A DNA stretch of 64,000 nucleotides from Polyangiaceae bacterium (GTDB lineage: Bacteria > Myxococcota_A > Polyangia > Polyangiales > Polyangiaceae). The stretch is taken from NCBI GenBank assembly GCA_019637295.1, contig JAHBVX010000003.1:744001-808000 (forward strand), given 5' to 3'. Position numbers and translations under genes: made by a program. This document shows positions 1 to 64,000 of this stretch, in pieces. The notes under the pieces are model-generated. The model ran no database searches and was not told the origin of the DNA. It saw only the letters and a list, made by a program, of their open reading frames with translations. The number at the start of each line of letters is the position of its first letter. The first letter of the stretch is position 1.

Positions 1-219
1 CGCTGCGGCAAGGCGGGCACCTGCACCACGGACGAGGTCGACTCGGTGTACTCGCTGTACGACGTCTCCTACGTCGGCGCCGGCCTCGGCGGCGCGCTGC
101 TGGCCACCGCCGCCGTGCTCCACTTCACCGGCTCGTCGTCGTCGTCGGAGCCCAGCGCCAAGCCTGGCGTGTCCGTAGCGCCCACCCTCGGCGGCGTCAC
201 GCTGTGGGGGCGATTCTGA
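1..219 (+). CDS. C-terminus of a membrane protein (partial, 5' end outside window)
   Basis: Frame 1 is open from the first base and stops at 217-219, giving 72 residues. It holds one hydrophobic segment (about residues 26-43), a Ser-rich stretch, and a short tail ending APTLGGVTLWGRF. The same end architecture, a membrane helix followed by a short 'APT(V/L)GG...F' tail, closes the TPR/PEGA protein at 20309-21334, so this may be a relative of that family (inference from architecture). The stop overlaps the next start as TGATG, so the two genes are probably co-translated. Function unknown. Confidence 0.6.
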   Translation, partial: RCGKAGTCTTDEVDSVYSLYDVSYVGAGLGGALLATAAVLHFTGSSSSSEPSAKPGVSVAPTLGGVTLWGRF

Positions 220-1238
220 TGCGCAACGCGGGAGCGCTGCTGGCGGCCACGCTGCTGCTCGGCTGTCCATCCCTGGACGGCTTCGCCGGGGGGGACAAAG
301 CGGAGGCAGGCGTCAGCGGCGGCGGCTTCTTGTCCCTCGCGGACGCGGCGCGGGTGTGTAGCAAGGTCGTGACCTGTCCCGAGCTGGACTACGCGATTGG
401 CTTCTCGCTGTTGCTCCCCATGGAGCCCACGACCTTCTCCACGTGTGTCGACGTGCTCGCGGGTCCGCTGCCGCCCGGCCGCAGCGGCAAGGCAGAGCAG
501 ACCGAGTCCCTCACCTGCGTGGCGAAGGCGACCAACTGCGCCGCCGCCGCCGCCTGTCTGCCCTACGAGTTCCCCTTGCCGGGTGATCCGCGCTGTGAGC
601 TCGGGACCGGCGGCGCAGACGCCGGCGCGGACGGGGGCGGCGGCAGCAGCAACCCCAGCCGCTGCTCGGGCGACGGCAAGTCCGTCCTGCACTGCGGCTA
701 CGACATGATCGTTCACTGCGGCCACGGACACTTCGGCGAGTCGAGCTGCGTGGTGGACTCGAACGACGTCCCGCGCTGTGTCGCGGCCACGACCTGCACC
801 GTGAACGCGCCCATGTGCTCCAGCACGACGTCCATGTGGTGCGACGCGGTAGACAAGTTCACCTACGAGACGAACTGCGGTTACTGGGGCGCCGGCTGCG
901 GCGCAGATCAGGCGACCGGCTCCTACTTCTGCCTGGTGAACGGGGCCATCCCGGAGTGCAGCACCGACGGCGTGCAGTGCGTCAGCGGTCGGGTCCGCGC
1001 GTGCTACGGCGGCTACTTCGGCGACATCGATTGTCCGGTGATGGGCAGCACCTGCAACCCCTACCCCATGCCGCACTGCTCACCGCCCAGCGCGGCGTGC
1101 AAGCAGACCGACAGCGACCTCAACGTCTGCCAGGGCAGCCAGCTCGCGCTGTGCGTCGGCGGCAAGCGGCAGACGCTGGACTGCGCGAGCATCGGCCTGA
1201 GCTGCGCAGAGGGCCCGAGCGGCGGCTACTGCGGGTAG
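219..1238 (+). CDS. Cys-rich lipoprotein, unknown function
   Basis: This 339-residue protein has a lipoprotein signal (hydrophobic stretch, then LLLGC near residue 16), so it is probably exported and lipid-anchored. The body has many cysteines in short C-x(n)-C spacings and a Gly/Ala/Asp-rich linker near residue 135, typical of disulfide-rich polyangial surface lipoproteins. I chose the ATG at 219, which overlaps the previous stop as TGATG, over the in-frame GTG at 204. No domain recognised. Confidence 0.75.
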   Translation: MRNAGALLAATLLLGCPSLDGFAGGDKAEAGVSGGGFLSLADAARVCSKVVTCPELDYAIGFSLLLPMEPTTFSTCVDVLAGPLPPGRSGKAEQTESLTCVAKATNCAAAAACLPYEFPLPGDPRCELGTGGADAGADGGGGSSNPSRCSGDGKSVLHCGYDMIVHCGHGHFGESSCVVDSNDVPRCVAATTCTVNAPMCSSTTSMWCDAVDKFTYETNCGYWGAGCGADQATGSYFCLVNGAIPECSTDGVQCVSGRVRACYGGYFGDIDCPVMGSTCNPYPMPHCSPPSAACKQTDSDLNVCQGSQLALCVGGKRQTLDCASIGLSCAEGPSGGYCG

Positions 1239-1312
1239 CCAGGGCGCGTTCCGCTCTTCTCGTTCGCCCGAGTTCGGTCTAACTTCGGCGGCTTCGATCG
1301 AGCGAGGGACCC

Positions 1313-3007
1313 ATGGCGAAGACCCCATTGTTTGGACGACTGCGACGAGTGGCGAGGACCGTGCTCGAGGGTGGCACTGCGAGCGAGCAGGCCCCGAGCA
1401 GCATTGGTCTGGCGCGGCGCGACTTCGTCGGGATGGCGCTGGCGGCAGCTGCCACGGGCGCTCTCGGTGCCACCGCGTGCGGCAGCGAGGACGACCCCAA
1501 GCCGGCGAAGGGAACGTCGCGCGTCGCTATCGTCGGCGCGGGCATCGCGGGACTTCACTGCGCGTATCGGCTGAAGCTCGCCGGCGTCAGCGCTACGGTG
1601 TTCGAGGCGGGCGATCGCGCGGGCGGGCGCATGTTCACCGGACGCGGCCTGTTCTCGGAGGGCCTCCTGTGCGAGCTCGGAGGCGAGCTGATCGACACCA
1701 ATCACCTCACGCTCTTCGGCCTCGCCGACGAGCTCGGCATCGAGCTCGACGACCGCGTCGACGGCGTAGCGCAGGGGTACAAGCACGACGTGTACTTCAT
1801 CGGTGGGCAGGAGGTTCCGGAGGCCACCATCGTGGCGCAGTTCGCGCAGGTTGCCCCGCTCATGGCCAAGGCCGTGGAGGACGCCGAGTCGGACGACGAC
1901 GCCTTCGCGACCCTCGACGAGACCAGCCTCGCGGACTGGCTCGCTCAGAACGTACCGCCCACCACCTTCCCGGAGCTGTTCGCGGTCCTCTCGGTCGCGT
2001 ACCGGGGCGAGTTCGGCCTGGAGAACGACCGACAGTCCGCGCTCAACCTGCTCTACCTCATCGACTACGAGACGCCGGATCCTTTTCGCATCTTCGGAGA
2101 CTCGGACGAGCGCTACCACGCGCACGAAGGTAACGACGTCTTCCCCACCCGGCTGGCCGCTTCCATCCCCGGCCAGCTCCGGCTGGGACATCGTCTCGTG
2201 CGCGCGAGGACCGTGGGCAGTACCGTCGTTCTCACGTTCGCGACAGCGACCGGCGAGCTGGACGCGACGGCCGATCACGTCGTGTTCGCGCTGCCGTTCA
2301 GCACACTGCGCGACGTGGACCTCAGCGAGCTCGACCTCAGCGACGAGAAGCGCTCCGTCATCGCGGAGCTCGGCTACGGGACCAACGCCAAAGTCATGGG
2401 CGGGTTCACCTCCCGCGTGTGGCGCACGCAGCACAACGCCAGCGGCAGCGTCACCACGGACCTGGACTTCCAGCAGGCGTGGGACACGAGCATCGGGCAG
2501 GCGGGCACGGCGGGCGTGCTCACCAACTTCACCGGAGGCAACCGCGGTGTCGAGAGCGGGCAAGGCAGCGCGGAGGCGTGGTTTCAGCAGGTCGCCAGCG
2601 AGCTCGACCAAGTGTTCCCCGGCGTCGAGGCCGCCTACGACGGCACGGCGGTGCGCATGCACTGGCCCACCGTCCCCACGGCGAAGGGCAGCTACACCTG
2701 CTACGAGCCAGGCCAGTGGGCCTTCTGGGGCACCGAGGGCGTGCGCGAGGGCAACGTCCACTTTTGCGGCGAGCACTGCTCGCTGGACTTCCAGGGTTGG
2801 ATGGAGGGCGCGGCGGAGACTGGCGGCTTGGTCGCCGCCGAGCTCCTCGATGACCTCGGCGTGAAGTTGCCGGCGTCTCACCAGGCCTTCGTCGCGCTCA
2901 AGACCGTGCTGCCGCAGCCCGGCTACCGCGCTCGGGACCAAGCAGCGCTCGACTTCGGCAATCGGCGACGGCGCGCGAGGGCACTGCACACGCGCCGCTC
3001 CGGCTGA
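1313..3007 (+). CDS. Tat-exported flavin-dependent amine oxidase
   Basis: This 564-residue protein belongs to the flavin amine oxidase/FAD-dependent oxidoreductase superfamily. A Tat signal is visible (ARRDF, Arg35-Arg36, then an Ala-rich hydrophobic stretch and Cys56, possibly a Tat lipoprotein). The Rossmann motif VAIVGAGIAG (71-80) is followed by the FEAGDRAGGRMFT segment diagnostic of amine oxidases. The C-terminal FAD-closing region contains GNVHFCGEHCS and EGAAETGG. It would oxidise an amine to an imine/aldehyde with H2O2 release outside the cytoplasm; the substrate cannot be read from sequence. An SD-like GAGGGA at 1304-1309 supports the ATG at 1313. Confidence 0.88.
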   Translation: MAKTPLFGRLRRVARTVLEGGTASEQAPSSIGLARRDFVGMALAAAATGALGATACGSEDDPKPAKGTSRVAIVGAGIAGLHCAYRLKLAGVSATVFEAGDRAGGRMFTGRGLFSEGLLCELGGELIDTNHLTLFGLADELGIELDDRVDGVAQGYKHDVYFIGGQEVPEATIVAQFAQVAPLMAKAVEDAESDDDAFATLDETSLADWLAQNVPPTTFPELFAVLSVAYRGEFGLENDRQSALNLLYLIDYETPDPFRIFGDSDERYHAHEGNDVFPTRLAASIPGQLRLGHRLVRARTVGSTVVLTFATATGELDATADHVVFALPFSTLRDVDLSELDLSDEKRSVIAELGYGTNAKVMGGFTSRVWRTQHNASGSVTTDLDFQQAWDTSIGQAGTAGVLTNFTGGNRGVESGQGSAEAWFQQVASELDQVFPGVEAAYDGTAVRMHWPTVPTAKGSYTCYEPGQWAFWGTEGVREGNVHFCGEHCSLDFQGWMEGAAETGGLVAAELLDDLGVKLPASHQAFVALKTVLPQPGYRARDQAALDFGNRRRRARALHTRRSG

Positions 3008-3052
3008 CGCGAGGGCCCCCGCGTCTCGCGCAAGACGCGGTTCGGGGCGTGG

Positions 3053-3058
3053 TAGACT
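3053..3058 (+). promoter_or_regulatory. TAGACT -10-like hexamer of the kinase gene
   Basis: TAGACT ends 9 nt before the ATG at 3068 and no SD is visible, fitting a near-leaderless transcript. No convincing -35 at 17 bp. Confidence 0.35.
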
Positions 3059-3067
3059 CGCGGACGA

Positions 3068-4696
3068 ATGGGCGAGCAACCACAGCTCGAGCCGGGCACC
3101 GTCGTGGGCGGCGACTTCAGCGTGGTCTCGGAGCTCGCCGCTGGCGGGATGGGCGCGCTGTACGTCGCGACCCAGCTGAGCACCGGCCGGCGTCGCGCGC
3201 TGAAGGTCATGCATCGCGGGATGGTCGCGGATCCCACGCTGCGGGATCGCTTCGCGCAGGAGGCGCGGGTCGGCTCGATGATCCCGAGCGACCACGTGGT
3301 GGAGGTCGTGGGGGCGGGCGTCGACGCGACCCTGGGCGTGCCTTGGATCGCGATGGAGCTGCTCGACGGTCAGGACCTGTCCCGAGCCGTGCATGCCCGC
3401 GGTCCGATGTCCCTCGCGGAGCTCGCCTCCGTGATGCGACCGCTTTGCCACGCGCTGGGCGCGGCCCACCGAGTGGGCGTCGTGCACCGGGACGTCAAGC
3501 CCGAGAACGTGTTCCTGGCCACGACGCAGAGCACGACTCACCCGCAGGTGGTCAAGGTGCTCGACTTCGGCATCGCGAAGGTGGCCGCGCAGGTGCGCCA
3601 GACCAACACCGCAGCCATGGGCACGCCGCTGTGGATGGCGCCGGAGCAGACCGAGCTGAACGCACCCATCACGCCGGCGGCCGACGTCTGGCCCTTGGGC
3701 CTGATCGCGTTCTGGCTGCTCACGGGTCAGAGCTACTGGCGCGCCGCGCGAGCGGCGACGCCGTCGTTGCCCCCGCTCATGCGCGAGATCCTGTTCGAAC
3801 CCCTCGATCCGCCCTCCGTTCGCGCAGCCGAGCTCGGCCTGCAGGGGCGCATCCCACCGGGCTTCGACGAGTGGTTCGCGCGCACCACCTGCCGCGTTCC
3901 CGCGCAGCGCTTCGCGGACGCCGAGGCCGCCCATCACGCGCTCACCGAGGGCGTGCTGCAGCCGAACGCTAGCCTCCCACCTCCGTCCACCACGGGAGTA
4001 GTCACGCTGGCGTCGGCCCCGCACGCCGCGCCGCTGCCGTCGGCTCCGCACGCCGCGCCCTACGCCAACACTCACGCGCCCTCGAGTGTGCACGCTCCGT
4101 CGCCAGCCCCGGCGCGCAGCGCTGCGCCTTGGGTCTTGGCGTTGCTGTTGATGGGTGGTGTGGGCATCGCGGCGCTCGGCGCGATCGCGCTGTCCGTCGC
4201 GTTGCTGTCCGAAGACGCCCCGACCCTGGCGCAGCCGGCGCCCAGCGCGCGCGCGCCCCTGGCGCCTGCGACGGCGGACGACGAGCCGTTGCCCCAGCCC
4301 ACCGCCTCCGTCGAGCCAAAGCGCGAGCCAACGCGGACCACCGTCCCCGCGAAGCCCAAGACCTCGGCGACTGGAGCCTCCGGCCCCCCGGTCACCCCGC
4401 CCGCGGCCAGCGCCGACCCCGGGCCCGCGCTCGGTCCCTTCGACTTCGCGAGCGCGCAGAAGCAGGTGAACCAAGGCGCCTCCACTGCCCGCGCGCTGTG
4501 CAAGAACCTCACCGGCCCGCCCGCCATCGCCGCGACGGTCCACTTCAACCCCGCGCACGGCGGCGTGTCGCGCGTCGACATGCCGCACGGCGATCGCACC
4601 ACGCCGCGAGGCGGCTGCGCCCTCGGCCCCCTCAGCCGCGCCAAGGTCGCGCCCTTCTCCGGCACGGGCTCGGTCACCACCGCCGTCGCGTTCTGA
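3068..4696 (+). CDS. Membrane-anchored Ser/Thr protein kinase (Hanks type)
   Basis: This 542-residue kinase has a cytoplasmic catalytic domain at about 17-280: Gly-rich loop AAGGMG (24-29), ATP-binding Lys46 in ALKVM, catalytic loop HRDVKPEN, DFGIAK, and the activation segment end GTPLWMAPEQ. A Pro/Ala/His-rich juxtamembrane linker follows, then one transmembrane helix (about 355-380), a second Pro/Thr/Lys-rich linker and a roughly 80-residue C-terminal domain with a Cys pair, presumably periplasmic and sensory (inference). The catalytic residues are intact. Targets could include the FHA proteins at 39089-46955, but nothing in the sequence links them. Confidence 0.92.
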   Translation: MGEQPQLEPGTVVGGDFSVVSELAAGGMGALYVATQLSTGRRRALKVMHRGMVADPTLRDRFAQEARVGSMIPSDHVVEVVGAGVDATLGVPWIAMELLDGQDLSRAVHARGPMSLAELASVMRPLCHALGAAHRVGVVHRDVKPENVFLATTQSTTHPQVVKVLDFGIAKVAAQVRQTNTAAMGTPLWMAPEQTELNAPITPAADVWPLGLIAFWLLTGQSYWRAARAATPSLPPLMREILFEPLDPPSVRAAELGLQGRIPPGFDEWFARTTCRVPAQRFADAEAAHHALTEGVLQPNASLPPPSTTGVVTLASAPHAAPLPSAPHAAPYANTHAPSSVHAPSPAPARSAAPWVLALLLMGGVGIAALGAIALSVALLSEDAPTLAQPAPSARAPLAPATADDEPLPQPTASVEPKREPTRTTVPAKPKTSATGASGPPVTPPAASADPGPALGPFDFASAQKQVNQGASTARALCKNLTGPPAIAATVHFNPAHGGVSRVDMPHGDRTTPRGGCALGPLSRAKVAPFSGTGSVTTAVAF

Positions 4697-4752
4697 GCGA
4701 GCCGCAGGTGCTGGGAAGATCCGGCTGCCCGCGAGCGTAATGGCGTGTCGCG

Positions 4753-5313
4753 ATGCGTCTCGAGTTCGACTTCACGCGCGACGACTACGCCGCACTCGCG
4801 TTCGCGAAGTCACCGAGCGCGTCGACTCGCCGCAAGGCGGCGCTGCTGCTCGCCTCCCTGGCTCTGCTGGTGGCGCTGCTCATGGGCGTCCTCACGGTGG
4901 CGACCGGGAGCCTCGCCTGGGCGGACGACCCGCTCTTGCAGGTGCTGCTCTACGCGATCGCCGTGGTGCTGGGCCTGCTGGCCCTCGTGTCGCTGCTGCT
5001 CGCGCTGCTCAGGGTGTGGGTTCGCCGCCTGCCGCGCGACGACGGCGCGACCCTCGGCCACCACCTGCTAGAGGTCGAGGATGATGGGATCCGCGTCGAG
5101 GGGCGCTCAGGCAGCTCGCTGATCCGGTGGGACGCCATCCTGGACGTCCGCACGACGGACGATCACGTCTTCATGTACGTGGACCGCATGGCGGCGCTCG
5201 TGATCCCCAAGCGCGCGTTCGCGAGCGCCGACGAGTGTGCCGGCTTCGTCGAGCGAGCGCGCTCGGACCAACCTCGGAGGCCGACAAGCGTTTCGCGACC
5301 GGACTCGAGCTGA
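4753..5313 (+). CDS. YcxB-like small membrane protein
   Basis: This 186-residue protein has an N-terminal strand (LEFDFTRDDY), two transmembrane helices at about 28-51 and 60-84, and a C-terminal cytoplasmic beta-rich domain (about 95-175) with the pattern '...GI.v.g..g.S.i.Wd.I..v......yv......lviPKRAF', the hallmark of the YcxB-like C-terminal domain. Family function is unknown; members are small inner-membrane proteins. It ends 14 bp before the next gene on the same strand, so the two may be co-transcribed. Confidence 0.75.
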   Translation: MRLEFDFTRDDYAALAFAKSPSASTRRKAALLLASLALLVALLMGVLTVATGSLAWADDPLLQVLLYAIAVVLGLLALVSLLLALLRVWVRRLPRDDGATLGHHLLEVEDDGIRVEGRSGSSLIRWDAILDVRTTDDHVFMYVDRMAALVIPKRAFASADECAGFVERARSDQPRRPTSVSRPDSS

Positions 5314-5319
5314 TAACCT
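5314..5319 (+). promoter_or_regulatory. TAACCT -10-like hexamer before the DUF1232 gene
   Basis: TAACCT lies directly after the upstream stop and ends 8 nt before the ATG at 5328. TTTCGC at 5291-5296 gives a weak -35 with a 17-bp spacer. No SD is present. Confidence 0.3.
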
Positions 5320-5327
5320 GGCGTGGC

Positions 5328-5795
5328 ATGAGCACGAAGGACCTGCTGCAGAGCCAGCCCGAGGACGCGGCAGACGCCCCGCCGCACTCGACGGTCCAGG
5401 ACCGGTTTCGGGCGGCAGCGCTGCTCCGACGGCTGACCTCGCACGTGCGCCATCGGCAACTCGCGCGGCTCCATGAGCAGCGGCAGGCGGTCTTCGACAA
5501 GCTGCGCGAGATCCCGAAGCGCATGCAGAAGCTGACCAATCAGGTGCGTCTGCTGCTCGACTTGGTGGACGACTATTGGTCCGGTCACTACCGGGAGGTG
5601 CGCTGGTACTCGCTGGGCGTAGCGGTGGCGGCGGCGCTGTACTTCCTGAGCCCGTCGGATCTGATCCCGGATGCGCTGCCCGGCATCGGACACCTGGACG
5701 ATGTATTGGTGATGGCGCTGGCGCTCCGGCTGCTGCGACGCGAGCTGACCGCATACTGTCGCTTCAAGGGGCTCGATCCGGCGCAGTATTTCTGA
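5328..5795 (+). CDS. DUF1232 (YkvA-like) membrane protein
   Basis: This 155-residue protein has a charged helical N-terminus and a C-terminal DUF1232 core: a hydrophobic helix followed by LSPSDLIPDALPGIGHLDD, the signature of the YkvA/DUF1232 family. Family function is not established. I placed the start at ATG 5328, because the longer open frame upstream overlaps the previous gene out of frame and the family begins near here. Confidence 0.85.
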   Translation: MSTKDLLQSQPEDAADAPPHSTVQDRFRAAALLRRLTSHVRHRQLARLHEQRQAVFDKLREIPKRMQKLTNQVRLLLDLVDDYWSGHYREVRWYSLGVAVAAALYFLSPSDLIPDALPGIGHLDDVLVMALALRLLRRELTAYCRFKGLDPAQYF

Positions 5796-6027
5796 GCCAT
5801 CCGGTGACAACGACCACCGACTCACCCGCGAAGCCGAGGTTGTCCAGACCGGACGTCTGAAATCTCGTGGCCGGGATCAACTCGCCGGTCCTGCCGAACT
5901 GGCAGACGTTGGCGTACGTGACGTTGATGAACCCGTCCACGAGACTCGCGCACTTGGTCACGTGGATAGGAGCCGCTGACAGGACGTCGGTCGCTGTTAC
6001 TTGGTGGTGGACGCGAAACCGAGCCAT
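5764..6027 (-). CDS. Possible short protein or gene remnant
   Basis: An 87-codon minus-strand frame with high GC at third positions and natural composition (FINVTYANVCQFGRTGEL, then NLGFAGESVVVVTGW). It overlaps the 3' end of the DUF1232 gene tail-to-tail by 32 bp, has no recognisable family and no clear RBS. It may be the end of a decayed gene in the accessory pocket beside the tRNA rather than an active gene. Confidence 0.28.
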   Translation of the reverse strand: MARFRVHHQVTATDVLSAAPIHVTKCASLVDGFINVTYANVCQFGRTGELIPATRFQTSGLDNLGFAGESVVVVTGWLRNTAPDRAP

Positions 6028-6060
6028 GTGAGGCGGTTACGTGCCCAGCACCAGCCCAGC

Positions 6061-6195
6061 ATGATCGCGAAGTGGAACGGAGGTGGGTGGCAGGAGTTCC
6101 CAGCCCCCACGCGCGAGATCGTAACCGACATCCACGTCGAGAGTCACGACGAGCTCTACGCAGTGACCAACGACGGTCAGTTGCTCGGGGGATCG
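6061..6195 (+). pseudogene. Remnant resembling a beta-propeller-type repeat
   Basis: A short plus-strand frame reads IAKWNGGGWQEFP, then a stretch ending DELYAVTNDGQLL. This is the W-x-G-x-x-W ... LYAV-x-x-x-G-x-LL rhythm of one repeat in bacterial propeller-like proteins. The frame then runs into the repeat array beside the tRNA, and no signal peptide or further repeat exists. I read it as a broken fragment, not a gene. Confidence 0.25.
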
Positions 6196-6224
6196 GCGAG
6201 TGGCTGCGGGGGTAGGGTGCTGGC

Positions 6225-6517
6225 GAGAGGACTCGAGCCGGCGGCGAACAAAGCGTTCCCCAGGTGCCCATCGTTCTAGGTCCGTCACGCTCCGCCAGTA
6301 AGGCCGAAGTCCGACGCCCCCAGGGGGCCCCCGCCGCGAACAGCGACGTGAAGAGTGATCCAGTGCGAAGGAGAGGACTCGAGCCGGCGGCGAACAAAGA
6401 GTGGACTCAAGTGCCCATCGCTCTAGGGACGCCCCACGCCGTCAGTGAGGCCGAAGTCCGACGCCCCCAGGGGGGCCCCGCCGCGAACAGCGACGTGAAG
6501 AGTGATCCAGTGCGAAG
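6225..6517 (-). repeat. Two tandem ~146-bp repeats carrying a tRNA-Leu 3' end
   Basis: Two units (about 6225-6370 and 6371-6517) repeat with a 146-147 bp period in step with the intact tRNA-Leu at 6511-6594. Unit 2 keeps the tRNA acceptor 3' strand and half of the T arm (6365-6385, minus strand); unit 1 keeps the T-arm part while its acceptor end has diverged. Both also carry the tRNA's downstream flank, including a GC-rich hairpin (GCCCCC/GGGGGC on the minus strand) near 6315-6330 and 6463-6478 that could terminate the tRNA transcript. The pattern fits tandem duplication of the tRNA 3' end plus flank, or repeated integration at this site. Confidence 0.75.
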
Positions 6518-6594
6518 GAGAGGACTTGAACCTCCACGGGAGTTACCCCACTAGCACCTCAAGCTAGCGCGTCTGCCAGTTCCGCCACCTTCGC
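6511..6594 (-). tRNA. tRNA-Leu(GAG)
   Basis: On the minus strand a complete type II tRNA reads GCGAAGG at the 5' acceptor strand, paired with CCTTCGC and discriminator A. It has a D arm GGCGGAACTGGCAGACGC, anticodon stem CTAGC/GCTAG around loop TTGAGGT (anticodon GAG, Leu codons CUC/CUU), a long variable arm, and T arm GGTTCAAGTCC. CCA is not encoded. The two degenerate copies downstream have CTCGAGTCC where this gene has TTCAAGTCC. Confidence 0.93.
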
Positions 6595-6933
6595 GGTGCT
6601 TCCCGGGGGCGATGCGGGGGCCAACTTGGCCCCGGGACCGCTCACGAGAAGGGGGCCTCTCTACCTCAGCCCCCCCCGCTAACGCAAGCTCAGGAATGGC
6701 GGCGGCCGGCGGGACCACGTCCCCCGGCGCCAGTTCTGGCGGGCCCAGTCCTCACGCAGCCCGCTGGCGAGCGACCGGGTGACGAGCTCCGGCGGAAAGC
6801 ACTGTGTCCCGGAGCGCTCCTCCTGGGGCCCCGTGCTCGTCGGGTCCGGCCCGGGCGAGCCCCCCCAGCGCCAGGCGCGCCCTCGGGTGCCATCGCCCGC
6901 CGCTTGCCGCAGCTCGGAAGCGACGGGCTGGCC
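6595..6933. other. Non-coding stretch, nothing convincing
   Basis: Apart from one hairpin (6617-6633, listed separately) I see no supported gene. Short open frames on both strands lack start signals and family resemblance. The tRNA promoter should lie at the left edge, on the minus strand just above 6594. Confidence 0.5.
6617..6633. other. Short GC-rich inverted repeat upstream of tRNA-Leu
   Basis: GGGGCCAA-C-TTGGCCCC is a perfect 8+8 dyad. It lies between the 3' end of the nucleotidyltransferase operon and the tRNA, both transcribed leftward, so it could be a weak terminator. There is no U tract. Confidence 0.3.
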
Positions 6934-7464
6934 CTACTCAGGCGTGAAGTCGAGAGCGATCAGCGCGCGGATATGATCGCGGAGTGAGGCTTCGATGGGC
7001 AGCGTCGGGAGTCTCTCGAGCAGTGTCTCGCGCGAGACTAGGCCGTGAAGCGCCGCGGCTCGCACGTAGCGGCGGTCCTTCTCGCGGTTGGCGACGTACT
7101 TCGACAGGCACAGGTCGTGAACTTCCAGGCACAGCCCCGTGGCGCCGCGGGTGTTCTCGTTTCGGAGCGGAACGAGGCGGGCTTGCCATCCGGCGGGCAA
7201 GCTCGCTGTGCCTTCCTCCACACCTTGCGCGTAGTAGCCGAAGGTGTCGTGAAAGGGCGAACCTTCACCGATCGCGCCGTCGATGACCTCCCAGCGCTCC
7301 GGGTGGTTCTTGGGGTAGACGTCGGCTTCGCTCGAGACCGTGAGCTCCGCCGGAGGGTGGGGAAACGTACCGAGGACCGCCTGACTGCCGATCACGATGA
7401 TCTCGTCGTCGTCCGCGATGTCCGCGCAGGCACGGATCAGGTGCTCCAGGTCTGTGCGTCTCAC
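6934..7464 (-). CDS. Nucleotidyltransferase-like protein (DUF6036/AbiEii-like), putative toxin
   Basis: This 176-residue protein resembles minimal nucleotidyltransferase-fold proteins. It has an N-terminal helix, then IVIGSQAVLG (the G-S motif of NTase folds), an acidic strand SSEADVYP, a substrate-loop-like segment with FGYYAQGV, and a C-terminal helical part with DLCLSKYVANREKD. The GTG start at 7464 overlaps the stop of the upstream gene as GTGA, so translation is coupled. Its place beside a duplicated tRNA end and its two-gene format suggest a toxin-antitoxin or abortive-infection pair. Enzymatic activity is inference. Confidence 0.65.
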   Translation of the reverse strand: MRRTDLEHLIRACADIADDDEIIVIGSQAVLGTFPHPPAELTVSSEADVYPKNHPERWEVIDGAIGEGSPFHDTFGYYAQGVEEGTASLPAGWQARLVPLRNENTRGATGLCLEVHDLCLSKYVANREKDRRYVRAAALHGLVSRETLLERLPTLPIEASLRDHIRALIALDFTPE

Positions 7465-7799
7465 TGGTGTCCCCGGTCCAGACGCTGCCGCACCTCGCGC
7501 CAGATGCGCCAACGATCGCGAGGCGCAACAGTGTTGGCGAACGGCGTGGATTGACGGAGCTCTCGTCCAGCTTCGCCGTCGTCGGTCATGGCCGCCACCA
7601 GCTCCTCCAGCGGGCCCTCGAGCAACGCCGCCCAGCGCTGGGCGTAGAACTCCGACACGGTGGCCGCTTCCCTCCATCGCCGAAGGCGAGCCGCGGCCTT
7701 CGCCACCAGCTCGGGCTCGCTCTGCAGCCGCGAGGCAATCCGGCGGTGCAGCTCCAAGCTGCGCTCCTCCCCGATGCGGTGGGCATCCACTCGCGGCAT
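7461..7799 (-). CDS. Helical partner of the nucleotidyltransferase, putative antitoxin
   Basis: This 112-residue, Arg/Ala/Leu-rich helical protein starts at ATG 7799 and overlaps the downstream gene by four bases. It contains YAQRWAALLEGPLEEL and a C-terminal LRQSTPFANTVAPRDRWRIWRE. I recognise the 'LRQSSPFAG...L-x-x-x-E-R-W-x-I' pattern as recurring in short genes that precede nucleotidyltransferase-like genes; the antitoxin role is inference. A promoter-like TTGAGT-N16-TAGACT lies 8 nt upstream of the ATG. Confidence 0.6.
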   Translation of the reverse strand: MPRVDAHRIGEERSLELHRRIASRLQSEPELVAKAAARLRRWREAATVSEFYAQRWAALLEGPLEELVAAMTDDGEAGRELRQSTPFANTVAPRDRWRIWREVRQRLDRGHQ

Positions 7800-7807
7800 G
7801 GACGTGG

Positions 7808-7835
7808 AGTCTAGCTGCCTCGTGTCCAAACTCAA
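7808..7835 (-). promoter_or_regulatory. Promoter of the two-gene nucleotidyltransferase operon
   Basis: On the minus strand TTGAGT (7835-7830), a 16-bp spacer and TAGACT (7813-7808) end 8 nt before the ATG at 7799, with no SD: a good leaderless-promoter candidate. Confidence 0.45.
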
Positions 7836-8234
7836 CCGAGCGGCCCAGCTCGGGTCTGGGTCCGAACCGTGGCTTGGCTCTCGGCGCGCGGACTCCGCTG
7901 ATGGTCCCGTCTACACCGGCGGCGGCGAGCGACTCGAAGTTGCGCACTGCGAGACCTCGCACCCCCGCGGCCATCGACTGACCCGCCCTGTCGGTCCGAC
8001 GCGGGGACGGCGCGCGGCAGTTGGATGATCGGTGATCGGCGCCGGCGTCGCCGCCCGGGCCCTTGGCGCCGAAGGCGCCGCGAAGCGGGCCGAGCTCGCG
8101 AAGCGAGCGACGGAGCGAGGGCGCGGGGCGAGGCTAGCTGAAAGGTGGCGTTCCGACAGGCGCCGGGACCGCGGGCGACAGACAAAAGCCCGCTGAGTTG
8201 TCGGCGCCGCGGCGGAGCGCTACGGTTGCTGCTG
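7836..8234. other. Divergent intergenic region with GAA-loop hairpins
   Basis: About 400 bp between the minus-strand pair and the plus-strand Cys-rich gene. It holds the two hairpins listed at 8065-8108 and a GCGAAGCG/GAGCGA-rich low-complexity tract. Minus-strand codons near 7850-7975 look weakly protein-like but have no start signal or family; I do not call a gene. Confidence 0.5.
8065..8108. repeat. Two neighbouring 6-bp-stem hairpins with GAA loops
   Basis: GGCGCC-GAA-GGCGCC (8065-8079) and GCTCGC-GAA-GCGAGC (8094-8108) are perfect stem-loops with the same triloop, 14 bp apart. They sit in the divergent region and may be a REP-like palindromic element or structural elements of a leader. 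Confidence 0.45.
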
Positions 8235-9869
8235 GTGGACTGGCGCTCATTGGCTCGCGTTGCGTTCGGGGTGGTCTGGGCGGTGCTGGCCGTCGTCGGT
8301 TGCAGCGCACGCGATCTGGACCAGCTGAAGCAGGGAGACGGTGGGATCGCCGGAGGGCCGAGCGACGGCGCGGCGTGCGTGCCAAAGACCTGCGCCGAGC
8401 TGCTCGCCGAGTGCGGCGTGGCCCTCGACGGCTGCGGTGGCGCGGTGGACTGCGGCAGCTGCCCCACCGCCAAGTTCTGCGGCAGCGTCGGGGCCAACCG
8501 GTGCGGCGACTTCCCGTGTCCGGCCAAGACCTGCAGCGAGCTCGGGGCGGGTTGCGGACAGGTGTCCGATGGCTGCTCGGAGATCCTCGACTGCGGCAGC
8601 TGCACCGCGCCCGAGACCTGCGGAGGCAGCGGAACCCCCAACGCCTGCGGCTGCACGCCCAAGACTTGTGAGTCCGAAGGGGTCACCTGCGGCACCATCG
8701 CTGATGGCTGTGGCACCGACCTGGTGTGCGGGACGTGCCAGCTGCCCGAGACCTGCGGGGGCGGCGGCAGCTCGGGGCAGTGCGGCTGCACGCCCACGAC
8801 GTGCAGCGCCCTGGGGGTGAACTGTGGAACCCACGCGGACGGCTGCGGCGCGACGATCAACTGCGGCAACTGCCCGACGGGCCAGGTGTGCGGTGGCGGC
8901 GGGCCGAGTCTGTGCGGCACCGCGCCGTGCACGGCCACGACGTGCCAGGCGCAGGGCAAGAACTGTGGAACCATCTCGGACGGCTGCGGCGGCACCCTGA
9001 ACTGCGGCAGCTGCACTTCGCCCCAGGCCTGCGGCGGTGGCGGAACCAGCAACGTGTGCGGCTGCTCAGCCACCACCTGCGCCGCAGAGGGCAAGAACTG
9101 CGGCAGCGTTCCGAACGGCTGCGGGGGCAACCTGAACTGCGGCTCGTGCACCTCGCCCCAGACCTGCGGCGGCGGCGGCAACAGCAACGTGTGCGGCTGC
9201 GCGCCGACCACCTGCGCGGCGCAGGGCAAGAACTGCGGCAGCATCCCCAATGGCTGCGGAGGCAGCTTGAACTGCGGCTCCTGCGCGGCGCCCCAGACCT
9301 GCGGCGGTGGCGGCACGAGCAACGTGTGCGGCTGCACCCCCACCACCTGCGCCGCCGAGGGCGCGAACTGCGGAACACTGCCCAACGGCTGCGGAGGGAC
9401 CGTCGAGTGTGGCAGCTGCGTGGCGCCGCAGCTGTGCGGCGGTGGCGGGACGAACAACGTGTGCGGCTGCACTCCCACCACCTGCGCCGCGGAGGGCAAG
9501 AACTGCGGGACCATTCCGAACGGCTGCGGAGTCAACCTGAGCTGCGGCAGCTGCACCCCGCCGCAGACCTGCGGGGCAAACAACGTGTGCGGCGGCGGCT
9601 CGACCGGCTGCGGAGAGGCGAGCTGTGTCTCGCCAGATGGCGCCTACATCAGCCACTTCACCGAGCTCGGCTGTACGGGCACCGAGAGCTACTACCGACC
9701 CTATGACGGCTACGCTTTCAACTGCCGGCCGTGGAACGCCGTCGGGGCCGTGTGTGGTGTCCAGCTGCGCACCGAGACGAACCGGTCTTTCCGCGACAGC
9801 GGCGGCAACTGCGTCAATGCATGGCCTGGGGGCAACACGCTCAGCGAGTTCGTTCGGGTCTACCGCTGA
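8235..9869 (+). CDS. Nine-repeat Cys-rich lipoprotein
   Basis: This 544-residue protein has a lipoprotein signal (hydrophobic AFGVVWAVLAVVGCS, Cys near residue 23) and about nine tandem repeats of 41-46 residues. The repeat consensus is C-x-PTTC-A-x-EGKNCG-x-IPNGCGG-x-L-x-CGSC, then PQTCGGGG-x-SNVCG, with about eight cysteines each. A distinct C-terminal domain of about 90 residues (CVSPDGAYISHF ... FVRVYR) follows. It is probably a disulfide-rich surface stalk displaying the C-terminal domain (inference). The GTG at 8235 is chosen because it gives a compact signal peptide; TTG 8250 is an alternative. Middle repeats are nearly identical, suggesting recent expansion. Confidence 0.8.
   Translation: MDWRSLARVAFGVVWAVLAVVGCSARDLDQLKQGDGGIAGGPSDGAACVPKTCAELLAECGVALDGCGGAVDCGSCPTAKFCGSVGANRCGDFPCPAKTCSELGAGCGQVSDGCSEILDCGSCTAPETCGGSGTPNACGCTPKTCESEGVTCGTIADGCGTDLVCGTCQLPETCGGGGSSGQCGCTPTTCSALGVNCGTHADGCGATINCGNCPTGQVCGGGGPSLCGTAPCTATTCQAQGKNCGTISDGCGGTLNCGSCTSPQACGGGGTSNVCGCSATTCAAEGKNCGSVPNGCGGNLNCGSCTSPQTCGGGGNSNVCGCAPTTCAAQGKNCGSIPNGCGGSLNCGSCAAPQTCGGGGTSNVCGCTPTTCAAEGANCGTLPNGCGGTVECGSCVAPQLCGGGGTNNVCGCTPTTCAAEGKNCGTIPNGCGVNLSCGSCTPPQTCGANNVCGGGSTGCGEASCVSPDGAYISHFTELGCTGTESYYRPYDGYAFNCRPWNAVGAVCGVQLRTETNRSFRDSGGNCVNAWPGGNTLSEFVRVYR
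8376..9595 (+). repeat. Nine tandem ~125-140-bp repeats inside the Cys-rich gene
   Basis: Coding repeats with strongly conserved segments such as AACTGCGG and GGCTGCGG recur about every 130 bp. Copies 5-8 are the most alike. Unit number may vary between strains by recombination. Confidence 0.8.
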
Positions 9870-9890
9870 GCGGCGCTCTGCTGGCCGAGC

Positions 9891-10964
9891 TCACCGCCGG
9901 CGCAGCGCGCGCAGCACGCACTCCGCGACCTCACCGATGTCGAACGGCTTGTAGACGGCGGCGTTCACCAAGTCGGCGATGGATTCCGGCACGCCGCTCG
10001 CATCCCCGCTGATCACGACCACGGCGAGGTTGGGAGCGCGGCGGAGGAGCTGCGCCAACGCGCTCCGCGGATCATCGGCGATGGGCGAGAGATCCGCGAG
10101 CAGGACGTCGCAGCCGTCGACCGCGGGCAGCTCGCTCGCGCGAGCGATCGCGGTGACCCGAGCACCACGCGCGCAGAGTCCGAGCTCGAGCAGCCCGCGC
10201 ACGCTCGAGTCGTCGTCGAGCACGCCGACATGTACGCCCTCGAGCGACGCGGGCTCGAGCCGCGCGATGCGCGCCCCACTCTGGAGCGCCGTCACGGGCC
10301 AGCTCAGGTCGAAGCAACCGCCGACCTGCGTGTCGACCAGTGAGAGCCGGCCACCGTGACGCTCGGCGACGGTGCGCGAGCGAGGCAGCCCGACACCTGC
10401 GCCCCCGTTCCGCGTGGACTCGGGCGCGAACAGCAGGCTGTCTCGCCGTTCGGGAGCGACGCCCGGCCCGTCGTCGCTGACGCGGAACCGTACGCTCGAC
10501 TCGCCGAGGGCGCGGGCCTCGAGCACCACGTGTCCCGCGGGCGGTGAGAACGCGATGGCGTTGAACAGCAAGTTGATGAGCACCTCGAGCACCGCGCTCG
10601 GGTTGGGGACGAGCAGGCCGTCGACGTCGACCGCGCTGGTGGTGACACGCACGTCGCGCTCCGCTGCTTCGAGCTCGGCTGCTCTCGAAGCGTCGGCCAG
10701 CACCTGCTCCACTTCGCGCTCTCGCTCCGGAGAGGCTTCAGCGCCGAAGGCCGCGCGAGCCAGACGCCGCCCGAGCTCGGCGTGCGTCAGCGCTACCGCC
10801 AGCGCCTCGTCGACCGCCGGCTCCGTCGAGCGCTGGCGCGCGAGGGCCAGCCAGCCGAGCACGACGGTGAGCGCGTTGGAGACCTCGTGCAGGGCGCCAC
10901 TCAGCTCCTCCGCCGTAGCCGGAGGCTGGGCTGCGTTCGGACGGGGGCGGACTCTCCCGTTCAC
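9891..10964 (-). CDS. Soluble histidine kinase with C-terminal receiver domain
   Basis: This 357-residue protein has no membrane segment or sensor. It opens with a histidine phosphoacceptor helix (LHEVSNALTVVLGWL, His26), then an ATPase domain with an N-box (INLLFNAI), G1 box SDDGPG and G2 box GAGVGLP. After about residue 235 comes a receiver: acidic cluster LDDD, phospho-Asp in DVLLADL (about 290), SGD, and the conserved Lys in VYKPFD. It is a hybrid kinase that probably phosphorylates its own receiver or relays to an unlinked partner. The start is a GTG; TAATAT lies 10 nt upstream and no SD is present. Confidence 0.88.
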   Translation of the reverse strand: MNGRVRPRPNAAQPPATAEELSGALHEVSNALTVVLGWLALARQRSTEPAVDEALAVALTHAELGRRLARAAFGAEASPEREREVEQVLADASRAAELEAAERDVRVTTSAVDVDGLLVPNPSAVLEVLINLLFNAIAFSPPAGHVVLEARALGESSVRFRVSDDGPGVAPERRDSLLFAPESTRNGGAGVGLPRSRTVAERHGGRLSLVDTQVGGCFDLSWPVTALQSGARIARLEPASLEGVHVGVLDDDSSVRGLLELGLCARGARVTAIARASELPAVDGCDVLLADLSPIADDPRSALAQLLRRAPNLAVVVISGDASGVPESIADLVNAAVYKPFDIGEVAECVLRALRRR

Positions 10965-10974
10965 GCTAGGAAGA

Positions 10975-10980
10975 ATATTA
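10975..10980 (-). promoter_or_regulatory. TAATAT -10-like hexamer of the histidine kinase gene
   Basis: TAATAT (minus strand) ends 10 nt before the GTG start. It is unusually AT-rich for this DNA. No clear -35 at 17 bp. Confidence 0.4.
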
Positions 10981-11019
10981 CACCCAAGGCCGAACGGCCA
11001 GCCTCTTGTGCGGGCGACC

Positions 11020-12888
11020 TCAGTTCAACCGCGACGGCAGCAACAAATCGAAGGAGCCATCCGGGTGCGCACGCGTCTCGGCGATCTGCAGCACGCTCTT
11101 GGCGGCCTTCGGATCCGAGGTGTATCCGTCCTCGTTCAGGTACACGAACGCTCGCACGAGCGCTCCCGGCACGGGTACGCGGACCGCCTCGCCAGAGTCC
11201 ACACCTGGCACCGAGACGCTGCCCTGAAACGCGACGGGCAAGGACAAGGTCAGGGCGCTGAGATCGTGCGCGGCCGTCTGCACGGTCACGTTGGGCCGGA
11301 CGAGCCAGGCATAGCCGGCGCGGTCGTCCGCCCGGACGGTGAAGTCGAACGTCCCCGGATCGGCCTGCACCACGAAGCGCCCGTCCGGCTCGACGACGGC
11401 GTCCATCGCGAGTGGCTTGATGGGTTGGGTGCCCGCGGCGAGCAGCAGTGGATCGATCAACACCGGAGACGCTACGGCGTAGATGGACGCGCCCACGAGC
11501 GGCGAACCCGTCGGCGAGAACACGGTGCCGGACACCTTCGAGACGGCGGCCACGGTCAGCGTCTTGCCCGTCTGCGTGAGGGGCTGCTTGGCGATCTCCA
11601 TGGTCGTACGCGTCGTCGCCAGACCCGACCCCGCGGGCGGACTGACGTACACCTCGTACTGACCCGGCAGCAGATCGACGCTGAACTTGCCGTCACTCGA
11701 CTCGACGGTGCGCTCGAAAGCGAACACCGTCCCGGGATCGAGGAAGCCGAACTCCCGCGCGACGAACTTGATGGTCGTGGTTCCGGCCACGAGCTTGCCG
11801 TCCGCCGACTGCACGGGGCTGTCCACGATCGAGATGGGCTGGGGTACACCGCCCAGGTGATTGATGAGCGCCTCGCCGACGCCGAAGGCGTCGAGGGTGC
11901 CGCGCTCGAGCACGATGGTCGGCGCCGTCACTTCCGAGGGTGGGCGTAGGCGCACGAGCTCCTTGCCCAGGGTGGCTGGGGAGCCGAGCACCGGCGCGTA
12001 CTCGACGATGCCCTCGTACAGCTCGTAGCCGCCCGCCGTCGAGGTCTGGCTCAAGACGGTGGTCGCCGAGAGCAGCCGGCCGGTCGCGGGATCGATGACG
12101 TCCACCGTCCAGCCCTCGAGGGTCGTCAGCGCGTTCTTCAGCGGGTCCGTCAGGTCCGGCGTGGGCCACTGCACCTTGAGCTTGAGCACGCTCGGCGCCT
12201 GGGCCACGAGGGGCAGCTCGACGGAGCCCGCGGCGATCTTCACCTCCCGGACGAGCTGGGGCACCACGGTACAGGGCAGCGGTCCGTCACCGCCCACCTC
12301 CGTGCTGGGCTCGACGTAGAGGTCGTAGACTCCGGCGGGCAGCTTGAGCGAGAAGCCAAACTCGTCACCGCCGACCTTCTGGGTCTCGGCCGCGTACACC
12401 TGCGTGGACAGCCCGAGCAGACGCTCGCTGGGGGTGAGGGTGATCTTGACGGGCACCTTCGCGCTGCCCTCGTAAGACAGCTCGCAGTCGCTCTGATGCG
12501 CGCCCCGAGTGGGCGAAACGCTGCCCGTCACCGTGGAGACGACGTCGAGGTCGAGATCCAACGTGCCACCGGTGGACGAGACGCCCTCGAGGGTACGGAT
12601 GAAGCGAATCCCCGAGAACTCGCTGGACGTGGCCGGGGTGGTGACCTCGAACAGCACGGTCGAGAACTGGCCGCTCTCCGCGACGCACACGCGCTGAGCC
12701 GGGTCGCACCGCCCCTGCGCGCAGTCGTCGTTCGACTGGCAATGATTCTTGGGGGTGCTCAGCGAGGCGTCTTCGAGCGAGGCGACGCTGCAGGCGAGCG
12801 GGAGCACGAGGACCGCCAGCCCAGCGCCCCAGCCACGCCGCGACCGGCGGGTGCGGACAGGACCGGGGCGGCTCGACGAGAAGCGCAT
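11020..12888 (-). CDS. Lipoprotein with carboxypeptidase-regulatory-like domains
   Basis: This 622-residue secreted protein has a basic N-terminus, a hydrophobic stretch and a lipobox-like LPLACS (Cys near residue 33). A small disulfide knot (C-x4-DDC-x4-RC-x6-C, about 50-68) follows. The rest is beta-rich, with repeated Ig-like units including one clear carboxypeptidase-regulatory pattern (VSGTVFSPTGSPLVGASIYA). The set suits a cell-surface adhesion or polysaccharide-binding role, but no catalytic motif is visible and the function is unknown. I chose ATG 12888 over an upstream in-frame start at 12927 because it gives a compact signal peptide. Confidence 0.75.
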   Translation of the reverse strand: MRFSSSRPGPVRTRRSRRGWGAGLAVLVLPLACSVASLEDASLSTPKNHCQSNDDCAQGRCDPAQRVCVAESGQFSTVLFEVTTPATSSEFSGIRFIRTLEGVSSTGGTLDLDLDVVSTVTGSVSPTRGAHQSDCELSYEGSAKVPVKITLTPSERLLGLSTQVYAAETQKVGGDEFGFSLKLPAGVYDLYVEPSTEVGGDGPLPCTVVPQLVREVKIAAGSVELPLVAQAPSVLKLKVQWPTPDLTDPLKNALTTLEGWTVDVIDPATGRLLSATTVLSQTSTAGGYELYEGIVEYAPVLGSPATLGKELVRLRPPSEVTAPTIVLERGTLDAFGVGEALINHLGGVPQPISIVDSPVQSADGKLVAGTTTIKFVAREFGFLDPGTVFAFERTVESSDGKFSVDLLPGQYEVYVSPPAGSGLATTRTTMEIAKQPLTQTGKTLTVAAVSKVSGTVFSPTGSPLVGASIYAVASPVLIDPLLLAAGTQPIKPLAMDAVVEPDGRFVVQADPGTFDFTVRADDRAGYAWLVRPNVTVQTAAHDLSALTLSLPVAFQGSVSVPGVDSGEAVRVPVPGALVRAFVYLNEDGYTSDPKAAKSVLQIAETRAHPDGSFDLLLPSRLN

Positions 12889-13007
12889 GGAAGGACCTGA
12901 AGCATGCCTTAGCGACTGCCGTGCCACGGAGAAATCTGCCTGCTTGCCACCCCCCGGGTGGGCGAAGGTGTGACAACCCTGTCACGGCCGGCCGCACGCG
13001 ACGCCGC

Positions 13008-16000
13008 CTAGGGCGCCCCGGGCCAGCCCGGCCCACGCCCATCACGCCAGCGGATATGGGCGTACTCGGCGCTCGTCGCGAGTCGGAACAGGTCCGCGAG
13101 GGCGTCGCTACCGGCCACCGCCTTGCGCACGCCCTCGGGGCTGGAGAGCGGCGGCAGCCCCTCCTCCTGCGCGACCTCGCGCAGGGCGGTGGGCAGGTCG
13201 CCGCACGCGAACAGCCCCGCTCGTCGAACCGCTCGCCGGGCGCTGCTCATCACCGCGTCGAAGTCCGTCGTGCGCGCGTCCTCGCACAGCTCCCGCAGTC
13301 GGCGTTGAGAGCGAGTGGGGATACTCTCCCAGAGCACCTCGGCGAGGTGGGCGACGCTGCTCAGCAGCGACGGGTCCTTCGTCGCTGGGCTGCCGAAGGT
13401 CAGCGCCAGGGCCCGCAGCACGCCGCGGGTCTGTGCCTCCGGCGCGCCGAACAGCAGCACGTGCTCCGGCAGCGCAGCCGTGAGCATCATGGCCAGGTGA
13501 TAGCCGAGCGCGAGAGACTCGCGCGTCACGTCACCGGCCAGCACCACCGCCGGCGTCGAGAGCAGCGCGACGCTGAGGGTGACGGGGCCGGTGCTGCGGC
13601 GCTGGTAGACGGGCGTGCGTCCAAGCCCGAGCGAGCGAGCGACGGACGAGTAGGTGCGGCCGAGCGCGGTGGGCGCGCCGAACGGAACGCGCTCGAGTCC
13701 CGTGACGCCGTAGGTGCTGGGGTCCCGACGGAAGACATGTGTCGCGCCCTCCCAGACCAAGGCCAAGGCCTCGCAGCCGGGCGCGACCACGTCGCGAAAG
13801 AGCAGCGCGCGCACCGCTTCGGGGTTCTCGGGTTGCTCGGCGAGGGCGGGCGGTTCCACGGGCGCCGCGCTCGGGTCGACGGCGTGCAGTGCGTGCTCGA
13901 TCGCGCGAGCGTAGGCGGGGTCGCGATCCGCGGCTGCCGCTCGGTGCAGCCGCCGGAGCAGGCCGGGCTCGGCCGGCGCGAGCGCGACGACCCGGCGAGC
14001 CACCGCGACCAGATCGTGGCTGCGCGCGTCGCGGCGTTCGAGTTGTTCCATCAACTCGAGCCCAGCGTCGAGCGACCCGCCTTGCAGCTCCTCGACCAAG
14101 CGCTCCTCCGTGTCACTGACCGCCGGCATGATGCGACTGACCCGCGGTGGCGGCGGCGGCGCGCTGGACGGTCGAGCCTTGGGCTCGGGGTGGGACGAGA
14201 CCGAGCGCTGGGTCTGCGCGCCGATCCCGGCCTCGGAGGCCGGAGCGACGACGACGTCATCGGGCTCCGCGCGCGCGTCGTGCGCGATGGCGTCGTCCGC
14301 ACGCTGTTCGACCACCACGGGCACCGCACCCCGAGCCGCGGGCCCCGACGCGCCGGGCTTCGGCGGCGGGCGAACCGAGGGCCTGAGCGCCCGCAGCCGT
14401 GGGGAAGACTCGCTCGAGCGCTCCGAGAGCACCCCCTCGCGGATCAACCGACGATCGCCGAGCAGGGCGGTCTGCAGTTCGAGGGCGCGCGGCCGGGTCG
14501 CCTCGTCCGCGAGCGCCAGCTCGACCCAGCTCGACGCGCGCCCCGACTCGCCGGCGTCGCGGGCGGCGCGCGCCGCCGAGAGCGCCAGCTCGCCGCGTGA
14601 GCGCAGGTCCTGCAGGTCCCCCGACAAGGCCGCGTCGAAGGCCTCGAGCGCGATGCGCAGCTCACCGCTGGCCGCGCTGCGCTCGGCCAAACCCACCGCG
14701 ATCAGCGGTCGGAGGCCGAGGGACGTGCGGGCCGCAGTCAGCTCGCGCAGCCCCGCGCCCGCCCCGAGCGCGACGTCGAGGGCCTCCGCCAGCAAGAACG
14801 TCCGGAGCTCCAGCTGCTCCGGGTTCAGCTGGGTGGCGTCGAGCACTCGCAGCTCGGCGACGGTGACCCGCGCCTCGGTGGCGTCCCCCGGGCCGCGCAT
14901 ACGGTACTCGAGACGTCGGGCCATGAGCTGCGCTTCGGCAGACTCGGGCGCGAGCAGGGCCGCACGCTGCGCGCGCAGCGCGGCCTCTTCCAGCTCGCCG
15001 AGCGCGTCGAAGGCTCGTGCGGCCTCGAGCAACAGCGCACCTCGTTCGGGAGAGGTACCGGGGCTCAGCGACGCATACTCATCCAGCGCCGTGGCCAGCG
15101 ACGCGGGATCGCCATCCCGGCGCTCGAGCTCCACCCGCAGGGCGAGCACTTCCGCGGTCGGCTCTGCCCACGCCTCCAGCCCCTCGAGCACGCGTCGCGC
15201 CGCGGCGGCATCTCCCGCGGCGAGCTCTGCGCGCGCCGCCTTGAGCACGGCGTCCGCGGCCTCGCGACGATCCGTCGTGCAAGCGCTCGCGCGCATCCAG
15301 AGCTGGGCCGCCCGCGCCGGCGCGCCCAGTCGCTGATGCAGGTCGGCGAGCACCCGCAAGACGGCGTGGTGGTCGCCGGTGGCCGCGACCAGCGCTTCGA
15401 GCTCGCGCATCGCGTCCTGGGCGCGCCCGAGCCGTTGCTCGAGCACGCTGGCCCGACGCAGTCGGATGCGGCGCACCTCGTCCACCCGGGCCGCGTGCGC
15501 CGCGCGCCGCGCCATCAGCTCGATCAGCGCGTCCCAATCGCTCCTCCGCTCGGCATCCCGCTCGAGCGCCGAGAGGGCGGCCAAGTCCCGCGGATCGGCC
15601 TCGAGCACCTCGCGGTGACGCGCCAGCGCGCCATGGGCGTCGCCGAGCTCCTCGAGCAGCCCCGCCAGCTCGCGCAGCATGTTCAGGCGCTCGGCGCCGG
15701 GCAGCAGCGGCACGAGTCTGCCGAGAGCGTCGGCGCGCGCGTGCTTGTCGCCTGCCTGACGGGCGAGGGTCTCCATGTCGGCCAACAGCCCCGCGTGGTC
15801 CCCGAGGGTGCTGGCCATCCGAGACAGGATCGTGAGCGCGCGCTCCGGAGCACCCCGGGCCGCGACGAGAGCGGCCAGATCCCGGGCCGTCTTGGCGCGC
15901 TCTTCGGGGGTCAGCCCCTCGCGCTCGAGATCGCCGACCAGCAAGGACTCGAGCGCGTCGCGTCGGCCTGCCCGAGCATACAGCTCGCGCAACCGCTCGC

Positions 16001-19000
16001 GAGCCAAGCCTCGCTCGGACTCGCTCGACTCCGTGTCGTCCCGAACGTGTTCGAAGAACTCCAGCGCGTTCGAGATGTCCCCGCTCGACTCCGCCGCGCG
16101 CGCGGACTCGAGCAGGTTGGCGATGCGCGCCGCGGAGGGCACCACGCTGACCACCCGCGAGAGCGCCTCCGTCTCGCCCGCTTCCTCGGCGGCGACCGTG
16201 GCCCGGCGCACCAGCTCGCCGTCGTCTGGGTCACGTTCAGCCGCAGCCACCAGCAGCACCGCCCGCGAGCGAGGCGCGTCGAGCAGGCCGCCGAGTTCGG
16301 CGGCGAACTCGAGCAGCGCACGACCCGAGTTGGCGTAGCGGTCGGACGACATCTGCACGACCCGCTCGACCCACCCTCGGCCGCGTGCCTCGAGGCGCGC
16401 GAAGTCCGGCGCGCGCGGCACCAGGTCCCGGTACTCGTCGACGTCGGCGTCGTTGGAGATCGCCCGGTCCAGCGCGTCGAAGGCGAAGTCCGCATCCCCC
16501 AGCAGGTCCAGCGCCAACGCGGCGCTCGCCACGCCCGCGCGCGCCCCCTCGGGTCCGTCCACCCGAGACAGCAGCACCTCGATGGCGCGGCGCACCCGCA
16601 GCTCCACCGTCTCGCGCGCCTCTGGCGAAGTCGCGACCAACTCCCGAGCGGCCGCGCCGAGGGACTCGAGGGTGGCCCGATCCGGCTCCACCGCCAGCGC
16701 CCGCAGCAGGACGTCGACGCGCTGGCGCGCCCCTTCCGCTCCCGCGCCGGACAGACCTGCGGCGCGCTTGAGCCACTCGGCCCGTGCGTGAGGCCGCGCC
16801 TCGGTCGTGGCGATGCGCTCCAGCGCGCGCACCACCTCCGTCGCTTGCCCGGTGCGCTCCGCCAGACGCGTCATCACGACGAAGGTGACCCCCTCGCCCG
16901 GAACCGCTTCGAACGCTCGCACCGCATGTCCGAGCGCCCTGAGCGGCTCCTCGCGCCGTTCGAACAGGCGCGCGGCGCGGTAGTGTACGGCGCGCTCGCC
17001 GTAACAGCCGAGGGCGGCGTTCGCGAGTCGCTCGTAGATGCGCTCCAGCGTCTCGCCGTCCGCCGCAGAGGCAGCGCGTTCTGCGATCGCCAAGACGTCC
17101 GCGCGACTGGCATCGAGGTCGAGGGCCGCCTCCGCGAGGGAGAGCGCCGCGCGCGACTCGCCCGCGCCCAGCGCCACCATGGCGGCCACGGCGTAGCCCT
17201 TCGACGCCTGCCGCGGATCCTCCTGGCGCTTGGCGTACGCCTGCAGGCGTATGAGCGCCTCGCCCTGGCCCGCGAACGACAGCAGATCGCGAGCGAAGCG
17301 GGTCAGACCCCGCTCGCCGTCCAGCCCGGCGGCGCGCTCCCAGGCGGACACCGCTCCCTCGACGTCGCCCGCCAGATCCCACAGCCCCGCTCCCAGCTCG
17401 CGGAACCGCTGGGCAGACTCGAGCGCGTCGAGGGGCACGGCCCGCAGCCCGGCTTCGGCCCGCGCTTCGAGCAGCGCCAAGTCTCCGTCACCGCTGCGCG
17501 GCAGCGGCGCGGACTCGAGCAACGCGTCGAGCTCGGGCGTCTCGCCCGGTTGCTTCGCGTAGCGCGCCAGCGCGCGCCCCGCTCCGTCCACGTCCGACGC
17601 CAGTCGACGACGTCGGATGAGCTCCACCAAGAGCCCGGAGCGCTCCGTGGACGGAGCGGTGGCCAGCCGCCGTTCGAGCACCGTGAGCGCGAGCCCCGGC
17701 TCGGACGCGGCGTCCGCCACGCTGAGCACCGCATCGGTCAGCTCGGAGACGCGCGGTCCGAGCACGTCGAGCGCGCGGCGCGCGATGCCGGCGGCGCGAG
17801 GTGGGTCGAGCTCCGCCAGGCGAAGCAAGAGCGCACCGAGCAGCGGCGACATCTCCGCGACGGGCTGCGGCTGGCTGAGCAACCACGACATCGCGTCGGA
17901 CAGGCGAAGCGCGTCCCCGGACTCGGTGACCCGCCCGAGCAACGTCCGCGCGGCCCGGGGATCGCCGGGTCGCAGCGCCAGCCAGCGCTGGGTCCACACC
18001 AGCGCCATGGGCGCATCGCCCAGGGCCTCATGGGCCTCGGCCAGCGCCTCGCACAGCGGCCCTCGGGGGACGATCACCCCCAGCGCTCGCTCGAGCGCTT
18101 CGGCGCTCTTGCGGGAGGGGCTCTGGCGCAGCGCCACCTGTGCCAGCAGCGCCACGGGTCGTGGCTGCGTCGGGTCCGCACGACGCGCTTGCTCCGCGGC
18201 GTCGCTGGCCCCCTCCACGTCGCCCGCGTCGAGCAGCGCCTCCGCCGCGACCGCGCACAGCACGGCTCGCAGGCTCGCGGTGAGCGGCGCCGCCAAGCGC
18301 AGCAGAGAACGCGCGCGCTCCACCGAGTCGTCGCGTCGCGCAGCCAGCAAGAGCGCCAGGCTGAGCCCGCGGGAGTGGGTGCCGGTGTCTCGAAGCAACG
18401 GCTGCAGCCACTCGAACGCGTCCACCAAGTCGCCGCGCAGCGCGCGAGCACGCGCGAGATCGACCCGTAGCGTCTCCTCCGACAGTCCCGGCGGGACCTC
18501 CGCGAGCAAGCGGCGCAGGTGCGCCTCCAGCTCGGCCCCCCGGCCACCGCGGCCGAGGGAGCGGCGCAGCCGCCCCTGCAGCTCGATCCGCTCGGGGGCG
18601 AGGGCGACGAGCTCCTCCAGGGCCGACTCGAGCTGGGGCGCGGCTGCGGGGTCCTCGAGCAGCAGCGCCGCGAGCTCTTCGAGCGTGGAGCGACGCTCGT
18701 CGCCGCTCCGCTCCGCGAGGGCGGCGGAGAGCCCGGCGATGGCTCTCTCGTCCGCCTCGGCGCGAGGCAAGAGCCGAGCTCGCCGCGCAGCGAGCTCGGC
18801 GGCGTCGACGTCCGCGCGGTCGAGCGCCCAGAGCGCGAGCCGGGGCGCGTCCAGGCTGCCCTCCGCTAGGAGCGCCAGATCGGCGGCCAGCCGACGCGTC
18901 CCCTCGCGCGCGGGGTTCTCCGCGACCGCGAGGACCAGACCCTCGGCGATCAGCCACGGATCGATGCGACCGCTCGCGTGCTCGAGCAGCGACGCGCGGG

Positions 19001-20168
19001 CTTCATCCGAGTCGGGACGAGCGAGGAGCGCTGCGCTCCAGGCGTCGACGGCTCGCTCGGGACTCGACAACGCGCCATCATAGAGTCGGCCCAGCGCCGT
19101 GAAAGCGTCGTGACGCTCGAGCGCGGGCAGGGCGGGCGCGCACAGCTCGAGGTGAGCTGCGAGCACTTCGTTGAGCCCTGCGCGCTCGAGCACACGATGA
19201 AACGCGCGGGTGTGCGAGTCCGCGTCGTCCGTGAAGCGCGTCGCGCCGGTCTCCGCGTCCAGACCGGCGTCGAGGGCCGCCCCGAGCGCGGCAGGGACGT
19301 CATCGGCCTCGAGCGCGGCGCGCAGCCGCGCGAGATGAACGGCGCGGCCGCGATCCCCGCTGGCGCGAGCGTGCTCGCGCAGGACCTCGTCTGCGGCGGC
19401 GGCGCGCCCGCGAGCACGAAGCACGTGAGCGAGCCGCTGCGCGGGCACCGGCTCGGTCGGCGCCACCTCGAACGCGCGCAGCAGATCCTCGAACGCACCC
19501 GCCCGATCCCCGTCTTTCTCGCGGCGGCGCGCGCCCTCCAGGTAGGCCTCGGCGGCTCGCGCGGGGGACACCTCACCGGGCGCCCAGGTGCCGAGGCTGC
19601 CGAGCAGCTCGGGCGCTACCGCGTCGGTCGGCTCCGACCGCGCCGCGTCGAAGAAGGCGTCGGCAGCACGGCCCGCCATGCCCGCACGCCCGAAGAGCAC
19701 GCCCATGCGCGTCAGGCGAGCCCCGGCCCCCGTCCCCGCGGGCAAGGACTCGAGGGTCTGCGCGGCGAGCGCGGACTCGCCGAGCACGGAGAGCCACTGT
19801 GAGAGCTCTTCCCTCAGCAGGGGATCGTCGCCGAGGAGCAGCGCGTGGCGCGCGAGCTTGATGGCCTCGTCGAGCTCGGTGCCGCGCGCGACGAGCGCGC
19901 GCGCCAGCGCAGCGGACGCTTGACGTTCTCCGTCCCCGTCCCCGGACAACCGGCACGCGCGAACCCGCGCGCGATGGAACGCGAGCTCCGCGCGCGGTCC
20001 AGTGCGGCGCGGCGTGGGCGCGTCGAGTGTCAACACCTCGAGCTGCAACGTCGCCGCCGACCGTGGCCCCTCGCGATTGCCCCACTCGGGCGGCGGCAAC
20101 GTGCGCATCGCAGGCGGCTCGACTTCGGGCGGCGTGCCGTCACGACGGGTCAAGGGCGGAGGGCTCAT
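13008..20168 (-). CDS. Giant TPR-like helical-repeat protein (2386 residues)
   Basis: No signal peptide or membrane helix is visible, so it is probably cytoplasmic. After a Pro-rich N-terminus (about 1-60), most of the chain to about residue 1950 is Ala/Leu/Arg/Glu-rich helical hairpins of TPR type with the recurring G-x-x-x-x-A-x-x-x-x-x-x-A spacing. A low-complexity Pro/Ser/Arg linker (about 1960-2060) follows. The last 300 residues form a globular domain with FRDVVAPGCEALALVWEG, LGRTYSSVARSLGL and YHLAMMLTAALPEH that I do not recognise. I placed the start at ATG 20168, the first with a repeat-protein-like N-terminus. It is probably a scaffold (inference). Confidence 0.78.
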   Translation of the reverse strand: MSPPPLTRRDGTPPEVEPPAMRTLPPPEWGNREGPRSAATLQLEVLTLDAPTPRRTGPRAELAFHRARVRACRLSGDGDGERQASAALARALVARGTELDEAIKLARHALLLGDDPLLREELSQWLSVLGESALAAQTLESLPAGTGAGARLTRMGVLFGRAGMAGRAADAFFDAARSEPTDAVAPELLGSLGTWAPGEVSPARAAEAYLEGARRREKDGDRAGAFEDLLRAFEVAPTEPVPAQRLAHVLRARGRAAAADEVLREHARASGDRGRAVHLARLRAALEADDVPAALGAALDAGLDAETGATRFTDDADSHTRAFHRVLERAGLNEVLAAHLELCAPALPALERHDAFTALGRLYDGALSSPERAVDAWSAALLARPDSDEARASLLEHASGRIDPWLIAEGLVLAVAENPAREGTRRLAADLALLAEGSLDAPRLALWALDRADVDAAELAARRARLLPRAEADERAIAGLSAALAERSGDERRSTLEELAALLLEDPAAAPQLESALEELVALAPERIELQGRLRRSLGRGGRGAELEAHLRRLLAEVPPGLSEETLRVDLARARALRGDLVDAFEWLQPLLRDTGTHSRGLSLALLLAARRDDSVERARSLLRLAAPLTASLRAVLCAVAAEALLDAGDVEGASDAAEQARRADPTQPRPVALLAQVALRQSPSRKSAEALERALGVIVPRGPLCEALAEAHEALGDAPMALVWTQRWLALRPGDPRAARTLLGRVTESGDALRLSDAMSWLLSQPQPVAEMSPLLGALLLRLAELDPPRAAGIARRALDVLGPRVSELTDAVLSVADAASEPGLALTVLERRLATAPSTERSGLLVELIRRRRLASDVDGAGRALARYAKQPGETPELDALLESAPLPRSGDGDLALLEARAEAGLRAVPLDALESAQRFRELGAGLWDLAGDVEGAVSAWERAAGLDGERGLTRFARDLLSFAGQGEALIRLQAYAKRQEDPRQASKGYAVAAMVALGAGESRAALSLAEAALDLDASRADVLAIAERAASAADGETLERIYERLANAALGCYGERAVHYRAARLFERREEPLRALGHAVRAFEAVPGEGVTFVVMTRLAERTGQATEVVRALERIATTEARPHARAEWLKRAAGLSGAGAEGARQRVDVLLRALAVEPDRATLESLGAAARELVATSPEARETVELRVRRAIEVLLSRVDGPEGARAGVASAALALDLLGDADFAFDALDRAISNDADVDEYRDLVPRAPDFARLEARGRGWVERVVQMSSDRYANSGRALLEFAAELGGLLDAPRSRAVLLVAAAERDPDDGELVRRATVAAEEAGETEALSRVVSVVPSAARIANLLESARAAESSGDISNALEFFEHVRDDTESSESERGLARERLRELYARAGRRDALESLLVGDLEREGLTPEERAKTARDLAALVAARGAPERALTILSRMASTLGDHAGLLADMETLARQAGDKHARADALGRLVPLLPGAERLNMLRELAGLLEELGDAHGALARHREVLEADPRDLAALSALERDAERRSDWDALIELMARRAAHAARVDEVRRIRLRRASVLEQRLGRAQDAMRELEALVAATGDHHAVLRVLADLHQRLGAPARAAQLWMRASACTTDRREAADAVLKAARAELAAGDAAAARRVLEGLEAWAEPTAEVLALRVELERRDGDPASLATALDEYASLSPGTSPERGALLLEAARAFDALGELEEAALRAQRAALLAPESAEAQLMARRLEYRMRGPGDATEARVTVAELRVLDATQLNPEQLELRTFLLAEALDVALGAGAGLRELTAARTSLGLRPLIAVGLAERSAASGELRIALEAFDAALSGDLQDLRSRGELALSAARAARDAGESGRASSWVELALADEATRPRALELQTALLGDRRLIREGVLSERSSESSPRLRALRPSVRPPPKPGASGPAARGAVPVVVEQRADDAIAHDARAEPDDVVVAPASEAGIGAQTQRSVSSHPEPKARPSSAPPPPPRVSRIMPAVSDTEERLVEELQGGSLDAGLELMEQLERRDARSHDLVAVARRVVALAPAEPGLLRRLHRAAAADRDPAYARAIEHALHAVDPSAAPVEPPALAEQPENPEAVRALLFRDVVAPGCEALALVWEGATHVFRRDPSTYGVTGLERVPFGAPTALGRTYSSVARSLGLGRTPVYQRRSTGPVTLSVALLSTPAVVLAGDVTRESLALGYHLAMMLTAALPEHVLLFGAPEAQTRGVLRALALTFGSPATKDPSLLSSVAHLAEVLWESIPTRSQRRLRELCEDARTTDFDAVMSSARRAVRRAGLFACGDLPTALREVAQEEGLPPLSSPEGVRKAVAGSDALADLFRLATSAEYAHIRWRDGRGPGWPGAP

Positions 20169-20238
20169 GAGGCAGGGTGGTGGGCGGATGAACCCGCCAC
20201 GGGGAACGGATTTGTCACACACTATATCCAAAGCGGGC

Positions 20239-20267
20239 TTGTCCCGACCCCACCTTGGGTCTAGCCT
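20239..20267 (+). promoter_or_regulatory. Promoter upstream of the TPR/PEGA gene
   Basis: TTGTCC (20239-20244), a 17-bp spacer and TAGCCT (20262-20267). A leader of about 35 nt with SD GGGAGG near 20295 precedes ATG 20309. Confidence 0.4.
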
Positions 20268-20308
20268 CGGCTCACGCGCTGGCCCCACGGGGTCAGGGAG
20301 GCTGACCC

Positions 20309-21334
20309 ATGAGAAATAGTTCGGTTTTTGTGAGCTTTCCCTTGATGCTGGCGCTCGCCATCGGCGGCGCGGCCGTCGTGTCCGCCCCCGCTAGCGCCGT
20401 GGCCCAGGCCGCGGCGCCCGACAAGAAGACCCGGGACGCCGCCCGCAAGCACTACGCCGACGGCGAGAAGGCGTTCGACGCGGGCAAGTTCGCCGAGGCC
20501 CACGAGCTGTTCAAGAAGGCCAACGAGCTCATCCCCTCGGCCCACGCCGAGTACTGGATCGCGATGGCGCTCGACAAGCAAGGCAAGGAAGGGGAGGCCA
20601 CCGCCGCCCTCGAGCAGTTCCTCGCCAACCCGAGCAAAGACAAGGCCGGAGCGGACCGCGTCAAGGAAGCGGAAGACCGCCTCGCCGAGCTCAAGGCCAA
20701 GCAGACCGGCGAGGTCAACGTGATCACCTCTCCCGCGGGCGCGGCCATCAGCGTCGATGGCCAGCCGCAGATGGGTGAGGCCCCCATGATCGTCCGGATC
20801 GCGCCGGGCAAGCGGATCGTCTCGATCAGCTCACCTGGCTACAAGGACGTGGAGCGCGAGGTCGAGGTCAAGGCCGGTGAGCGCCTCGATCTCAACGTCA
20901 CCCTCGAGCTGTCCGAGCCCCCGCCCGAGCCAGCGCCCGTGCCGGAGCCCGTGGCCCCGGCCCCGGAGCCGCCCCCTCCCCCGACGCCGAAGAGCAAGGT
21001 GCCCGCGTACGTGACGCTCGGCATCGCGGGTGCCAGCACGCTGGTCGGCACCTTCTTCGGGATCAAGGCGCTCAGCGCCAAGGGCGAGTTCAACGACAAG
21101 CCCACCGCGGACAAGGCGGACGACGTGGAGCGCAACGCGCTCATCGCCGACATGGCTTTCGGCGTGGCCATCACCCTCGGCGTCACCGGCATCGTGCTGC
21201 TCACCAGCGACGACAGCGGCGAAGAGAAGGCTCAGCGGGCTCGGCGGGCGGTCACCGGGTCGCGGCCCAAGCTGCGCATTGCGCCCGTGATCGCTCCTAC
21301 TGTCGGCGGAGCCGCCGCGCAGCTGACCTTCTGA
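20309..21334 (+). CDS. Exported TPR and PEGA domain protein
   Basis: This 341-residue protein has a Sec signal (hydrophobic to about residue 35, AVAQAAA cleavage region) and a TPR-like region at about 45-125 (HYADGEKAFDAGKFAEAHELF). A PEGA domain follows (about 133-200; GEVNVITSPAGAAISVDG ... IAPGKRIVSISSPGY). Then come a Pro/Glu-rich linker, two hydrophobic helices (about 233-248 and 278-297) and a short tail ending QLTF. PEGA domains are linked to surface-layer or cell-wall contacts. This is a widespread myxobacterial architecture; partners are unknown. It converges with thrC, with 14 bp between the two stops. Confidence 0.85.
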   Translation: MRNSSVFVSFPLMLALAIGGAAVVSAPASAVAQAAAPDKKTRDAARKHYADGEKAFDAGKFAEAHELFKKANELIPSAHAEYWIAMALDKQGKEGEATAALEQFLANPSKDKAGADRVKEAEDRLAELKAKQTGEVNVITSPAGAAISVDGQPQMGEAPMIVRIAPGKRIVSISSPGYKDVEREVEVKAGERLDLNVTLELSEPPPEPAPVPEPVAPAPEPPPPPTPKSKVPAYVTLGIAGASTLVGTFFGIKALSAKGEFNDKPTADKADDVERNALIADMAFGVAITLGVTGIVLLTSDDSGEEKAQRARRAVTGSRPKLRIAPVIAPTVGGAAAQLTF

Positions 21335-21348
21335 GTCGGGAGCTCGAG

Positions 21349-22671
21349 CTAGAACCGCGCGTTGATCGCGTCGACCACCTGCCCGAAGTCCGGCGGCAGG
21401 GTGAGCGGCGGGTTCTTCGCGTGTGAGACGACGCCCGGGATCTGACCGTCGTGATAGCGGGTCTTGAACTCGGTGAACTTCAAGCCATTGGCGGTCGAGA
21501 CGCACACCACACGCTCACCGGGCGCGATCGTGCCGCGCGCCACGAGCTTCTCGAGGGCAGCCAGGGCCACCGCCGTGTGCGGGCAGGTGTACATGCCGGT
21601 GCGGTCCGCGCGCGCGGCGGCGTCCGCCAACTCCTGCTCGCTGGCTTGTTCGACGATCCCATTCATGGCGTGAAGGGCCCGCAGGGCGCGGGGAGCGCTG
21701 ACCGGGTTGCCGATCTGGATGGCGGTGGCTTGGGTGGGCTGCGCCTGCATCGGGGTCACCTCGCGCTCGCCCGCCGACCACGCGCGATACAGGGGGTTGG
21801 CCTGCTCGGCCTGCGCCATCACCAGCCGAGGGAAGCGGTCGATGAGGCCGAGTGCCTTCATCATCTCGAAGCCTGCGTGAATGGCCGAAGCGTTGCCCAG
21901 GTTCCCACTCGGCAGGATGATCCAGTCCGGCACCTGCCAGTCGAGCTGCTGAACGATCTCGATCCCGACGGTCTTCTGCCCCTCGAGACGTAGCGCGTTC
22001 ATGCTGTTGGCCAGGTAGACGATCCCTTCCTCCGCCAGCCGCTTGACGATGGCCATGCAACCGTCGAAGTCCGTGTCGAGCCCGAGGACGAGCGCGCCGT
22101 GCGCGATGGGTTGCACCAGCTGTCCGGTGGAGATCTTGCCGCGGGGCAGGAGCACCACCACGGGCAGCTCCGCCGCTGCGCCATAGGCCGCGAGCGCAGC
22201 GCTGGTGTCACCCGTCGACGCGCACGCGACCGCCTTGACTTGGAGCCCCTGCTGCATGGCCAGACGCACCACGCTGACGAGCACGGTCATGCCCAAATCC
22301 TTGAAGGAGCCGCTGTGGCTGTTGCCGCACAGCTTGACCCACAGGTCGCTCAGCCCAAGCGTCTTGCCATAGCGCTCGGCCCAGAACAGGTTGGTGCCAC
22401 CCTCGTACATGCTGACGATCAGCTCGTCCGGCACGACGGGCATCACCCACTCCTTCTTGCCCCAGACCCCGGACCCGTATGGCCACTGTGTCTTCATGTA
22501 CCGAGAGTCGAACAGCTGCCGCCACTCGTCGCCGCTGAGCCGCGCGAGGGCGTCCATGTCGTGGGCGACCTCGAGCAGCCCGCCGCAGCGGGGGCAGCGG
22601 TAGACGGCGCGAGTGACCGGGAAGCTCTCGTCGCAGCCGGAGAAGCAGCGCAGGGTGGCGTTGGGAGACAC
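21349..22671 (-). CDS. thrC: Threonine synthase
   Basis: This 440-residue PLP enzyme of fold type II converts O-phosphohomoserine to threonine. An N-terminal zinc-ribbon-like segment (CFSGC ... CPRCGG) precedes the catalytic domain. PLP Lys is in SGSFKDLGM (about residue 124); [32 protein letters not shown] and [17 protein letters not shown] are typical for the family. The GTG start lies 8 nt downstream of a TATAGT hexamer and lacks an SD, suggesting a leaderless mRNA. Confidence 0.93.
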
Positions 22672-22679
22672 GGCGCGCG

Positions 22680-22685
22680 ACTATA
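22680..22685 (-). promoter_or_regulatory. TATAGT -10-like hexamer of thrC
   Basis: TATAGT on the minus strand ends 8 nt before the GTG start at 22671. No -35 at the normal distance. Confidence 0.4.
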
Positions 22686-22710
22686 GCGGAACCCGACGAC
22701 GCAATGCGCG

Positions 22711-22739
22711 TTGACGATCCTGACGCTTCGAGCTACCCG
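22711..22739 (+). promoter_or_regulatory. Promoter of the CDP-alcohol phosphotransferase gene
   Basis: TTGACG (22711-22716), a 17-bp spacer and TACCCG (22734-22739), 10 nt before ATG 22750. The -35 is strong, the -10 weak. Confidence 0.35.
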
Positions 22740-22749
22740 CGGCCTACGC

Positions 22750-23853
22750 ATGACGGCAGCTTGGGTCTTGGTGCTGGACGCACCGTCGGGCGACGCGAGC
22801 CGCCGAGTCGGTGGGCTGCCGCTCGCGCTGCGCCTCGCCCTCGACGCGCAAGCCGGTGGAGCTAGCGCGGTCGTGGCCGCCGCGGAGGCCCCGTTTCGCC
22901 CCGTTCTGGACGACCCCCGGCTGAAGCTCCCGCTCCGCTCCGAGCGCGACGCTGGCGCTCGGGCCGTCTGCATCGCGGCCAACACCGTGATCCACCGGCA
23001 GCTCCTCGGGCGCCTCGCGAAGAGCGGCGAGCTGCCGCTGCCGCCGGCCACCCGAGCTCTCAAGGAGGAGCCCTTCGGCTCGCATCACGTGCCGTTCGGC
23101 TTCGAGCCCATCGAGGTGGTGGATGACGAGTCGGCCGGGCGCGCCGAGCGCGCGCTGTTTCGCGCGCTGCGCAAGCCTCAAGACGGGTGGACGTCGACGC
23201 ACCTGAATCGACACGTCTCACTGGCCATCTCACGCCTGCTCGTCCGCACGCCGCTGCGGCCCAATCAGCTGTCCGTCGTGATTCTGGCCGTTGGTTTGCT
23301 CGGCGCGTGGCTGGCGTCCCGCGGCGGGCACGCCGCCATCGCCGTCGGTGCGACCCTGTTTCAGCTGCAGAGCATCCTCGACGGCTGCGACGGCGAGATG
23401 AGCCGCGTGACGTACCGCGGTTCGCTGCTCGGCGAGTGGCTCGACACCATCGGCGACGATCTGACCAACTACGGCTTCTTCGCTGGCGCCGCGCTCGGAC
23501 TGTACCGTGACGGCGGGCAGCTCGCGTATCTGGTCGCTGGCGCCATCACCGTGGGCTGCGGGCTCCTCGCCAGCGGGCTCGAGTATCGCTACCTGATCCG
23601 CATCGGCTCCGGGGACCTGCTCAAGTATCCGCTGAGCGCCGCGAGCGCGTCCGGCGACGGCTCGCTGTTCGGGCGCATCGCGCCCCTGTTCAAGCGAGAC
23701 ACGTTCGTGTTCGTGACCTGGGTCCTGGCGTGTCTGGGCGTCGTCGGACCGATGCTGTTCGTGTTCGCCGCGGGCGCGGTGGGGGTCTTGATCGGCGTGC
23801 TGGCCACCGAGCGGCGCCTGGCCCAGGAGCGACGCGCGCGGCCCGAGCGCTGA
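22750..23853 (+). CDS. CDP-alcohol phosphatidyltransferase with N-terminal nucleotidyltransferase-like domain
   Basis: This 367-residue protein has a C-terminal polytopic domain (about 150-360) with the complete CDP-alcohol phosphotransferase motif D-x2-DG-x2-SR-x8-G-x3-D-x3-D, read from ILDGCDGEMSR to GEWLDTIGDD. It should transfer a phospho-alcohol from a CDP-linked donor to a second alcohol in the membrane, as in phospholipid or inositol-phosphate synthesis. The N-terminal 145 residues resemble a decayed sugar-nucleotidyltransferase (RRVGGLPLALRLALDAQAGG) without a clear Gly-rich nucleotide loop, recalling bifunctional inositol-phosphate cytidylyltransferase/transferase proteins. The substrate is not readable. 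ATG 22750 is preferred over a TTG that is really the -35 box. Confidence 0.82.
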   Translation: MTAAWVLVLDAPSGDASRRVGGLPLALRLALDAQAGGASAVVAAAEAPFRPVLDDPRLKLPLRSERDAGARAVCIAANTVIHRQLLGRLAKSGELPLPPATRALKEEPFGSHHVPFGFEPIEVVDDESAGRAERALFRALRKPQDGWTSTHLNRHVSLAISRLLVRTPLRPNQLSVVILAVGLLGAWLASRGGHAAIAVGATLFQLQSILDGCDGEMSRVTYRGSLLGEWLDTIGDDLTNYGFFAGAALGLYRDGGQLAYLVAGAITVGCGLLASGLEYRYLIRIGSGDLLKYPLSAASASGDGSLFGRIAPLFKRDTFVFVTWVLACLGVVGPMLFVFAAGAVGVLIGVLATERRLAQERRARPER

Positions 23854-23945
23854 GCCAGAACCCACGGCGACGCGACGCACCCGTCGCTGTCCGACGCGTT
23901 CGCCCGCGAGCGCCCGCTTGACGCGGGGTAGAAAGGTGTCACCAA

Positions 23946-24935
23946 ATGGTCGGGATGACGAAGGCCACGGTTGGGTTGACGCTGCTCGCCTCGCTCGCGC
24001 TCCTGGTGAGCTGCGGCGGGGACGACTCGGTGACGTTCACGGGAACTGACGGCTCGACCGGCGCGACGGGAGGCAGCAGCGCTGGCGGCTCGGGGGGCTC
24101 GGGCGCAGGCGCAGGCGGCAGCGGCGCAGGCGCAGGCGCAGGCGGCAGCGGCGCAGGCGCAGGCGGCAACGGCGCAAGCGCCGGGAGCGGAGCCGCGAGC
24201 GGCGGCAGCGCCGGCGCGTCCGGTGGCGCTGCGGGCGCCAGCGGTGGCAGCGCCGGCGCCTCGGGTGGGGCCGCTGGCTCCGGCGGCTCCGCGACCGGAG
24301 GCGCCGCAGGCTCGGGGGGCGTGTCGACCGGCGGTTCCACGGGCACCGGCGGCGTCGCGACCGGAGGCACCGGCGGCGTCGCGACCGGAGGCACCGGCGG
24401 CGTCGCGACCGGAGGCACCGGCGGCGTCGCGACCGGAGGCACCGGCGGCGTCGCGACCGGAGGCACCGGCGGCGGCACCGGCATCAGCTGCCAGTCGAAC
24501 GCCCAGTGCAAAGACAGCGACTTCTGCGCCAAGACCAGCTGCAACTCAGCCAACGGCACGTGCACGCCTCGCCCGGTCTCGTGCGCGGACAACGAGAGCC
24601 CCGTGTGCGGTTGCGACGGCATCTCCTACTGGAACGACTGCCTGCGTCAGCAGTACGGCGTGGCCTCCCTGCGCAGCAACTCCGCGTGCATGGGGTTCGA
24701 CGCCGCTGGCTGCGGGCTCACGTCCTGTCCGTCGGCGGACGCCTCCTGCGCCACGCTCCGCAGCAGCTCCCTGGGCTGCCTCGCCCTCGGCGGTGGCGTG
24801 TGCTGGATGGTGCCCAAGTCCTGCCCGACCGCTCCGAAGACGTACCGTCGCTGCGGCACGAGCAGCTCGTGCGCCTCCAAGTGTGAGGCCATCAAGTCCC
24901 AGCAGGAACACCACGCCGATAACACGTGCAGCTGA
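23946..24935 (+). CDS. Gly/Ser-rich lipoprotein with Kazal-like Cys-rich domain
   Basis: This 329-residue lipoprotein has a signal ending LLVSCGGDD (Cys near 24). A long Gly/Ala/Ser/Thr linker (about 35-178) follows, made largely of GAGAGGS and TGGVATGG repeats, and then a Cys-rich C-terminal part. The segment ESPVCGCDGISYWNDC matches a Kazal-type (serine-protease-inhibitor-like) disulfide pattern; about 17 cysteines are present downstream of the linker. It is probably displayed on the cell surface on a flexible tether. SD-like GAAAGG lies 9 nt upstream of the ATG. The linker DNA contains five perfect 24-bp repeats. Confidence 0.78.
   Translation: MVGMTKATVGLTLLASLALLVSCGGDDSVTFTGTDGSTGATGGSSAGGSGGSGAGAGGSGAGAGAGGSGAGAGGNGASAGSGAASGGSAGASGGAAGASGGSAGASGGAAGSGGSATGGAAGSGGVSTGGSTGTGGVATGGTGGVATGGTGGVATGGTGGVATGGTGGVATGGTGGGTGISCQSNAQCKDSDFCAKTSCNSANGTCTPRPVSCADNESPVCGCDGISYWNDCLRQQYGVASLRSNSACMGFDAAGCGLTSCPSADASCATLRSSSLGCLALGGGVCWMVPKSCPTAPKTYRRCGTSSSCASKCEAIKSQQEHHADNTCS
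24342..24461 (+). repeat. Five perfect 24-bp tandem repeats in a lipoprotein linker
   Basis: The unit GGCACCGGCGGCGTCGCGAC+CGGA (24 bp, encoding GTGGVATG) repeats five times without a mismatch, followed by a partial unit. Because the unit is a multiple of three, length changes would keep the frame. Confidence 0.93.
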
Positions 24936-24963
24936 AGCGCGCGCCGTGGGATGGCTGCAGCCG

Positions 24964-25800
24964 ATGACTCGCCTGACGGTGTCGTGGTTCGCGCTGGTGC
25001 TGGCGAGCTGCGCCAAGGATCCACCCCCGCCCCCGGAGCGAACCGAGCCCTGGCAGAACGTCCCGACCACGGCGCCCAAGGGCGCCTTGGCTGCGCGCTT
25101 CGCGATCGAGGGTCGCTGCCAGGCGATCGTGACGCTGCCGGCGAAGGAAGAGACGCCGCGCGGCACCATTCGCGTGGCGCGCGGCGAGCTGCGCACTAAC
25201 CTGCTCGATCTCTCGACCACCACCGGCACCGTCGAGCTCGACGTCGCCTCCATCGCCATGGACCCGGTGAAGGGACAAGACGCGCTCGAGTCGACGCGCA
25301 TGGCGCGCAACTGGCTCAATGTAGGTGACAGTCGACCCGAAGCCGAGCGGGAGCGGCAGCGCTGGGCGAGGTTCGAGATCACGTCCGTCGAGGATCTGAG
25401 CCACTCGGACGCGTTCGAGGCGCGCGCGATCCGCGTGCCCCTGGCGATGGCCGACGGCCAGGCCACGAAGCTCGACGCCAGCGCGCCCTTCGAGGAGCTG
25501 CGGCGGATCCGGCTGACGGCGGTTGGCCGCCTGACGCTGCACGAGATCCGGGTCGAGAAGAAGGTGCCCCTCGAGCTCGAGCTGCGCTGGCAGCGACCCG
25601 CGGAAGGTCGCGAGCCGCCGACCGCGCTGCACATCAGGACCCGCAAACCCCTGGTCGTCACCCTCGCCGCACACGACATCGTGCCCCGAGACACGCGCGG
25701 GGAAGCGGTCACGGCGGATCAGAAGCTGCTCGGGGTCCGAGTCGGGCGCGAGGCCCGCGTGGAGATCTCGCTCGAGGCGCGGCGCCTCGTCAGCGACTGA
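24964..25800 (+). CDS. YceI-like lipoprotein
   Basis: This 278-residue lipoprotein has the signal VSWFALVLASCAKD (Cys near 16). The body resembles the YceI-like lipocalin fold, proteins that bind isoprenoid or amphiphilic ligands. Visible features are RFAIEGRCQAIVTLPAKEE, GTVELDVASIAMDP, DALESTRMARNWL and WARFEITSVEDL, though it is longer than classical YceI (about 190 residues). It lies 28 bp after the Kazal-like lipoprotein and 119 bp before the MNIO-RiPP precursor. A second YceI-like lipoprotein is at 56695-57351. The ATG start was chosen for the signal peptide. Confidence 0.68.
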   Translation: MTRLTVSWFALVLASCAKDPPPPPERTEPWQNVPTTAPKGALAARFAIEGRCQAIVTLPAKEETPRGTIRVARGELRTNLLDLSTTTGTVELDVASIAMDPVKGQDALESTRMARNWLNVGDSRPEAERERQRWARFEITSVEDLSHSDAFEARAIRVPLAMADGQATKLDASAPFEELRRIRLTAVGRLTLHEIRVEKKVPLELELRWQRPAEGREPPTALHIRTRKPLVVTLAAHDIVPRDTRGEAVTADQKLLGVRVGREARVEISLEARRLVSD

Positions 25801-25905
25801 AACCTCCGCCCCCGGGCGGCGTAGTGTGAGCGGTGGCCACGGTTCAAGGGAAATCCGAGCCACTTTCCGAACCGCCCCGCCGGGTGGGTCGTAGTACAGT
25901 TCTTC

Positions 25906-25912
25906 GAAGGAG
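25906..25912 (+). promoter_or_regulatory. Strong RBS of the RiPP precursor gene
   Basis: GAAGGAG, 7 nt before ATG 25920, is one of the best Shine-Dalgarno sequences in the window and fixes the start at the lipoprotein signal. TACAGT at 25895-25900 is a possible -10. Confidence 0.65.
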
Positions 25913-25919
25913 CACCCGA

Positions 25920-26303
25920 ATGTCTCAAAAGCTGTCTTTCTCGACCATCGCCGCCACCCTCGCCGCCCTTGGAGCCGTCGCTTGCGGCGGGGCCGCACCC
26001 GAAGCCGCCAGCCCGGTCGACGCGCAGGAGGTCCCTGCGGCGAGCGAGGAAGCCGAGCCCGACATGGCCGCGTCTGAAGAAGGCAACGCTTCGACGACGG
26101 AAGCGGTCGAGACCGCGCCGGCCGAGACGACGCCCGAGAGCGACGTCGCCGCCACCCCAGCGGTAGACCCCAAGGCCGGCGGCGCGAAGGCCTCCTGCGG
26201 GGCCGGGAGCTGCGGCGCGACGAAGAAGCCCGCCGCGAAGAAGCCCGCGCCCAAGAAGGCGGGCGGCGCGAAGGCGGCGTGTGGCGCCGGAACGTGCGGC
26301 TGA
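25920..26303 (+). CDS. MNIO-type RiPP precursor, lipoprotein bufferin/HvfA-like
   Basis: This 127-residue protein has a lipoprotein signal ending in a lipobox-like GAVACGG (Cys22), an acidic Ala/Glu/Pro/Thr linker (about 25-82), and a basic Lys/Ala/Pro-rich end carrying two copies of a Cys motif: KASCGAGSCG (Cys93, Cys98) and KAACGAGTCG (Cys121, Cys126) at the very C-terminus. It is followed directly by DUF692 (MNIO) and DUF2063 genes, the arrangement of bufferin/HvfABC operons. In characterised members, cysteines in CG-x-G-x-CG / EGKCG motifs are modified to copper-binding heterocycles. Here Ala replaces the usual Glu-Gly-Lys context, and the precursor seems lipid-anchored rather than released. 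Modification and metal binding are inference. Confidence 0.82.
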   Translation: MSQKLSFSTIAATLAALGAVACGGAAPEAASPVDAQEVPAASEEAEPDMAASEEGNASTTEAVETAPAETTPESDVAATPAVDPKAGGAKASCGAGSCGATKKPAAKKPAPKKAGGAKAACGAGTCG

Positions 26304-26338
26304 CGCCCCCGCCGCACACGTTCCGAACGAAGCAACCG

Positions 26339-27193
26339 ATGACTCGATTGGCTGGCGTCGGGCTGGGGCTGCGCTGGGAGTTCCTGGAAGAGGTCCTGGA
26401 CGGCCCCACCCTCGACGTCGCGTTCTTCGAGGTCTCGCCGGAGAACTACATGCGGCGCGGAGGCTGGTACCCTGCCGCGCTCGAGCGCATCGCGGATCGC
26501 TACCCGCTCGTCACACACGGCCTGACGCTGTCCCTCGGCGGCAGCGAGCCGCCCGCGCCGGGCTACCTGGACGAGCTGCGCGCCGAGGTGACGCGCCTCG
26601 GCTCGCCGTGGCACTCGGATCACCTGTGCTGGACCAGCACCGGCGACCGCGTCTTGCACGAGCTTCTGCCCGTGAAGCACTGCGAGCGGACCGTGAGCAT
26701 CGCGGCGGACAACCTCCGCCGAGCACAGGACCTCCTCGGGGTGCCGATGGCCCTGGAGAACATCAGCTGGTACGCCCACTGCGGCGCGCCGGAAATGCCG
26801 GAAGAAGAGCTGCTCTGCCGCATCCTCGAGCGGAGCGGTGCCGGGCTGCTCTTGGACGTGAACAACGTCTACGTCAACTCGCAGAACCACGGCTTCGATC
26901 CGCGGCGCTTCATCGAAGCGCTGCCCCTCGAGCGCGTCGTACAGCTCCACGTCGCGGGCCACACTCGCGTCGAGTCGGGCCTGCTCATCGACACCCACGG
27001 CGCCACCGCCCCGGACCCCGTGCTCGAGCTCCTGGCATTCACCGTGCAGCGCACCGGACCAGTCCCGGTGCTCCTCGAACGGGACAACTTCATTCCGCCG
27101 CTCCCGGAGCTGCTCGCGGAGGTGGCGACCCTGCGCGGCGTGTACGAAGCGGCACTCACACGGCGGGAGGCCTGGCTTGCCGCTAGCGCTTGA
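26339..27193 (+). CDS. MNIO family iron oxygenase (DUF692, BufB/HvfB-like)
   Basis: This 284-residue TIM-barrel enzyme of the DUF692/multinuclear non-heme iron oxygenase family post-translationally oxidises cysteines of the linked precursor. Diagnostic segments are present in order: FFEVSPENYM, THGLTLSLGG, HSDHLCW, LENISWYAHC, LLLDVNNVYVNSQNHGFD, LHVAGH, IDTHGA and LLERDNFIPP. They supply the His/Glu/Asp/Asn ligands expected for a di- or tri-iron site. It starts 35 bp after the precursor stop and overlaps the next gene by 17 bp, a single operon. Length is normal for the family. Confidence 0.92.
   Translation: MTRLAGVGLGLRWEFLEEVLDGPTLDVAFFEVSPENYMRRGGWYPAALERIADRYPLVTHGLTLSLGGSEPPAPGYLDELRAEVTRLGSPWHSDHLCWTSTGDRVLHELLPVKHCERTVSIAADNLRRAQDLLGVPMALENISWYAHCGAPEMPEEELLCRILERSGAGLLLDVNNVYVNSQNHGFDPRRFIEALPLERVVQLHVAGHTRVESGLLIDTHGATAPDPVLELLAFTVQRTGPVPVLLERDNFIPPLPELLAEVATLRGVYEAALTRREAWLAASA
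27165..27170 (+). promoter_or_regulatory. RBS deciding a TTG start
   Basis: GGGAGG lies 6 nt before TTG 27177, inside the end of the MNIO gene. No ATG/GTG with comparable spacing exists in this frame, so a TTG start with translational coupling is the best reading. Confidence 0.6.
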
Positions 27194-27983
27194 GTCCTTC
27201 GTCTCGGAGCTGTGCCTGGCCAGCGACCTCGACGACGACGACGCGCTTCGCGCGGCGCTCGAGCGCCACGGCGTGGACCGCGCCGACCAGACCTACCTTC
27301 TGGCCGCAGCTCGCTCGCGCTTGTTCGTTTATCGCGACCTGGTGCGGGGCACGCTGTGGGAGGCCATGCAGTCGACGATACCCAGAACCGTGAGCCGACT
27401 CGGCGAGGTGTTCGAGGATTACTTCGGCAAGTTCTTGGCCGAGCGGGGTCCGCGCACCCACTACCTGCGCGACGCGCCGCGAGAGCTGCTCGAGTTCTGC
27501 GCGCCGCTGTGGTCCGCTGACCCGCGCGTACCGCCCTACGCGATGGACCTCGCGCGTCACGAGTACGTGCAGATCGAGGTGGGCTCCCAGCAAGCCCGGA
27601 GCGCGCACGCCGAGCCGCAGCCGCTCGAGCTGGACGCCGCGGTGCAGTTCATCGAGGCGGTGCGCCTGATGCACTACGACCACGCGGTGCACCGCCTGTC
27701 CGCCAGCCCGGAGGACCGCGGGGTCCCGGAGGCGAGCCGAACCTCGATCCTGGTGTACCGGAGCCCCGCCCACGAGGTGCGCTACCTGGAGCTGACGCCC
27801 CTGGCCGCCGCCATCCTCGAGCGCCTGCTGCGCCCCAACACCTCGCTGCGCAGCGCCATCCTTCATGCCTGCGAGGCGCTCGGGCAGCCCCTCGCGCCGA
27901 GCGTCCTCGACGGCACGGCGCGGCTTCTGGCGGATCTGGCCGAGCGGGGGGCTGTGCTTGGACGGGCCGAGGCGCCACAATGA
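27177..27983 (+). CDS. DUF2063 partner protein of the MNIO enzyme (BufC/HvfC-like)
   Basis: This 268-residue protein has an N-terminal helical DUF2063 domain (about 10-100): RLFVYRDLVRGTLWEAM, IPRTVSRLGEVFEDYFGKFL and YLRDAPRELLEF. DUF2063 proteins pair with DUF692 enzymes and are thought to bind the precursor and present it to the oxygenase. A middle domain with DLARHEYVQIEV and a C-terminal helical part follow. A TTG start overlaps the MNIO gene by 17 bp. It closes the three-gene cassette; the next gene, a kinase, follows after about 50 bp with its own RBS. Confidence 0.86.
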   Translation: MPLALESFVSELCLASDLDDDDALRAALERHGVDRADQTYLLAAARSRLFVYRDLVRGTLWEAMQSTIPRTVSRLGEVFEDYFGKFLAERGPRTHYLRDAPRELLEFCAPLWSADPRVPPYAMDLARHEYVQIEVGSQQARSAHAEPQPLELDAAVQFIEAVRLMHYDHAVHRLSASPEDRGVPEASRTSILVYRSPAHEVRYLELTPLAAAILERLLRPNTSLRSAILHACEALGQPLAPSVLDGTARLLADLAERGAVLGRAEAPQ

Positions 27984-28021
27984 TGCCCCGGCGGCGCCGG
28001 TTGCACTATCGTGCCGCCCTC

Positions 28022-28027
28022 AGGAGG
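28022..28027 (+). promoter_or_regulatory. RBS deciding the kinase start
   Basis: A full AGGAGG lies 7 nt before GTG 28035 but only 1 nt before ATG 28029, so the GTG is the likely start. TATCGT at 28007-28012 is a possible -10. Confidence 0.6.
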
Positions 28028-28034
28028 AATGCTC

Positions 28035-30104
28035 GTGGCTGACCAAGACCCGCTCGGCATCATTGGCCACACGGTGGCCGAGAAGTACCAGGTGGAGAAG
28101 CTGGTCGGTGAGGGCGGCTTCGCGGTGGTGTATCGCGCCACCCACGCCATCTGGAAGAAGCCGGTCGCCATCAAGTTCTTCAGCGAGCTGTCCAGCGCCC
28201 CCATCAACCAGCGCGACGAACTGCAGCAAGCCTTCATCCAGGAAGGAGCGCTGCTCACGGAGCTGTCCAGCGAGACCGCCGGCATCGTGCAAGCCCGGGA
28301 CGTGGGCACCTTCACGACTCCGGACGGTCGCTGGATGCCGTTCATGGTGCTCGAGTGGCTGGAGGGCGGGTCGCTCGAAGATCTCATCGTCCAGGATCAG
28401 AGCAGCGGTCGCGGGGCCTGGTCGCTGGATCAGATGCGCAACGTCCTGCGCAAAGCGGGGCAAGCGCTGGACGTCGCGCACGGCAAGGGCATCGCCCATC
28501 GCGACATCAAGCCGGCGAACATCTTCGTGCTCGGGGATGCGCGCAACCCAGAGGTGACGGTGAAGTTGCTCGACTTCGGCGTCGCCAAGATGATCACTGA
28601 CAACACGCAGATGAAGGCCGCTCTGGCCAAGACCGGCACGGGTATCACGTCCTTCACGCCCCAGTACGGCGCGCCCGAACAGTTCAGCCGCAGCTATGGC
28701 GCCACCGGCCCGTGGACGGACGTGTTCGCGCTAGCGCTCGTGGGCGTGGAGCTGCTCCTCGGGCGCGCGGCGCTCGACGGCGACGACGTCATTCAGCTCG
28801 CGTACAGCGCCGGCAACGGAGAGAATCGACCCACGCCGCGGGCGCTCGGGCTGAGCGTCCCAGACGCCGTCGAGGCCGTGTTCGCCCGGGCGCTCGCCGT
28901 GGCGCCGGCCGCACGCTACGCCCGCGCCGGCGAGTTCGTGGCAGCCCTCGACGCGGCGCTGGCCGAAGTGTCGGCCGAAGAGCGAGGCGCGGTCGGCGCC
29001 GTCGGCGAGCGAGTCGCGTTGGCGCGCACCATCGCCGCGACGGACCCGTCCTTGGCCGCCGCCTCGACGGCGATCACCGCCGGACACGCTAGCAACACCA
29101 CCGCCATGACCGCCGCCGCGTCGGGCCCAGCGCCCGCATCCGGGAGCAAGGTGCTGCTGCTGGTCGGCGGCGCCGCGGCCTTGCTCGTCGGTGTCGGCGC
29201 CGTCGTGATGGTGCTGCGCAGCCCCGGCGAGCAGCCCGCAGCGGAGACGCCCGCCCCCAGCGCGTCGGTGCCCGCGGCCGCCAGCGCCGAGCCGCCGCCG
29301 GAGTGCCCCGACGGCATGGTCAAGATCCCAGGCGGCGAGTTCTACATGGGCTCGGACGATCCGAACGCGCCCGACAACGAGAAGCCCGCGCACAACGTGC
29401 TGCTCGCACCGTACTGCATCGACCTGCACGAGGTCACGCGCAAGGCGTATCTGGAGTGCTCCGGACGCGGCGCGTGCCCGCGGGCCGCTCGCCAGGCCTA
29501 CTGGCCGAACATCACCAAGTCCGACGAGAAGGCATACTCGCAGCTGTGCAACGAGGCCGCCCCGGAGCGCGACGACCACCCGATCAACTGCGTGACGTGG
29601 CAGCAGGCGGATACCTACTGCAAGCGCCAGGGCAAGCGACTGCCCACGGAGGCGGAGTGGGAGTTCGCCACGCGGGGCCCCGATGGCCGGATCTACCCGT
29701 GGGGCGACGATGATCCGACCACGTTGCACCTGAATGCCTGCGACAAGGACTGCGCAGACTGGGCGACCCGAGCCCGGGTGGACGTGCGCGTGCTGTTCGA
29801 GAACGAGAGCGACGGTTTCGCAGCCACGTCGCCCGTCGGCAAGTACGAGCGCGGGAAGTCTCGCTTCGGACCGTACGACGTGGTCGGTAACGTGTGGGAG
29901 TGGGCCAGCGACTACAAGGGACGCTACACCAAGGACCAAGCGCGCAACCCCACCGGTCCGGAGTCGGGGGAGCGCCGCGTCATCCGCGGCGGCGCGTGGA
30001 ACGGCGGCGACAAGAGCTGGCTTCGGCCTTCGTTCCGCTATGGCAGCGATCCCGAGGTGCGCTCTCCTGCCATCGGCTTCCGCTGCGCCAAGCCCATCGA
30101 GTGA
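28035..30104 (+). CDS. Ser/Thr kinase fused to an FGE-like (SUMF1) domain
   Basis: This 689-residue protein has a cytoplasmic kinase domain (about 18-290) with EGGFAVVYRA, ATP-Lys in VAIKFF, HRDIKPAN and DFGVAK; the Ala/Pro linker contains many Thr/Ser. One transmembrane helix (about 371-394) leads to a periplasmic formylglycine-generating-enzyme-like domain (about 423-687): MVKIPGGEFYMGSDDP, CVTWQQADTYCKRQGKRLPTEAEWEFA, NVWEWASDY, RGGAWNGGDKSW and GFRCAKP. The cysteine pair of active FGE, which lies just after RGG(S/A)(W/Y), is missing (NGGDKSWLRPSFRY), so I read this domain as a ligand-sensing module. It starts at GTG 28035, set by AGGAGG. Confidence 0.9.
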   Translation: MADQDPLGIIGHTVAEKYQVEKLVGEGGFAVVYRATHAIWKKPVAIKFFSELSSAPINQRDELQQAFIQEGALLTELSSETAGIVQARDVGTFTTPDGRWMPFMVLEWLEGGSLEDLIVQDQSSGRGAWSLDQMRNVLRKAGQALDVAHGKGIAHRDIKPANIFVLGDARNPEVTVKLLDFGVAKMITDNTQMKAALAKTGTGITSFTPQYGAPEQFSRSYGATGPWTDVFALALVGVELLLGRAALDGDDVIQLAYSAGNGENRPTPRALGLSVPDAVEAVFARALAVAPAARYARAGEFVAALDAALAEVSAEERGAVGAVGERVALARTIAATDPSLAAASTAITAGHASNTTAMTAAASGPAPASGSKVLLLVGGAAALLVGVGAVVMVLRSPGEQPAAETPAPSASVPAAASAEPPPECPDGMVKIPGGEFYMGSDDPNAPDNEKPAHNVLLAPYCIDLHEVTRKAYLECSGRGACPRAARQAYWPNITKSDEKAYSQLCNEAAPERDDHPINCVTWQQADTYCKRQGKRLPTEAEWEFATRGPDGRIYPWGDDDPTTLHLNACDKDCADWATRARVDVRVLFENESDGFAATSPVGKYERGKSRFGPYDVVGNVWEWASDYKGRYTKDQARNPTGPESGERRVIRGGAWNGGDKSWLRPSFRYGSDPEVRSPAIGFRCAKPIE

Positions 30105-30128
30105 GCGCTTGGCGAGGGGCGATGGCCC

Positions 30129-32411
30129 GTGGCAAGATGTACCGTTTTGGCTGAGTCGCCGCTGGAGCATCCGAGCCTGCGCCGCGTCGAAGGCGCGCTC
30201 GACACCGGAGACGTGAACTCTGCGCTGAAGCTCTTGGCGGAGCTCGAGCGACAGGCGGAGCACTCGCTCGCCATCTCCTTCCTCACGGTCCGCGCGCAAT
30301 TTCAGTCGGGCAAGCTCACGCGCCGAGCCGCGCGGGAGCGGCTCGAAGGGCTGCTGGCGAACGCGGTCCCCTTCCCGGAGGCCGCTGACTGGCTCGCGGG
30401 CGTGACCCGCGGAGACACCCCGCCGCCTATCAGTCGGGGCTCGGCGCCCGAGCTGTCGTTAGGCCCGTCCATCGAGCTGGTCCTGAGCGGCGCGGCGCCG
30501 AGCGAGCCCGGCGCGGCGGTGACCGCCACGCCCAGGTTCGAGCCTCGTCGGCGGAGCAGCTCGGCCGTGCGGCTGGACGCCTCACGCATTCCTCGGGCGG
30601 GCCGCCTGCCCCACTTCACCCCGCCGTCGGATCGGCGCCCGAGCTACAGCCCCGAGCAGTTCGTGCGAGCGCAGGCCGAGCGCGAGCCCGGTATCCGCTC
30701 GGCGCTGCCACCCGCCGAGGACCTGGACAGACCTTCCAGCTTGTTCGAGATCGCGGAGCTGGCCGACCGCGGGAGGTACCCGGCGGCGATCGCGGCGCTC
30801 GAGCGCCTCGGCGTACAGCAGAGCCCCGAGCACGCGCTCCTCTACGCCCGCTTGCTGTACGAGACCGGCCGCCGGGAAGAGGCCCTGCGGGTGCTCGAGC
30901 GCCTGGAGGGGGCGCCCCTGCTCGACCCCGAGCTCCGCGCTGCCGTCGGTCGCCAGCTGATCGCGATGCAGGAGCTGGATCGCGCCGAGATCCAAGCCGA
31001 GCAGGCGCTGATCGACGATGACACCTCGTCGAGCGCTCGCATCACGGTGGGCTGGATCCTCGCTCGTCGCCTGCTGTACGGGCTCCCCACCGACACCGAC
31101 CGCGCGATCGAGCTTCTTCGCGACAGCGCAGACGGAGCTTCGGCGCTCCCGGCCATCGCGCTCGGCGCGCGCGCCCTGAGCCTGGCCTTCGATGGCTCCC
31201 CGGGGCACGCACTGACAGTCGCGCAGCGCGCCCTCGGCCTGGACTCGGCGTCGCCCGACGCCCTGATCGCGATGGTGATGGCGTCGGCTCGACTGGCGCG
31301 GGACTACGACACCACTCAGTCCTGGCGGCGCCTGCTGCGGGCCCATCCGGCGCTGGCCGACGTGGTCCGACCGCACGTCGAGGCCCAAGGCTCGAGCTTG
31401 CCGCAGGACCTCCCGAGCGCCCCCGGGGAGAGCGTACCCATCGAGCAATCGCCCTGGGACGACTGCGAGCGCAGCGTGGCCAGCGGCGAGCGTGTGCGAG
31501 CGATCCAAGCGCTGGAGCAGTTGGCTCACGACACCCTGGCCAACGTGTCGCATCGAGGCGGAACCGAGATCACCGCCGTCGGCGCGGTCGCCGCGAGCTT
31601 TCTCACCCGAGCGCCGGTGCTTCGCGACTTCGCGCCGTTCGACTTCTCGCTGCACAGCGCGGCGCGCGTCGACGCGGCGCTGTACACCCTGTACGGTCGC
31701 GAGCGGCCCCGCGACCCAGACACGGATCCGCTCTCGCTGACGTTGCTGGTCGGCGCCTATTATGGCGAACTCTTGCGGCAGCCACACCGGCTCGCGTGGC
31801 AGGGCTCACTGACGGCGCCGCGGTCGGCTCGGGTGCTCGGCGCTAGCGTCGAGTGGTACCCCTTCGAGCTGGTCGAGGCGCGCATCCGTCGTGGCCTGCG
31901 CCTGCCGCAGGGTGCCGATCTGGGTCCCGGCAAGCTGACGGAAGGGGACCCCTGGCGGTATCGACTCGCGGTGCCCGAGGTCGTGGACCTGCCCTGGCGC
32001 TCGGCGCGCGCCTGGCCCACGCTGGACGAGGTGCGTGCGTTCGGTCGCGCCATGAGCCAGTCGGTGCTCTCGCGCTACACTACGACGGTGCTCGGCGCGC
32101 CGCTCGACCGCACCTACGCGAGCCTCACCGCGCTCGACGAGTTCCTGACGCTGATCGCGCCGCGCCGGGCAGAGCCACCCGACGCGCGAGTCATCCGACG
32201 CCAAGCCGTCCTGGCGGGCAGCTACGTGGGCGAGGTGCTGCGGGCCACCGAGGGCGCCGAGTGGACCCACTCCGGGGAGGAGGGCGCCGAGGGGTTCGTG
32301 CTCCACGGCCCATCCGTCCGGCCGCTTCGGCCCATCGCGCTCGCGCGTCTTCGGCTCATGGACGGCTCGGGCTCGCTGGTCAGCCTCGCCGAGCGCGCCG
32401 CCGACCGCTAG
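30129..32411 (+). CDS. TPR protein with duplicated Gly-Tyr-x-Gly-Glu domain
   Basis: This 760-residue soluble protein has helical repeats in the N-terminal and central parts (ALDTGDVNSALKLLAELERQ; LLYARLLYETGRREEALRVLE). A C-terminal globular region (about 470-755) contains two related motifs, GAYYGELLRQ and GSYVGEVLRA, which look like an internal duplication. No signal peptide or enzyme motif is seen. The GTG start (with GAGGGG upstream) lies 24 bp after the kinase-FGE stop, suggesting co-transcription and a possible scaffold or substrate role for that kinase (inference). TTG 30147 is an alternative start. Confidence 0.72.
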   Translation: MARCTVLAESPLEHPSLRRVEGALDTGDVNSALKLLAELERQAEHSLAISFLTVRAQFQSGKLTRRAARERLEGLLANAVPFPEAADWLAGVTRGDTPPPISRGSAPELSLGPSIELVLSGAAPSEPGAAVTATPRFEPRRRSSSAVRLDASRIPRAGRLPHFTPPSDRRPSYSPEQFVRAQAEREPGIRSALPPAEDLDRPSSLFEIAELADRGRYPAAIAALERLGVQQSPEHALLYARLLYETGRREEALRVLERLEGAPLLDPELRAAVGRQLIAMQELDRAEIQAEQALIDDDTSSSARITVGWILARRLLYGLPTDTDRAIELLRDSADGASALPAIALGARALSLAFDGSPGHALTVAQRALGLDSASPDALIAMVMASARLARDYDTTQSWRRLLRAHPALADVVRPHVEAQGSSLPQDLPSAPGESVPIEQSPWDDCERSVASGERVRAIQALEQLAHDTLANVSHRGGTEITAVGAVAASFLTRAPVLRDFAPFDFSLHSAARVDAALYTLYGRERPRDPDTDPLSLTLLVGAYYGELLRQPHRLAWQGSLTAPRSARVLGASVEWYPFELVEARIRRGLRLPQGADLGPGKLTEGDPWRYRLAVPEVVDLPWRSARAWPTLDEVRAFGRAMSQSVLSRYTTTVLGAPLDRTYASLTALDEFLTLIAPRRAEPPDARVIRRQAVLAGSYVGEVLRATEGAEWTHSGEEGAEGFVLHGPSVRPLRPIALARLRLMDGSGSLVSLAERAADR

Positions 32412-32417
32412 CTCGCC

Positions 32418-34106
32418 TCATGGCCGAATGTGCACGAGCGTGCCTTGGCGCAAGCTCATCGCCCCGTGCCAGCGCTCGGGCACGGGTGGGTCGGTCCAGC
32501 CGAACAGCCAGCCGGCGTCGATGGGCGAGAGGTTGATGCAGCCATGGCTACGGGGCCGACCGAAGGACTCGTGCCAGTAGGCGGCGTGCAGCGCGTAGCC
32601 CTCCATGAAGTACTGCACGTAGGGCACATCGCGCAGGTCGAACTCGTCCCCTACTTCGTTGCCGCTCATGGTGGCGGTCACGTGCTTGGTGTGGATCAGG
32701 AACTGTCCACGGATCGTGGAGTGGGTCTTCTTCGGATCGCCGAGGCCGTCGGCGCCGGTGCTCACCAGCGTGGCATACACCGGCGTCGTCCCTTCGTAGG
32801 CGACCAACGTCTGAGCCAGGATGGACACGTCGATCCAGGTGCGACCCGGCGTAGCCCAGCCTGGCCGATTGCGCATCGGGTTGATACGCGTGAGGTGCTC
32901 GTCGCGAAGGTAGCCTCCCCCAGTCGTCTCCAGGTACGTCACGCCGCCCACGCGCACCGACTTGCCCGTGATGGGCACGACTTGTCGATAGCCGAGGGGT
33001 GCCCCACGCTTCAGCCCCGTGCGTGGATCGCCGTCGTACAGCTGAGCGAAGCGCGAGCGCACGAAGACGACGGGCAGCGTGACCTCCTCGTTCAGGTGCA
33101 CACCTCTGAACTCGCTCGGCGCGACCCGCTGCATGCGATCGAGCGGCATCACGTCCAAGTCGACCGACAACCCGAACGAGCGGCCCTCGTTCTCGAACAG
33201 CCCGAGCATCGCGAACCCGCTCTTGGGTAGCGCGCGCCCGGTGTACACCGAACGCGGCGAGTGCCGGCCACCACCCCACGTGAACGACGTCTTGCCCTCA
33301 GCGAGCAGCTCCGGCACCGGCCCGAGGGTCGCCTCTTGCCAGCTCTTTCCGGCGCCCGCGCGCAGGTGCTTGTCGAGCCCCATCTCCACCGAGCGTTGCT
33401 CCGCCGCCGATGGCAGCTTCGTGTAGAAGGGAGGCGTCGGGAAGCGGCTCATGCCGTACTCGTACGGCAGCGGTGCCGTCCGGTCCGGCCGTCGACGGCT
33501 GGCCACGACGATGGGGTGCGCGAGGTCCAGCGTCGCGAGCTTGCCCACGCACACGTAGCCCTCGGGCTCGACGGCGTACCAGCCGTCGGCGCAGCCCGCG
33601 TGTCCGACGGGCTTGGCGCCCCGATGCACGAGGGCACCAGCGCGCAGGTAGCCGAGCCGCTTGGCGCGAAACGTCGGCTCCGCGTACACGAAGGTCTCCC
33701 GCCCGAGCGCCGCGAGGGCCCGGTCGGGATCCAGCGTGTGCGGGGCGGGCGCGACCTCGGCGGACGGGCGGCCGAGCGCATCGAGCCGCGCGGTCGCGGC
33801 CGCCGGAACCACCCCGAGCGCGGCGGGGTCTAGGCTCGCGAGCTCCTCCGGAGCCGGCTCGGGCCACTCGCCACCCTCCCCGGCGCCGAGCGCTTCGGCG
33901 CTCGGCCCAGACGGCTCGCAAGACCCTCGCGCCGACGCGATCAGCCGCGCCGCGCCTGGAGCCGCAGTCACGAGGGACGCGCGCGAGCCGCCCTGGATGG
34001 CGGAAATCAAGTCCGCCACCAGCGTGCGCAGCGGGGTCGCGGGAGACAACCAGACGCCCCCGGCCACGAGCACTGGCGCCACGAGAAGGCGAGACGAAAA
34101 CGGCAT
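32418..34106 (-). CDS. L,D-transpeptidase (YkuD) domain protein
   Basis: This 562-residue protein has an N-terminal membrane/signal segment (LLVAPVLVAGGVWLS) and a long Ala/Pro/Glu-rich region. A region with SH3-like character (FVYAEPTFRAKRLGYLRAGALVHRG) follows, then a C-terminal YkuD domain (about 415-545). The catalytic signature is complete: His in YWHESFGRP followed by SHGCINLSP, active Cys near residue 520. L,D-transpeptidases form 3-3 peptidoglycan cross-links or attach proteins to peptidoglycan in the periplasm. The ATG at 34106 is preferred over a TTG six bases upstream. Divergent from gcdH. Confidence 0.9.
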   Translation of the reverse strand: MPFSSRLLVAPVLVAGGVWLSPATPLRTLVADLISAIQGGSRASLVTAAPGAARLIASARGSCEPSGPSAEALGAGEGGEWPEPAPEELASLDPAALGVVPAAATARLDALGRPSAEVAPAPHTLDPDRALAALGRETFVYAEPTFRAKRLGYLRAGALVHRGAKPVGHAGCADGWYAVEPEGYVCVGKLATLDLAHPIVVASRRRPDRTAPLPYEYGMSRFPTPPFYTKLPSAAEQRSVEMGLDKHLRAGAGKSWQEATLGPVPELLAEGKTSFTWGGGRHSPRSVYTGRALPKSGFAMLGLFENEGRSFGLSVDLDVMPLDRMQRVAPSEFRGVHLNEEVTLPVVFVRSRFAQLYDGDPRTGLKRGAPLGYRQVVPITGKSVRVGGVTYLETTGGGYLRDEHLTRINPMRNRPGWATPGRTWIDVSILAQTLVAYEGTTPVYATLVSTGADGLGDPKKTHSTIRGQFLIHTKHVTATMSGNEVGDEFDLRDVPYVQYFMEGYALHAAYWHESFGRPRSHGCINLSPIDAGWLFGWTDPPVPERWHGAMSLRQGTLVHIRP

Positions 34107-34199
34107 GGCCAAGCTCGGCCATTAGCGGACCGGCGCGGGCGCGGCCCAGTTTTCGGCGCTCTGGGCGCGGCCGCGAGAGCGGGCTATACGGCAAGCGCC

Positions 34200-35384
34200 A
34201 TGTCCGAGCCCATGACCCTGGAGACCTTGTCTGCCCTCGACACGCTGCTGTCCGAAGACGAGCTGCTCGTTCGCGACAGCGTGCGGCGCTTCGTGCGCGA
34301 GCGCTATCTCGGCCGCGCCGGTGAGCTGTTCGAGCAGGAGCAGTTCCCCACGGAGTTGATCCCAGAGCTGGCCGACCTGGGTCTGCTCGGCGCGGGACTG
34401 TCGGGGTACGGCTGCGCGGGGATGAGCGCCGTTCAGTATGGATTGATCCTGCAGGAGCTCGAGTACGGCGACAGCGGGCTGCGCAGCTTCGTCAGCGTGC
34501 AGGGCTCGCTCGCCATGTACTCCATCTGGGCCTACGGCAGCGAGGAGCAGAAGCAGAAGTACCTGCCGGAGATGGCCAAGGGCAACCTGATCGGCTGCTT
34601 CGGCCTGACCGAGCCGGACAGCGGCTCGGATCCGGGCTCGATGCAGACTCGCGCGCGCAAGGACGGCGGCGAGTACGTCATCTCGGGCACGAAGATGTGG
34701 ATCACCAACTCCCCGCTCGCTCACCTCGCGGTGGTGTGGGCGAAGGTGGATGATGGAGGCCCGGAGAGCATCGCGGGCTTCATCGTGGAGCGAGACGCGA
34801 GCGGCTTCTCCACGCCGACCATCCACGGCAAGATGAGCCTGCGCGCCAGCGTCACCGGCGAGATCGTGCTGGACGAGGTGCGCGTGCCCGAGGAGCGTCG
34901 CTTGCCGGCCGTCCGCGGCCTGAAGGGCCCTCTCGGCTGCCTCAGCCAGGCCCGCTTCGGTATCGCCTTCGGCGCGCTGGGCGCCGCCAAGTCTTGCTTC
35001 GACTCGACCGTGAGCTACGCGCGAACGCGCGTACAGTTCGGCGTGCCCATCGCGAGCAAGCAGCTCATTCAGCAGCAGTTCGCCGAGATGGGCAGCGAGA
35101 TCGTCAAGGGGGACATCTTGAGCCTGCACTACGGGCGCATGAAGGATCGCCAAGGCGGCAAGCTGAGACCGGAGCAGGTCTCGCTCTGCAAGCGCAACAA
35201 CGTACGCGTCGCGCTCGAGGTCGCCCGCACCTGCCGCTCGATCCTCGGCGGCAACGGCATCCTGCTCGAGTACCCCGCCATCCGTCACATGTTGAACCTC
35301 GAGAGCGTGTACACCTACGAGGGCACCCACGAGGTGCACACGTTGGTGCTCGGCAAGGCCTTCACGGGCCTGAACGCGTTCTGA
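34200..35384 (+). CDS. gcdH: Glutaryl-CoA dehydrogenase-like acyl-CoA dehydrogenase
   Basis: This 394-residue flavoenzyme has a standard acyl-CoA dehydrogenase layout: helical N-domain, beta middle domain (CFGLTEPDSGSDPGSM; KMWITNSPLAHLAVVWAK) and helical C-domain. The end motif YEGTHEVHTLVLG (catalytic Glu in YEGTHE) plus the terminal TGLNAF and CLSQARFGIAFGALGAA point to glutaryl-CoA dehydrogenase, which oxidatively decarboxylates glutaryl-CoA to crotonyl-CoA in lysine/tryptophan breakdown. TATACG lies 9 nt before the ATG and no SD is seen. No electron-transfer flavoprotein genes are adjacent. Confidence 0.88.
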   Translation: MSEPMTLETLSALDTLLSEDELLVRDSVRRFVRERYLGRAGELFEQEQFPTELIPELADLGLLGAGLSGYGCAGMSAVQYGLILQELEYGDSGLRSFVSVQGSLAMYSIWAYGSEEQKQKYLPEMAKGNLIGCFGLTEPDSGSDPGSMQTRARKDGGEYVISGTKMWITNSPLAHLAVVWAKVDDGGPESIAGFIVERDASGFSTPTIHGKMSLRASVTGEIVLDEVRVPEERRLPAVRGLKGPLGCLSQARFGIAFGALGAAKSCFDSTVSYARTRVQFGVPIASKQLIQQQFAEMGSEIVKGDILSLHYGRMKDRQGGKLRPEQVSLCKRNNVRVALEVARTCRSILGGNGILLEYPAIRHMLNLESVYTYEGTHEVHTLVLGKAFTGLNAF

Positions 35385-35393
35385 GGCCGGGGG

Positions 35394-36002
35394 TCACTCG
35401 CGCCCGCCGCGCTTGTTCAGGCCCACGAGGAACACCTCGGAGCTCTCCTGCCGTGTACCCCGAGGTCGGATGGTGCGCTCGGTCTCGTAGCTCCGTCGCA
35501 GCGACTCGCGCGCCGCCGGAAAGTCGCCGCTCATGAAGAGCTTGGCCACGAAGGAAGACCCCTCGCGGCCGTGCGCGAGGGCGACCTGCAGCGCGCGCTC
35601 GAATAGCTCGTAGGACAAGGCCTGGTCACGCACCTTGTTGCCGCTGGTGGCCGGGGCCATGTCCGAGAGCACGACGTCGAAGGGCCCCTGCTGCGCGAGC
35701 AACTCGGTGTCGAGCGCGAGCGCGTCCGCCTGCACCACCGTGACGTTCGCGGGGAACGCCTGCTCGATGGGGTTGAGATCGATCGCCAGCACCCGCCCGC
35801 CGGGACCGACCCGGCGACTCGCGTACAGGGACCAGGAGCCGGGAGCCGCGCCCAGGTCGAGCACGCGCTGCCCCGGCGCCAGCAGCCCGACGCGTTTGTC
35901 GATCTCCTCCAGCTTGAACACGCTGCGCGCGGGAAAGCCGCGCGCCCGCGCCTCGAGGGTTCGCGAGTCGGGCTTGCTGTAGGGGTTGTCGCGGCGGCTC
36001 AT
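35394..36002 (-). CDS. rlmE: 23S rRNA 2'-O-ribose methyltransferase RlmE
   Basis: This 202-residue RrmJ/FtsJ-type methyltransferase modifies U2552 in the A loop of 23S rRNA. It contains SVFKLEEIDKR (Lys of the K-D-K-E tetrad), the SAM motif VLDLGAAPGSWS, VVLSDMAPATSG (Asp), FVAKLFMSGDF (second Lys) and SSEVFLVGLNKR (Glu). The ATG at 36002 overlaps the stop of the upstream fusion gene as ATGA, so it is translationally coupled. It is the last gene of the rplC operon and converges with gcdH, leaving a 9-bp gap. Confidence 0.94.
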   Translation of the reverse strand: MSRRDNPYSKPDSRTLEARARGFPARSVFKLEEIDKRVGLLAPGQRVLDLGAAPGSWSLYASRRVGPGGRVLAIDLNPIEQAFPANVTVVQADALALDTELLAQQGPFDVVLSDMAPATSGNKVRDQALSYELFERALQVALAHGREGSSFVAKLFMSGDFPAARESLRRSYETERTIRPRGTRQESSEVFLVGLNKRGGRE

Positions 36003-37702
36003 CGCCGCCCCAGCGTATACGGTGCCGGTCGCGCGACCGCCAGCCACAGGCTCTTGGAGGGGAATGGCCCCGTCGGACCGGGTGGGCAGTCGACTTGGGC
36101 CGGTCCGTCGCGGACCGACGTCAGGGTGCGTCCCGCGTCCCGCGCGGCGCCGTGCGCCAGTCGACGAAGCCGCGCGGGGTCGGTCTTGCGGTGGTTGGTC
36201 ACGACCAGCAGCTGGCCGCCATCCGCCACCGCGCCGAGCGCCAGCGCGATCAGCCGCCGGAAGTCCTTGCTCAGGCTGAAGGTCTTGCCACGCCGCTTCG
36301 TCGCGAAGCTGGGCGGATCGAGCACGACCAGCTCGAACCCTCGACGAACCTCGGGACGAGCCAAGAACTCGAAGGCGTCGGCCTCGACCTGCCGGTGCGC
36401 GCGGGTGGCCTGCCCATTGCGCTCGAGCGCGCGCGCCGTGCGCTCGAGGGCCGGGCGCGACAGGTCCACGCTGACGGTTCGGGACGCGCCGCCGGTGGCC
36501 GCCGCCACGGTGAACGCGCCGGTATAGCTGAACAGGTTGAGCACGCGCAGCCCGGCGGCGCGCTCCGCCACGCGCCGCCGGTTCTCGCGCTGATCGACGA
36601 ACAGGCCCGTGGACAGCCCGTCGCCGAGCCAGACCTCGCACGCACGACCGTACTCGCGGACGACCAGGGGCTTGGGGGCGGGCTCGCCCGCCTCCGGCAG
36701 CGCCGGCGCGATCCGATCAGCGTCGAGCCGACGCAGATCGGCGCGCAGGCGTCGCTGCACATAGACTCCACGCGCCCCCTGACGCTCCAAGGCCGCGACG
36801 AGCTCGCTGCGTCGGCCCTCTGCCTCGTCGCTCGACAGCGACAACGCGACCCACTCGTCGTAGTAATCGACCACCACACCGGGCAGTCCGTCCCCGGCGT
36901 CGTTTACCAGCCGGAACGCCGAGGCCACCGCGAGCAGCGGCTGGCGCAGCGACAGCGCGTCACGCAGCCGTTGCTCCACTGCACCTGGGAGGGCTGGCGC
37001 CAGGCCTCGTGCCCAGGCGGCGAACTCCTCGGGCGCGGGCGACTCGAAGCTACACCCCACCTCCGGCAGCGCGAGCCCGGCGGCGTGCAGCATCACGCGC
37101 CACGCGGGGGCTCCGCCGTACGCCGCATCGCCGGCGATGGGTGCCTGGCGATGCGCGAGCTGAGCTCGCAGCTGGTGCGTGCGACCCGTGCGCGGCCGCA
37201 GCTCGAGCAGCGCCCGGCCACCGCCGCGCTCGAGGACGCGGAAGTCGGTGACTGCCGCCACCCCGCCCTGCGCCACGACCCGGGTCGGCTTACCCTTCTG
37301 GGGCTCGAGGCGATCCTCGAAGCGGCCGCGCTCGGGCAGCCCCGGATCGGTCACCGCCGCGACGTACCAGCGCTCCAGCTGATGGCCGTCGAAGGCCCGA
37401 GCCAGCGACGCGTTCTGGGCCCGATCCCGGGCCAGCAAGAGGACGCCGCTGGTCACCTGGTCGAGCCGTTGGTGAACCCCGAGGTACGGGTCCTGCCCGA
37501 GCGCCAGGCAGCGCTGCTGCAGTCGCCGCAGGACGTCCCCCGCGAGCATGTCGTCGCCGCCGTGCACCGGCAGACCGGCTGGCTTGTCGACGACCAACAG
37601 CCCGTCCGAGTCGAAGAGCACGCGCTCCTCGAGCCAGGGACTCGACAGTGCCTCGAGCCGTGAACCAAAAGCGCGGAGCGACGTCGCTCCGCGCTCGCTC
37701 AC
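35999..37702 (-). CDS. RluA-type pseudouridine synthase fused to an RlmK/RlmI-like rRNA methyltransferase
   Basis: This 567-residue two-enzyme fusion has an N-terminal RluA-family pseudouridine synthase (about 20-230): VVDKPAGLPVHGG, HQRLDQVTSGVLLLARD with catalytic Asp81, and RTGRTHQLRAQLAH. The C-terminal methyltransferase (about 265-565) shows the COG1092 hallmark GLPGVVVDYYD, GLSTGLFVDQRENRR, the SAM motif VLNLFSYTGAFTVAAA and VVLDPPSFATKRRGKTFS. Where RlmI has the cysteine-bearing SCS motif of m5C enzymes, this protein has VTNHRK, closer to the SNNKRGF of the RlmK (m7G2069) half of RlmKL. The GTG start at 37702 overlaps the rplC stop as GTGA. Its targets are probably in 23S rRNA (inference). 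Confidence 0.88.
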   Translation of the reverse strand: MSERGATSLRAFGSRLEALSSPWLEERVLFDSDGLLVVDKPAGLPVHGGDDMLAGDVLRRLQQRCLALGQDPYLGVHQRLDQVTSGVLLLARDRAQNASLARAFDGHQLERWYVAAVTDPGLPERGRFEDRLEPQKGKPTRVVAQGGVAAVTDFRVLERGGGRALLELRPRTGRTHQLRAQLAHRQAPIAGDAAYGGAPAWRVMLHAAGLALPEVGCSFESPAPEEFAAWARGLAPALPGAVEQRLRDALSLRQPLLAVASAFRLVNDAGDGLPGVVVDYYDEWVALSLSSDEAEGRRSELVAALERQGARGVYVQRRLRADLRRLDADRIAPALPEAGEPAPKPLVVREYGRACEVWLGDGLSTGLFVDQRENRRRVAERAAGLRVLNLFSYTGAFTVAAATGGASRTVSVDLSRPALERTARALERNGQATRAHRQVEADAFEFLARPEVRRGFELVVLDPPSFATKRRGKTFSLSKDFRRLIALALGAVADGGQLLVVTNHRKTDPARLRRLAHGAARDAGRTLTSVRDGPAQVDCPPGPTGPFPSKSLWLAVARPAPYTLGRR

Positions 37703-38358
37703 GACTTGCCGCCGCGCTTCTTGATGGCGCCTTTGACGAACACCAGGGCGTTCTTCGAGCCGGGAATGCCGCCACGCACGAAGATCAGGCCCTCCTCGGG
37801 CAAGAGCTTCACGATGCGCTGGTTGAGCACGCTGGTCTTCTCGGAGCCGTAGTGACCCGGCATCTTCCGGCCGAGCATGACGCGGCCTGGAGTCATGTTG
37901 GTACCGATCGAGCCACCGTGGCGCTTGTACTCGTGGGCACCGTGCGAGCTGCCCCCGCCCCGGAAGCCCCAACGCTTCATCACACCCGTGAAGCCTCGAC
38001 CCTTGGTGATGCCCTGCACGTCGACGAACTGACCTTCTTGGAAGACGCCCTCGAGCGCGAGCTTCTGCCCAGGCTCGTACGCCGCCGCGAACTCCGCCGT
38101 GCAACGCAGCTCACGCAGGGTGCGCTTGGGGCTGACGCCCGCCTTCTTGTAGGCGCCGGCCAGCGCCTTGTTCGTGTGCTTGTCGCTGCGCTCGCCGAGG
38201 CCGACGATCAGCGCGTCGTAGCCGTGCTTCTCGGCGGTGCGCTTGCCCACGACCACTGCGTGGGACTCGATGACCGTGCACGGGATGACCGTCCCGTCCG
38301 CCGTGAACACTTGCGTCATTCCGAGCTTCTTGCCGATGACGCCGGGATGCTGATTCAT
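37699..38358 (-). CDS. rplC: 50S ribosomal protein L3
   Basis: This 219-residue L3 has the standard start GVIGKKLGMTQVF, a central ITKGRGFTGVMKRWGF segment and the extended loop with GSIGTNMTPGRVMLGRKMPGHYG that reaches toward the peptidyl-transferase centre. In E. coli the loop reads GSIGQNQTPG, with the first Gln methylated by PrmB; here it is Thr. A good SD (AGGAGA) lies 9 nt upstream. Unlike the usual S10 operon (rpsJ-rplC-rplD-rplW), no other ribosomal gene follows; instead two rRNA-modification genes are coupled to it. Confidence 0.96.
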   Translation of the reverse strand: MNQHPGVIGKKLGMTQVFTADGTVIPCTVIESHAVVVGKRTAEKHGYDALIVGLGERSDKHTNKALAGAYKKAGVSPKRTLRELRCTAEFAAAYEPGQKLALEGVFQEGQFVDVQGITKGRGFTGVMKRWGFRGGGSSHGAHEYKRHGGSIGTNMTPGRVMLGRKMPGHYGSEKTSVLNQRIVKLLPEEGLIFVRGGIPGSKNALVFVKGAIKKRGGKS

Positions 38359-38444
38359 GGGTCTTGTCTCCTGGTTGCCGAGGCCGGTCGAAGCCGGTGC
38401 CGGGCCGAGGGTTCGCCGAGGCGAAGGATTGCGTAGGGAGCGCG

Positions 38445-38473
38445 GACGTAGCGGACGGAAACGGCTTCGTCAA
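38445..38473 (-). promoter_or_regulatory. Promoter of the rplC operon
   Basis: On the minus strand TTGACG (38473-38468), a 17-bp spacer and TACGTC (38450-38445). Leader about 80 nt to ATG 38358. Its -35 lies back-to-back with that of rplS. Confidence 0.4.
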
Positions 38474-38486
38474 GGTGACTTTGTCG

Positions 38487-38516
38487 TTGACTCGGCGGGC
38501 GGCGCGGACATAATTC
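38487..38516 (+). promoter_or_regulatory. Promoter of rplS
   Basis: TTGACT (38487-38492) with CATAAT (38509-38514, 16-bp spacer) or TAATTC (38511-38516, 18-bp spacer). This is among the most consensus-like promoters in the window, as expected for a ribosomal gene. Confidence 0.5.
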
Positions 38517-38574
38517 CCGCCCCTCGCGCTCGGACGGCCACTTCCGGATCGAGCTGCGCTGCGCCGGAGCCGCC

Positions 38575-38934
38575 ATGTCCACCGTACACTCCAAGATTGC
38601 CGCGTTCGAGTCGAGCGCCCAGCGTACCGATCTGCCCGCCTTTCGCGTCGGGGACACCGTCGCCGTGCACTACCGCATCGTGGAGGGCGACAAGCTCCGC
38701 ACCCAGGTCTTTCGGGGCACCGTCATCAAGCGGCATCGCGCCGGCGCCCGGAGCACGTTTACCGTCCGCAAGACGAGCTTCAACGTCGGCGTCGAGCGCA
38801 TTTTTCTGCTGCATTCCCCGCGTATCGAGAAGATCGAGGTGGTCAGCCGCGGCGTGGTGCGCAAAGGCCGCCTCTTCTACCTCCGCAACCTGACGGGCAA
38901 GGCCGCCCGCATCAAGGACGTGAAGGACATCTGA
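38575..38934 (+). CDS. rplS: 50S ribosomal protein L19
   Basis: This 119-residue protein has the L19 sequence features [51 protein letters not shown] and [23 protein letters not shown]19 sits at the 30S-50S interface. In many bacteria rplS is cotranscribed with rimM and trmD; here neither is adjacent. Divergent from the rplC operon over a 216-bp region containing both promoters. Confidence 0.96.
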
Positions 38935-39005
38935 GGTCCCCGGCGCGGGCGCCCGGGTCGGCACGCACCCGGCCACCGAGCCTCGACCGAAGTTGCGATG
39001 GGGCC

Positions 39006-39035
39006 TTGGTGACGACAGAGAGGTCGGGCTATGCT
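39006..39035 (+). promoter_or_regulatory. Promoter of the FHA/PP2C/ABC cluster
   Basis: TTGGTG (39006-39011), an 18-bp spacer and TATGCT (39030-39035). A leader of about 50 nt with SD GGAGG (39076-39080) precedes ATG 39089. Confidence 0.4.
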
Positions 39036-39088
39036 GGCGCGCGTTTCGGGCCACAGGATTGGCCCGCACCCATCCGGAGGTCTCAGGG

Positions 39089-40306
39089 ATGATCGCGTGC
39101 CCGCGCTGTGGCATCTCCAATCAGCCGACTAGCAAGTTCTGCGCTTCCTGTGGAGCGCCGCTGCCGGCATCTGGCCAAGCCGGGCCACCCCCTGGGGGAC
39201 CACCCGCCGGCTGGGGTCCGCCGGGAGGCCCTCCTCCCGGGGCCAGCCCGTATGGTCCCCCACCGGGCGCGCCCCCGCCGGGCGCGGGTCCCTACGGCCC
39301 GCCGCCGGGCCCACCGCCGGGCGCGAGTCCCTACGGTCCACCGCCGGGCGCACCGCCAAGCCCCTATGGTCCACCTCCGGGAGCCCCACCAGCCGGCGGC
39401 CCCGGTTGGGGCGGCCCGCCACCCGCGGCGGGCGGCTGGGGACCGCCTGGTGCTGCCCCGGTGCGCGTCGGCACGCCCGAGGGGCTCAACCCCTTCGGTG
39501 CCACCATGACGCCAGATCTGGGCGGTCCGGCGGGATTTCCTCCTCCTGGCCAGCCTGGGCCCGGCCCGAGCCCCTATGGCCCGCCGCCGGGAGCTGGCTT
39601 TGGCGGGCCGCCGATGGGCCCGCCGCCCGGAGCCCCCATGGGCCCGCCGCCCGGAGCCCCCATGGGCTCGCCGCCCGGAGCCCCCATGGGCTCGCCGCCC
39701 GGCGCTCCTCTGGGCCCTGCGCCTGCCATCCTGTCCCCGCCGCCGGGTTCGCCGGTGCCGCACGCTCCACCCGGAGCCGGCGGCGCCGGGTGGAACGATC
39801 CGGCGGCCTTCGCGGCGACGGCGCCGCCGCCCACCGCGGACGAGCACCTCAAGGCCCAGGGCCAGGCGGCGCCGCCCGAGCCGGCAGCCGAGGCGCGCGC
39901 GTCCGCACCTCCACCTCCAGAGCCGCAGCCAGAGCCCGAGGCGCGGGAGCCCGCCGATCCTCTCACCCTCTCGGCCCAGGCTCCGCGCGTCCTGGCGGGC
40001 TTCCTCGTGAGCTACGAGGGCAGCGACCTCGGGACGTTCTGGGCCATCTACCAGGGCAAGAACGTGGTGGGTCGCAAAGAGGCCGCCGAGGGTCTCGACA
40101 TCGAGATCGATCATCCGACGACGTCGTCTCGCCACGCCGTGGTGCACGCCTCGGCTCGTCCCGGTCGCTTCAAGATCGAGGACACGGGCAGCACGAACGG
40201 CACCTTCGTCAACGACGACAAGATCCCACAGAAGGCTCCGCGGGATCTGAAGGACGGGGACCAGCTTCGCTTTGGCGGCTACGCCGTGACCGTGAAGGTC
40301 GTCTGA
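39089..40306 (+). CDS. Zinc-ribbon and FHA domain protein
   Basis: This 405-residue protein has an N-terminal zinc ribbon (CPRCG-x9-FCASCG, residues 4-20), a long Pro/Gly-rich linker (about 25-300) made of repeated PPPGAPMG and YGPPPGA units, and a C-terminal FHA domain (about 315-405). The FHA domain has VVGRKEA, SRHAVVH and DTGSTNGTFVND, so its phospho-threonine-binding residues are intact. No signal peptide, so cytoplasmic. It starts the same-strand group with the VWA-like/FHA, PP2C and FHA-ABC genes and probably reads phosphorylation by a Ser/Thr kinase (inference). Confidence 0.88.
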   Translation: MIACPRCGISNQPTSKFCASCGAPLPASGQAGPPPGGPPAGWGPPGGPPPGASPYGPPPGAPPPGAGPYGPPPGPPPGASPYGPPPGAPPSPYGPPPGAPPAGGPGWGGPPPAAGGWGPPGAAPVRVGTPEGLNPFGATMTPDLGGPAGFPPPGQPGPGPSPYGPPPGAGFGGPPMGPPPGAPMGPPPGAPMGSPPGAPMGSPPGAPLGPAPAILSPPPGSPVPHAPPGAGGAGWNDPAAFAATAPPPTADEHLKAQGQAAPPEPAAEARASAPPPPEPQPEPEAREPADPLTLSAQAPRVLAGFLVSYEGSDLGTFWAIYQGKNVVGRKEAAEGLDIEIDHPTTSSRHAVVHASARPGRFKIEDTGSTNGTFVNDDKIPQKAPRDLKDGDQLRFGGYAVTVKVV

Positions 40307-40326
40307 ACGGGGAGAGAGAACTGCCG

Positions 40327-42660
40327 ATGAATTACCTCCTGCACCGCCCGCCTCGGCGCCTGCATCCGTGGTTGCTCGCCACGACGCTGGTGCTCTGGGT
40401 CGGCTTCGCGAGCGCTGCGCCCGAAGCGCATCTGCTGCGTGTGGATCCGCGCGCCGCGCAAGACAACGGAACGCCGATCCTGACCACGGTGGTCGAGGTC
40501 GTGGAGACCAAGCGTGTCAGCGACGCCACCGCACCCTGCGCCGGGGATCGCGGCAGCGCGCTGCACGCCTGCATCTCCTCGGCGTTGGAGAAGCCCTACG
40601 CGCTGTACCAACCCTTTCCGTTCCCGCATCAGAACGCCATCTTCACAGTGAAGGTGGACGGGGCGGACCACCCCGCGAAGTACGTCAGCCACGCGGAGTG
40701 GGGTCAGAGCCTGCAGCAACCCGGCGTGGGCACGGCGTGGCTGATCTTGATAGACGCGGACGCTCGCAACAAGGGACTCGAAGACTCCAAGGCGGTGGCG
40801 CAGCGCTTCATCTCCAGCATGGGGCCGCACGATCTCGTCGACGTCATGTTCTTCAACGACCGCCAGGTCGTGCGCGACTCCAAATGGGTGTCCGCCGCGC
40901 AGCGCTCCAAGGCCGCGGCGTTCGTCAGCAGCGCCCCAGGGACGTACCCCTCTCAAGGTCGCAACCGCTCGCTGCTCACCATCATCAAGACCGCAGCGAC
41001 GGACGGCTTCAAGAGCCTCGGCAACGTCGGCGAAGGGGTGCAAGTGCCGCTGCATCAGGCCATGGTGGTGCTGTCCACGGGCTTCGGCGGCACGGACCCG
41101 TCCACGACCGGACCGGGTGCGATGCAGCTGCAGTCGTACATGACGGGCGGACGGTTCCCGGAGAACAACACCGCGCTGCCCAAGGCGCCGGTCCCGGTGA
41201 TCAGCATCTACCAGCCGCCGACGACGTACGACGAGTTCAAGCAGAACTCGATGGACTTCATGCAGAACCTCGCCAACTCCGAGATTGGCGGCTTCTTCAC
41301 CATCATGCAGCCCGGAGAGGGCGGTCGCGCCGGAACCATCGTCAACGCGGTGCGCGCCCGCTTCGCGAAGATGCACATCGTGAAGTGGCGCGTGGCCTGC
41401 ATAGCCCCCGCGGTCACCCAAACCTTCAGCCTGAACTTCACCAACGTCAAGCCGCCCATCTTGGGCGACAACAGCTTCAAGGACGTGCCCGTCGGGATCG
41501 ACCCGTCCACCTGGCCCCTGGATGTGAACATCCAGTACTCGCAGGACATGGCGAGTCGGCAGGGCGGCATCTACCCGAACGGGACGTTCAAGGTGTACGG
41601 CGACTTCTGCTGGGGCGGCGACAAAGGCCGAGCGGAGGTCTACTTCCTGCCCGCCGGTCAGCAGGTGCCCACCGCCCTGGCCGGCGCGGACATCGAGAAG
41701 GCCAAGCGTACGCAGCAGCAGCTCATCGCGATGGGCATGAAGGGCACCACCTCGGAGGCGAGTGACACCTACGCGGAGTTCGTCGCGCCGGACAAGGACA
41801 AGATCCTGCACGGCGCCGGTCAACAGGCCGTGGTGCGCGTGATCGTCTACGACAACAAGGCCTTGCGCACGAGCGGGGTGACCTCGGACAGCATCATCCA
41901 GCTCAAGGGTACGACTCAGCCGTTCCCCATCCTGTGGGTGCTCGGCGGAGCGTTCGGCCTGGTGGTCCTGGCGTTGCTGGTAGTGGTGATCGTCCGCAGC
42001 GGAGGACGCAAGCGCGGCAATCCGCCCCCAGCTCCTCCGATGGGCGGCGGCTATCCCCCCGGCGGCGGCTACGGCGGCCCACCACCCGGCGGGGGTTACG
42101 GCGGCGGCTACGCACCACCCGGCGGGGGTTACGGAGGTCCGCCACCCGGCGGCGGCTATCCGCCACCCGGCGGCGGCTACGGCGGGGGAGGATATGGAGC
42201 ATCTGCCTCCCCTCAAGTAGTCCCCGCCGTCGCCCCTGTGGGCGGCGGCGGGGTCAACGCAGAGTTCCTCTACGGCGGCAGCGAGCCGAAGTACGGCGTG
42301 ACGAACGACGTCCCGGCGCAGGCGCCGCCGCCGAACCCCTACGGCTCACCGCCCGCCGTCGCCGCGCTCTCCCGCGCCACGCTCACCGGCTCGGCTGGCG
42401 TATTCACGGTGGTGCCGCAGGTGGAGATGAAGGTCGGCCGCGATGGCGCGGTGTGCGGCATCTTGCTCTCCGAGCCGCGGGTATCGGCCTTCCACGCCTC
42501 GCTCAAGCTCGAGGGCGGGCAGCTGTTGGTCCGCGACGAGCAAAGCAACAATGGCACCCAGGTCAACGGTAGTCGGCTGAGCGCCGGGGTCTGGGCGCCG
42601 GTGGCGGACGGCTCGCTCGTGCGTTTTGGGCCCGTCGAGTTCAGCGTCCGACTCGAGTGA
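40327..42660 (+). CDS. Exported VWA-like protein with cytoplasmic FHA domain
   Basis: This 777-residue protein has a Sec signal (about 1-30, ending FASAAPEA) and a periplasmic region with a von Willebrand A-like fold (about 130-290; WLILIDADARN, LVDVMFFND, MVVLSTGFGG). Its MIDAS is degenerate (D-A-D-A-R instead of D-x-S-x-S). Further beta-rich sequence leads to one transmembrane helix (about 533-557). A cytoplasmic Gly/Pro/Tyr-rich tract (GGYGGPPPGGG repeats) precedes an FHA domain (about 690-775; VGRDGAVCGI, SAFHASL, EQSNNGTQVNG). It could couple an external contact to phospho-dependent signalling (inference). It lies 20 bp after the zinc-ribbon FHA gene. Confidence 0.82.
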   Translation: MNYLLHRPPRRLHPWLLATTLVLWVGFASAAPEAHLLRVDPRAAQDNGTPILTTVVEVVETKRVSDATAPCAGDRGSALHACISSALEKPYALYQPFPFPHQNAIFTVKVDGADHPAKYVSHAEWGQSLQQPGVGTAWLILIDADARNKGLEDSKAVAQRFISSMGPHDLVDVMFFNDRQVVRDSKWVSAAQRSKAAAFVSSAPGTYPSQGRNRSLLTIIKTAATDGFKSLGNVGEGVQVPLHQAMVVLSTGFGGTDPSTTGPGAMQLQSYMTGGRFPENNTALPKAPVPVISIYQPPTTYDEFKQNSMDFMQNLANSEIGGFFTIMQPGEGGRAGTIVNAVRARFAKMHIVKWRVACIAPAVTQTFSLNFTNVKPPILGDNSFKDVPVGIDPSTWPLDVNIQYSQDMASRQGGIYPNGTFKVYGDFCWGGDKGRAEVYFLPAGQQVPTALAGADIEKAKRTQQQLIAMGMKGTTSEASDTYAEFVAPDKDKILHGAGQQAVVRVIVYDNKALRTSGVTSDSIIQLKGTTQPFPILWVLGGAFGLVVLALLVVVIVRSGGRKRGNPPPAPPMGGGYPPGGGYGGPPPGGGYGGGYAPPGGGYGGPPPGGGYPPPGGGYGGGGYGASASPQVVPAVAPVGGGGVNAEFLYGGSEPKYGVTNDVPAQAPPPNPYGSPPAVAALSRATLTGSAGVFTVVPQVEMKVGRDGAVCGILLSEPRVSAFHASLKLEGGQLLVRDEQSNNGTQVNGSRLSAGVWAPVADGSLVRFGPVEFSVRLE

Positions 42661-42667
42661 GAACACC

Positions 42668-43909
42668 ATGCGTCGTGCTGCACGTGGCGTCGTCGTGGAC
42701 TGCGCAGAGCTGACCGACCCGGGCCAAGATCCGACCAAGCAGATCAACGAAGACTCCTGCGCGCTGGTCACCACTCCGCTCGGCGTCCTGGCGGTGGTGT
42801 GCGACGGGATGGGGGGGCACTCTGCCGGACGCGAAGCCAGCGTCACCGGGGTCCGCACCATCATCGACCAGCTCGCGCAGAGCTCGGGTCCCCCCGGCGC
42901 CGCGCTGAAGAGTGCGCTCGAGCACGCCGCCACCGCGGTGTACGCGGTGGGGGGCAGCTCGCCGCCGGAGCTCCGCCCCGGCTCCACCTGCGTATCCTTG
43001 CTCCTGCACGAGGGTGGCGCTCATGTGGCCCACGTGGGCGACTCGCGCGCGTACCTGCTGCGCGGCAGTCACATCACACGACTGACCCGCGACCACTCGA
43101 TGGTCCAGCAGATGATCGACGCCGGGCTGCTGACGGACGCGGAGGCCGTCGACCACCCCGAGGCCAACAAGATCACTCGCGCGCTGGGCATGACCCCCAC
43201 CGTCGAGGTCGAGCTGTCGGAGGCTCCGGTCCGCTTGCTCCCGGGCGACGTGCTCCTGCTGTGCTCCGACGGACTGACGGATCTGGTGAGCGACGACGAG
43301 ATCGGGACGCTCTGTCGTACCCACGCGCCCAAAGGCCCCGAGCACATGTGTCAGGTGTTGGTCAACGTCGCCAACGCGCGCGGCGGCTGGGACAACATCA
43401 CCGCCGTCGCGCTGATCGTGGTGGAGCTACCCCGCAGCGCGTCGGACACGGTCGTGCTGGAAGGCGACGCCAACACCCTCGTGGACTCGCCGGCACCTGG
43501 CGCCACCCTGGTCGACACCGAGCCACGACCGGGCGCGGGTGACACGATGCTCGACGAGCCCCGGCTCGAGCGCACGACCCTCCCGGGTGACGCCCCGCCC
43601 ACGCGCACCGTGAACTTCCTCGACGACCCGCTCCCACACAGCGCGCCGGTGCCTGCCCGGGCCAAGACGGTGCTGTGGCTGGGCGCGGTCCTCTCGGGTG
43701 TGATCCTGAGCACCATCATCGTGTGGGCGCTGGTTCGTGCCGTGCGAAAGGCACCCGACGACGTACCGCCGCCGCTTCAGGCGCCCAGCGCGGAGCCCGC
43801 CATTCCAACCATGCCCGAGGTCACGCTCGAGACACCGGAGACCATGGAGCGCCGCCGCAAGCGCCGCCCCCGTGATGCCGGCGCAGACGCGGACTCGGGG
43901 CCAGAGTGA
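42668..43909 (+). CDS. PP2C-family Ser/Thr phosphatase with membrane anchor
   Basis: This 413-residue protein has an N-terminal PP2C/PPM domain (about 8-258) with metal-binding signatures INEDS, VVCDGMGGHSAGREAS, HVGDSRAYLLR, LTRDHSM, LCSDGLTDLVSDDEI and GGWDNITAVAL, all intact. A Thr/Asp/Pro-rich segment with several TxxD-type sites follows, then one transmembrane helix (about 334-357) and a Pro/basic tail. It should dephosphorylate Ser/Thr kinase targets, presumably including the FHA-ABC and FHA partners beside it (inference from context). It begins 7 bp after the VWA-FHA stop; a palindrome follows its own stop. Confidence 0.92.
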   Translation: MRRAARGVVVDCAELTDPGQDPTKQINEDSCALVTTPLGVLAVVCDGMGGHSAGREASVTGVRTIIDQLAQSSGPPGAALKSALEHAATAVYAVGGSSPPELRPGSTCVSLLLHEGGAHVAHVGDSRAYLLRGSHITRLTRDHSMVQQMIDAGLLTDAEAVDHPEANKITRALGMTPTVEVELSEAPVRLLPGDVLLLCSDGLTDLVSDDEIGTLCRTHAPKGPEHMCQVLVNVANARGGWDNITAVALIVVELPRSASDTVVLEGDANTLVDSPAPGATLVDTEPRPGAGDTMLDEPRLERTTLPGDAPPTRTVNFLDDPLPHSAPVPARAKTVLWLGAVLSGVILSTIIVWALVRAVRKAPDDVPPPLQAPSAEPAIPTMPEVTLETPETMERRRKRRPRDAGADADSGPE

Positions 43910-43912
43910 GCG

Positions 43913-43934
43913 CGGCGACGGCGCGCCGTCGCCG
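43913..43934 (+). terminator. GC-rich palindrome after the PP2C gene
   Basis: A perfect 22-bp palindrome (CGGCGACGGCG/CGCCGTCGCCG) begins 4 bp after the PP2C stop and is followed by GAAAAT. The stem is strong but no U run follows, so it may terminate, attenuate or stabilise the upstream mRNA. Confidence 0.35.
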
Positions 43935-44027
43935 GAAAATCGCGGCGAGCTCTTGCATTATGCGCGCCGCCCGGTTCCATCGCGTCGGGAGTTGGCCTAA
44001 TGACGGGGCAGTGCGCGAGCGTTTGAC

Positions 44028-46955
44028 ATGATCCCCGGCCTCGGAAAGCAGACCATCAGCATCGGCAGTGGGGAGGGCTGCGACGTGCGTCTCGGTGGGC
44101 CCGGAGTGGGTCACGAGCACGCGCGTATCATCCACCAGGGCGGGGGACAGCTGGTGTTCGTCGACGGCGGCCAAGGGCCAACGCTGGCGAATGGTCACCC
44201 GGTGCCTCCCGGCAGCAGCCTGCCCTTCGACTTCCGGACGCAGTTCGTGATTGGGCAGACGCCGGTGCCCCTCGCTCACCCGGCGATCGTCATGATGCTG
44301 ATGCAGCGCGGCCACCTGCCGCCCGCGCCGGGTCAGGTGGTCTTCGGGCGCGAGCCCGAGCGCGCGCACGTGGTCATCACGCACCCCAACGTCTCGGGAC
44401 AGCACGCCACGTTCATGCTCAACCCGGTCGGCATTCAGGACGCGGGCTCCACCAGCGGAACCTGGGTCGCGGGCCACCGGTTGCCGCCCCAGCAGGTCAT
44501 CCCCATCGAGCCCAACGCGCTGCTCGCGCTCGGGCCCATCCCGCTGCCGGTGCCCCTCGCCATACAGCTCGGGCTAGCCCTTGGCGCCGGACAGGCGACC
44601 ACCGCCCAACCCGCGGCGCCCGCGGGCGGCGGCGTCCAGCGAGTGAAGCACAAGACCGTCATCGGACAGGTCACCCTCGGAGCCGGCGGGGTCACGTTCA
44701 AGAGCATCGGCCGCACGCCGGACAACGACATCGTCATCGGTCACCCGCAGGTGTCCAGCAAGCACGCCGTCCTGCACAAGCACGGTCCGCAGTTGTTCTT
44801 GGAGGACAACGGCAGCTCCAACGGCACCTACGTTCGGGGCCAGCGCATCCCCGCGCGGCAGCGAGTACCCGTCTCCAACGGCGAGAAGGTGTTCATCGGC
44901 CCGATGCCGCTGCTCATCCAGGTGCAGGACGAGCAGGTCGCGATGGTGGTCGAGGACGCGCGGGCCGACTGGTCTGGGCGACCTCTGTACGAGATCGAGT
45001 CCTGGGACATCGTGATGCAGGTGCGGGATCGGGACAACCCGAGCCAGATGAAGACCCTGCTCGATCACGTCAACTTCAAGGCGCTGCCCGGGGACTTGAT
45101 CGCGCTGATGGGGCCATCCGGCGCAGGCAAGACCACGCTCCTGCTCACCCTCAACGGCTACCTCCCGCCCAGCGCCGGCCAGGTCCGGATCAACGGCGAA
45201 GATCTGTACTCGATCTACGACGCCCTGCGCGGCTCGATCGGCTACGTGCCCCAAGACGATATCGTGCACCCCGAGCTCACGGTGTACGAGGCCGTGCGCT
45301 ACAGCGCGAAGTTCCGCCTGCCGCCGGACTTCTCCACGGAAGAGATCGATCGCCGGGTGCAGACCACCCTCGCCCAGCTCGGCCTCGAGTCGGTCGCTCA
45401 CCTGCAGATCGGCAAGCCCGAGAAGAAGATCCTCAGCGGCGGGCAGCGCAAGCGCGTCAACATCGCCATGGAGCTGGTCACCGATCCGGTGATCATGTTC
45501 CTGGACGAGCCCACCAGCGGTCTGGCGGCGGACGATACGACGGCGCTCGTCGAGCTGCTCTCGAACCTGGCGCGGACGACGGGCAAGACCATCATTTGCA
45601 CCATTCACCAGCCAGCCCGGGACGAGTACGAGAAGTTCAACCTCGCGCTGATCCTGGGCCAAGGCGGCATACCGATCTATTACGGCCCCACCCGAGACGG
45701 CTATCAGTTCTTCGGCAACTTCCTCACTCGCCAGGGCAAGCCGAACATCGTCGACAACCCGCGCGACATGTTCGACATGCTCAACCAGCGCGAGCGACCC
45801 ATCTTCGAGGCCATGCGCGCGCAGAACCCGCACGCGCCGCGGGTCGTCGCGCGCGAGCAAGCGGCGCGCGAGTGGAGCTCGGAGTTCTTCAACCCCCAGA
45901 ACCCAATCTTCCAGAAGATGTACTCGGGCCCCCGCGCCGTGGGCGCGGGCTCGAATCAGCAGAGCATCGCGCGCCACCGGCCCAAGACTCGCGGGCAGTT
46001 CGGCTTGCTCCTCAGCCGCTACTTCAAGACCAAGGCCCGGGACGTGTCCGGCACGGTCATCATGCTGGCCCAAGCGCCCATCATCGGCATCCTGCTGGCG
46101 CTGGTGTTCGGCGGCCAGAAGGACGCCATCCCCTACTGGTGCCTGGGCGCCCTGCAGGAGCTGGCTCGGCGCAGCGGCGGGCTCGAGGGCTCCAACGACA
46201 TGCTCAAGACGATGCAGTCCACCTCGGACAACTCCGGGGCGGCCTTCTTCTTGGTCGTGGCCGCGGTCTGGTTCGGCACCAGCAACGCCGCCCGCGAGAT
46301 CGTGAGCGAGCGCGCGATCTATCTGCGAGAACGGATGGTGAACCTGAAGCTGTTCAACTACGTGTTCTCGAAGTTCTTCCTGCTCTCGTTCTTCTGCGTC
46401 ATCCAGTGCACGGTGCTGCTGGGCATCGTGTTCTTCGCGCTTGGGTTCAACGGCGGCCCCACGGCGTTCGTGATCGACTTGGTGACGTTGATCGCCACCT
46501 CCATGAACAGCGTGGCGCTGGGGCTACTCCTCAGCACCTTGGTCACGAGCAGCGAGGCGGCGATGGCGCTGACGCCCATCGCCCTCATTCCACAGGTCGT
46601 CCTCGGCGGCATCATGGTGCCCATGACCACCAACCCCTGGCTCGAGTGGCCCATGTACGTCGTGCCCGCGCGCTGGGGCTTTCAAGGCGTGGCCGCGCAG
46701 GAGCGGATGGCCATCGCCAACGACTCGGCGTGGATCATGGACCTGAAGAAGCCGGACACCACCAGCGTCGACAACTTCGTGTTCCAGGGGAAGTTCAAGT
46801 GCGCCGAGGCTCAGATCGCCAGTATGGACTTCAACGGCGCCTGGGGTTTCTCCCAGTACGAGCTGGTCTGGCTGCCGCCAGTGGTGCTCGGCGGCATGAT
46901 GATCGGAACGCTGATCTTCATCCTGATCGTGCTCAAGCGCCGCGACCCGGTGTAG
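44028..46955 (+). CDS. ABC exporter with three N-terminal FHA-like domains
   Basis: This 975-residue half-transporter of ABCG/ABC-2 type has three FHA-like modules at about 1-75 (degenerate; CDVRLGGPGVGHEHARI), 100-165 (VFGREPE, SGQHATF, DAGSTSGTWV) and 215-295 (SIGRTPDNDIVIG, SSKHAVLH, DNGSSNGTYV). The ATPase has Walker A GPSGAGKTT (about 362-370), signature LSGGQRKRV (about 465) and Walker B MFLDEPTSGL. A C-terminal membrane domain of about six helices (660-975) follows. Mycobacterial Rv1747 has the same FHA-ABC fusion and is controlled by kinase phosphorylation, so phospho-dependent export is likely (inference). Substrate unknown. No SD; the start is placed at ATG 44028. Confidence 0.9.
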   Translation: MIPGLGKQTISIGSGEGCDVRLGGPGVGHEHARIIHQGGGQLVFVDGGQGPTLANGHPVPPGSSLPFDFRTQFVIGQTPVPLAHPAIVMMLMQRGHLPPAPGQVVFGREPERAHVVITHPNVSGQHATFMLNPVGIQDAGSTSGTWVAGHRLPPQQVIPIEPNALLALGPIPLPVPLAIQLGLALGAGQATTAQPAAPAGGGVQRVKHKTVIGQVTLGAGGVTFKSIGRTPDNDIVIGHPQVSSKHAVLHKHGPQLFLEDNGSSNGTYVRGQRIPARQRVPVSNGEKVFIGPMPLLIQVQDEQVAMVVEDARADWSGRPLYEIESWDIVMQVRDRDNPSQMKTLLDHVNFKALPGDLIALMGPSGAGKTTLLLTLNGYLPPSAGQVRINGEDLYSIYDALRGSIGYVPQDDIVHPELTVYEAVRYSAKFRLPPDFSTEEIDRRVQTTLAQLGLESVAHLQIGKPEKKILSGGQRKRVNIAMELVTDPVIMFLDEPTSGLAADDTTALVELLSNLARTTGKTIICTIHQPARDEYEKFNLALILGQGGIPIYYGPTRDGYQFFGNFLTRQGKPNIVDNPRDMFDMLNQRERPIFEAMRAQNPHAPRVVAREQAAREWSSEFFNPQNPIFQKMYSGPRAVGAGSNQQSIARHRPKTRGQFGLLLSRYFKTKARDVSGTVIMLAQAPIIGILLALVFGGQKDAIPYWCLGALQELARRSGGLEGSNDMLKTMQSTSDNSGAAFFLVVAAVWFGTSNAAREIVSERAIYLRERMVNLKLFNYVFSKFFLLSFFCVIQCTVLLGIVFFALGFNGGPTAFVIDLVTLIATSMNSVALGLLLSTLVTSSEAAMALTPIALIPQVVLGGIMVPMTTNPWLEWPMYVVPARWGFQGVAAQERMAIANDSAWIMDLKKPDTTSVDNFVFQGKFKCAEAQIASMDFNGAWGFSQYELVWLPPVVLGGMMIGTLIFILIVLKRRDPV

Positions 46956-46973
46956 CCAAAGGCGCGCCACGGC

Positions 46974-48869
46974 TCAGTACGCGTTGTAGATCTCGATCTC
47001 CCGGGACGAGGTCTCCACCCGGATGAACCCCACCCGATCGCCCGGGATCGGCTGCTTGGACAGACTGCAGTCGGGTCGACAGGCGAGGGTCTCCAGGTAG
47101 TGGAAGCGCAGCACCGCCGGGCCGGATAGCTCCTGCACCCGGATGCGGTTGACGGCTTGCTCGGTGACTTGCCCGCTACCGGCTGCGAAGTAGCTCGGCT
47201 CCCGGCGCGTGCGGTAGATGCGGTGCCCCCCCACGACCTCCGCGGGCTCGAGCAGCTCGCGGCGCGCATCGAGCGGACCGAAGTCACCAAACACGATCAC
47301 GAAGCCGACAGCGTAGTCCTCGAGGTACCGCTCGAGCTCGGGCACGGGCAAATTGCCGTCGGGCTCGCGGCGAAACAGGTGCGCGTCCACATGGGGCACA
47401 TTTCGCTCCACGATGCCACCCAGGATGGGCACGTCCGCGGCGACGACCAGGTACTCGGCGAGCACCCAGTCCGCCACTACCACGCGCCCTCGACCCCGGT
47501 GGTTCTCTCGAAGCCAGTCTCGGATCGCGCTCTGATAGGGCAGCGGACCGTGATGCATCATGCGGACCGGCTTCGGCTCGCTCAGCCCCACGAGCGCCGA
47601 GCTCAGCACGTCCGCCTTCGCGCGCAGGACCCGCTCCGGGAGCAGGTCGGGGACGTAGTGCAGCACGGTGCGCACGACTCGCGGCAGGGCAACGACCGCG
47701 AGCAGGCCGATGGCCAACCGCGCCGCGACGGGGTAGGCGCGGAGCGCGCGCGGCGAGAAGACCTCCCACAGCAAGATGGCCGCGGGCACCGCCGCCGCGA
47801 ACATGGCCGGGCCGATGTGGCGATAGGGCTGCGTCTGCCGGCCGTGCCAGAAGTAGGCCGACCCATAGGCAAGCACCAACGCCGAGAGGACCAGCGCGCC
47901 GAGGGGCAGCGCGCGACGATCCCCCCGCTTGGTCCAGCGCCAGAGCAGGACGCCGCCCGCCACGAAGGCCAGGGTGCGGAACAACGTGCGAGCCGGGGCG
48001 CCGGTCTGGCGCCCGTCCTTCAAGAGGTCCAGCGAGTCGAACAGCGCGAAGGAGAGGGTCGCGTTGAAGAACGTGTCGACGTCACCCACGTAGTGACGAA
48101 ACCGCAGCAGCGGGAAGATCCAGACGAGCGCCGTCGAGGCGGCGACGCCGGCAGCGAGCCACAACAGCGCGTGGTCGCGCCGTGCCAGCGCCTTGAAGCT
48201 GCGCGCATACAGCGCCAGGCACGGCACCGCCAGGGTCAGCACGATGAACGGATGGACCAACGCCAGGCCGGCCGCGAGCAATCCGAGCCAGGCAAAGCGC
48301 GAGGGCCGTGGCTCCTCCAAGGTGCGATAGAGCAGCGCGATGAGTAGCACCGAGCCGTAGCTGGCCCACGACCAGCTGATCATCCCCACCCACCAGGACC
48401 AGTGCAGGAACGAGTCGAAGAACCAGAGCGCGACCCAGAGCGCGTAGAGGACCAGGGTCGACGCGCGCTCCAGGCGCAGGAGCCGTCCAACCGCGAACGC
48501 CGTCACGCCGAGCCCGAGGTGCACGAGCACGATGAACAGGTTGAACGCCAGGCCCATCGGCACGCCGAGGCCGCCGAGCGCGATCACGAACAGCTCGGTT
48601 CCCTTGCTCGTCAGGTCCTCCACCACCCCCGCGGGCTGCCCGGCGAGCAGCAGCGGGTCGTAGGCCCACAGCGCGTGGTGCTCGCGAAACGCGGCGCTGG
48701 CGCGGTCCACCTGGTAGACGTGCAGCGCGTAGTCGAGCGCGACAACGGGCTGCTTCGAGAACATCACCGACGGGGGTGCGAAGTAGAGCAAGAGCGCCGC
48801 GTGCACCCCGATCACGCACGCGAGCGCCGCGGCGAACCCTCGGCCCGTTCGCGGCGCGCTCTCACTCAC
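46974..48869 (-). CDS. Polytopic membrane protein, GT-C glycosyltransferase-like
   Basis: This 631-residue protein has about twelve hydrophobic helices over residues 10-425 and a C-terminal soluble, presumably periplasmic domain (about 430-631; HHGPLPYQSAIRDWL, GRVVVADWVLAEY, YRTRREPSY). The topology, with an early acidic loop (ALDYALHVYQVDRASA), resembles GT-C glycosyltransferases or large membrane proteins of exopolysaccharide and glycan pathways, but I see no family-specific catalytic signature. GTG start at 48869, 6 nt after TATACC, no SD. Divergent from another polytopic protein. Confidence 0.7.
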   Translation of the reverse strand: MSESAPRTGRGFAAALACVIGVHAALLLYFAPPSVMFSKQPVVALDYALHVYQVDRASAAFREHHALWAYDPLLLAGQPAGVVEDLTSKGTELFVIALGGLGVPMGLAFNLFIVLVHLGLGVTAFAVGRLLRLERASTLVLYALWVALWFFDSFLHWSWWVGMISWSWASYGSVLLIALLYRTLEEPRPSRFAWLGLLAAGLALVHPFIVLTLAVPCLALYARSFKALARRDHALLWLAAGVAASTALVWIFPLLRFRHYVGDVDTFFNATLSFALFDSLDLLKDGRQTGAPARTLFRTLAFVAGGVLLWRWTKRGDRRALPLGALVLSALVLAYGSAYFWHGRQTQPYRHIGPAMFAAAVPAAILLWEVFSPRALRAYPVAARLAIGLLAVVALPRVVRTVLHYVPDLLPERVLRAKADVLSSALVGLSEPKPVRMMHHGPLPYQSAIRDWLRENHRGRGRVVVADWVLAEYLVVAADVPILGGIVERNVPHVDAHLFRREPDGNLPVPELERYLEDYAVGFVIVFGDFGPLDARRELLEPAEVVGGHRIYRTRREPSYFAAGSGQVTEQAVNRIRVQELSGPAVLRFHYLETLACRPDCSLSKQPIPGDRVGFIRVETSSREIEIYNAY

Positions 48870-48906
48870 GACCTCGGTATACCTTGCGCCGCCCGAGAAA
48901 TCGACG

Positions 48907-50697
48907 ATGCTGCGGGCCGAGGCCAGGCGCGTGAACCGGTCCCAGGAAATGAGCGTTGCCGGCGACCTGTCGCGCCGGAGCGTGTGGGTCTTGCTGCTCG
49001 CGGTGACGGCGGCGCTCGCCTTGCACGCGCCGACCCTGCGGTCCGGCCTGCTCGCCGACGACTTCCTGCACGACGCCATGCTCCGCGGCACGTTTCCGGT
49101 GGAGCGTTCCGCTTGGGATCTGTACGCCTTCGTCAAGTCCGAGGTCGAGCGCAGCGCGCTGATCGATCGCGGCGTGCTGCCCTGGTGGTCCCACCCGGAC
49201 CTGCGTCTCGCCGGGCTGCGACCGCTGGCCAGCCTGTCGTTGGCGCTCGACCACGCGCTGGGCCTGTCGCCGCCGCTGCGGCACGCCGTCTCCCTCGGCT
49301 GGTTCGCGCTGCTCGTCGTGCTCGCAGGCGTCTGGTACCGCCGCATCCTGCCGCCGGCGGCGGCGACCATCGCGCTGTTCGTGTTCGCCCTCGATCCAGC
49401 GCATGTCTCGCCCGTGGGCTGGCTCGCCAACCGGACGACGGTGATGTGTGGGGTGTTCGTGCTGCTCGCGCTGCTCGCGACCGAGTCGCTGCTCGCGCGC
49501 CCGACACGCGCGAAGCAGGGCGCGGTCGTGCTCGCGACCGGCCTCGCCCTGGCCAGCGGCGAGTACGCCCTCTCCGGGGTCGGCATCGCCGTCGGCTGGC
49601 TGCTGCTCTCCGGCCGCGGCACGCCGCGCTCGCGCCGCGTCGCGCTCGCGCTCTGGCTCGGGCCGACCCTGGCGTACCTTGGGCTTCACCTGAGCTTGGG
49701 TTACGGCGCGGTCGGCTCGAGCAACTACGTGAACTTGCTGGCTTCTCCGTCGGTGTTCGCGCTCGCGATGGTGCTTCGCCTGCCGGCGCTGCTGGCCTCG
49801 GAGTCGTTCCTGTTGCCGGGCGAGCTCGTCCACGGCGCGCTGGTGCTGGACTTCGGGATGTCCATCGTGCTGGTCGCGCTGCTCGTGGGCGCAGCGTGGC
49901 TCGTCGGGTACCGCGTGCTGCGCGAGGCTGGCGCGGCACCGCGCGCGCAGTACCTGGCCGCGTCGCTGGGCCTGGTGCTCGCGGTGCTCCCGCTGGTCGC
50001 GACGCTGCCTTCCTTCCGGTTGCTCGCCATCCCGAGCCTGGCGGGGGCGGCCCTGGTGGCGCTGCTGCTGGCATTCGGCCTCACTGCGCTCCGCCGGAGC
50101 GGCTGGATCGGCCGCGTGCTCTTGTTCGCCGCGCTCAGCGGCGCCCTCTTCATTCACACCGCTCTGGCGGGCGGGGTCAGCTACCAGTCGGTTCGCGCCG
50201 TGACCGCGGGACGGGAGGCGCTCGCCGATCAGCTCGCGGTGGCCAAAGGCGCCGCTGGCGCGGACACCTGGCTGCTGCTCAATGCGTGGGACTTGTCCTT
50301 CTCGTGGCTGCCCTGGGCACAGGAGACCGCCGGCGGCGTGGCACCACCCGCGTGGCGCGTGCTGGCGACCTGCTCGCGTCCCCTCACCCTCACACGCACC
50401 GGCCCGAGCTCGTTCACCCTCAGCGCGAAGGAAGCACCGATGTTGGCCGATCCCGGACCTGCGCTGTTTCGCGCCATCGACGCGCCGCTGGAGGAAGGCT
50501 CCACCGTCACGCTGCGTGGACTGAGGGTGCGAGTCGATCGCAGCGCACGCTGGGGCGTGAGCCAGCTCGCGTTCACCCTCGACGACGATCTCGACGCGGA
50601 GCGCTACGCATTCTTCGCTACGAACCAGGGTCGCCTGGAGCGCCTGCGCATGCCGCAGGTGGGCAGCGCGCTCGAGCTCCCCTCAGCCGCTCCGTGA
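48907..50697 (+). CDS. Polytopic membrane protein, GT-C glycosyltransferase-like
   Basis: This 596-residue protein has about eleven transmembrane helices (from about residue 25 to 420) and a C-terminal periplasmic region of about 170 residues. Near the N-terminus LLADDFLHDAML places an Asp-Asp pair after the first helix, and R-PLASLSLALDHALGL follows; both fit the first luminal loop of PMT/ArnT-like GT-C enzymes. Donor and acceptor are not deducible. The start may be ATG 48907 or 48949. Divergent from 46974-48869 across 37 bp. Confidence 0.68.
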   Translation: MLRAEARRVNRSQEMSVAGDLSRRSVWVLLLAVTAALALHAPTLRSGLLADDFLHDAMLRGTFPVERSAWDLYAFVKSEVERSALIDRGVLPWWSHPDLRLAGLRPLASLSLALDHALGLSPPLRHAVSLGWFALLVVLAGVWYRRILPPAAATIALFVFALDPAHVSPVGWLANRTTVMCGVFVLLALLATESLLARPTRAKQGAVVLATGLALASGEYALSGVGIAVGWLLLSGRGTPRSRRVALALWLGPTLAYLGLHLSLGYGAVGSSNYVNLLASPSVFALAMVLRLPALLASESFLLPGELVHGALVLDFGMSIVLVALLVGAAWLVGYRVLREAGAAPRAQYLAASLGLVLAVLPLVATLPSFRLLAIPSLAGAALVALLLAFGLTALRRSGWIGRVLLFAALSGALFIHTALAGGVSYQSVRAVTAGREALADQLAVAKGAAGADTWLLLNAWDLSFSWLPWAQETAGGVAPPAWRVLATCSRPLTLTRTGPSSFTLSAKEAPMLADPGPALFRAIDAPLEEGSTVTLRGLRVRVDRSARWGVSQLAFTLDDDLDAERYAFFATNQGRLERLRMPQVGSALELPSAAP

Positions 50698-50712
50698 TGC
50701 CCCCAGGCGCGG

Positions 50713-50741
50713 TTCACTCGCCCGCCGTTGTGCGCTAGCCT
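50713..50741 (+). promoter_or_regulatory. Promoter of the transglycosylase-like gene
   Basis: TTCACT (50713-50718), a 17-bp spacer and TAGCCT (50736-50741), ending 8 nt before ATG 50750 with no SD: a leaderless-type arrangement. Confidence 0.4.
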
Positions 50742-50749
50742 GCGGTGCG

Positions 50750-51550
50750 ATGAACGGCCTGACCTTGACCGAGCTGGTCCTCGGCCTGGCCCTCACCTAC
50801 GGCACGCCGGGTCGCTCCCCCTATTCGTTCGAGCTGGTGCCGGAGTGCGGCACCGCGGCGGACGCAGCCAACTGCGACCTCAGACCTGCTTGCGCCGAGC
50901 CGGCGCCCGCGTGCCGACCCCCTCGCTACTCGGCGGCTCGTGGTGGCTGGGTCAAGATGGAGACTCGCGCCGCCGCGGCCCGTCGCTTCGCGACGATCGC
51001 TCGTACCCTCGCGGACACGGCCACACGCCTGATGGCCTGCGGTGACGGAGCCGACTGCGAGCCGCTGGCGTGGTCGGGGACGACTCGTAGCTTGGCGCTA
51101 GCCACGCTGACGGTCGTACTCCACGAGTCGGGTCTGCGAGAGGACGTCCAGTTCGGCCATCCGCCCCTGGGTCGGGGACCGGCGGGCGAGAGCTGCCTGA
51201 TGCAGATCGCGCTGGACCAGGCCCCCCTCGGCGCCGCCTGGCTCGGGCCGGAACGTCGCGAGGCGATCGCCCGCAGTCGGGTCGAGCGCGAGCGGTTCGC
51301 GCAGTCCTTGCTCGGGGACACGCCACGAGCGCTGGGGCGCTGCTTCGAGGTCGGCATGCGGCTGCTCGCGCGCGCGCGGACGAGCTGCGGTCGCGCGGGA
51401 GTCCGCTGGGACTTCGGCATGTTCAGCCTGTATGGCGGCGGCCGCAGCTGTAACGTCCCGGCCATCGGGGCCTCGCGCGGCAAGACGTTCCAGCGGCTCC
51501 TCGCCGCCCGGCCCGAGCCGAACCCGGAGCTGAGCGAGCTGCTGCGCTGA
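50750..51550 (+). CDS. Putative lytic-transglycosylase-like protein
   Basis: This 266-residue protein has a weak N-terminal hydrophobic segment and several Cys pairs, suggesting an oxidising extracytoplasmic location. VVLHESGLREDVQFG places Glu126 in the H-E-S-G-x-x-x-x-x-x-x-G context of SLT-type lytic transglycosylases. Downstream SCLMQIALDQ, RCFEVGMRLLARARTSCG and WDFGMFSLYGGG recall the M-Q-I and A-x-Y-N-x-G elements of that fold, though degenerate. Peptidoglycan cleavage is inference; a structural relative without activity is also possible. Confidence 0.55.
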   Translation: MNGLTLTELVLGLALTYGTPGRSPYSFELVPECGTAADAANCDLRPACAEPAPACRPPRYSAARGGWVKMETRAAAARRFATIARTLADTATRLMACGDGADCEPLAWSGTTRSLALATLTVVLHESGLREDVQFGHPPLGRGPAGESCLMQIALDQAPLGAAWLGPERREAIARSRVERERFAQSLLGDTPRALGRCFEVGMRLLARARTSCGRAGVRWDFGMFSLYGGGRSCNVPAIGASRGKTFQRLLAARPEPNPELSELLR

Positions 51551-51556
51551 GGCCGC

Positions 51557-53965
51557 TCACTGAGCGTCCACTCGCAGGACGCGCGGGGCGAGCAGGACCA
51601 CACCCGCATACGCGCTCGCGCCGGCGAGCAACGCGGCGGTGGCGCCGAACTCGAGCGCGATGAGCGTCGCCAGCACCGAACCGAGCACGCTGGTTCCGCC
51701 GTTGATGGCCCAGAACCAGGCCACCCGGCCCGGGGCTCGTCGACCGATGGCGCTGAGCGCCGCGGGGAGTGGTACCCCCATGACGAGACCCAAGACGAAC
51801 ACCCACGCGGCGAACAAGCTGGCCCGAAGGGGCGGAGACCACGCGCGACTGAGCTCGGTCATCGGCGGCAAGAGCAGCACCGTGATCAGCGACGCGAGCA
51901 CCACCATCGCGAGCACCCCCCTCGTCACCCGCGCGCCACGCGTCGATAGCCAGCGGCTCCCGAACGCCGAGCCGACCAGCAGCGCGACCAATATGACGCC
52001 GAGGGCGAACGTCGGATCCCCGAGGTGAGGGCTGAGTCGATGCAGCATCCCGAGCTCCACCAGCATGAAACCCAGCCCAATTCCCCCGGCGTAGCCCAGA
52101 TCGCGAGCAACCGACCCCTGTCCGGAGGGCAGGGACCGTCGGCCGAACCACCACGGAACCACGAGCAAGACCAGCACCGCCGCCACGGCGACGAGCGCGA
52201 TCTTCGCCAACAGCACCAAGCCATTGCCGAACAGGTGGACCGGCATGCTCGAGGTCAAGGCGACGGGCAGATCACGCAACCGGTTCTGATAGAAGAAGAA
52301 CGGACGGTCGTCCGTGGTCGCGCTCACGTCCAGCGCGAGGCCGCGCAGCTGCGCGGCTAGCGCCGCCTCGTCCTCGCCCTTCGCGATGCGAGCGATCCAC
52401 TCGCGCTCGGCCGTGCCGGCGACCACCTCCGCCCCGGGCACGAACGCGAGCGAGAACCCGAGCGCCGCCGTCTCGCTGATCGCCCGCTGCACTCGCTCCG
52501 GCTCGAAGCCCCCAGGCGCGACCAACAGCGTGTACATGCGCGCGTGGGGAGCGCCGAGCCACGGGGTCTCGATCACCACGAGTCGCTCCTTGGCGCTGAG
52601 ACCACGGCGACCGAGCGCCTCCCTGGCGATGGCGGCGAGCCGCGCGCCGACCCACAGATCCGGCAGGCTCACGCTCGACACGCTCAGCAGACCCTTCGGC
52701 TCGAGCACGCTCATGAAGTCGTCGAAGGCCTCCACCGTGTACAGCGCGTTCTCGGTCAGCGCGTACGCCCCCGCGGCGCTCGCCGCCGAGGTATCCACCA
52801 TGCTCAGCTGAACGATGTCATAGCGCTCGGAGGTGCGGCGCACGAACGACCGTCCATCCTCGATCACGAGGGTGACGTCGCTCCGACCGTACAGGTCCCC
52901 AACGAACTCCCGATGGCTGCCGCGCATCACGCCGTGGGCGATCAGCGGGTTGACCTCTACGGCGGTGACGTGACGGCTGCCGGAGGTCAGCGCCGCGAGC
53001 ACGTCCTTGCCCCCGCCGGCGCCGATGACCAGACTCCGCCCACTGGCCGGGGCCACGCGGTAGACGAACGCCGACAGATCATGGGTGACGAACTCCACGC
53101 GCGCGAGGTCACCGTCGAAGCGCACGAGGGGAGTCATCGCGTTCATGTCGATGACCAGCGTCTTCTGCTCGGGGATCTCGCCACCGTAGCGGGGCGAGAT
53201 CCCCCAGCCCCGAAACCCGGTGTACGGCAGCACCGTCACGAGCGAGAAGGCGTTCCACTTCATGACCTCTGCCGAAGCGCGCTCGACCTCGATGCCTTTG
53301 GCGACGTGCAGCGTGAACGGGCCGCCTCCGCTGGCGACCACGACGCCGATGGCGGCGGCCGTGCCGAGCCCGCTCACCCGCACCAGCGTGATGCGCGGAG
53401 CGAACGCCAGCCCGCTCAGCGCTGCGCCAGCGCCGAGCAGCGCGAGGGCGCCCGGCGCGCCGAGCCAAGACAAGAGCCCGATGGTACCGACGGCGCCCAG
53501 GGCGGCACCGAGCAAGTCCCAGGCGTAGAGCCGCCCCGCGAAGGGCGCGTACCGCGTGAGCGCGAGCGAGATCACGAACCCACCGGCGAAGAACGGCAGC
53601 GCGCCGATCAGGAACAACAGCCCCAGCTTTCCCGTCAACGACGTGAACGCGCCGAGTTGTCCTCCGAACCAGTCCGGCGTGACGTTGCAGAAGGCCACGT
53701 CCACGATCAGGATCCCGCCTGCGGTGGCCAGCGCGCCGAACGCGAGCCAACGCTCCGTGTCTCGCTCGGGAATGCGCGCGGCGGTGAAGTGCACGGTGAG
53801 GGCGGCGAGGCTCAGACCGAAGAGCGCGATGCTGATGGCGAAGAACGCGAAGTGGTACCAGAGCACCACCGAGAGCAGCCGAGTCAGACACAGCTCCGCG
53901 GCCAAGAGCACGCCCGAGAGCACGGCCAACGCCGGCCCCAGCGAACGCGCGGGTCGAGCGGTCAC
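51557..53965 (-). CDS. Spermidine-synthase-like methyltransferase domain between membrane domains
   Basis: This 802-residue protein has about seven N-terminal transmembrane helices (residues 10-225), a soluble Rossmann domain of polyamine-synthase type (about 240-560) and six or seven C-terminal helices (about 575-795). The central domain shows SLVIGAGGGKDVLAAL, HVTAVEVNPLIAHGV, YDIVQLSMVDTSAAS and ALYTVEAFDDFMSVL. Such membrane-embedded spermidine-synthase-like proteins are common in Deltaproteobacteria; the substrate is not established. The GTG start overlaps the upstream lipoprotein stop as GTGA, so the two are coupled. Confidence 0.8.
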   Translation of the reverse strand: MTARPARSLGPALAVLSGVLLAAELCLTRLLSVVLWYHFAFFAISIALFGLSLAALTVHFTAARIPERDTERWLAFGALATAGGILIVDVAFCNVTPDWFGGQLGAFTSLTGKLGLLFLIGALPFFAGGFVISLALTRYAPFAGRLYAWDLLGAALGAVGTIGLLSWLGAPGALALLGAGAALSGLAFAPRITLVRVSGLGTAAAIGVVVASGGGPFTLHVAKGIEVERASAEVMKWNAFSLVTVLPYTGFRGWGISPRYGGEIPEQKTLVIDMNAMTPLVRFDGDLARVEFVTHDLSAFVYRVAPASGRSLVIGAGGGKDVLAALTSGSRHVTAVEVNPLIAHGVMRGSHREFVGDLYGRSDVTLVIEDGRSFVRRTSERYDIVQLSMVDTSAASAAGAYALTENALYTVEAFDDFMSVLEPKGLLSVSSVSLPDLWVGARLAAIAREALGRRGLSAKERLVVIETPWLGAPHARMYTLLVAPGGFEPERVQRAISETAALGFSLAFVPGAEVVAGTAEREWIARIAKGEDEAALAAQLRGLALDVSATTDDRPFFFYQNRLRDLPVALTSSMPVHLFGNGLVLLAKIALVAVAAVLVLLVVPWWFGRRSLPSGQGSVARDLGYAGGIGLGFMLVELGMLHRLSPHLGDPTFALGVILVALLVGSAFGSRWLSTRGARVTRGVLAMVVLASLITVLLLPPMTELSRAWSPPLRASLFAAWVFVLGLVMGVPLPAALSAIGRRAPGRVAWFWAINGGTSVLGSVLATLIALEFGATAALLAGASAYAGVVLLAPRVLRVDAQ

Positions 53966-54996
53966 GGCGAGGAGTCGCCCCCCTCCGTCGCGGCGGGACC
54001 CGCGTCGGCCGGTGGATCCCCCACCTGTCCCCGCAGCCGGGTCGTGCTCGCGGCCACGAGCATGGCGCTGTGAGCCTGGCCTTCGTGCTCCCACGACAGC
54101 CGCAACGAGCCCGTGGTCTGCAGGCGCCCGGCGATCAGCACCGCCGACAGGCGGTCCATCACCAGCTCGCCGCTGCCGTCCCCGCGATACTGCTCGACGG
54201 TCGCCGTATGCGCGGGGTCGAGCGGATGCGGCACCTCCTGACGCGGGGCCTCGTGGCGAACCCGGAGCGCGATCGTGACGCGATCCGCGGTCAGACGCGA
54301 GAAGGTCATCTCCGAGACTTGCCACAGTCGCACGTTCTGCAGCGTGATGCTCTCCCGGAAGCGCCACTTGGCTCCCACGCCCACGGGCTTGTGCGGCAAG
54401 CGAAACGGGAAGCGACGCTGCGAGTCCATCGTCGTATCGAGCAGTCTCTTCACGTCGGGCGTCGGAGGCTTGCCGCCGACGAGCTCCGTCTCCAGACTGG
54501 CGACCTCGCCGTCCTCCCCAACCAGTTGACGGATGACGAGGCCGCGCAGCCCAACGAGCGCGCCGTTCACTCCAGCCAGCGCGTCGGGAGCCAGCTCCTC
54601 GCTCTCGGCCCGCGCGTCATCGACCACGATGCGCTCCTCGACGAAGCGACGTTCACGACCGCCGTGCTCGCGCAGGACCGGATCTGCCATCCCTCGCAGC
54701 ACTTCGACACTCGAAACGAGCACGTGGGTCGGAGCGCGCAACGGGGGATGTCCGACGATGCCGAGGGAGGCGTCCACGCTCAGCTCCAGCCGGTAGCGCA
54801 GCCCGGCCCAACGCCCGACCTCCAGGCGATGGCGTGGCTCCGCCCCCTCGGAGACGATCTCGAGGGTGGAGTCGCTGTCGGCGGTGACCGTGCGCTGCGG
54901 CTCCTCGACCGGCGGCGGCTTATTTTCGCAGGTCCGTGAGCACGCCACCGACAGGGCGGCGACGAGCAGACACGGCTGCACGCGGGAGGACGTCAC
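53962..54996 (-). CDS. Lipoprotein, unknown function
   Basis: This 344-residue lipoprotein has a signal ending VAALSVACSRTCE (Cys near 19). The body is beta-rich with no recognised catalytic motif (LRYRLELSVDASLGIVG; VGVGAKWRFRESITLQ), loosely like outer-membrane or periplasmic substrate-handling proteins in myxobacteria. GTG 54996 was chosen because it gives a normal signal peptide; a longer reading would overlap the divergent TPP-enzyme gene. Translation is coupled to the membrane spermidine-synthase-like gene by a 4-base overlap, suggesting a shared pathway. Confidence 0.7.
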   Translation of the reverse strand: MTSSRVQPCLLVAALSVACSRTCENKPPPVEEPQRTVTADSDSTLEIVSEGAEPRHRLEVGRWAGLRYRLELSVDASLGIVGHPPLRAPTHVLVSSVEVLRGMADPVLREHGGRERRFVEERIVVDDARAESEELAPDALAGVNGALVGLRGLVIRQLVGEDGEVASLETELVGGKPPTPDVKRLLDTTMDSQRRFPFRLPHKPVGVGAKWRFRESITLQNVRLWQVSEMTFSRLTADRVTIALRVRHEAPRQEVPHPLDPAHTATVEQYRGDGSGELVMDRLSAVLIAGRLQTTGSLRLSWEHEGQAHSAMLVAASTTRLRGQVGDPPADAGPAATEGGDSSP

Positions 54997-55056
54997 GGCG
55001 ACGAGGACGCTACCACGGCGCTCCGGACTAGGGACCCTCGGCCGCAGCTCTCGGGG

Positions 55057-55062
55057 TATAGT
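55057..55062 (+). promoter_or_regulatory. TATAGT -10-like hexamer of the TPP-enzyme gene
   Basis: TATAGT ends 7 nt before ATG 55070 and there is no SD: a leaderless-type start. No clear -35. Confidence 0.45.
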
Positions 55063-55069
55063 CCCGCCC

Positions 55070-56698
55070 ATGGCACAGGTTCACGGCGGGCGGCTCGTCG
55101 CCCAGGCACTCAAGCGACACGGCATCGACCACGTCTTCACGCTCTGCGGCGGCCACATCCAGGCCATCTATGACGGCTGCTTGGACGAGGGCATCCGCGT
55201 CGTGGACACCAGACACGAGCAGACCGCGGGGCACGCCGCGGACGGCTACGCCCGAGTGACGGGTAGGCCCGGGGTCTGCCTGGTGACCGCCGGGCCAGGC
55301 ATCACGGACGTCGTCACGGCGGTGGCCAACGCGCAGCGCGCTGGTATCCCGATGATCTGCATCGGCGGCGCGGGGCCCAAGGCGCTGTGCGACATGGGCA
55401 GCCTGCAGGACATGGACTCGGTCACCTTGATGCGCCCCATCTCCAAGTGGAGCGTTCAGGTCCCCGAGGCGCGTCGCCTCAAGGAGTACATCGACAGCGC
55501 GTTCCGCATCGCCCAGTCCAACGTGCCGGGGCCGGTGTACCTGGAGATGCCGCTCGATCTGCTGATGAACTACGCTGAGGACGACGAGCCGGCTACCGCG
55601 CCCATGAAGCCGCCCCGACCCGCAGGCGACCCGAGCTCGATCGCGCGGGCCGCACAGCTCCTGCGCCAGGCCGAGCGCCCGAGCTTCCTGATCGGCGCTC
55701 AGATCCGCTGGAGCGACAACCGCGAGATCGTGCGCTCCTTCGCGGACGCCATCGCGGCGCCCTTCTTCCTCAACGGTATGGCCCGGGGCGCCCTGCCCTA
55801 CGCGCACGACGGGCTGTTCACGCGCTCGCGGCGCACCGCCCTACAAGAGAGCGACGTCGTCTTCGTCTTCGGCACGCCCTTCGACTTCCGGGTAGACTAC
55901 GGCCGCACGGGCACCTGGGGCGAGAGCACGAAGATCGTGCAGGTCGATCTGGACGGCAGCGAGCTCGGCCGCAACCGTGCCATCGACGTCGCCATCCACG
56001 GCGACAGCGGGCTGGTGCTGCAACAACTGCTCGACGCCGTCGGAAAGAAGGACGCCAGCGCGTGGCGCGCGCGGCTTCGAGAGCAAGAAGACAAGGCGCG
56101 TGCCAAGATGCGCGCGGAGATCGAGTCGAGCGGTGACCCGCCCAACCCGCTCTGGGTCTGCCACGAGGTTGGCAAGCGCCTCGGCAAGGAAGACATCGTG
56201 ATCGGCGATGGTGGCGACTTCGTCGCGACCGCCGCCTACACCATTCCGCTACAGTGGCCCCAGCTGTGGATGGATCCCGGACCCCTCGGCACCCTCGGCA
56301 TTGGTCCCGGATACGCCATGGCGGCGGCGCTCAGCCGCCCGCACGCCAAGACGGTGATCATGTACGGCGATGGTTCCTTTGGCCTGAATGGCCTCGAGTT
56401 CGAGGCCATGGCCCGCCAGAAGATCCCCGTCATCGCCGTGATCGGCAACGACGCCGCCTGGATGCAGATCCGGCGTGGACAGCTGGCGATGTACAGCGAG
56501 GATCGCGCCGTCGCGACCGCGCTCGAGTACACCCGCTACGACAAGGTCGTCGAGGCCGTGGGCGGCAAGGGCTTCTACGTGGAGAAGATGTCCGAGCTTG
56601 GTCCGGCCCTCGACGCGGCGTTCTCGGCGGGAGTACCCGCCTGCGTGAACGTGAAGATCGCCAGCAGCGAGTTCAGAAAGAACGCCATCAGCGTGTGA
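55070..56698 (+). CDS. TPP-dependent 2-hydroxyacyl-CoA lyase/acetolactate-synthase-like enzyme
   Basis: This 542-residue protein has the three-domain TPP fold: the N-terminal PYR domain with catalytic Glu in DTRHEQTAGHAADGYAR, a middle nucleotide-binding-like domain, and a C-terminal PP domain with the TPP motif YGDGSFGLNGLEFEAMAR ending in GNDAAW. The stretch VTAGPGITDVVTAVANAQRA followed by GSLQDMDSVTLMRP is closest, from memory, to ILVBL/HACL2-like and other 2-hydroxyacyl-CoA lyases rather than to biosynthetic acetolactate synthase. No regulatory ilvN subunit is adjacent. It is translationally coupled to the YceI-like lipoprotein by a GTGA overlap. Confidence 0.82.
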   Translation: MAQVHGGRLVAQALKRHGIDHVFTLCGGHIQAIYDGCLDEGIRVVDTRHEQTAGHAADGYARVTGRPGVCLVTAGPGITDVVTAVANAQRAGIPMICIGGAGPKALCDMGSLQDMDSVTLMRPISKWSVQVPEARRLKEYIDSAFRIAQSNVPGPVYLEMPLDLLMNYAEDDEPATAPMKPPRPAGDPSSIARAAQLLRQAERPSFLIGAQIRWSDNREIVRSFADAIAAPFFLNGMARGALPYAHDGLFTRSRRTALQESDVVFVFGTPFDFRVDYGRTGTWGESTKIVQVDLDGSELGRNRAIDVAIHGDSGLVLQQLLDAVGKKDASAWRARLREQEDKARAKMRAEIESSGDPPNPLWVCHEVGKRLGKEDIVIGDGGDFVATAAYTIPLQWPQLWMDPGPLGTLGIGPGYAMAAALSRPHAKTVIMYGDGSFGLNGLEFEAMARQKIPVIAVIGNDAAWMQIRRGQLAMYSEDRAVATALEYTRYDKVVEAVGGKGFYVEKMSELGPALDAAFSAGVPACVNVKIASSEFRKNAISV

Positions 56699-57351
56699 CC
56701 AAGTCCTTGTTGCCACTGCTACTCGCGCTGACCGGCTGCGCGAGCGCGGCGCCGCCGGCGACGGTGCTGGCAGGCACGGCTCCGAGTCAGCAGACCAGCG
56801 CGCCCGACGGATACTTCTGTGTGGACGCGGCCCGCTCGCGCTTCACGGCCGTGGCACGCGCGCTGGGCGTGCGCCACAGCGTGAGGGTCGTGGACTTCCG
56901 CGGCGCCGCGCAGGTCAGCGGCAGCCGTCCGGTCACGCTCTGGGTGGTCGCCGACCTGTCCACCGCGCAGGGCGACAGCGAGCTCCTCACCGGACTCTTG
57001 CGCTCCCGACGCTTCCTGTACGTCGAGCGCTACCCGAGGGCCCACTTCGAGTCGCTCGAGGTGCAGGCCAGCGACACCACGCATGAGGTCACCGGTCGCC
57101 TGACCCTGCGCGGCCGGTCGCAGGTGCTGGCCGTCACCGGCACCCACGAGCTGGTCACGGGCGGGGTCCGCGCACGGTCCCGCTTCTCCGTCCGCCGCGA
57201 GGACTTCGGCGTGCTGCCCGGCGCGCCCTACGAGTGGGTGCTCGGCAGCACCATCGACATCGAGCTCGATTTGCTGGCCCGCGAGTGCGACGCCAGCGCC
57301 AGCGAACCTCCGCAAGCCCCAGCCCCCGACCCGAGCGACAGCGAGCCGTGA
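56695..57351 (+). CDS. YceI-like lipoprotein
   Basis: This 218-residue lipoprotein has the signal SLLPLLLALTGCASA (Cys near 15). The rest fits the YceI lipocalin-like family: RFTAVARALGVRHSVRVVDFRGAAQVSG, then LLRSRRFLYVERYPRAHFESLEV, VTGRLTLRGRSQVLAVTG and SRFSVRREDFGVLPG, the last resembling the conserved YceI C-terminal strand. YceI proteins bind polyisoprenoid-like ligands in the periplasm. The GTG at 56695 overlaps the TPP-enzyme stop by four bases. Its pairing with a 2-hydroxyacyl-CoA-lyase-like enzyme is unusual. Confidence 0.8.
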   Translation: MTKSLLPLLLALTGCASAAPPATVLAGTAPSQQTSAPDGYFCVDAARSRFTAVARALGVRHSVRVVDFRGAAQVSGSRPVTLWVVADLSTAQGDSELLTGLLRSRRFLYVERYPRAHFESLEVQASDTTHEVTGRLTLRGRSQVLAVTGTHELVTGGVRARSRFSVRREDFGVLPGAPYEWVLGSTIDIELDLLARECDASASEPPQAPAPDPSDSEP

Positions 57352-57358
57352 CCGCAGC

Positions 57359-58738
<1,380 letters not shown>

Positions 58739-58747
58739 GGGCCAGGT

Positions 58748-58775
58748 TCTTAACCCGTTTTGTGTGGGTTAGAAA
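58748..58775 (-). promoter_or_regulatory. cbs promoter containing a TAACCC/GGGTTA dyad
   Basis: On the minus strand TTTCTA (58775-58770), a 16-bp spacer and TTAAGA (58753-58748) form a promoter candidate about 9 nt before the cbs ATG. The inverted repeat TAACCC-N9-GGGTTA (58751-58771) spans the space between the two boxes, the position expected for a repressor operator. Confidence 0.4.
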
Positions 58776-58807
58776 CCGTCGCTTGCGAAGCGCGCGGCGC
58801 GGCGTGG

Positions 58808-58825
58808 TAGGCTGCCACGAGCCTA
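58808..58825 (+). promoter_or_regulatory. TAGGCT-N6-AGCCTA dyad before the sigma-54 activator
   Basis: A perfect 6-bp inverted repeat ends one base before ATG 58827. It may be an autoregulatory operator or an mRNA hairpin covering the start; TAGGCT also resembles a -10. No SD is visible. Confidence 0.35.
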
Positions 58826-58826
58826 A

Positions 58827-60677
58827 ATGGCGACGCTTCGTTACTTTCCACCTCAGGGCCAGCCGGTGCTGGTGCCCATCCACAAGCCCCTGACCACCGT
58901 GGGCCGGGATCTGGGCAACGACGTCCACGTCCCTGACCCCAGCGTGTCCGATCACCACATCCAGATCGTCTTCAACGGGCGGGACTTCCAGCTGGAAGAG
59001 ATGGACCGCGTCGCGGAGATCCTGGTCAACGGCAAGAAGAAGCGCCGCGCTCGGCTGGTCCACGGCGACCGCATCCAGCTCGGCCGAGCGCAGCTCGGTT
59101 TCAGCATGATGAGCGAGCTGCCGCTGGTGGACGACTCCCACCCCGAGCAAGACTCGCCCAACGTCCTGGCCAGCGTCCGGCGCATGCACGCCTTCAGCGA
59201 GCGGCTGATGACCATGACCGGCGTGGACGAATTGCTCGAGGCGATGCTCGACGATCTGATCGAGCTCACGGGCGCCGCTCGCGGCGTCGTGCTGCTCGTC
59301 GATCCCAGCGACGGGGAGCAGGGCTCTCCGCGGGTGCGCGCGTCGCGCAACGTCAAACGGGAGACCATCGAAGACGCTTCGGGCGCCATCAGCGACAGCA
59401 TCGTGCGTCAGGTGGTGGAGACCAAGCGCCCGGTCATCGTCAGCGACGCGCTGACGGACACGACCTTCGGCAAGAGCGAGAGCGTGATCGCGCTCAAGCT
59501 GAGCAGCGTGATGTGCGTCCCCTTGCTGAGCCAAGGGGAGATCATCGGCGTCATCTACGTCGGCAACGACGAGGTGAAACACCTCTTCCACCGGGAGCAG
59601 CTCGACCTGCTCACCATCTTCGCGGGTCAGGCCTCGCTCATCGTGCAGAACGCCATGCTGCTCAGCGCCCTGCGCGCCGACCAAGAGAAGCTGAAGACGG
59701 AGCTGCTCGACAAGCGCTTCGGCGAGATCATTGGGGCGTGCCCCAGCATGATGGAGGTGTTCCGCAAGCTGCAGAAGGTCGCCGCCACGGACATCAGCGT
59801 GCTCATCACCGGCGAGACGGGTACGGGCAAAGAGCTCATCGCGCGTGAGCTGCATCGGCGCAGCAACCGCCACGACGGGCCCTTCGTGGTGGTCAACTGC
59901 GGCGCCATCCCGGAGAACCTGATGGAGAGCGAGATGTTCGGGCACGTGCGCGGCGCCTTCACCGGCGCCGTCGCCAGCCGCCCGGGCAAGTTCCAGCTCG
60001 CCGACGGGGGCACGCTGTTCCTGGACGAGATCGGCGAGCTCACCCTGCAGCTCCAGGTCAAGCTCTTGCGAGCACTCCAGGAGCGGGTGGTCTACCGCGT
60101 CGGCGACAGCAAGCCGGAGAAGTGCGACATCCGCATCGTGGCCGCGACCAACCGCGTGCTCGAGGAGATGATCAAGACTGGTGAGTTCCGCGAGGACCTC
60201 TTCTATCGCTTGAACGTGGTCAATCTCTGGCTTCCGCCCTTGCGCGAACGCGGCGACGACGTGCTGATCATCGCCAAGGCGTTGCTGAGCAAGTACGCGG
60301 ACGAGCTCGGCAGCGGAGTGCGTGGCTTCTCGCCCCAGGCGCTGGCCGCGATCAAGAAGCACGCCTGGCCCGGCAACATCCGACAGGTGGAGAACCGCAT
60401 CAAGAAGGCGCTCGTGCTGTGCGACAAGGCGCTCTTGCAGCCCGAAGACTTGGACCTGGGACCGGAGGCCATGGAGCCCATCGTGCCGCTCGAGAAGGCC
60501 AAGGAAGACTTCCAGCGTCGCTACGTGCTCGACGTCCTCGAGCGCAACAACGGCAATCGCACGCAGACCGCGCGGGACCTCGGCGTGGACCCGCGCACCA
60601 TCTTTCGCTACCTCGAGAAGGAACAGAACCCGATGCCGAGCGGCGCCGCTGGCGCGCCCACGGACCGAGACAGCTGA
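58827..60677 (+). CDS. FHA-GAF sigma-54-dependent transcriptional activator
   Basis: This 616-residue enhancer-binding protein has an N-terminal FHA domain (about 22-95; TTVGRDLGNDVHV, SDHHIQI), a GAF domain (about 130-280), a AAA+ domain (about 300-530) and a Fis-type helix-turn-helix (about 575-605; NRTQTARDLGVDPRTIFRYL). Walker A is GETGTGKE (about 329), the sigma-54-contacting loop GAFTGA is intact, and Walker B is GGTLFLDEIGE. It has no receiver domain: control is presumably by phospho-Thr binding of the FHA domain (kinase signalling) and a small ligand of the GAF domain. Such FHA activators are typical of myxobacteria. Confidence 0.94.
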   Translation: MATLRYFPPQGQPVLVPIHKPLTTVGRDLGNDVHVPDPSVSDHHIQIVFNGRDFQLEEMDRVAEILVNGKKKRRARLVHGDRIQLGRAQLGFSMMSELPLVDDSHPEQDSPNVLASVRRMHAFSERLMTMTGVDELLEAMLDDLIELTGAARGVVLLVDPSDGEQGSPRVRASRNVKRETIEDASGAISDSIVRQVVETKRPVIVSDALTDTTFGKSESVIALKLSSVMCVPLLSQGEIIGVIYVGNDEVKHLFHREQLDLLTIFAGQASLIVQNAMLLSALRADQEKLKTELLDKRFGEIIGACPSMMEVFRKLQKVAATDISVLITGETGTGKELIARELHRRSNRHDGPFVVVNCGAIPENLMESEMFGHVRGAFTGAVASRPGKFQLADGGTLFLDEIGELTLQLQVKLLRALQERVVYRVGDSKPEKCDIRIVAATNRVLEEMIKTGEFREDLFYRLNVVNLWLPPLRERGDDVLIIAKALLSKYADELGSGVRGFSPQALAAIKKHAWPGNIRQVENRIKKALVLCDKALLQPEDLDLGPEAMEPIVPLEKAKEDFQRRYVLDVLERNNGNRTQTARDLGVDPRTIFRYLEKEQNPMPSGAAGAPTDRDS

Positions 60678-60733
60678 GACGCGGGCACGACGCCGAACGC
60701 GACTTCGTGGCCGTTCTTGGCGCCTGCAAGTAG

Positions 60734-61567
60734 ATGCGCGACGAAGCCGACAACCTACTGCTCGAGCGAGCCCGCGCCGGCGACGCCCAGGCCCTCGAGG
60801 CATTGGTCGAGAGGTATCAGGCTCAGGTCTACCGATTCGGCATGAAGATGTGCCGCGACCCCGAGGACGCGAAAGACGTCCTGCAGGACACGCTGCTCTC
60901 CATGGCGCGCGGCATCCGGGACTTCCGCGGCGCGTCGTCGATCTCCACCTGGCTCTACACGATCGCCCGCAGTCACTGCATCAAGAAGCGGCGCAGGAGC
61001 AAGTTCGCCCCGCGGGACGCGCGATCACTCGACACCGACGTGCTCCCCGAGGGACGGCAGCTGGCCGATCCGGCGCAGAGCCCGGACGACACGCTCGCCG
61101 GCAGGCAGGTCGAGCACGCGCTCGAGCAGGCGATCCGCGGTCTCGAGCCCATGTACCGCGAGGTGCTTCTCCTTCGCGACGTGGAAGGGCTGACCGCGCC
61201 CGAGGTGGCCGAGGTCCTCGGCGTGTCCGTCCAGGCCGTCAAGAGCCGGCTTCATCGCGCTCGACGGTCCGTGCGGACGCAGGTCGCGCCCTTGCTCGGG
61301 GTTCCGACGGACGGCCCAGCGGCGCCCGGCACGTGTCCCGACGTCGTGACCCTCTTCTCGCAGCACCTCGAGGACGAGATCAGCGCGGAGCGCTGCGCCG
61401 AGATGGAACGTCACCTTCGAGCCTGCGACCGCTGCCGCGGCACCTGCGACTCCCTCGAGCGAACGCTCGCGCTCTGCCGCACGACCGGCCGAGTGGCCGA
61501 GGTGCCGGCCTCGGTCCAGGCGTCGGTCAAGGTCGCCCTGCGAGACTTCCTCGCTGACCACGCCTGA
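60734..61567 (+). CDS. ECF sigma factor with fused zinc-finger anti-sigma-like domain
   Basis: This 277-residue protein has an N-terminal ECF sigma factor: region 2 (about 10-80; DAKDVLQDTLLSMARGIRDFRG, STWLYTIARSHCIKKRR) and region 4 (about 125-185; REVLLLRDVEGLTAPEVAEVLGVSVQAVKSRLHRAR). A C-terminal extension (about 200-277) has LFSQHLEDEISAE, then MERHLRACDRCRGTCD, the H-x3-C-x2-C zinc pattern of zf-HC2 anti-sigma factors. No separate anti-sigma gene is adjacent, so inhibition may be built in. It starts 56 bp after the sigma-54 activator and 44 bp before the thioredoxin operon. Confidence 0.92.
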   Translation: MRDEADNLLLERARAGDAQALEALVERYQAQVYRFGMKMCRDPEDAKDVLQDTLLSMARGIRDFRGASSISTWLYTIARSHCIKKRRRSKFAPRDARSLDTDVLPEGRQLADPAQSPDDTLAGRQVEHALEQAIRGLEPMYREVLLLRDVEGLTAPEVAEVLGVSVQAVKSRLHRARRSVRTQVAPLLGVPTDGPAAPGTCPDVVTLFSQHLEDEISAERCAEMERHLRACDRCRGTCDSLERTLALCRTTGRVAEVPASVQASVKVALRDFLADHA

Positions 61568-61601
61568 ACCCTTTCCCGGACCCGCGGCTCTACCCGAGCA
61601 T

Positions 61602-61606
61602 GGAGG
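61602..61606 (+). promoter_or_regulatory. RBS deciding the thioredoxin start
   Basis: GGAGG lies 5 nt before ATG 61612. The ATG at 61600 overlaps this SD, so 61612 is the likely start. Confidence 0.6.
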
Positions 61607-61611
61607 CCACG

Positions 61612-62010
61612 ATGGCGACCGTGCAAGTGACCGAGAGAACCTTCGAAGCGACCGTCAAACAGGGCATCGTGCTGCTCGATTTCTGGGCGGCGTGGTGCGG
61701 CCCGTGTCGCGCGTTCGCGCCCGTCTTCGAGGCCGCGGCGAGACGCCACCCCGACGTGGTGTTCGGCAAGGTCGACACCGAGGCCGAGCCTGGTCTGGCC
61801 GCCGCCTTCCGGGTTCGGGCCATCCCGACGTTGATGGTCTTGCGCGACGGTGTCCTGCTGGCCGCACAGCCCGGCGCGATCCCTGCGGCGGCGCTCGACG
61901 AGCTGGTCGAGAAGGTCCGCAGGCTGGACATGAACGAGGTGCGTCGCAGCCTCGACGAGGAGCAGAACGCGGGCGCGGCGCCGCGGGCAGCCCGAGCGGG
62001 AGGTGCGTGA
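61612..62010 (+). CDS. Thioredoxin
   Basis: This 132-residue thioredoxin-fold protein has the canonical active site DFWAAWCGPC (Cys29, Cys32) and the cis-Pro segment RAIPTLMVLRDG. A C-terminal extension of about 25 residues (DMNEVRRSLDEEQNAG, then Ala/Arg-rich) is longer than in plain thioredoxins. No signal peptide, so a cytoplasmic disulfide reductase. Its stop overlaps the next start as TGATG, within a three-gene operon. Confidence 0.93.
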   Translation: MATVQVTERTFEATVKQGIVLLDFWAAWCGPCRAFAPVFEAAARRHPDVVFGKVDTEAEPGLAAAFRVRAIPTLMVLRDGVLLAAQPGAIPAAALDELVEKVRRLDMNEVRRSLDEEQNAGAAPRAARAGGA

Positions 62011-62201
62011 TGTGCCGTCGAGTCGACTGCGCCAAGTGCGGTCAGCCCACCTTCGCTGGTTGCGGCGCACATGTAGAGCAAGTCCTCGCCGACGTCTCGC
62101 CTCGCGACCGCTGCCGCTGCCGCGAGAGCCGGCAGACCGACGCCGCTCCCGAGCTCCGAACCGAGCGACGCTCGTGGCTTCGCGGCCTTTTCGTCAAATG
62201 A
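62010..62201 (+). CDS. Small Cys-rich protein (CGAHV motif), putative zinc binding
   Basis: This 63-residue protein begins MCRRVDCAKCGQPTFAGCG, continues AHVEQVLADV, and has a late C-R-C (RCRC). I recognise this C-x2-CGKPT-x2-GCG-x-HV-x2-VL pattern from short conserved proteins found in many bacteria. The cysteine/histidine spacing suggests a structural zinc; function is unknown. Start and stop overlap with thioredoxin (TGATG) and GGGAGG lies upstream, so it is coupled to the redox gene. Confidence 0.75.
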   Translation: MCRRVDCAKCGQPTFAGCGAHVEQVLADVSPRDRCRCRESRQTDAAPELRTERRSWLRGLFVK

Positions 62202-62226
62202 CGAGGCTCGGAACGAGAGGATGACC

Positions 62227-62610
62227 ATGACTGCATTTGGAATTCGCAAGACGCTCCAGGTCACCTACGACGAGGCGCTCGCCCGCGTGCGCGAGGCCCT
62301 CGAGTCGGAGGGGTTCGGCGTGCTCACGGAGATCGACGTTCAGAGCACCCTCGCGCGCAAGCTCGGGGTCGACTTTCGGCGCTACCAGATCCTGGGCGCG
62401 TGCAACCCGCCCTTCGCCCACGAGGCGCTCAGCGCGGACCTCGAGCTCGGACTCCTGCTACCGTGCAACGTCGTCGTCTACGAGGATGACGACCGACATG
62501 CAGTCGTACTGGCGATCGACCCGACCAAGACCATGGCGGGCACCGCACACATCGAGCTCGCCGAGACGGTCAAGGAGAAGCTCTCTCGGGTGCTCGCGAA
62601 GCTCCGATGA
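62227..62610 (+). CDS. DUF302 domain protein
   Basis: This 127-residue protein matches the DUF302 fold throughout: YDEALARVREALESEGFGVLTEIDVQ, LARKLGVDFRRYQILGACNPPFAHEAL, LGLLLPCNVVVYED. The Cys in GACNP and the LPCNV Cys are the usual conserved positions. The family's biochemical role is unresolved; members often sit with thioredoxins, metal transporters and stress genes. ATG 62227 is better spaced from GAGAGG than ATG 62221. Last gene of the thioredoxin operon. Confidence 0.88.
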   Translation: MTAFGIRKTLQVTYDEALARVREALESEGFGVLTEIDVQSTLARKLGVDFRRYQILGACNPPFAHEALSADLELGLLLPCNVVVYEDDDRHAVVLAIDPTKTMAGTAHIELAETVKEKLSRVLAKLR

Positions 62611-62614
62611 TGGC

Positions 62615-62851
62615 TCAATCGCGCCCGCTCGCGACGACCGCGCCGCCAGCGACCAGAGCCAGCAACGCGATGAAGGGCCACGGCGCCTCGCCCACGGGGC
62701 ACGAGCCCGTCTCGCAGGTCGCCAGCGCCACCACGGCGCTGATGCCGTAGGCCGCCGCGCCCGCCAGCAGCGCCGCGAGCAGGGCCATGCGGAGCCGCCG
62801 CGGCTCGAGCCCGCGCCGCGCGGGAGGGGGGGGGTGGAGCTGGGGGGGCAT
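62615..62851 (-). CDS. Small two-helix membrane protein
   Basis: This 78-residue protein has a basic Pro-rich N-terminus, a helix (MALLAALLAGAAAYGISAVVALA), a short loop with two cysteines (TCETGSCPVG) and a second helix (FIALLALVAGGAVVAS). Third-position GC and the hydrophobic pattern support coding on the minus strand. No family recognised. ATG 62788 is an alternative start. Convergent with the DUF302 gene (4-bp gap). Confidence 0.5.
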   Translation of the reverse strand: MPPQLHPPPPARRGLEPRRLRMALLAALLAGAAAYGISAVVALATCETGSCPVGEAPWPFIALLALVAGGAVVASGRD

Positions 62852-62954
62852 GCGACCTGTGGTGGGTGGGAGCCTGCACGTGACCAATGGGTTCGGCGTC
62901 GGCGCGACTCTACTCGGCGAGAGCCGATCCAGCCTGACCCTGTTCGCCGCCGCG

Positions 62955-62983
62955 TTGGCTCGCCGCCCGGGCCGCGGTAGACT
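62955..62983 (+). promoter_or_regulatory. Promoter of the VWA lipoprotein gene
   Basis: TTGGCT (62955-62960), a 17-bp spacer and TAGACT (62978-62983), ending 6 nt before ATG 62990 with no SD: the clearest leaderless-type promoter in the window. Confidence 0.5.
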
Positions 62984-62989
62984 CCTCGC

Positions 62990-64000
62990 ATGATGCGCTC
63001 CAGTCTGGTCGTCCTTGGCGCTTCCGTGGTCACCGCCGGCTGGCTCGGCTGCAGCGCGGCGGGCTCGGAGTCCGGGGGCGGGGCCGCCGCGGGCGGGAGC
63101 GCGGCCTTCGCCGGCCTTGGGCAGGACGGCTCGGCGGCGGCTTCGGGTGCGCCGAGCGGGGGCGGCGCGGGTGGGGGCGGGGGTAGCGGCGCAGGCGGCA
63201 GCGGCGCAGGCGGCAGCGGGGCTGCTGGGCCTCAAGACGGCGGTCTGGCGGACGTCCAGTTCGTCTACGACGGAGACGTGCCGCCCGCGGAGGCGTGCGC
63301 GGCGGTGACGGTGGACGCGCAGCTCGTGCCGCTCGACCTGTACGTGGTGCTCGACCGCTCCGGCTCGATGGTCAACTCGGCCCTCGGTCCGCATCGCTGG
63401 CCACCCGTGCGGGACGCGCTCAATCAGTTCTATCAGAGCGCTCAAGCCCAGGGCATTGGCATCGCGCTCACGATGTTCGCGCACCCCACGCAGAACCAGT
63501 GCGCGGTCGCTAGCTACCAGACTCCGCTGGTGGCCATGGCGCCGCTGCCGGGCAACGCGAGCGGGCACGCCATCACGCTGCAGAACACCATGAATCAGTA
63601 CGCGCCCATCCTGGGCGTCGGGACGCCTACCGCGAGCGCCATGACCGGCGCCCTCAACTTCGCCAAGACCTACAAGAACAGCAACCCGGGTCGTACGGTG
63701 GCCATCGTGCTCGCGACGGACGGCCTGCCCGGCGCGGCGGGCTGCAGCGGCGAGACGGCGGCGCTGGTCCAGAGCGCCATCACCAGCGGGTTCGCCACGG
63801 CGCCCTCGATCCGTACCTTCGTCATCGGGATCGACCCGGACAGCACCATGTCCACCAACCTGAACAACTGGGCAAACGCCGGCGGCGGCCAGTTCTTCGA
63901 CGTGGCCACCGCGGGCGGCTCCGCGCAGTTCCTGCAAGCCATGAAGAACATCCAGGGCGCGCTGCTGGGCTGCTCCTTCACGGTGCCCAAGCTCGAGGCC
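62990..64000 (+). CDS. Von Willebrand A domain lipoprotein (3' end outside window)
   Basis: At least 337 residues. A lipoprotein signal ends TAGWLGCSAAG (Cys near 19), followed by a Gly/Ser/Ala linker (GGSGAGGSGAGG) and a VWA domain from about residue 115. The MIDAS is intact: DLYVVLDRSGSM with the D-x-S-x-S triad, plus the VGTPTASAM Thr site and LATDGLP. Thus the domain can bind a metal-coordinated ligand on the cell surface, unlike the degenerate VWA at 40327-42660. It runs off the window at 64000. ATG 62993 is an alternative start. A typical polyangial surface protein. Confidence 0.85.
   Translation, partial: MMRSSLVVLGASVVTAGWLGCSAAGSESGGGAAAGGSAAFAGLGQDGSAAASGAPSGGGAGGGGGSGAGGSGAGGSGAAGPQDGGLADVQFVYDGDVPPAEACAAVTVDAQLVPLDLYVVLDRSGSMVNSALGPHRWPPVRDALNQFYQSAQAQGIGIALTMFAHPTQNQCAVASYQTPLVAMAPLPGNASGHAITLQNTMNQYAPILGVGTPTASAMTGALNFAKTYKNSNPGRTVAIVLATDGLPGAAGCSGETAALVQSAITSGFATAPSIRTFVIGIDPDSTMSTNLNNWANAGGGQFFDVATAGGSAQFLQAMKNIQGALLGCSFTVPKLEA

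Follow-up and report, generated by a model that had tools for sequence, protein, structure and literature searches.

The closest described systems to the locus analyzed here are the oxazolins (Buf_EGKCG, HvfABC) and the fontiphorin-type captophorins, with which it has in common the gene order A-B-C, an MNIO enzyme with a PME-type-1 (PME1) partner, 5-mer xGxCG repeats, a Sec signal, and the same side of the enzyme tree. According to the authors of PMC13097082, all characterized MNIO-PME1 pairs install 5-thiooxazole. Lipid anchors are also described: NedA, a lipobox EGKCG precursor made in E. coli, is triacylated and carries a -12 Da core modification, "Cluster X" consists of uncharacterized MNIO-linked lipoproteins with a conserved CxxxxC (both PMC12636315), and lipoproteins make up a predicted ~16% of Buf2 bufferins (PMC12452194). 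The "CxxxxC" family of Antoine et al. 2025 combines a signal peptide, CxxxxC, MNIO, and DUF2063 (PMC12452194). Caulobacter has two copper-induced MNIO operons under SigF/NrsF control, and its sigF mutant is copper sensitive (PMC8224329).

Here we analyze a 64,000-nucleotide stretch of a Polyangiaceae genome (the window), which holds an MNIO cassette that differs from oxazolins and fontiphorins in having Ser/Thr instead of Lys before the cysteine, a long Ala/Pro/Lys linker, and the motif at or near the C terminus.

Results

A three-gene cassette with a predicted lipoprotein precursor

The features of the cassette and its neighbors are collected in Table 1. The precursor stop and the MNIO CDS are 35 bp apart, and the MNIO and DUF2063 CDSs overlap by 17 bp. 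A sequence-only reading of the window had proposed this three-gene layout with its coordinates, lipobox, and twin motifs, all of which we confirmed base for base; its assignment of the pair as MNIO and DUF2063 also held, with PF05114, NGO1945_C, and DUF2063 all scoring above cut-off.

Table 1. Features of the MNIO cassette and flanking genes, in window coordinates
Feature	Position	Strand	Basis or remark
YceI-like lipoprotein, 278 aa, upstream	24964..25800	+	PF04264 21.1 bits, below 23.7 cut-off
ECF-type promoter-like element GAAAC-N16-CGTA	25799..25823	+	T preceding the element begins the YceI stop codon
Probable ribosome-binding site AGGAG	25908..25912	+	Read from sequence, 5' of precursor CDS
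Precursor lipoprotein (CDS A), 127 aa	25920..26303	+	Sequence; conserved in relatives
Lipoprotein signal peptide and lipobox GAVAC; Cys22 codon (predicted lipidated) at 25983-25985	25920..25985	+	Sequence
Core motif 1, CGAGSCG, residues 93-99 (Cys93, Cys98)	26196..26216	+	Sequence
Core motif 2, CGAGTCG, residues 121-127 (Cys121, Cys126)	26280..26300	+	Sequence
MNIO (DUF692) enzyme, 284 aa	26339..27193	+	PF05114
PME-type-1 partner (DUF2063 + NGO1945_C/RRE-like), 268 aa, TTG start	27177..27983	+	PF22106 + PF09836
Ser/Thr kinase with C-terminal FGE-sulfatase-like domain	28029..30104	+	PF00069 111.9 bits, PF03781 188.4 bits

Our own lipobox pattern, rather than SignalP, was used, and by it the precursor is predicted to be of the lipoprotein type, as had been claimed. 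It would thus fall within the DAG-RiPPs, defined by an SPII lipobox on an MNIO substrate. An acidic/Ala/Pro linker lies between the lipobox and the motifs, the protein has a Lys/Pro/Ala-rich stalk, and it terminates on the second motif. The precursor has no match in Pfam or NCBIfam at E <= 1. Eight same-family homologs align to it at 45-71% identity, and invariant positions fall in three places, namely the signal peptide, the element P-x-x-A-x-E-V-x-A-A that follows the lipobox, and the C-terminal CGxGxCG; judged by alignment, the precursor is a conserved gene. The core occurs twice in one of these eight (L042, same genus) and once in the other seven, and multiple Cys motifs are found at three further loci (L005, L046, and L185).

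Read as 5-mers, the window motifs are KASCG-AGSCG and KAACG-AGTCG, with the 5-residue spacing of EGKCG and no Lys before Cys, so that each CGxG(S/T)CG motif comprises two 5-mer repeats. Among 62 precursors, the residue preceding a core Cys is most often Ser (118/222), then Thr (41/222), and Lys in 12/222. The repeated EGKCG that defines Buf_EGKCG/oxazolin precursors is absent from the window precursor, and its spacing, the only property compared, is that of the published CxxxxC family and Cluster X. At the level of sequence, the motif corresponds to the EGKCG 5-mer already described, except that Ser/Thr stands at the Lys position. The departure from EGKCG stressed in the sequence-only reading is therefore real but lies mainly at the Lys position, relatives having EGSCG, EGTCG, AGTCG, and some GKC.

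The lipobox and MNIO core resemble the DAG-RiPPs NedA and Cluster X, and the window motif fits the Cluster X CxxxxC as that cluster is described in PMC12636315. The "CxxxxC" family as presented in PMC12452194 differs from the window cassette in gene content, with Lactamase_B_2 encoded in 54% of its BGCs and DoxX counted as a core gene; a Pfam scan of the five window neighbors found no DoxX, a mark of bufferin-type BGCs. A Pectobacterium plasmid locus with the layout of that family has a precursor that lacks a lipobox and a long-branched enzyme that the tree places outside the window clade.

The MNIO enzyme groups with the oxazolin side of the tree

The MNIO enzyme scores 301 bits against PF05114 (MbnB_TglH_ChrH domain; cut-off 25), and its metal-site residues are kept across 64 loci of the order and 9 plasmid controls, which together place it in the MNIO family. 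Its AF2 model (pLDDT 89.8) best matches PDB entry 3BWW (TM 0.79/0.89), a DUF692 protein 72% identical to HvfB (PMC13419390), and the fold also matches TglH and MbnB. In the tree, the window enzyme shares a side with two EGKCG/KC-type controls, and a split with support 99/99 separates them from the Buf1/Buf2-side enzymes, in line with the HvfABC-like relationship proposed earlier. It scores below the cut-offs of the equivalogs HvfB (NF003818; 265.4 bits vs 360) and BufB (NF050167; 273.7 vs 310), and reaches 55.9 bits against the ChrH model (cut-off 600). The HvfB model passes the N. gonorrhoeae enzyme (372), with the Pectobacterium enzyme (303.6) and those of the relatives L041 (267.1) and L083 (301.9) all below; the BufB model passes the second MNIO of the same genome (338.3) and two plasmid controls (371.4 and 391.5).

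Two published specificity sites differ from oxazolin enzymes: the second Arg is Trp in 44/64 loci of the order, and Phe250 is Asn, Gln, or His in 58/64. Residue counts from another set of loci were set aside as biased, since the patterns that retrieved those loci include R[WFH] and RD[NHQ]. Asn250 is not specific to the clade, being also present in three plasmid controls (Pectobacterium, Rhizobium, and Agrobacterium). His92 is found in 62/64 loci of the order and in none of the 9 plasmid controls, and is absent from the second MNIO of the same genome. Because the controls have Val, Phe, Tyr, or Ile at position 92, we rejected a canonical metal-binding role for it; from the alignment, His92 is a clade feature.

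The partner scores 63.6 bits against NGO1945_C (PF22106; cut-off 27) and 33.6 bits against DUF2063 (PF09836; cut-off 27.2), and so has the domain pair of PME type 1. Its score against the HvfC equivalog NF050145 is 99.8 bits, below the cut-off of 142, and a sequence search of PDB found no chain.

The cassette recurs among relatives

A lipobox precursor with paired Cys (CxxxxC) lies within ~435 bp of the MNIO gene at 63 of 80 named homologous loci (61 by script, 2 by eye), and our lipobox pattern matched at 62 of 81 loci. By sequence comparison, the cassette is not a one-off. The sequence-only reading had named relatives lacking the Cys motifs as evidence against its proposal; among the 73 named loci whose upstream side is not truncated, 8 have no precursor of this kind next to the MNIO gene, 1 of them explained by an inserted open frame. 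One locus has a precursor-like ORF without the CxxxxC spacing (L144), another has one without a lipobox (L180), and L102, L114, and L119 either have no adjacent precursor or have it displaced. Candidate stand-alone precursors in two genomes (G099 and G076) were discarded as weak matches, the three loci inspected (L187, L188, and L192) all lacking the core motif.

A YceI-like gene has a tblastn match at 36/81 loci, window included; among the 30 matches listed, most are co-directional with the precursor and just 5' of it, and 4 are not. On the other flank, the kinase gene begins 45 bp after the PME gene and is immediately 3' of it at 22/80 named loci as well as in the window. True FGE has paired Cys. 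The C-terminal ends of the listed kinase homologs lack them, and we dismissed the FGE-like domain as a copper enzyme. A crude scan found HMA- or P-type-ATPase-like motifs close to the MNIO gene at only 4/81 loci.

A promoter-like element is common to two MNIO operons and a sigma/NrsF pair

The same genome has a second MNIO operon, of Buf2 type and also with a lipobox. In this genome, the element GAAAC-N16/17-CGTA precedes the precursor operon, the second MNIO operon, and an ECF-sigma/NrsF pair. A further genomic copy lies ahead of a VTT + Pyr_redox protein whose resemblance to mercury(II) reductase, at 381.3 bits, stays under the cut-off of 454.45. Across relatives, 29 of 62 precursor upstream regions contain the element, where 0.33 would be expected from its rate elsewhere in the loci; the strict element is absent from the other 33. 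At two loci a sigma homolog lies inside the MNIO operon; these are only 42-44% identical to the sigma factor of our genome, and no NrsF homolog was found beside them.

By analogy, the common element and the sigma/NrsF pair likely recall the copper-induced SigF regulon of Caulobacter, where two MNIO operons, Buf1 and Buf2, are under SigF-NrsF. There, one sigma factor governs the two operons and an ECF/NrsF pair; here, two MNIO operons and such a pair have a promoter-like element in common, and one arm is a CGxG(S/T)CG lipoprotein rather than DUF2282. The element also contrasts with TGTAAC...CGAA, the type of sequence given for S. meliloti RpoE7. Myxococcus has a copper ECF sigma factor, CorE.

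Discussion

Computation gives the gene identities, their conservation, the lipobox, the motif class, the enzyme lineage, and the common promoter-like element; chemistry, lipidation, metal, location, and regulation of the product we infer from them. On balance, we favor an envelope-anchored lipoprotein RiPP of the captophorin/oxazolin type that is 5-thiooxazole modified, buffers copper, and is under ECF/NrsF control, and we consider this the probable explanation. In the cytoplasm, MNIO and its PME partner would act on the four C-terminal Cys, which form two tandem xGxCG-like pairs. Each Cys would most likely become a 5-thiooxazole, with a mass change of -4 Da per residue and about -16 Da overall. 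Sec export of the precursor would follow, then lipidation of Cys22 and cleavage by signal peptidase II. The Lys/Pro/Ala-rich stalk would hold the modified tips out into the periplasm, and under stress these tips may sequester Cu(I) and perhaps other soft metals. Transcription would probably depend on an ECF sigma factor that is held by an NrsF anti-sigma factor and also drives the Buf2-type operon.

The oxazolin-type placing is supported by the position of the enzyme beside EGKCG/KC-type controls and by MNIO and PME1 domains above cut-off, and a role in metal stress by the element in common with the sigma/NrsF pair, together with the Caulobacter precedent. The 3BWW-like fold, the recurrence of lipobox CxxxxC precursors near MNIO genes, and the lipidated, modified NedA also speak for it. 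In vitro, FonBC tolerates Thr in position 3 as well as Ala in position 5; a peptide of two repeats was modified by it, and one of a single repeat was not (PMC13097082). Against the favored explanation, Ala at position 6 (after Cys-Gly, as in CG-A-G-T) lowered FonBC turnover, and Ser at position 3 is not among the FonBC results reported there. The explanation is also weakened by the sub-cut-off HvfB, BufB, and HvfC scores, the changed Lys-Cys specificity sites (second Arg and Phe250), the few HMA/P-type-ATPase neighbors, the loci without a precursor or an element, and the divergent MNIO-operon sigma homologs without an adjacent NrsF.

The same cassette might perform another chemistry, for example, a ring product as made by ChrH/DybH on CPACGMG or a product enabled by clade residues such as His92. 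The distribution of His92 is compatible with this, as is the near-C-terminal Cys pair that likewise marks CPACGMG substrates (PMC12636315), but the enzyme falls with EGKCG-type enzymes in the tree, its ChrH score is far under the cut-off, Tyr92 can occur beside CGAGSC precursors (L213, L214, L216, and L099), and 5-thiooxazole is the product reported for characterized MNIO-PME1 pairs; we therefore judge a different chemistry unlikely. Slightly more doubtful is a tethered metallophore directed mainly at gold, silver, mercury, or cadmium rather than copper, or serving oxidant defense: SigF/NrsF-type systems are also tied to chromate, cadmium, and oxidants (PMC8224329, PMC6180224), and the element precedes the mercury(II) reductase-like protein, set against which copper is the metal bound by the bufferins, oxazolins, and fontiphorins/gonophorins treated in PMC12452194 and PMC13097082.

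That modification of the precursor is inferred, and that the adjacent precursor can be missing or displaced, would suit an unmodified Cys-rich lipoprotein beside an MNIO that acts on another substrate. We hold this to be very improbable, given that gene order and core motif are kept among relatives while the linker varies, that a displaced precursor copy (G093) retains both motifs, and that the next-best precursor match in the same genome reaches only E 3e-4.

Lipidation itself is not new, as lipid-anchored MNIO RiPPs, including a CxxxxC lipoprotein cluster, were in print in 2025; the precedents cited at the outset overturn the earlier view of the anchor as unusual. What is likely new is the Ser/Thr-motif version, its spread, and its likely common stress control; the ECF-type element before both MNIO operons and the sigma/NrsF pair, and the membrane kinase gene 3' in many relatives, would add to this. 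A more speculative proposal, which we advance tentatively and think may well be wrong, is that in Polyangiales one ECF-sigma/NrsF switch runs two lipid-anchored copper-buffering arms. One would be of Buf2 type; the other, CGxG(S/T)CG, would form a captophorin subclass apart, served by a distinct MNIO lineage that is marked by His92 and, mostly, an aromatic residue at position 13. Its stalk would reach across the envelope, and close relatives would couple it to a Ser/Thr kinase whose FGE-like outer domain senses or reports the loaded lipoprotein.

If the favored explanation is true, an oxazolin-like metal-binding modification would be widespread in a myxobacterial order in tethered form, and the copper-stress sigma/anti-sigma logic of Caulobacter would have been kept with the peptide exchanged. 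The cassette bears on how signal-bearing precursors are modified before export, a question for which this precursor is useful: conservation extends over its signal peptide and also its post-lipobox element, as expected of a recognition site. It also bears on how MNIO active sites set Cys-flanking residues, with natural Ser/Thr substrates accompanied by enzyme changes at published specificity sites.

A conserved cassette and its neighbors

Each element claimed by the sequence-only reading, namely the precursor, the MNIO and DUF2063 genes, the TTG start and the 17-bp overlap, is present in the sequence at the position claimed for it. In a Pfam search, the DUF2063 gene product matched NGO1945_C (63.6 bits; cut-off 27) and DUF2063 (33.6 bits; cut-off 27.2), and the precursor had no family match. 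The cassette is real, conserved, and of a known kind, with a distinct lipobox, Ser/Thr-Cys variant of precursor.

Features of the window and of other contigs of its own genome, G000 (C, contig; L, locus)
Feature	Coordinates	Remarks
Lipobox protein	window 23946-24935	Long Gly/Ser/Ala and Thr-Gly-Gly repeats, Cys-rich end; matches no Pfam family at E <= 0.01
Precursor	window 25920-26303	Lipobox protein, read in the sequence
MNIO gene	window 26339-27193	Pfam match to MNIO, 301 bits (cut-off 25)
DUF2063 (PME) gene	window 27177-27983	TTG start, 17-bp overlap with MNIO gene
Ser/Thr kinase gene	window 28029-30104	FGE-like C-terminal domain; directly behind MNIO-PME pair; conserved in close relatives
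ECF sigma, NrsF anti-sigma, and thioredoxin-like genes	G000:C2:111000-115000 (L248)	In a row; element before sigma gene
VTT-oxidoreductase gene	G000:C3:217295 onward (L249:525-2708)	Element-preceded; VTT domain fused to disulphide oxidoreductase resembling mercuric reductase
Second MNIO operon	G000:C25:250264-251553 (L100, L001)	Buf2-type precursor NECKSKGGC, lipobox, GAAAC-N17-CGTA upstream

A match to the window MNIO at E <= 1e-20 occurs in 157 of the 183 genomes of the order, a count that takes in second, different MNIO genes. The named loci used here, the 80 best among 160 homologs in one collection, belong mostly to Myxococcota (Polyangiaceae MAGs, Labilithrix, Sorangium, Polyangium, Minicystis, Nannocystis, Sandaracinus, and others), and a few loci carry other labels, e.g., Holophagaceae. 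A script that called upstream ORFs with a lipobox and nearby cysteines, ending at most about 420 bp away, returned a lipobox precursor with at least one CxxxxC in 61 of the 80 loci and in the window. Among the 19 missed, seven begin too near a contig end (L130, L131, L135, L148, L160, L161, and L178), and inspection by eye recovered such a precursor in L104 (...CGEDNCG) and in L164, 433 bp upstream. The lipobox precursor of L144 carries three wider-spaced cysteines (visible in its duplicate, L088), and the precursor of L180 has no lipobox. The refuting case set by the earlier reading, relatives lacking the Cys motifs, was checked in the same loci: script and eye found no precursor beside the MNIO gene in eight of the 73 with enough upstream sequence (L102, L114, L119, L154, L158, L165, L166, and L169). 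In G093, the genome of L114 and L054 (contig C50), a 624-codon open frame is inserted between the precursor and MNIO genes; the precursor lies ~2.4 kb upstream and keeps both motifs. No convincing copy was found in the genomes of L102 (G099) or L119 (G076). In L180, from an uncultured Holophagaceae, the MNIO is related and the precursor combines an SCGKGSCG motif with the lack of a lipobox, possibly an outgroup state.

A kinase gene lies directly behind the PME gene (at most 300 bp from the aligned PME end) in the window and 22 of the 80 named loci, including 16 of the 18 with an MNIO identity of 60% or above. Most complete kinase homologs end in an FGE-like sequence. A Hanks kinase reportedly phosphorylates an ECF sigma factor (PMC13147305), and a kinase-sigma link in the window cassette is speculation. 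A YceI-like gene was matched in 36/81 loci. The words "kinase" and "YceI" are absent from the main text of a 2025 landscape paper (PMC12452194).

The precursor motif is a variant of a known 5-mer

A lipid anchor, considered unusual by the earlier reading, is not new on an MNIO precursor: the landscape paper describes about 16% of Buf2 bufferins as predicted lipoproteins (PMC12452194), and a DAG-RiPP preprint describes DybA and NedA as lipidated and places CxxxxC lipoproteins in its Cluster X (PMC12636315). The former also lists Buf1, Buf2, EGKCG, and a CxxxxC family of 76 proteins, together with hundreds of unnamed small precursors (PMC12452194). Among the papers searched, none names MNIO together with Polyangi-.

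An alignment of the window precursor with eight homologs revealed a common signal peptide, a post-lipobox P-x-x-A-x-E-V-x-A-A, a variable acidic/Ala/Pro linker, and a common C-terminal K-K-x-x-G-x-x-x-x-C-G-x-G-x-C-G. Conservation of the signal beyond hydrophobicity would fit the proposal that the recognition site includes the signal peptide (PMC12452194). The core is doubled in the window precursor and its congener L042, and six loci (L057, L058, L064, L066, L067, and L070) have extra Cys units shortly behind the lipobox. In L070, which shares a contig with L134, the repeat-rich precursor is preceded by genes for two small proteins bearing heavy-metal-associated motifs (GMHCxxC); these end roughly 0.7 and 1.1 kb upstream of the MNIO gene.

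The final CxxxxC of 62 precursors is CGAGTC (28), CGEGSC (20), CGEGTC (5), CGPGTC, CGQGTC, or CGAGSC (2 each), or one of three singles. EGSCG in the order's distant families, EGTCG/AGTCG in its nearer ones, and an occasional GKC (L005 and L046) show the motif to be the EGKCG 5-mer carrying Ser/Thr in place of Lys. The claimed departure from the EGKCG type lies mainly at the Lys position. Each CGxG(S/T)CG is one two-repeat unit, and FonBC, a characterized MNIO-PME1 pair that tolerates Thr at the Lys position and Ala after Cys, acted in vitro on a peptide with two repeats but left a one-repeat peptide unmodified (PMC13097082). However, the window motif has Ala at position 6, which lowered FonBC turnover (PMC13097082).

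Two kinds of MNIO enzyme in one genome

The AlphaFold2 model of the window MNIO (pLDDT 89.8) is closest to the solved structure 3BWW (TM 0.79/0.89), then TglH and MbnB. In a midpoint-rooted tree of 55 rows, the window enzyme and two EGKCG/KC-type controls are split (99/99) from Buf1/Buf2-type controls and another 16 MNIO loci belonging to the order. On the window side, a clade uniting 33 members of the order has support of just 83/72, and one control, L183, sits at the end of a very long branch. In NCBIfam profile searches, the window enzyme scored below both the HvfB and BufB cut-offs, as did the Pectobacterium enzyme and relatives L041 and L083. The N. gonorrhoeae enzyme exceeded the HvfB cut-off, and three enzymes exceeded that of BufB, including the own second MNIO (338.3 versus 310 bits), whose gene is followed, judged by eye, by a DUF2063-like ORF. 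The NxCK precursor type of this second operon recurs in 9/20 further order loci.

Arg16 and Phe250 are specificity sites of FonB (PMC13097082). Across 64 loci, own second MNIO included, the former is Trp (44), Tyr (5), Phe (4), His (2), or another residue (9), and the latter is Asn/Gln/His in 58. His92, immediately preceding Ser-Asp/Glu-His, is present in 62/64 loci and absent from the own second MNIO and all nine plasmid enzymes. Of 20 further order loci, two have it, each alongside a CGxGSC precursor, but three others (L213, L214, and L216) have Tyr92 despite CGAGSC precursors.

A shared promoter-like element points to possible ECF/NrsF control

GAAAC-N16-CGTA ends 96 bp upstream of the window precursor start. 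Within 300 bp upstream of 62 precursors, GAAAC-to-CGT spacing peaks at 16 (26 cases), followed by 17 (5), with at most 3 for any other. GAAAC-N14-19-CGT occurs in 31 of the 62 regions when 250 bp are taken (mean 2.0, maximum 7 over 200 shuffles) and the strict element, GAAAC-N16/17-CGTA, in 29, versus 0.33 expected from its rate elsewhere in the same loci, counts that are not independent because many of the loci are related. Of 21 further order loci, 18 yielded a lipobox precursor call, and 11 of these 18 have the element (8/13 second-type and 3/5 CGxGSC-type; shuffle mean 0.24, maximum 2).

The 7.65-Mb genome containing the window has 24 strict sites versus 10 for a reversed-pattern control, and many of those remaining beyond the following look like chance. 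One is at the window precursor and another ~114 bp before the Buf2-type precursor. A VTT + Pyr_redox gene and a gene lacking any Pfam match are each preceded by a site, and a further site stands directly before an ECF sigma gene, behind which lies an NrsF gene (Pfam, 51.4 bits; cut-off 26.8). This pair is conserved in relatives, an NrsF homolog adjoining the sigma homolog in 25/30 cases. In 27 of the 30 sigma homologs, among them 22 of the closest 23, the element precedes the conserved domain by no more than 350 bp (for the 30, shuffle mean 0.46 and maximum 3). In L142 and L177, a sigma homolog (42-44% identical) sits directly behind the PME gene, inside the MNIO operon, with no NrsF detected beside it; judging from coordinates, G162 and G163 also have a sigma homolog, ~1 kb downstream of MNIO.

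In Caulobacter, SigF and NrsF control two copper-induced MNIO operons, and a sigF mutant is copper sensitive (PMC8224329). This precedent and the element/sigma/NrsF pattern suggest that the window operon is induced by copper or by some related stress. Two lipobox-bearing arms are apparently under shared ECF/NrsF control, with the sigma factor as putative reader of the element. This apparent shared control is the most useful addition made here and is directly testable.
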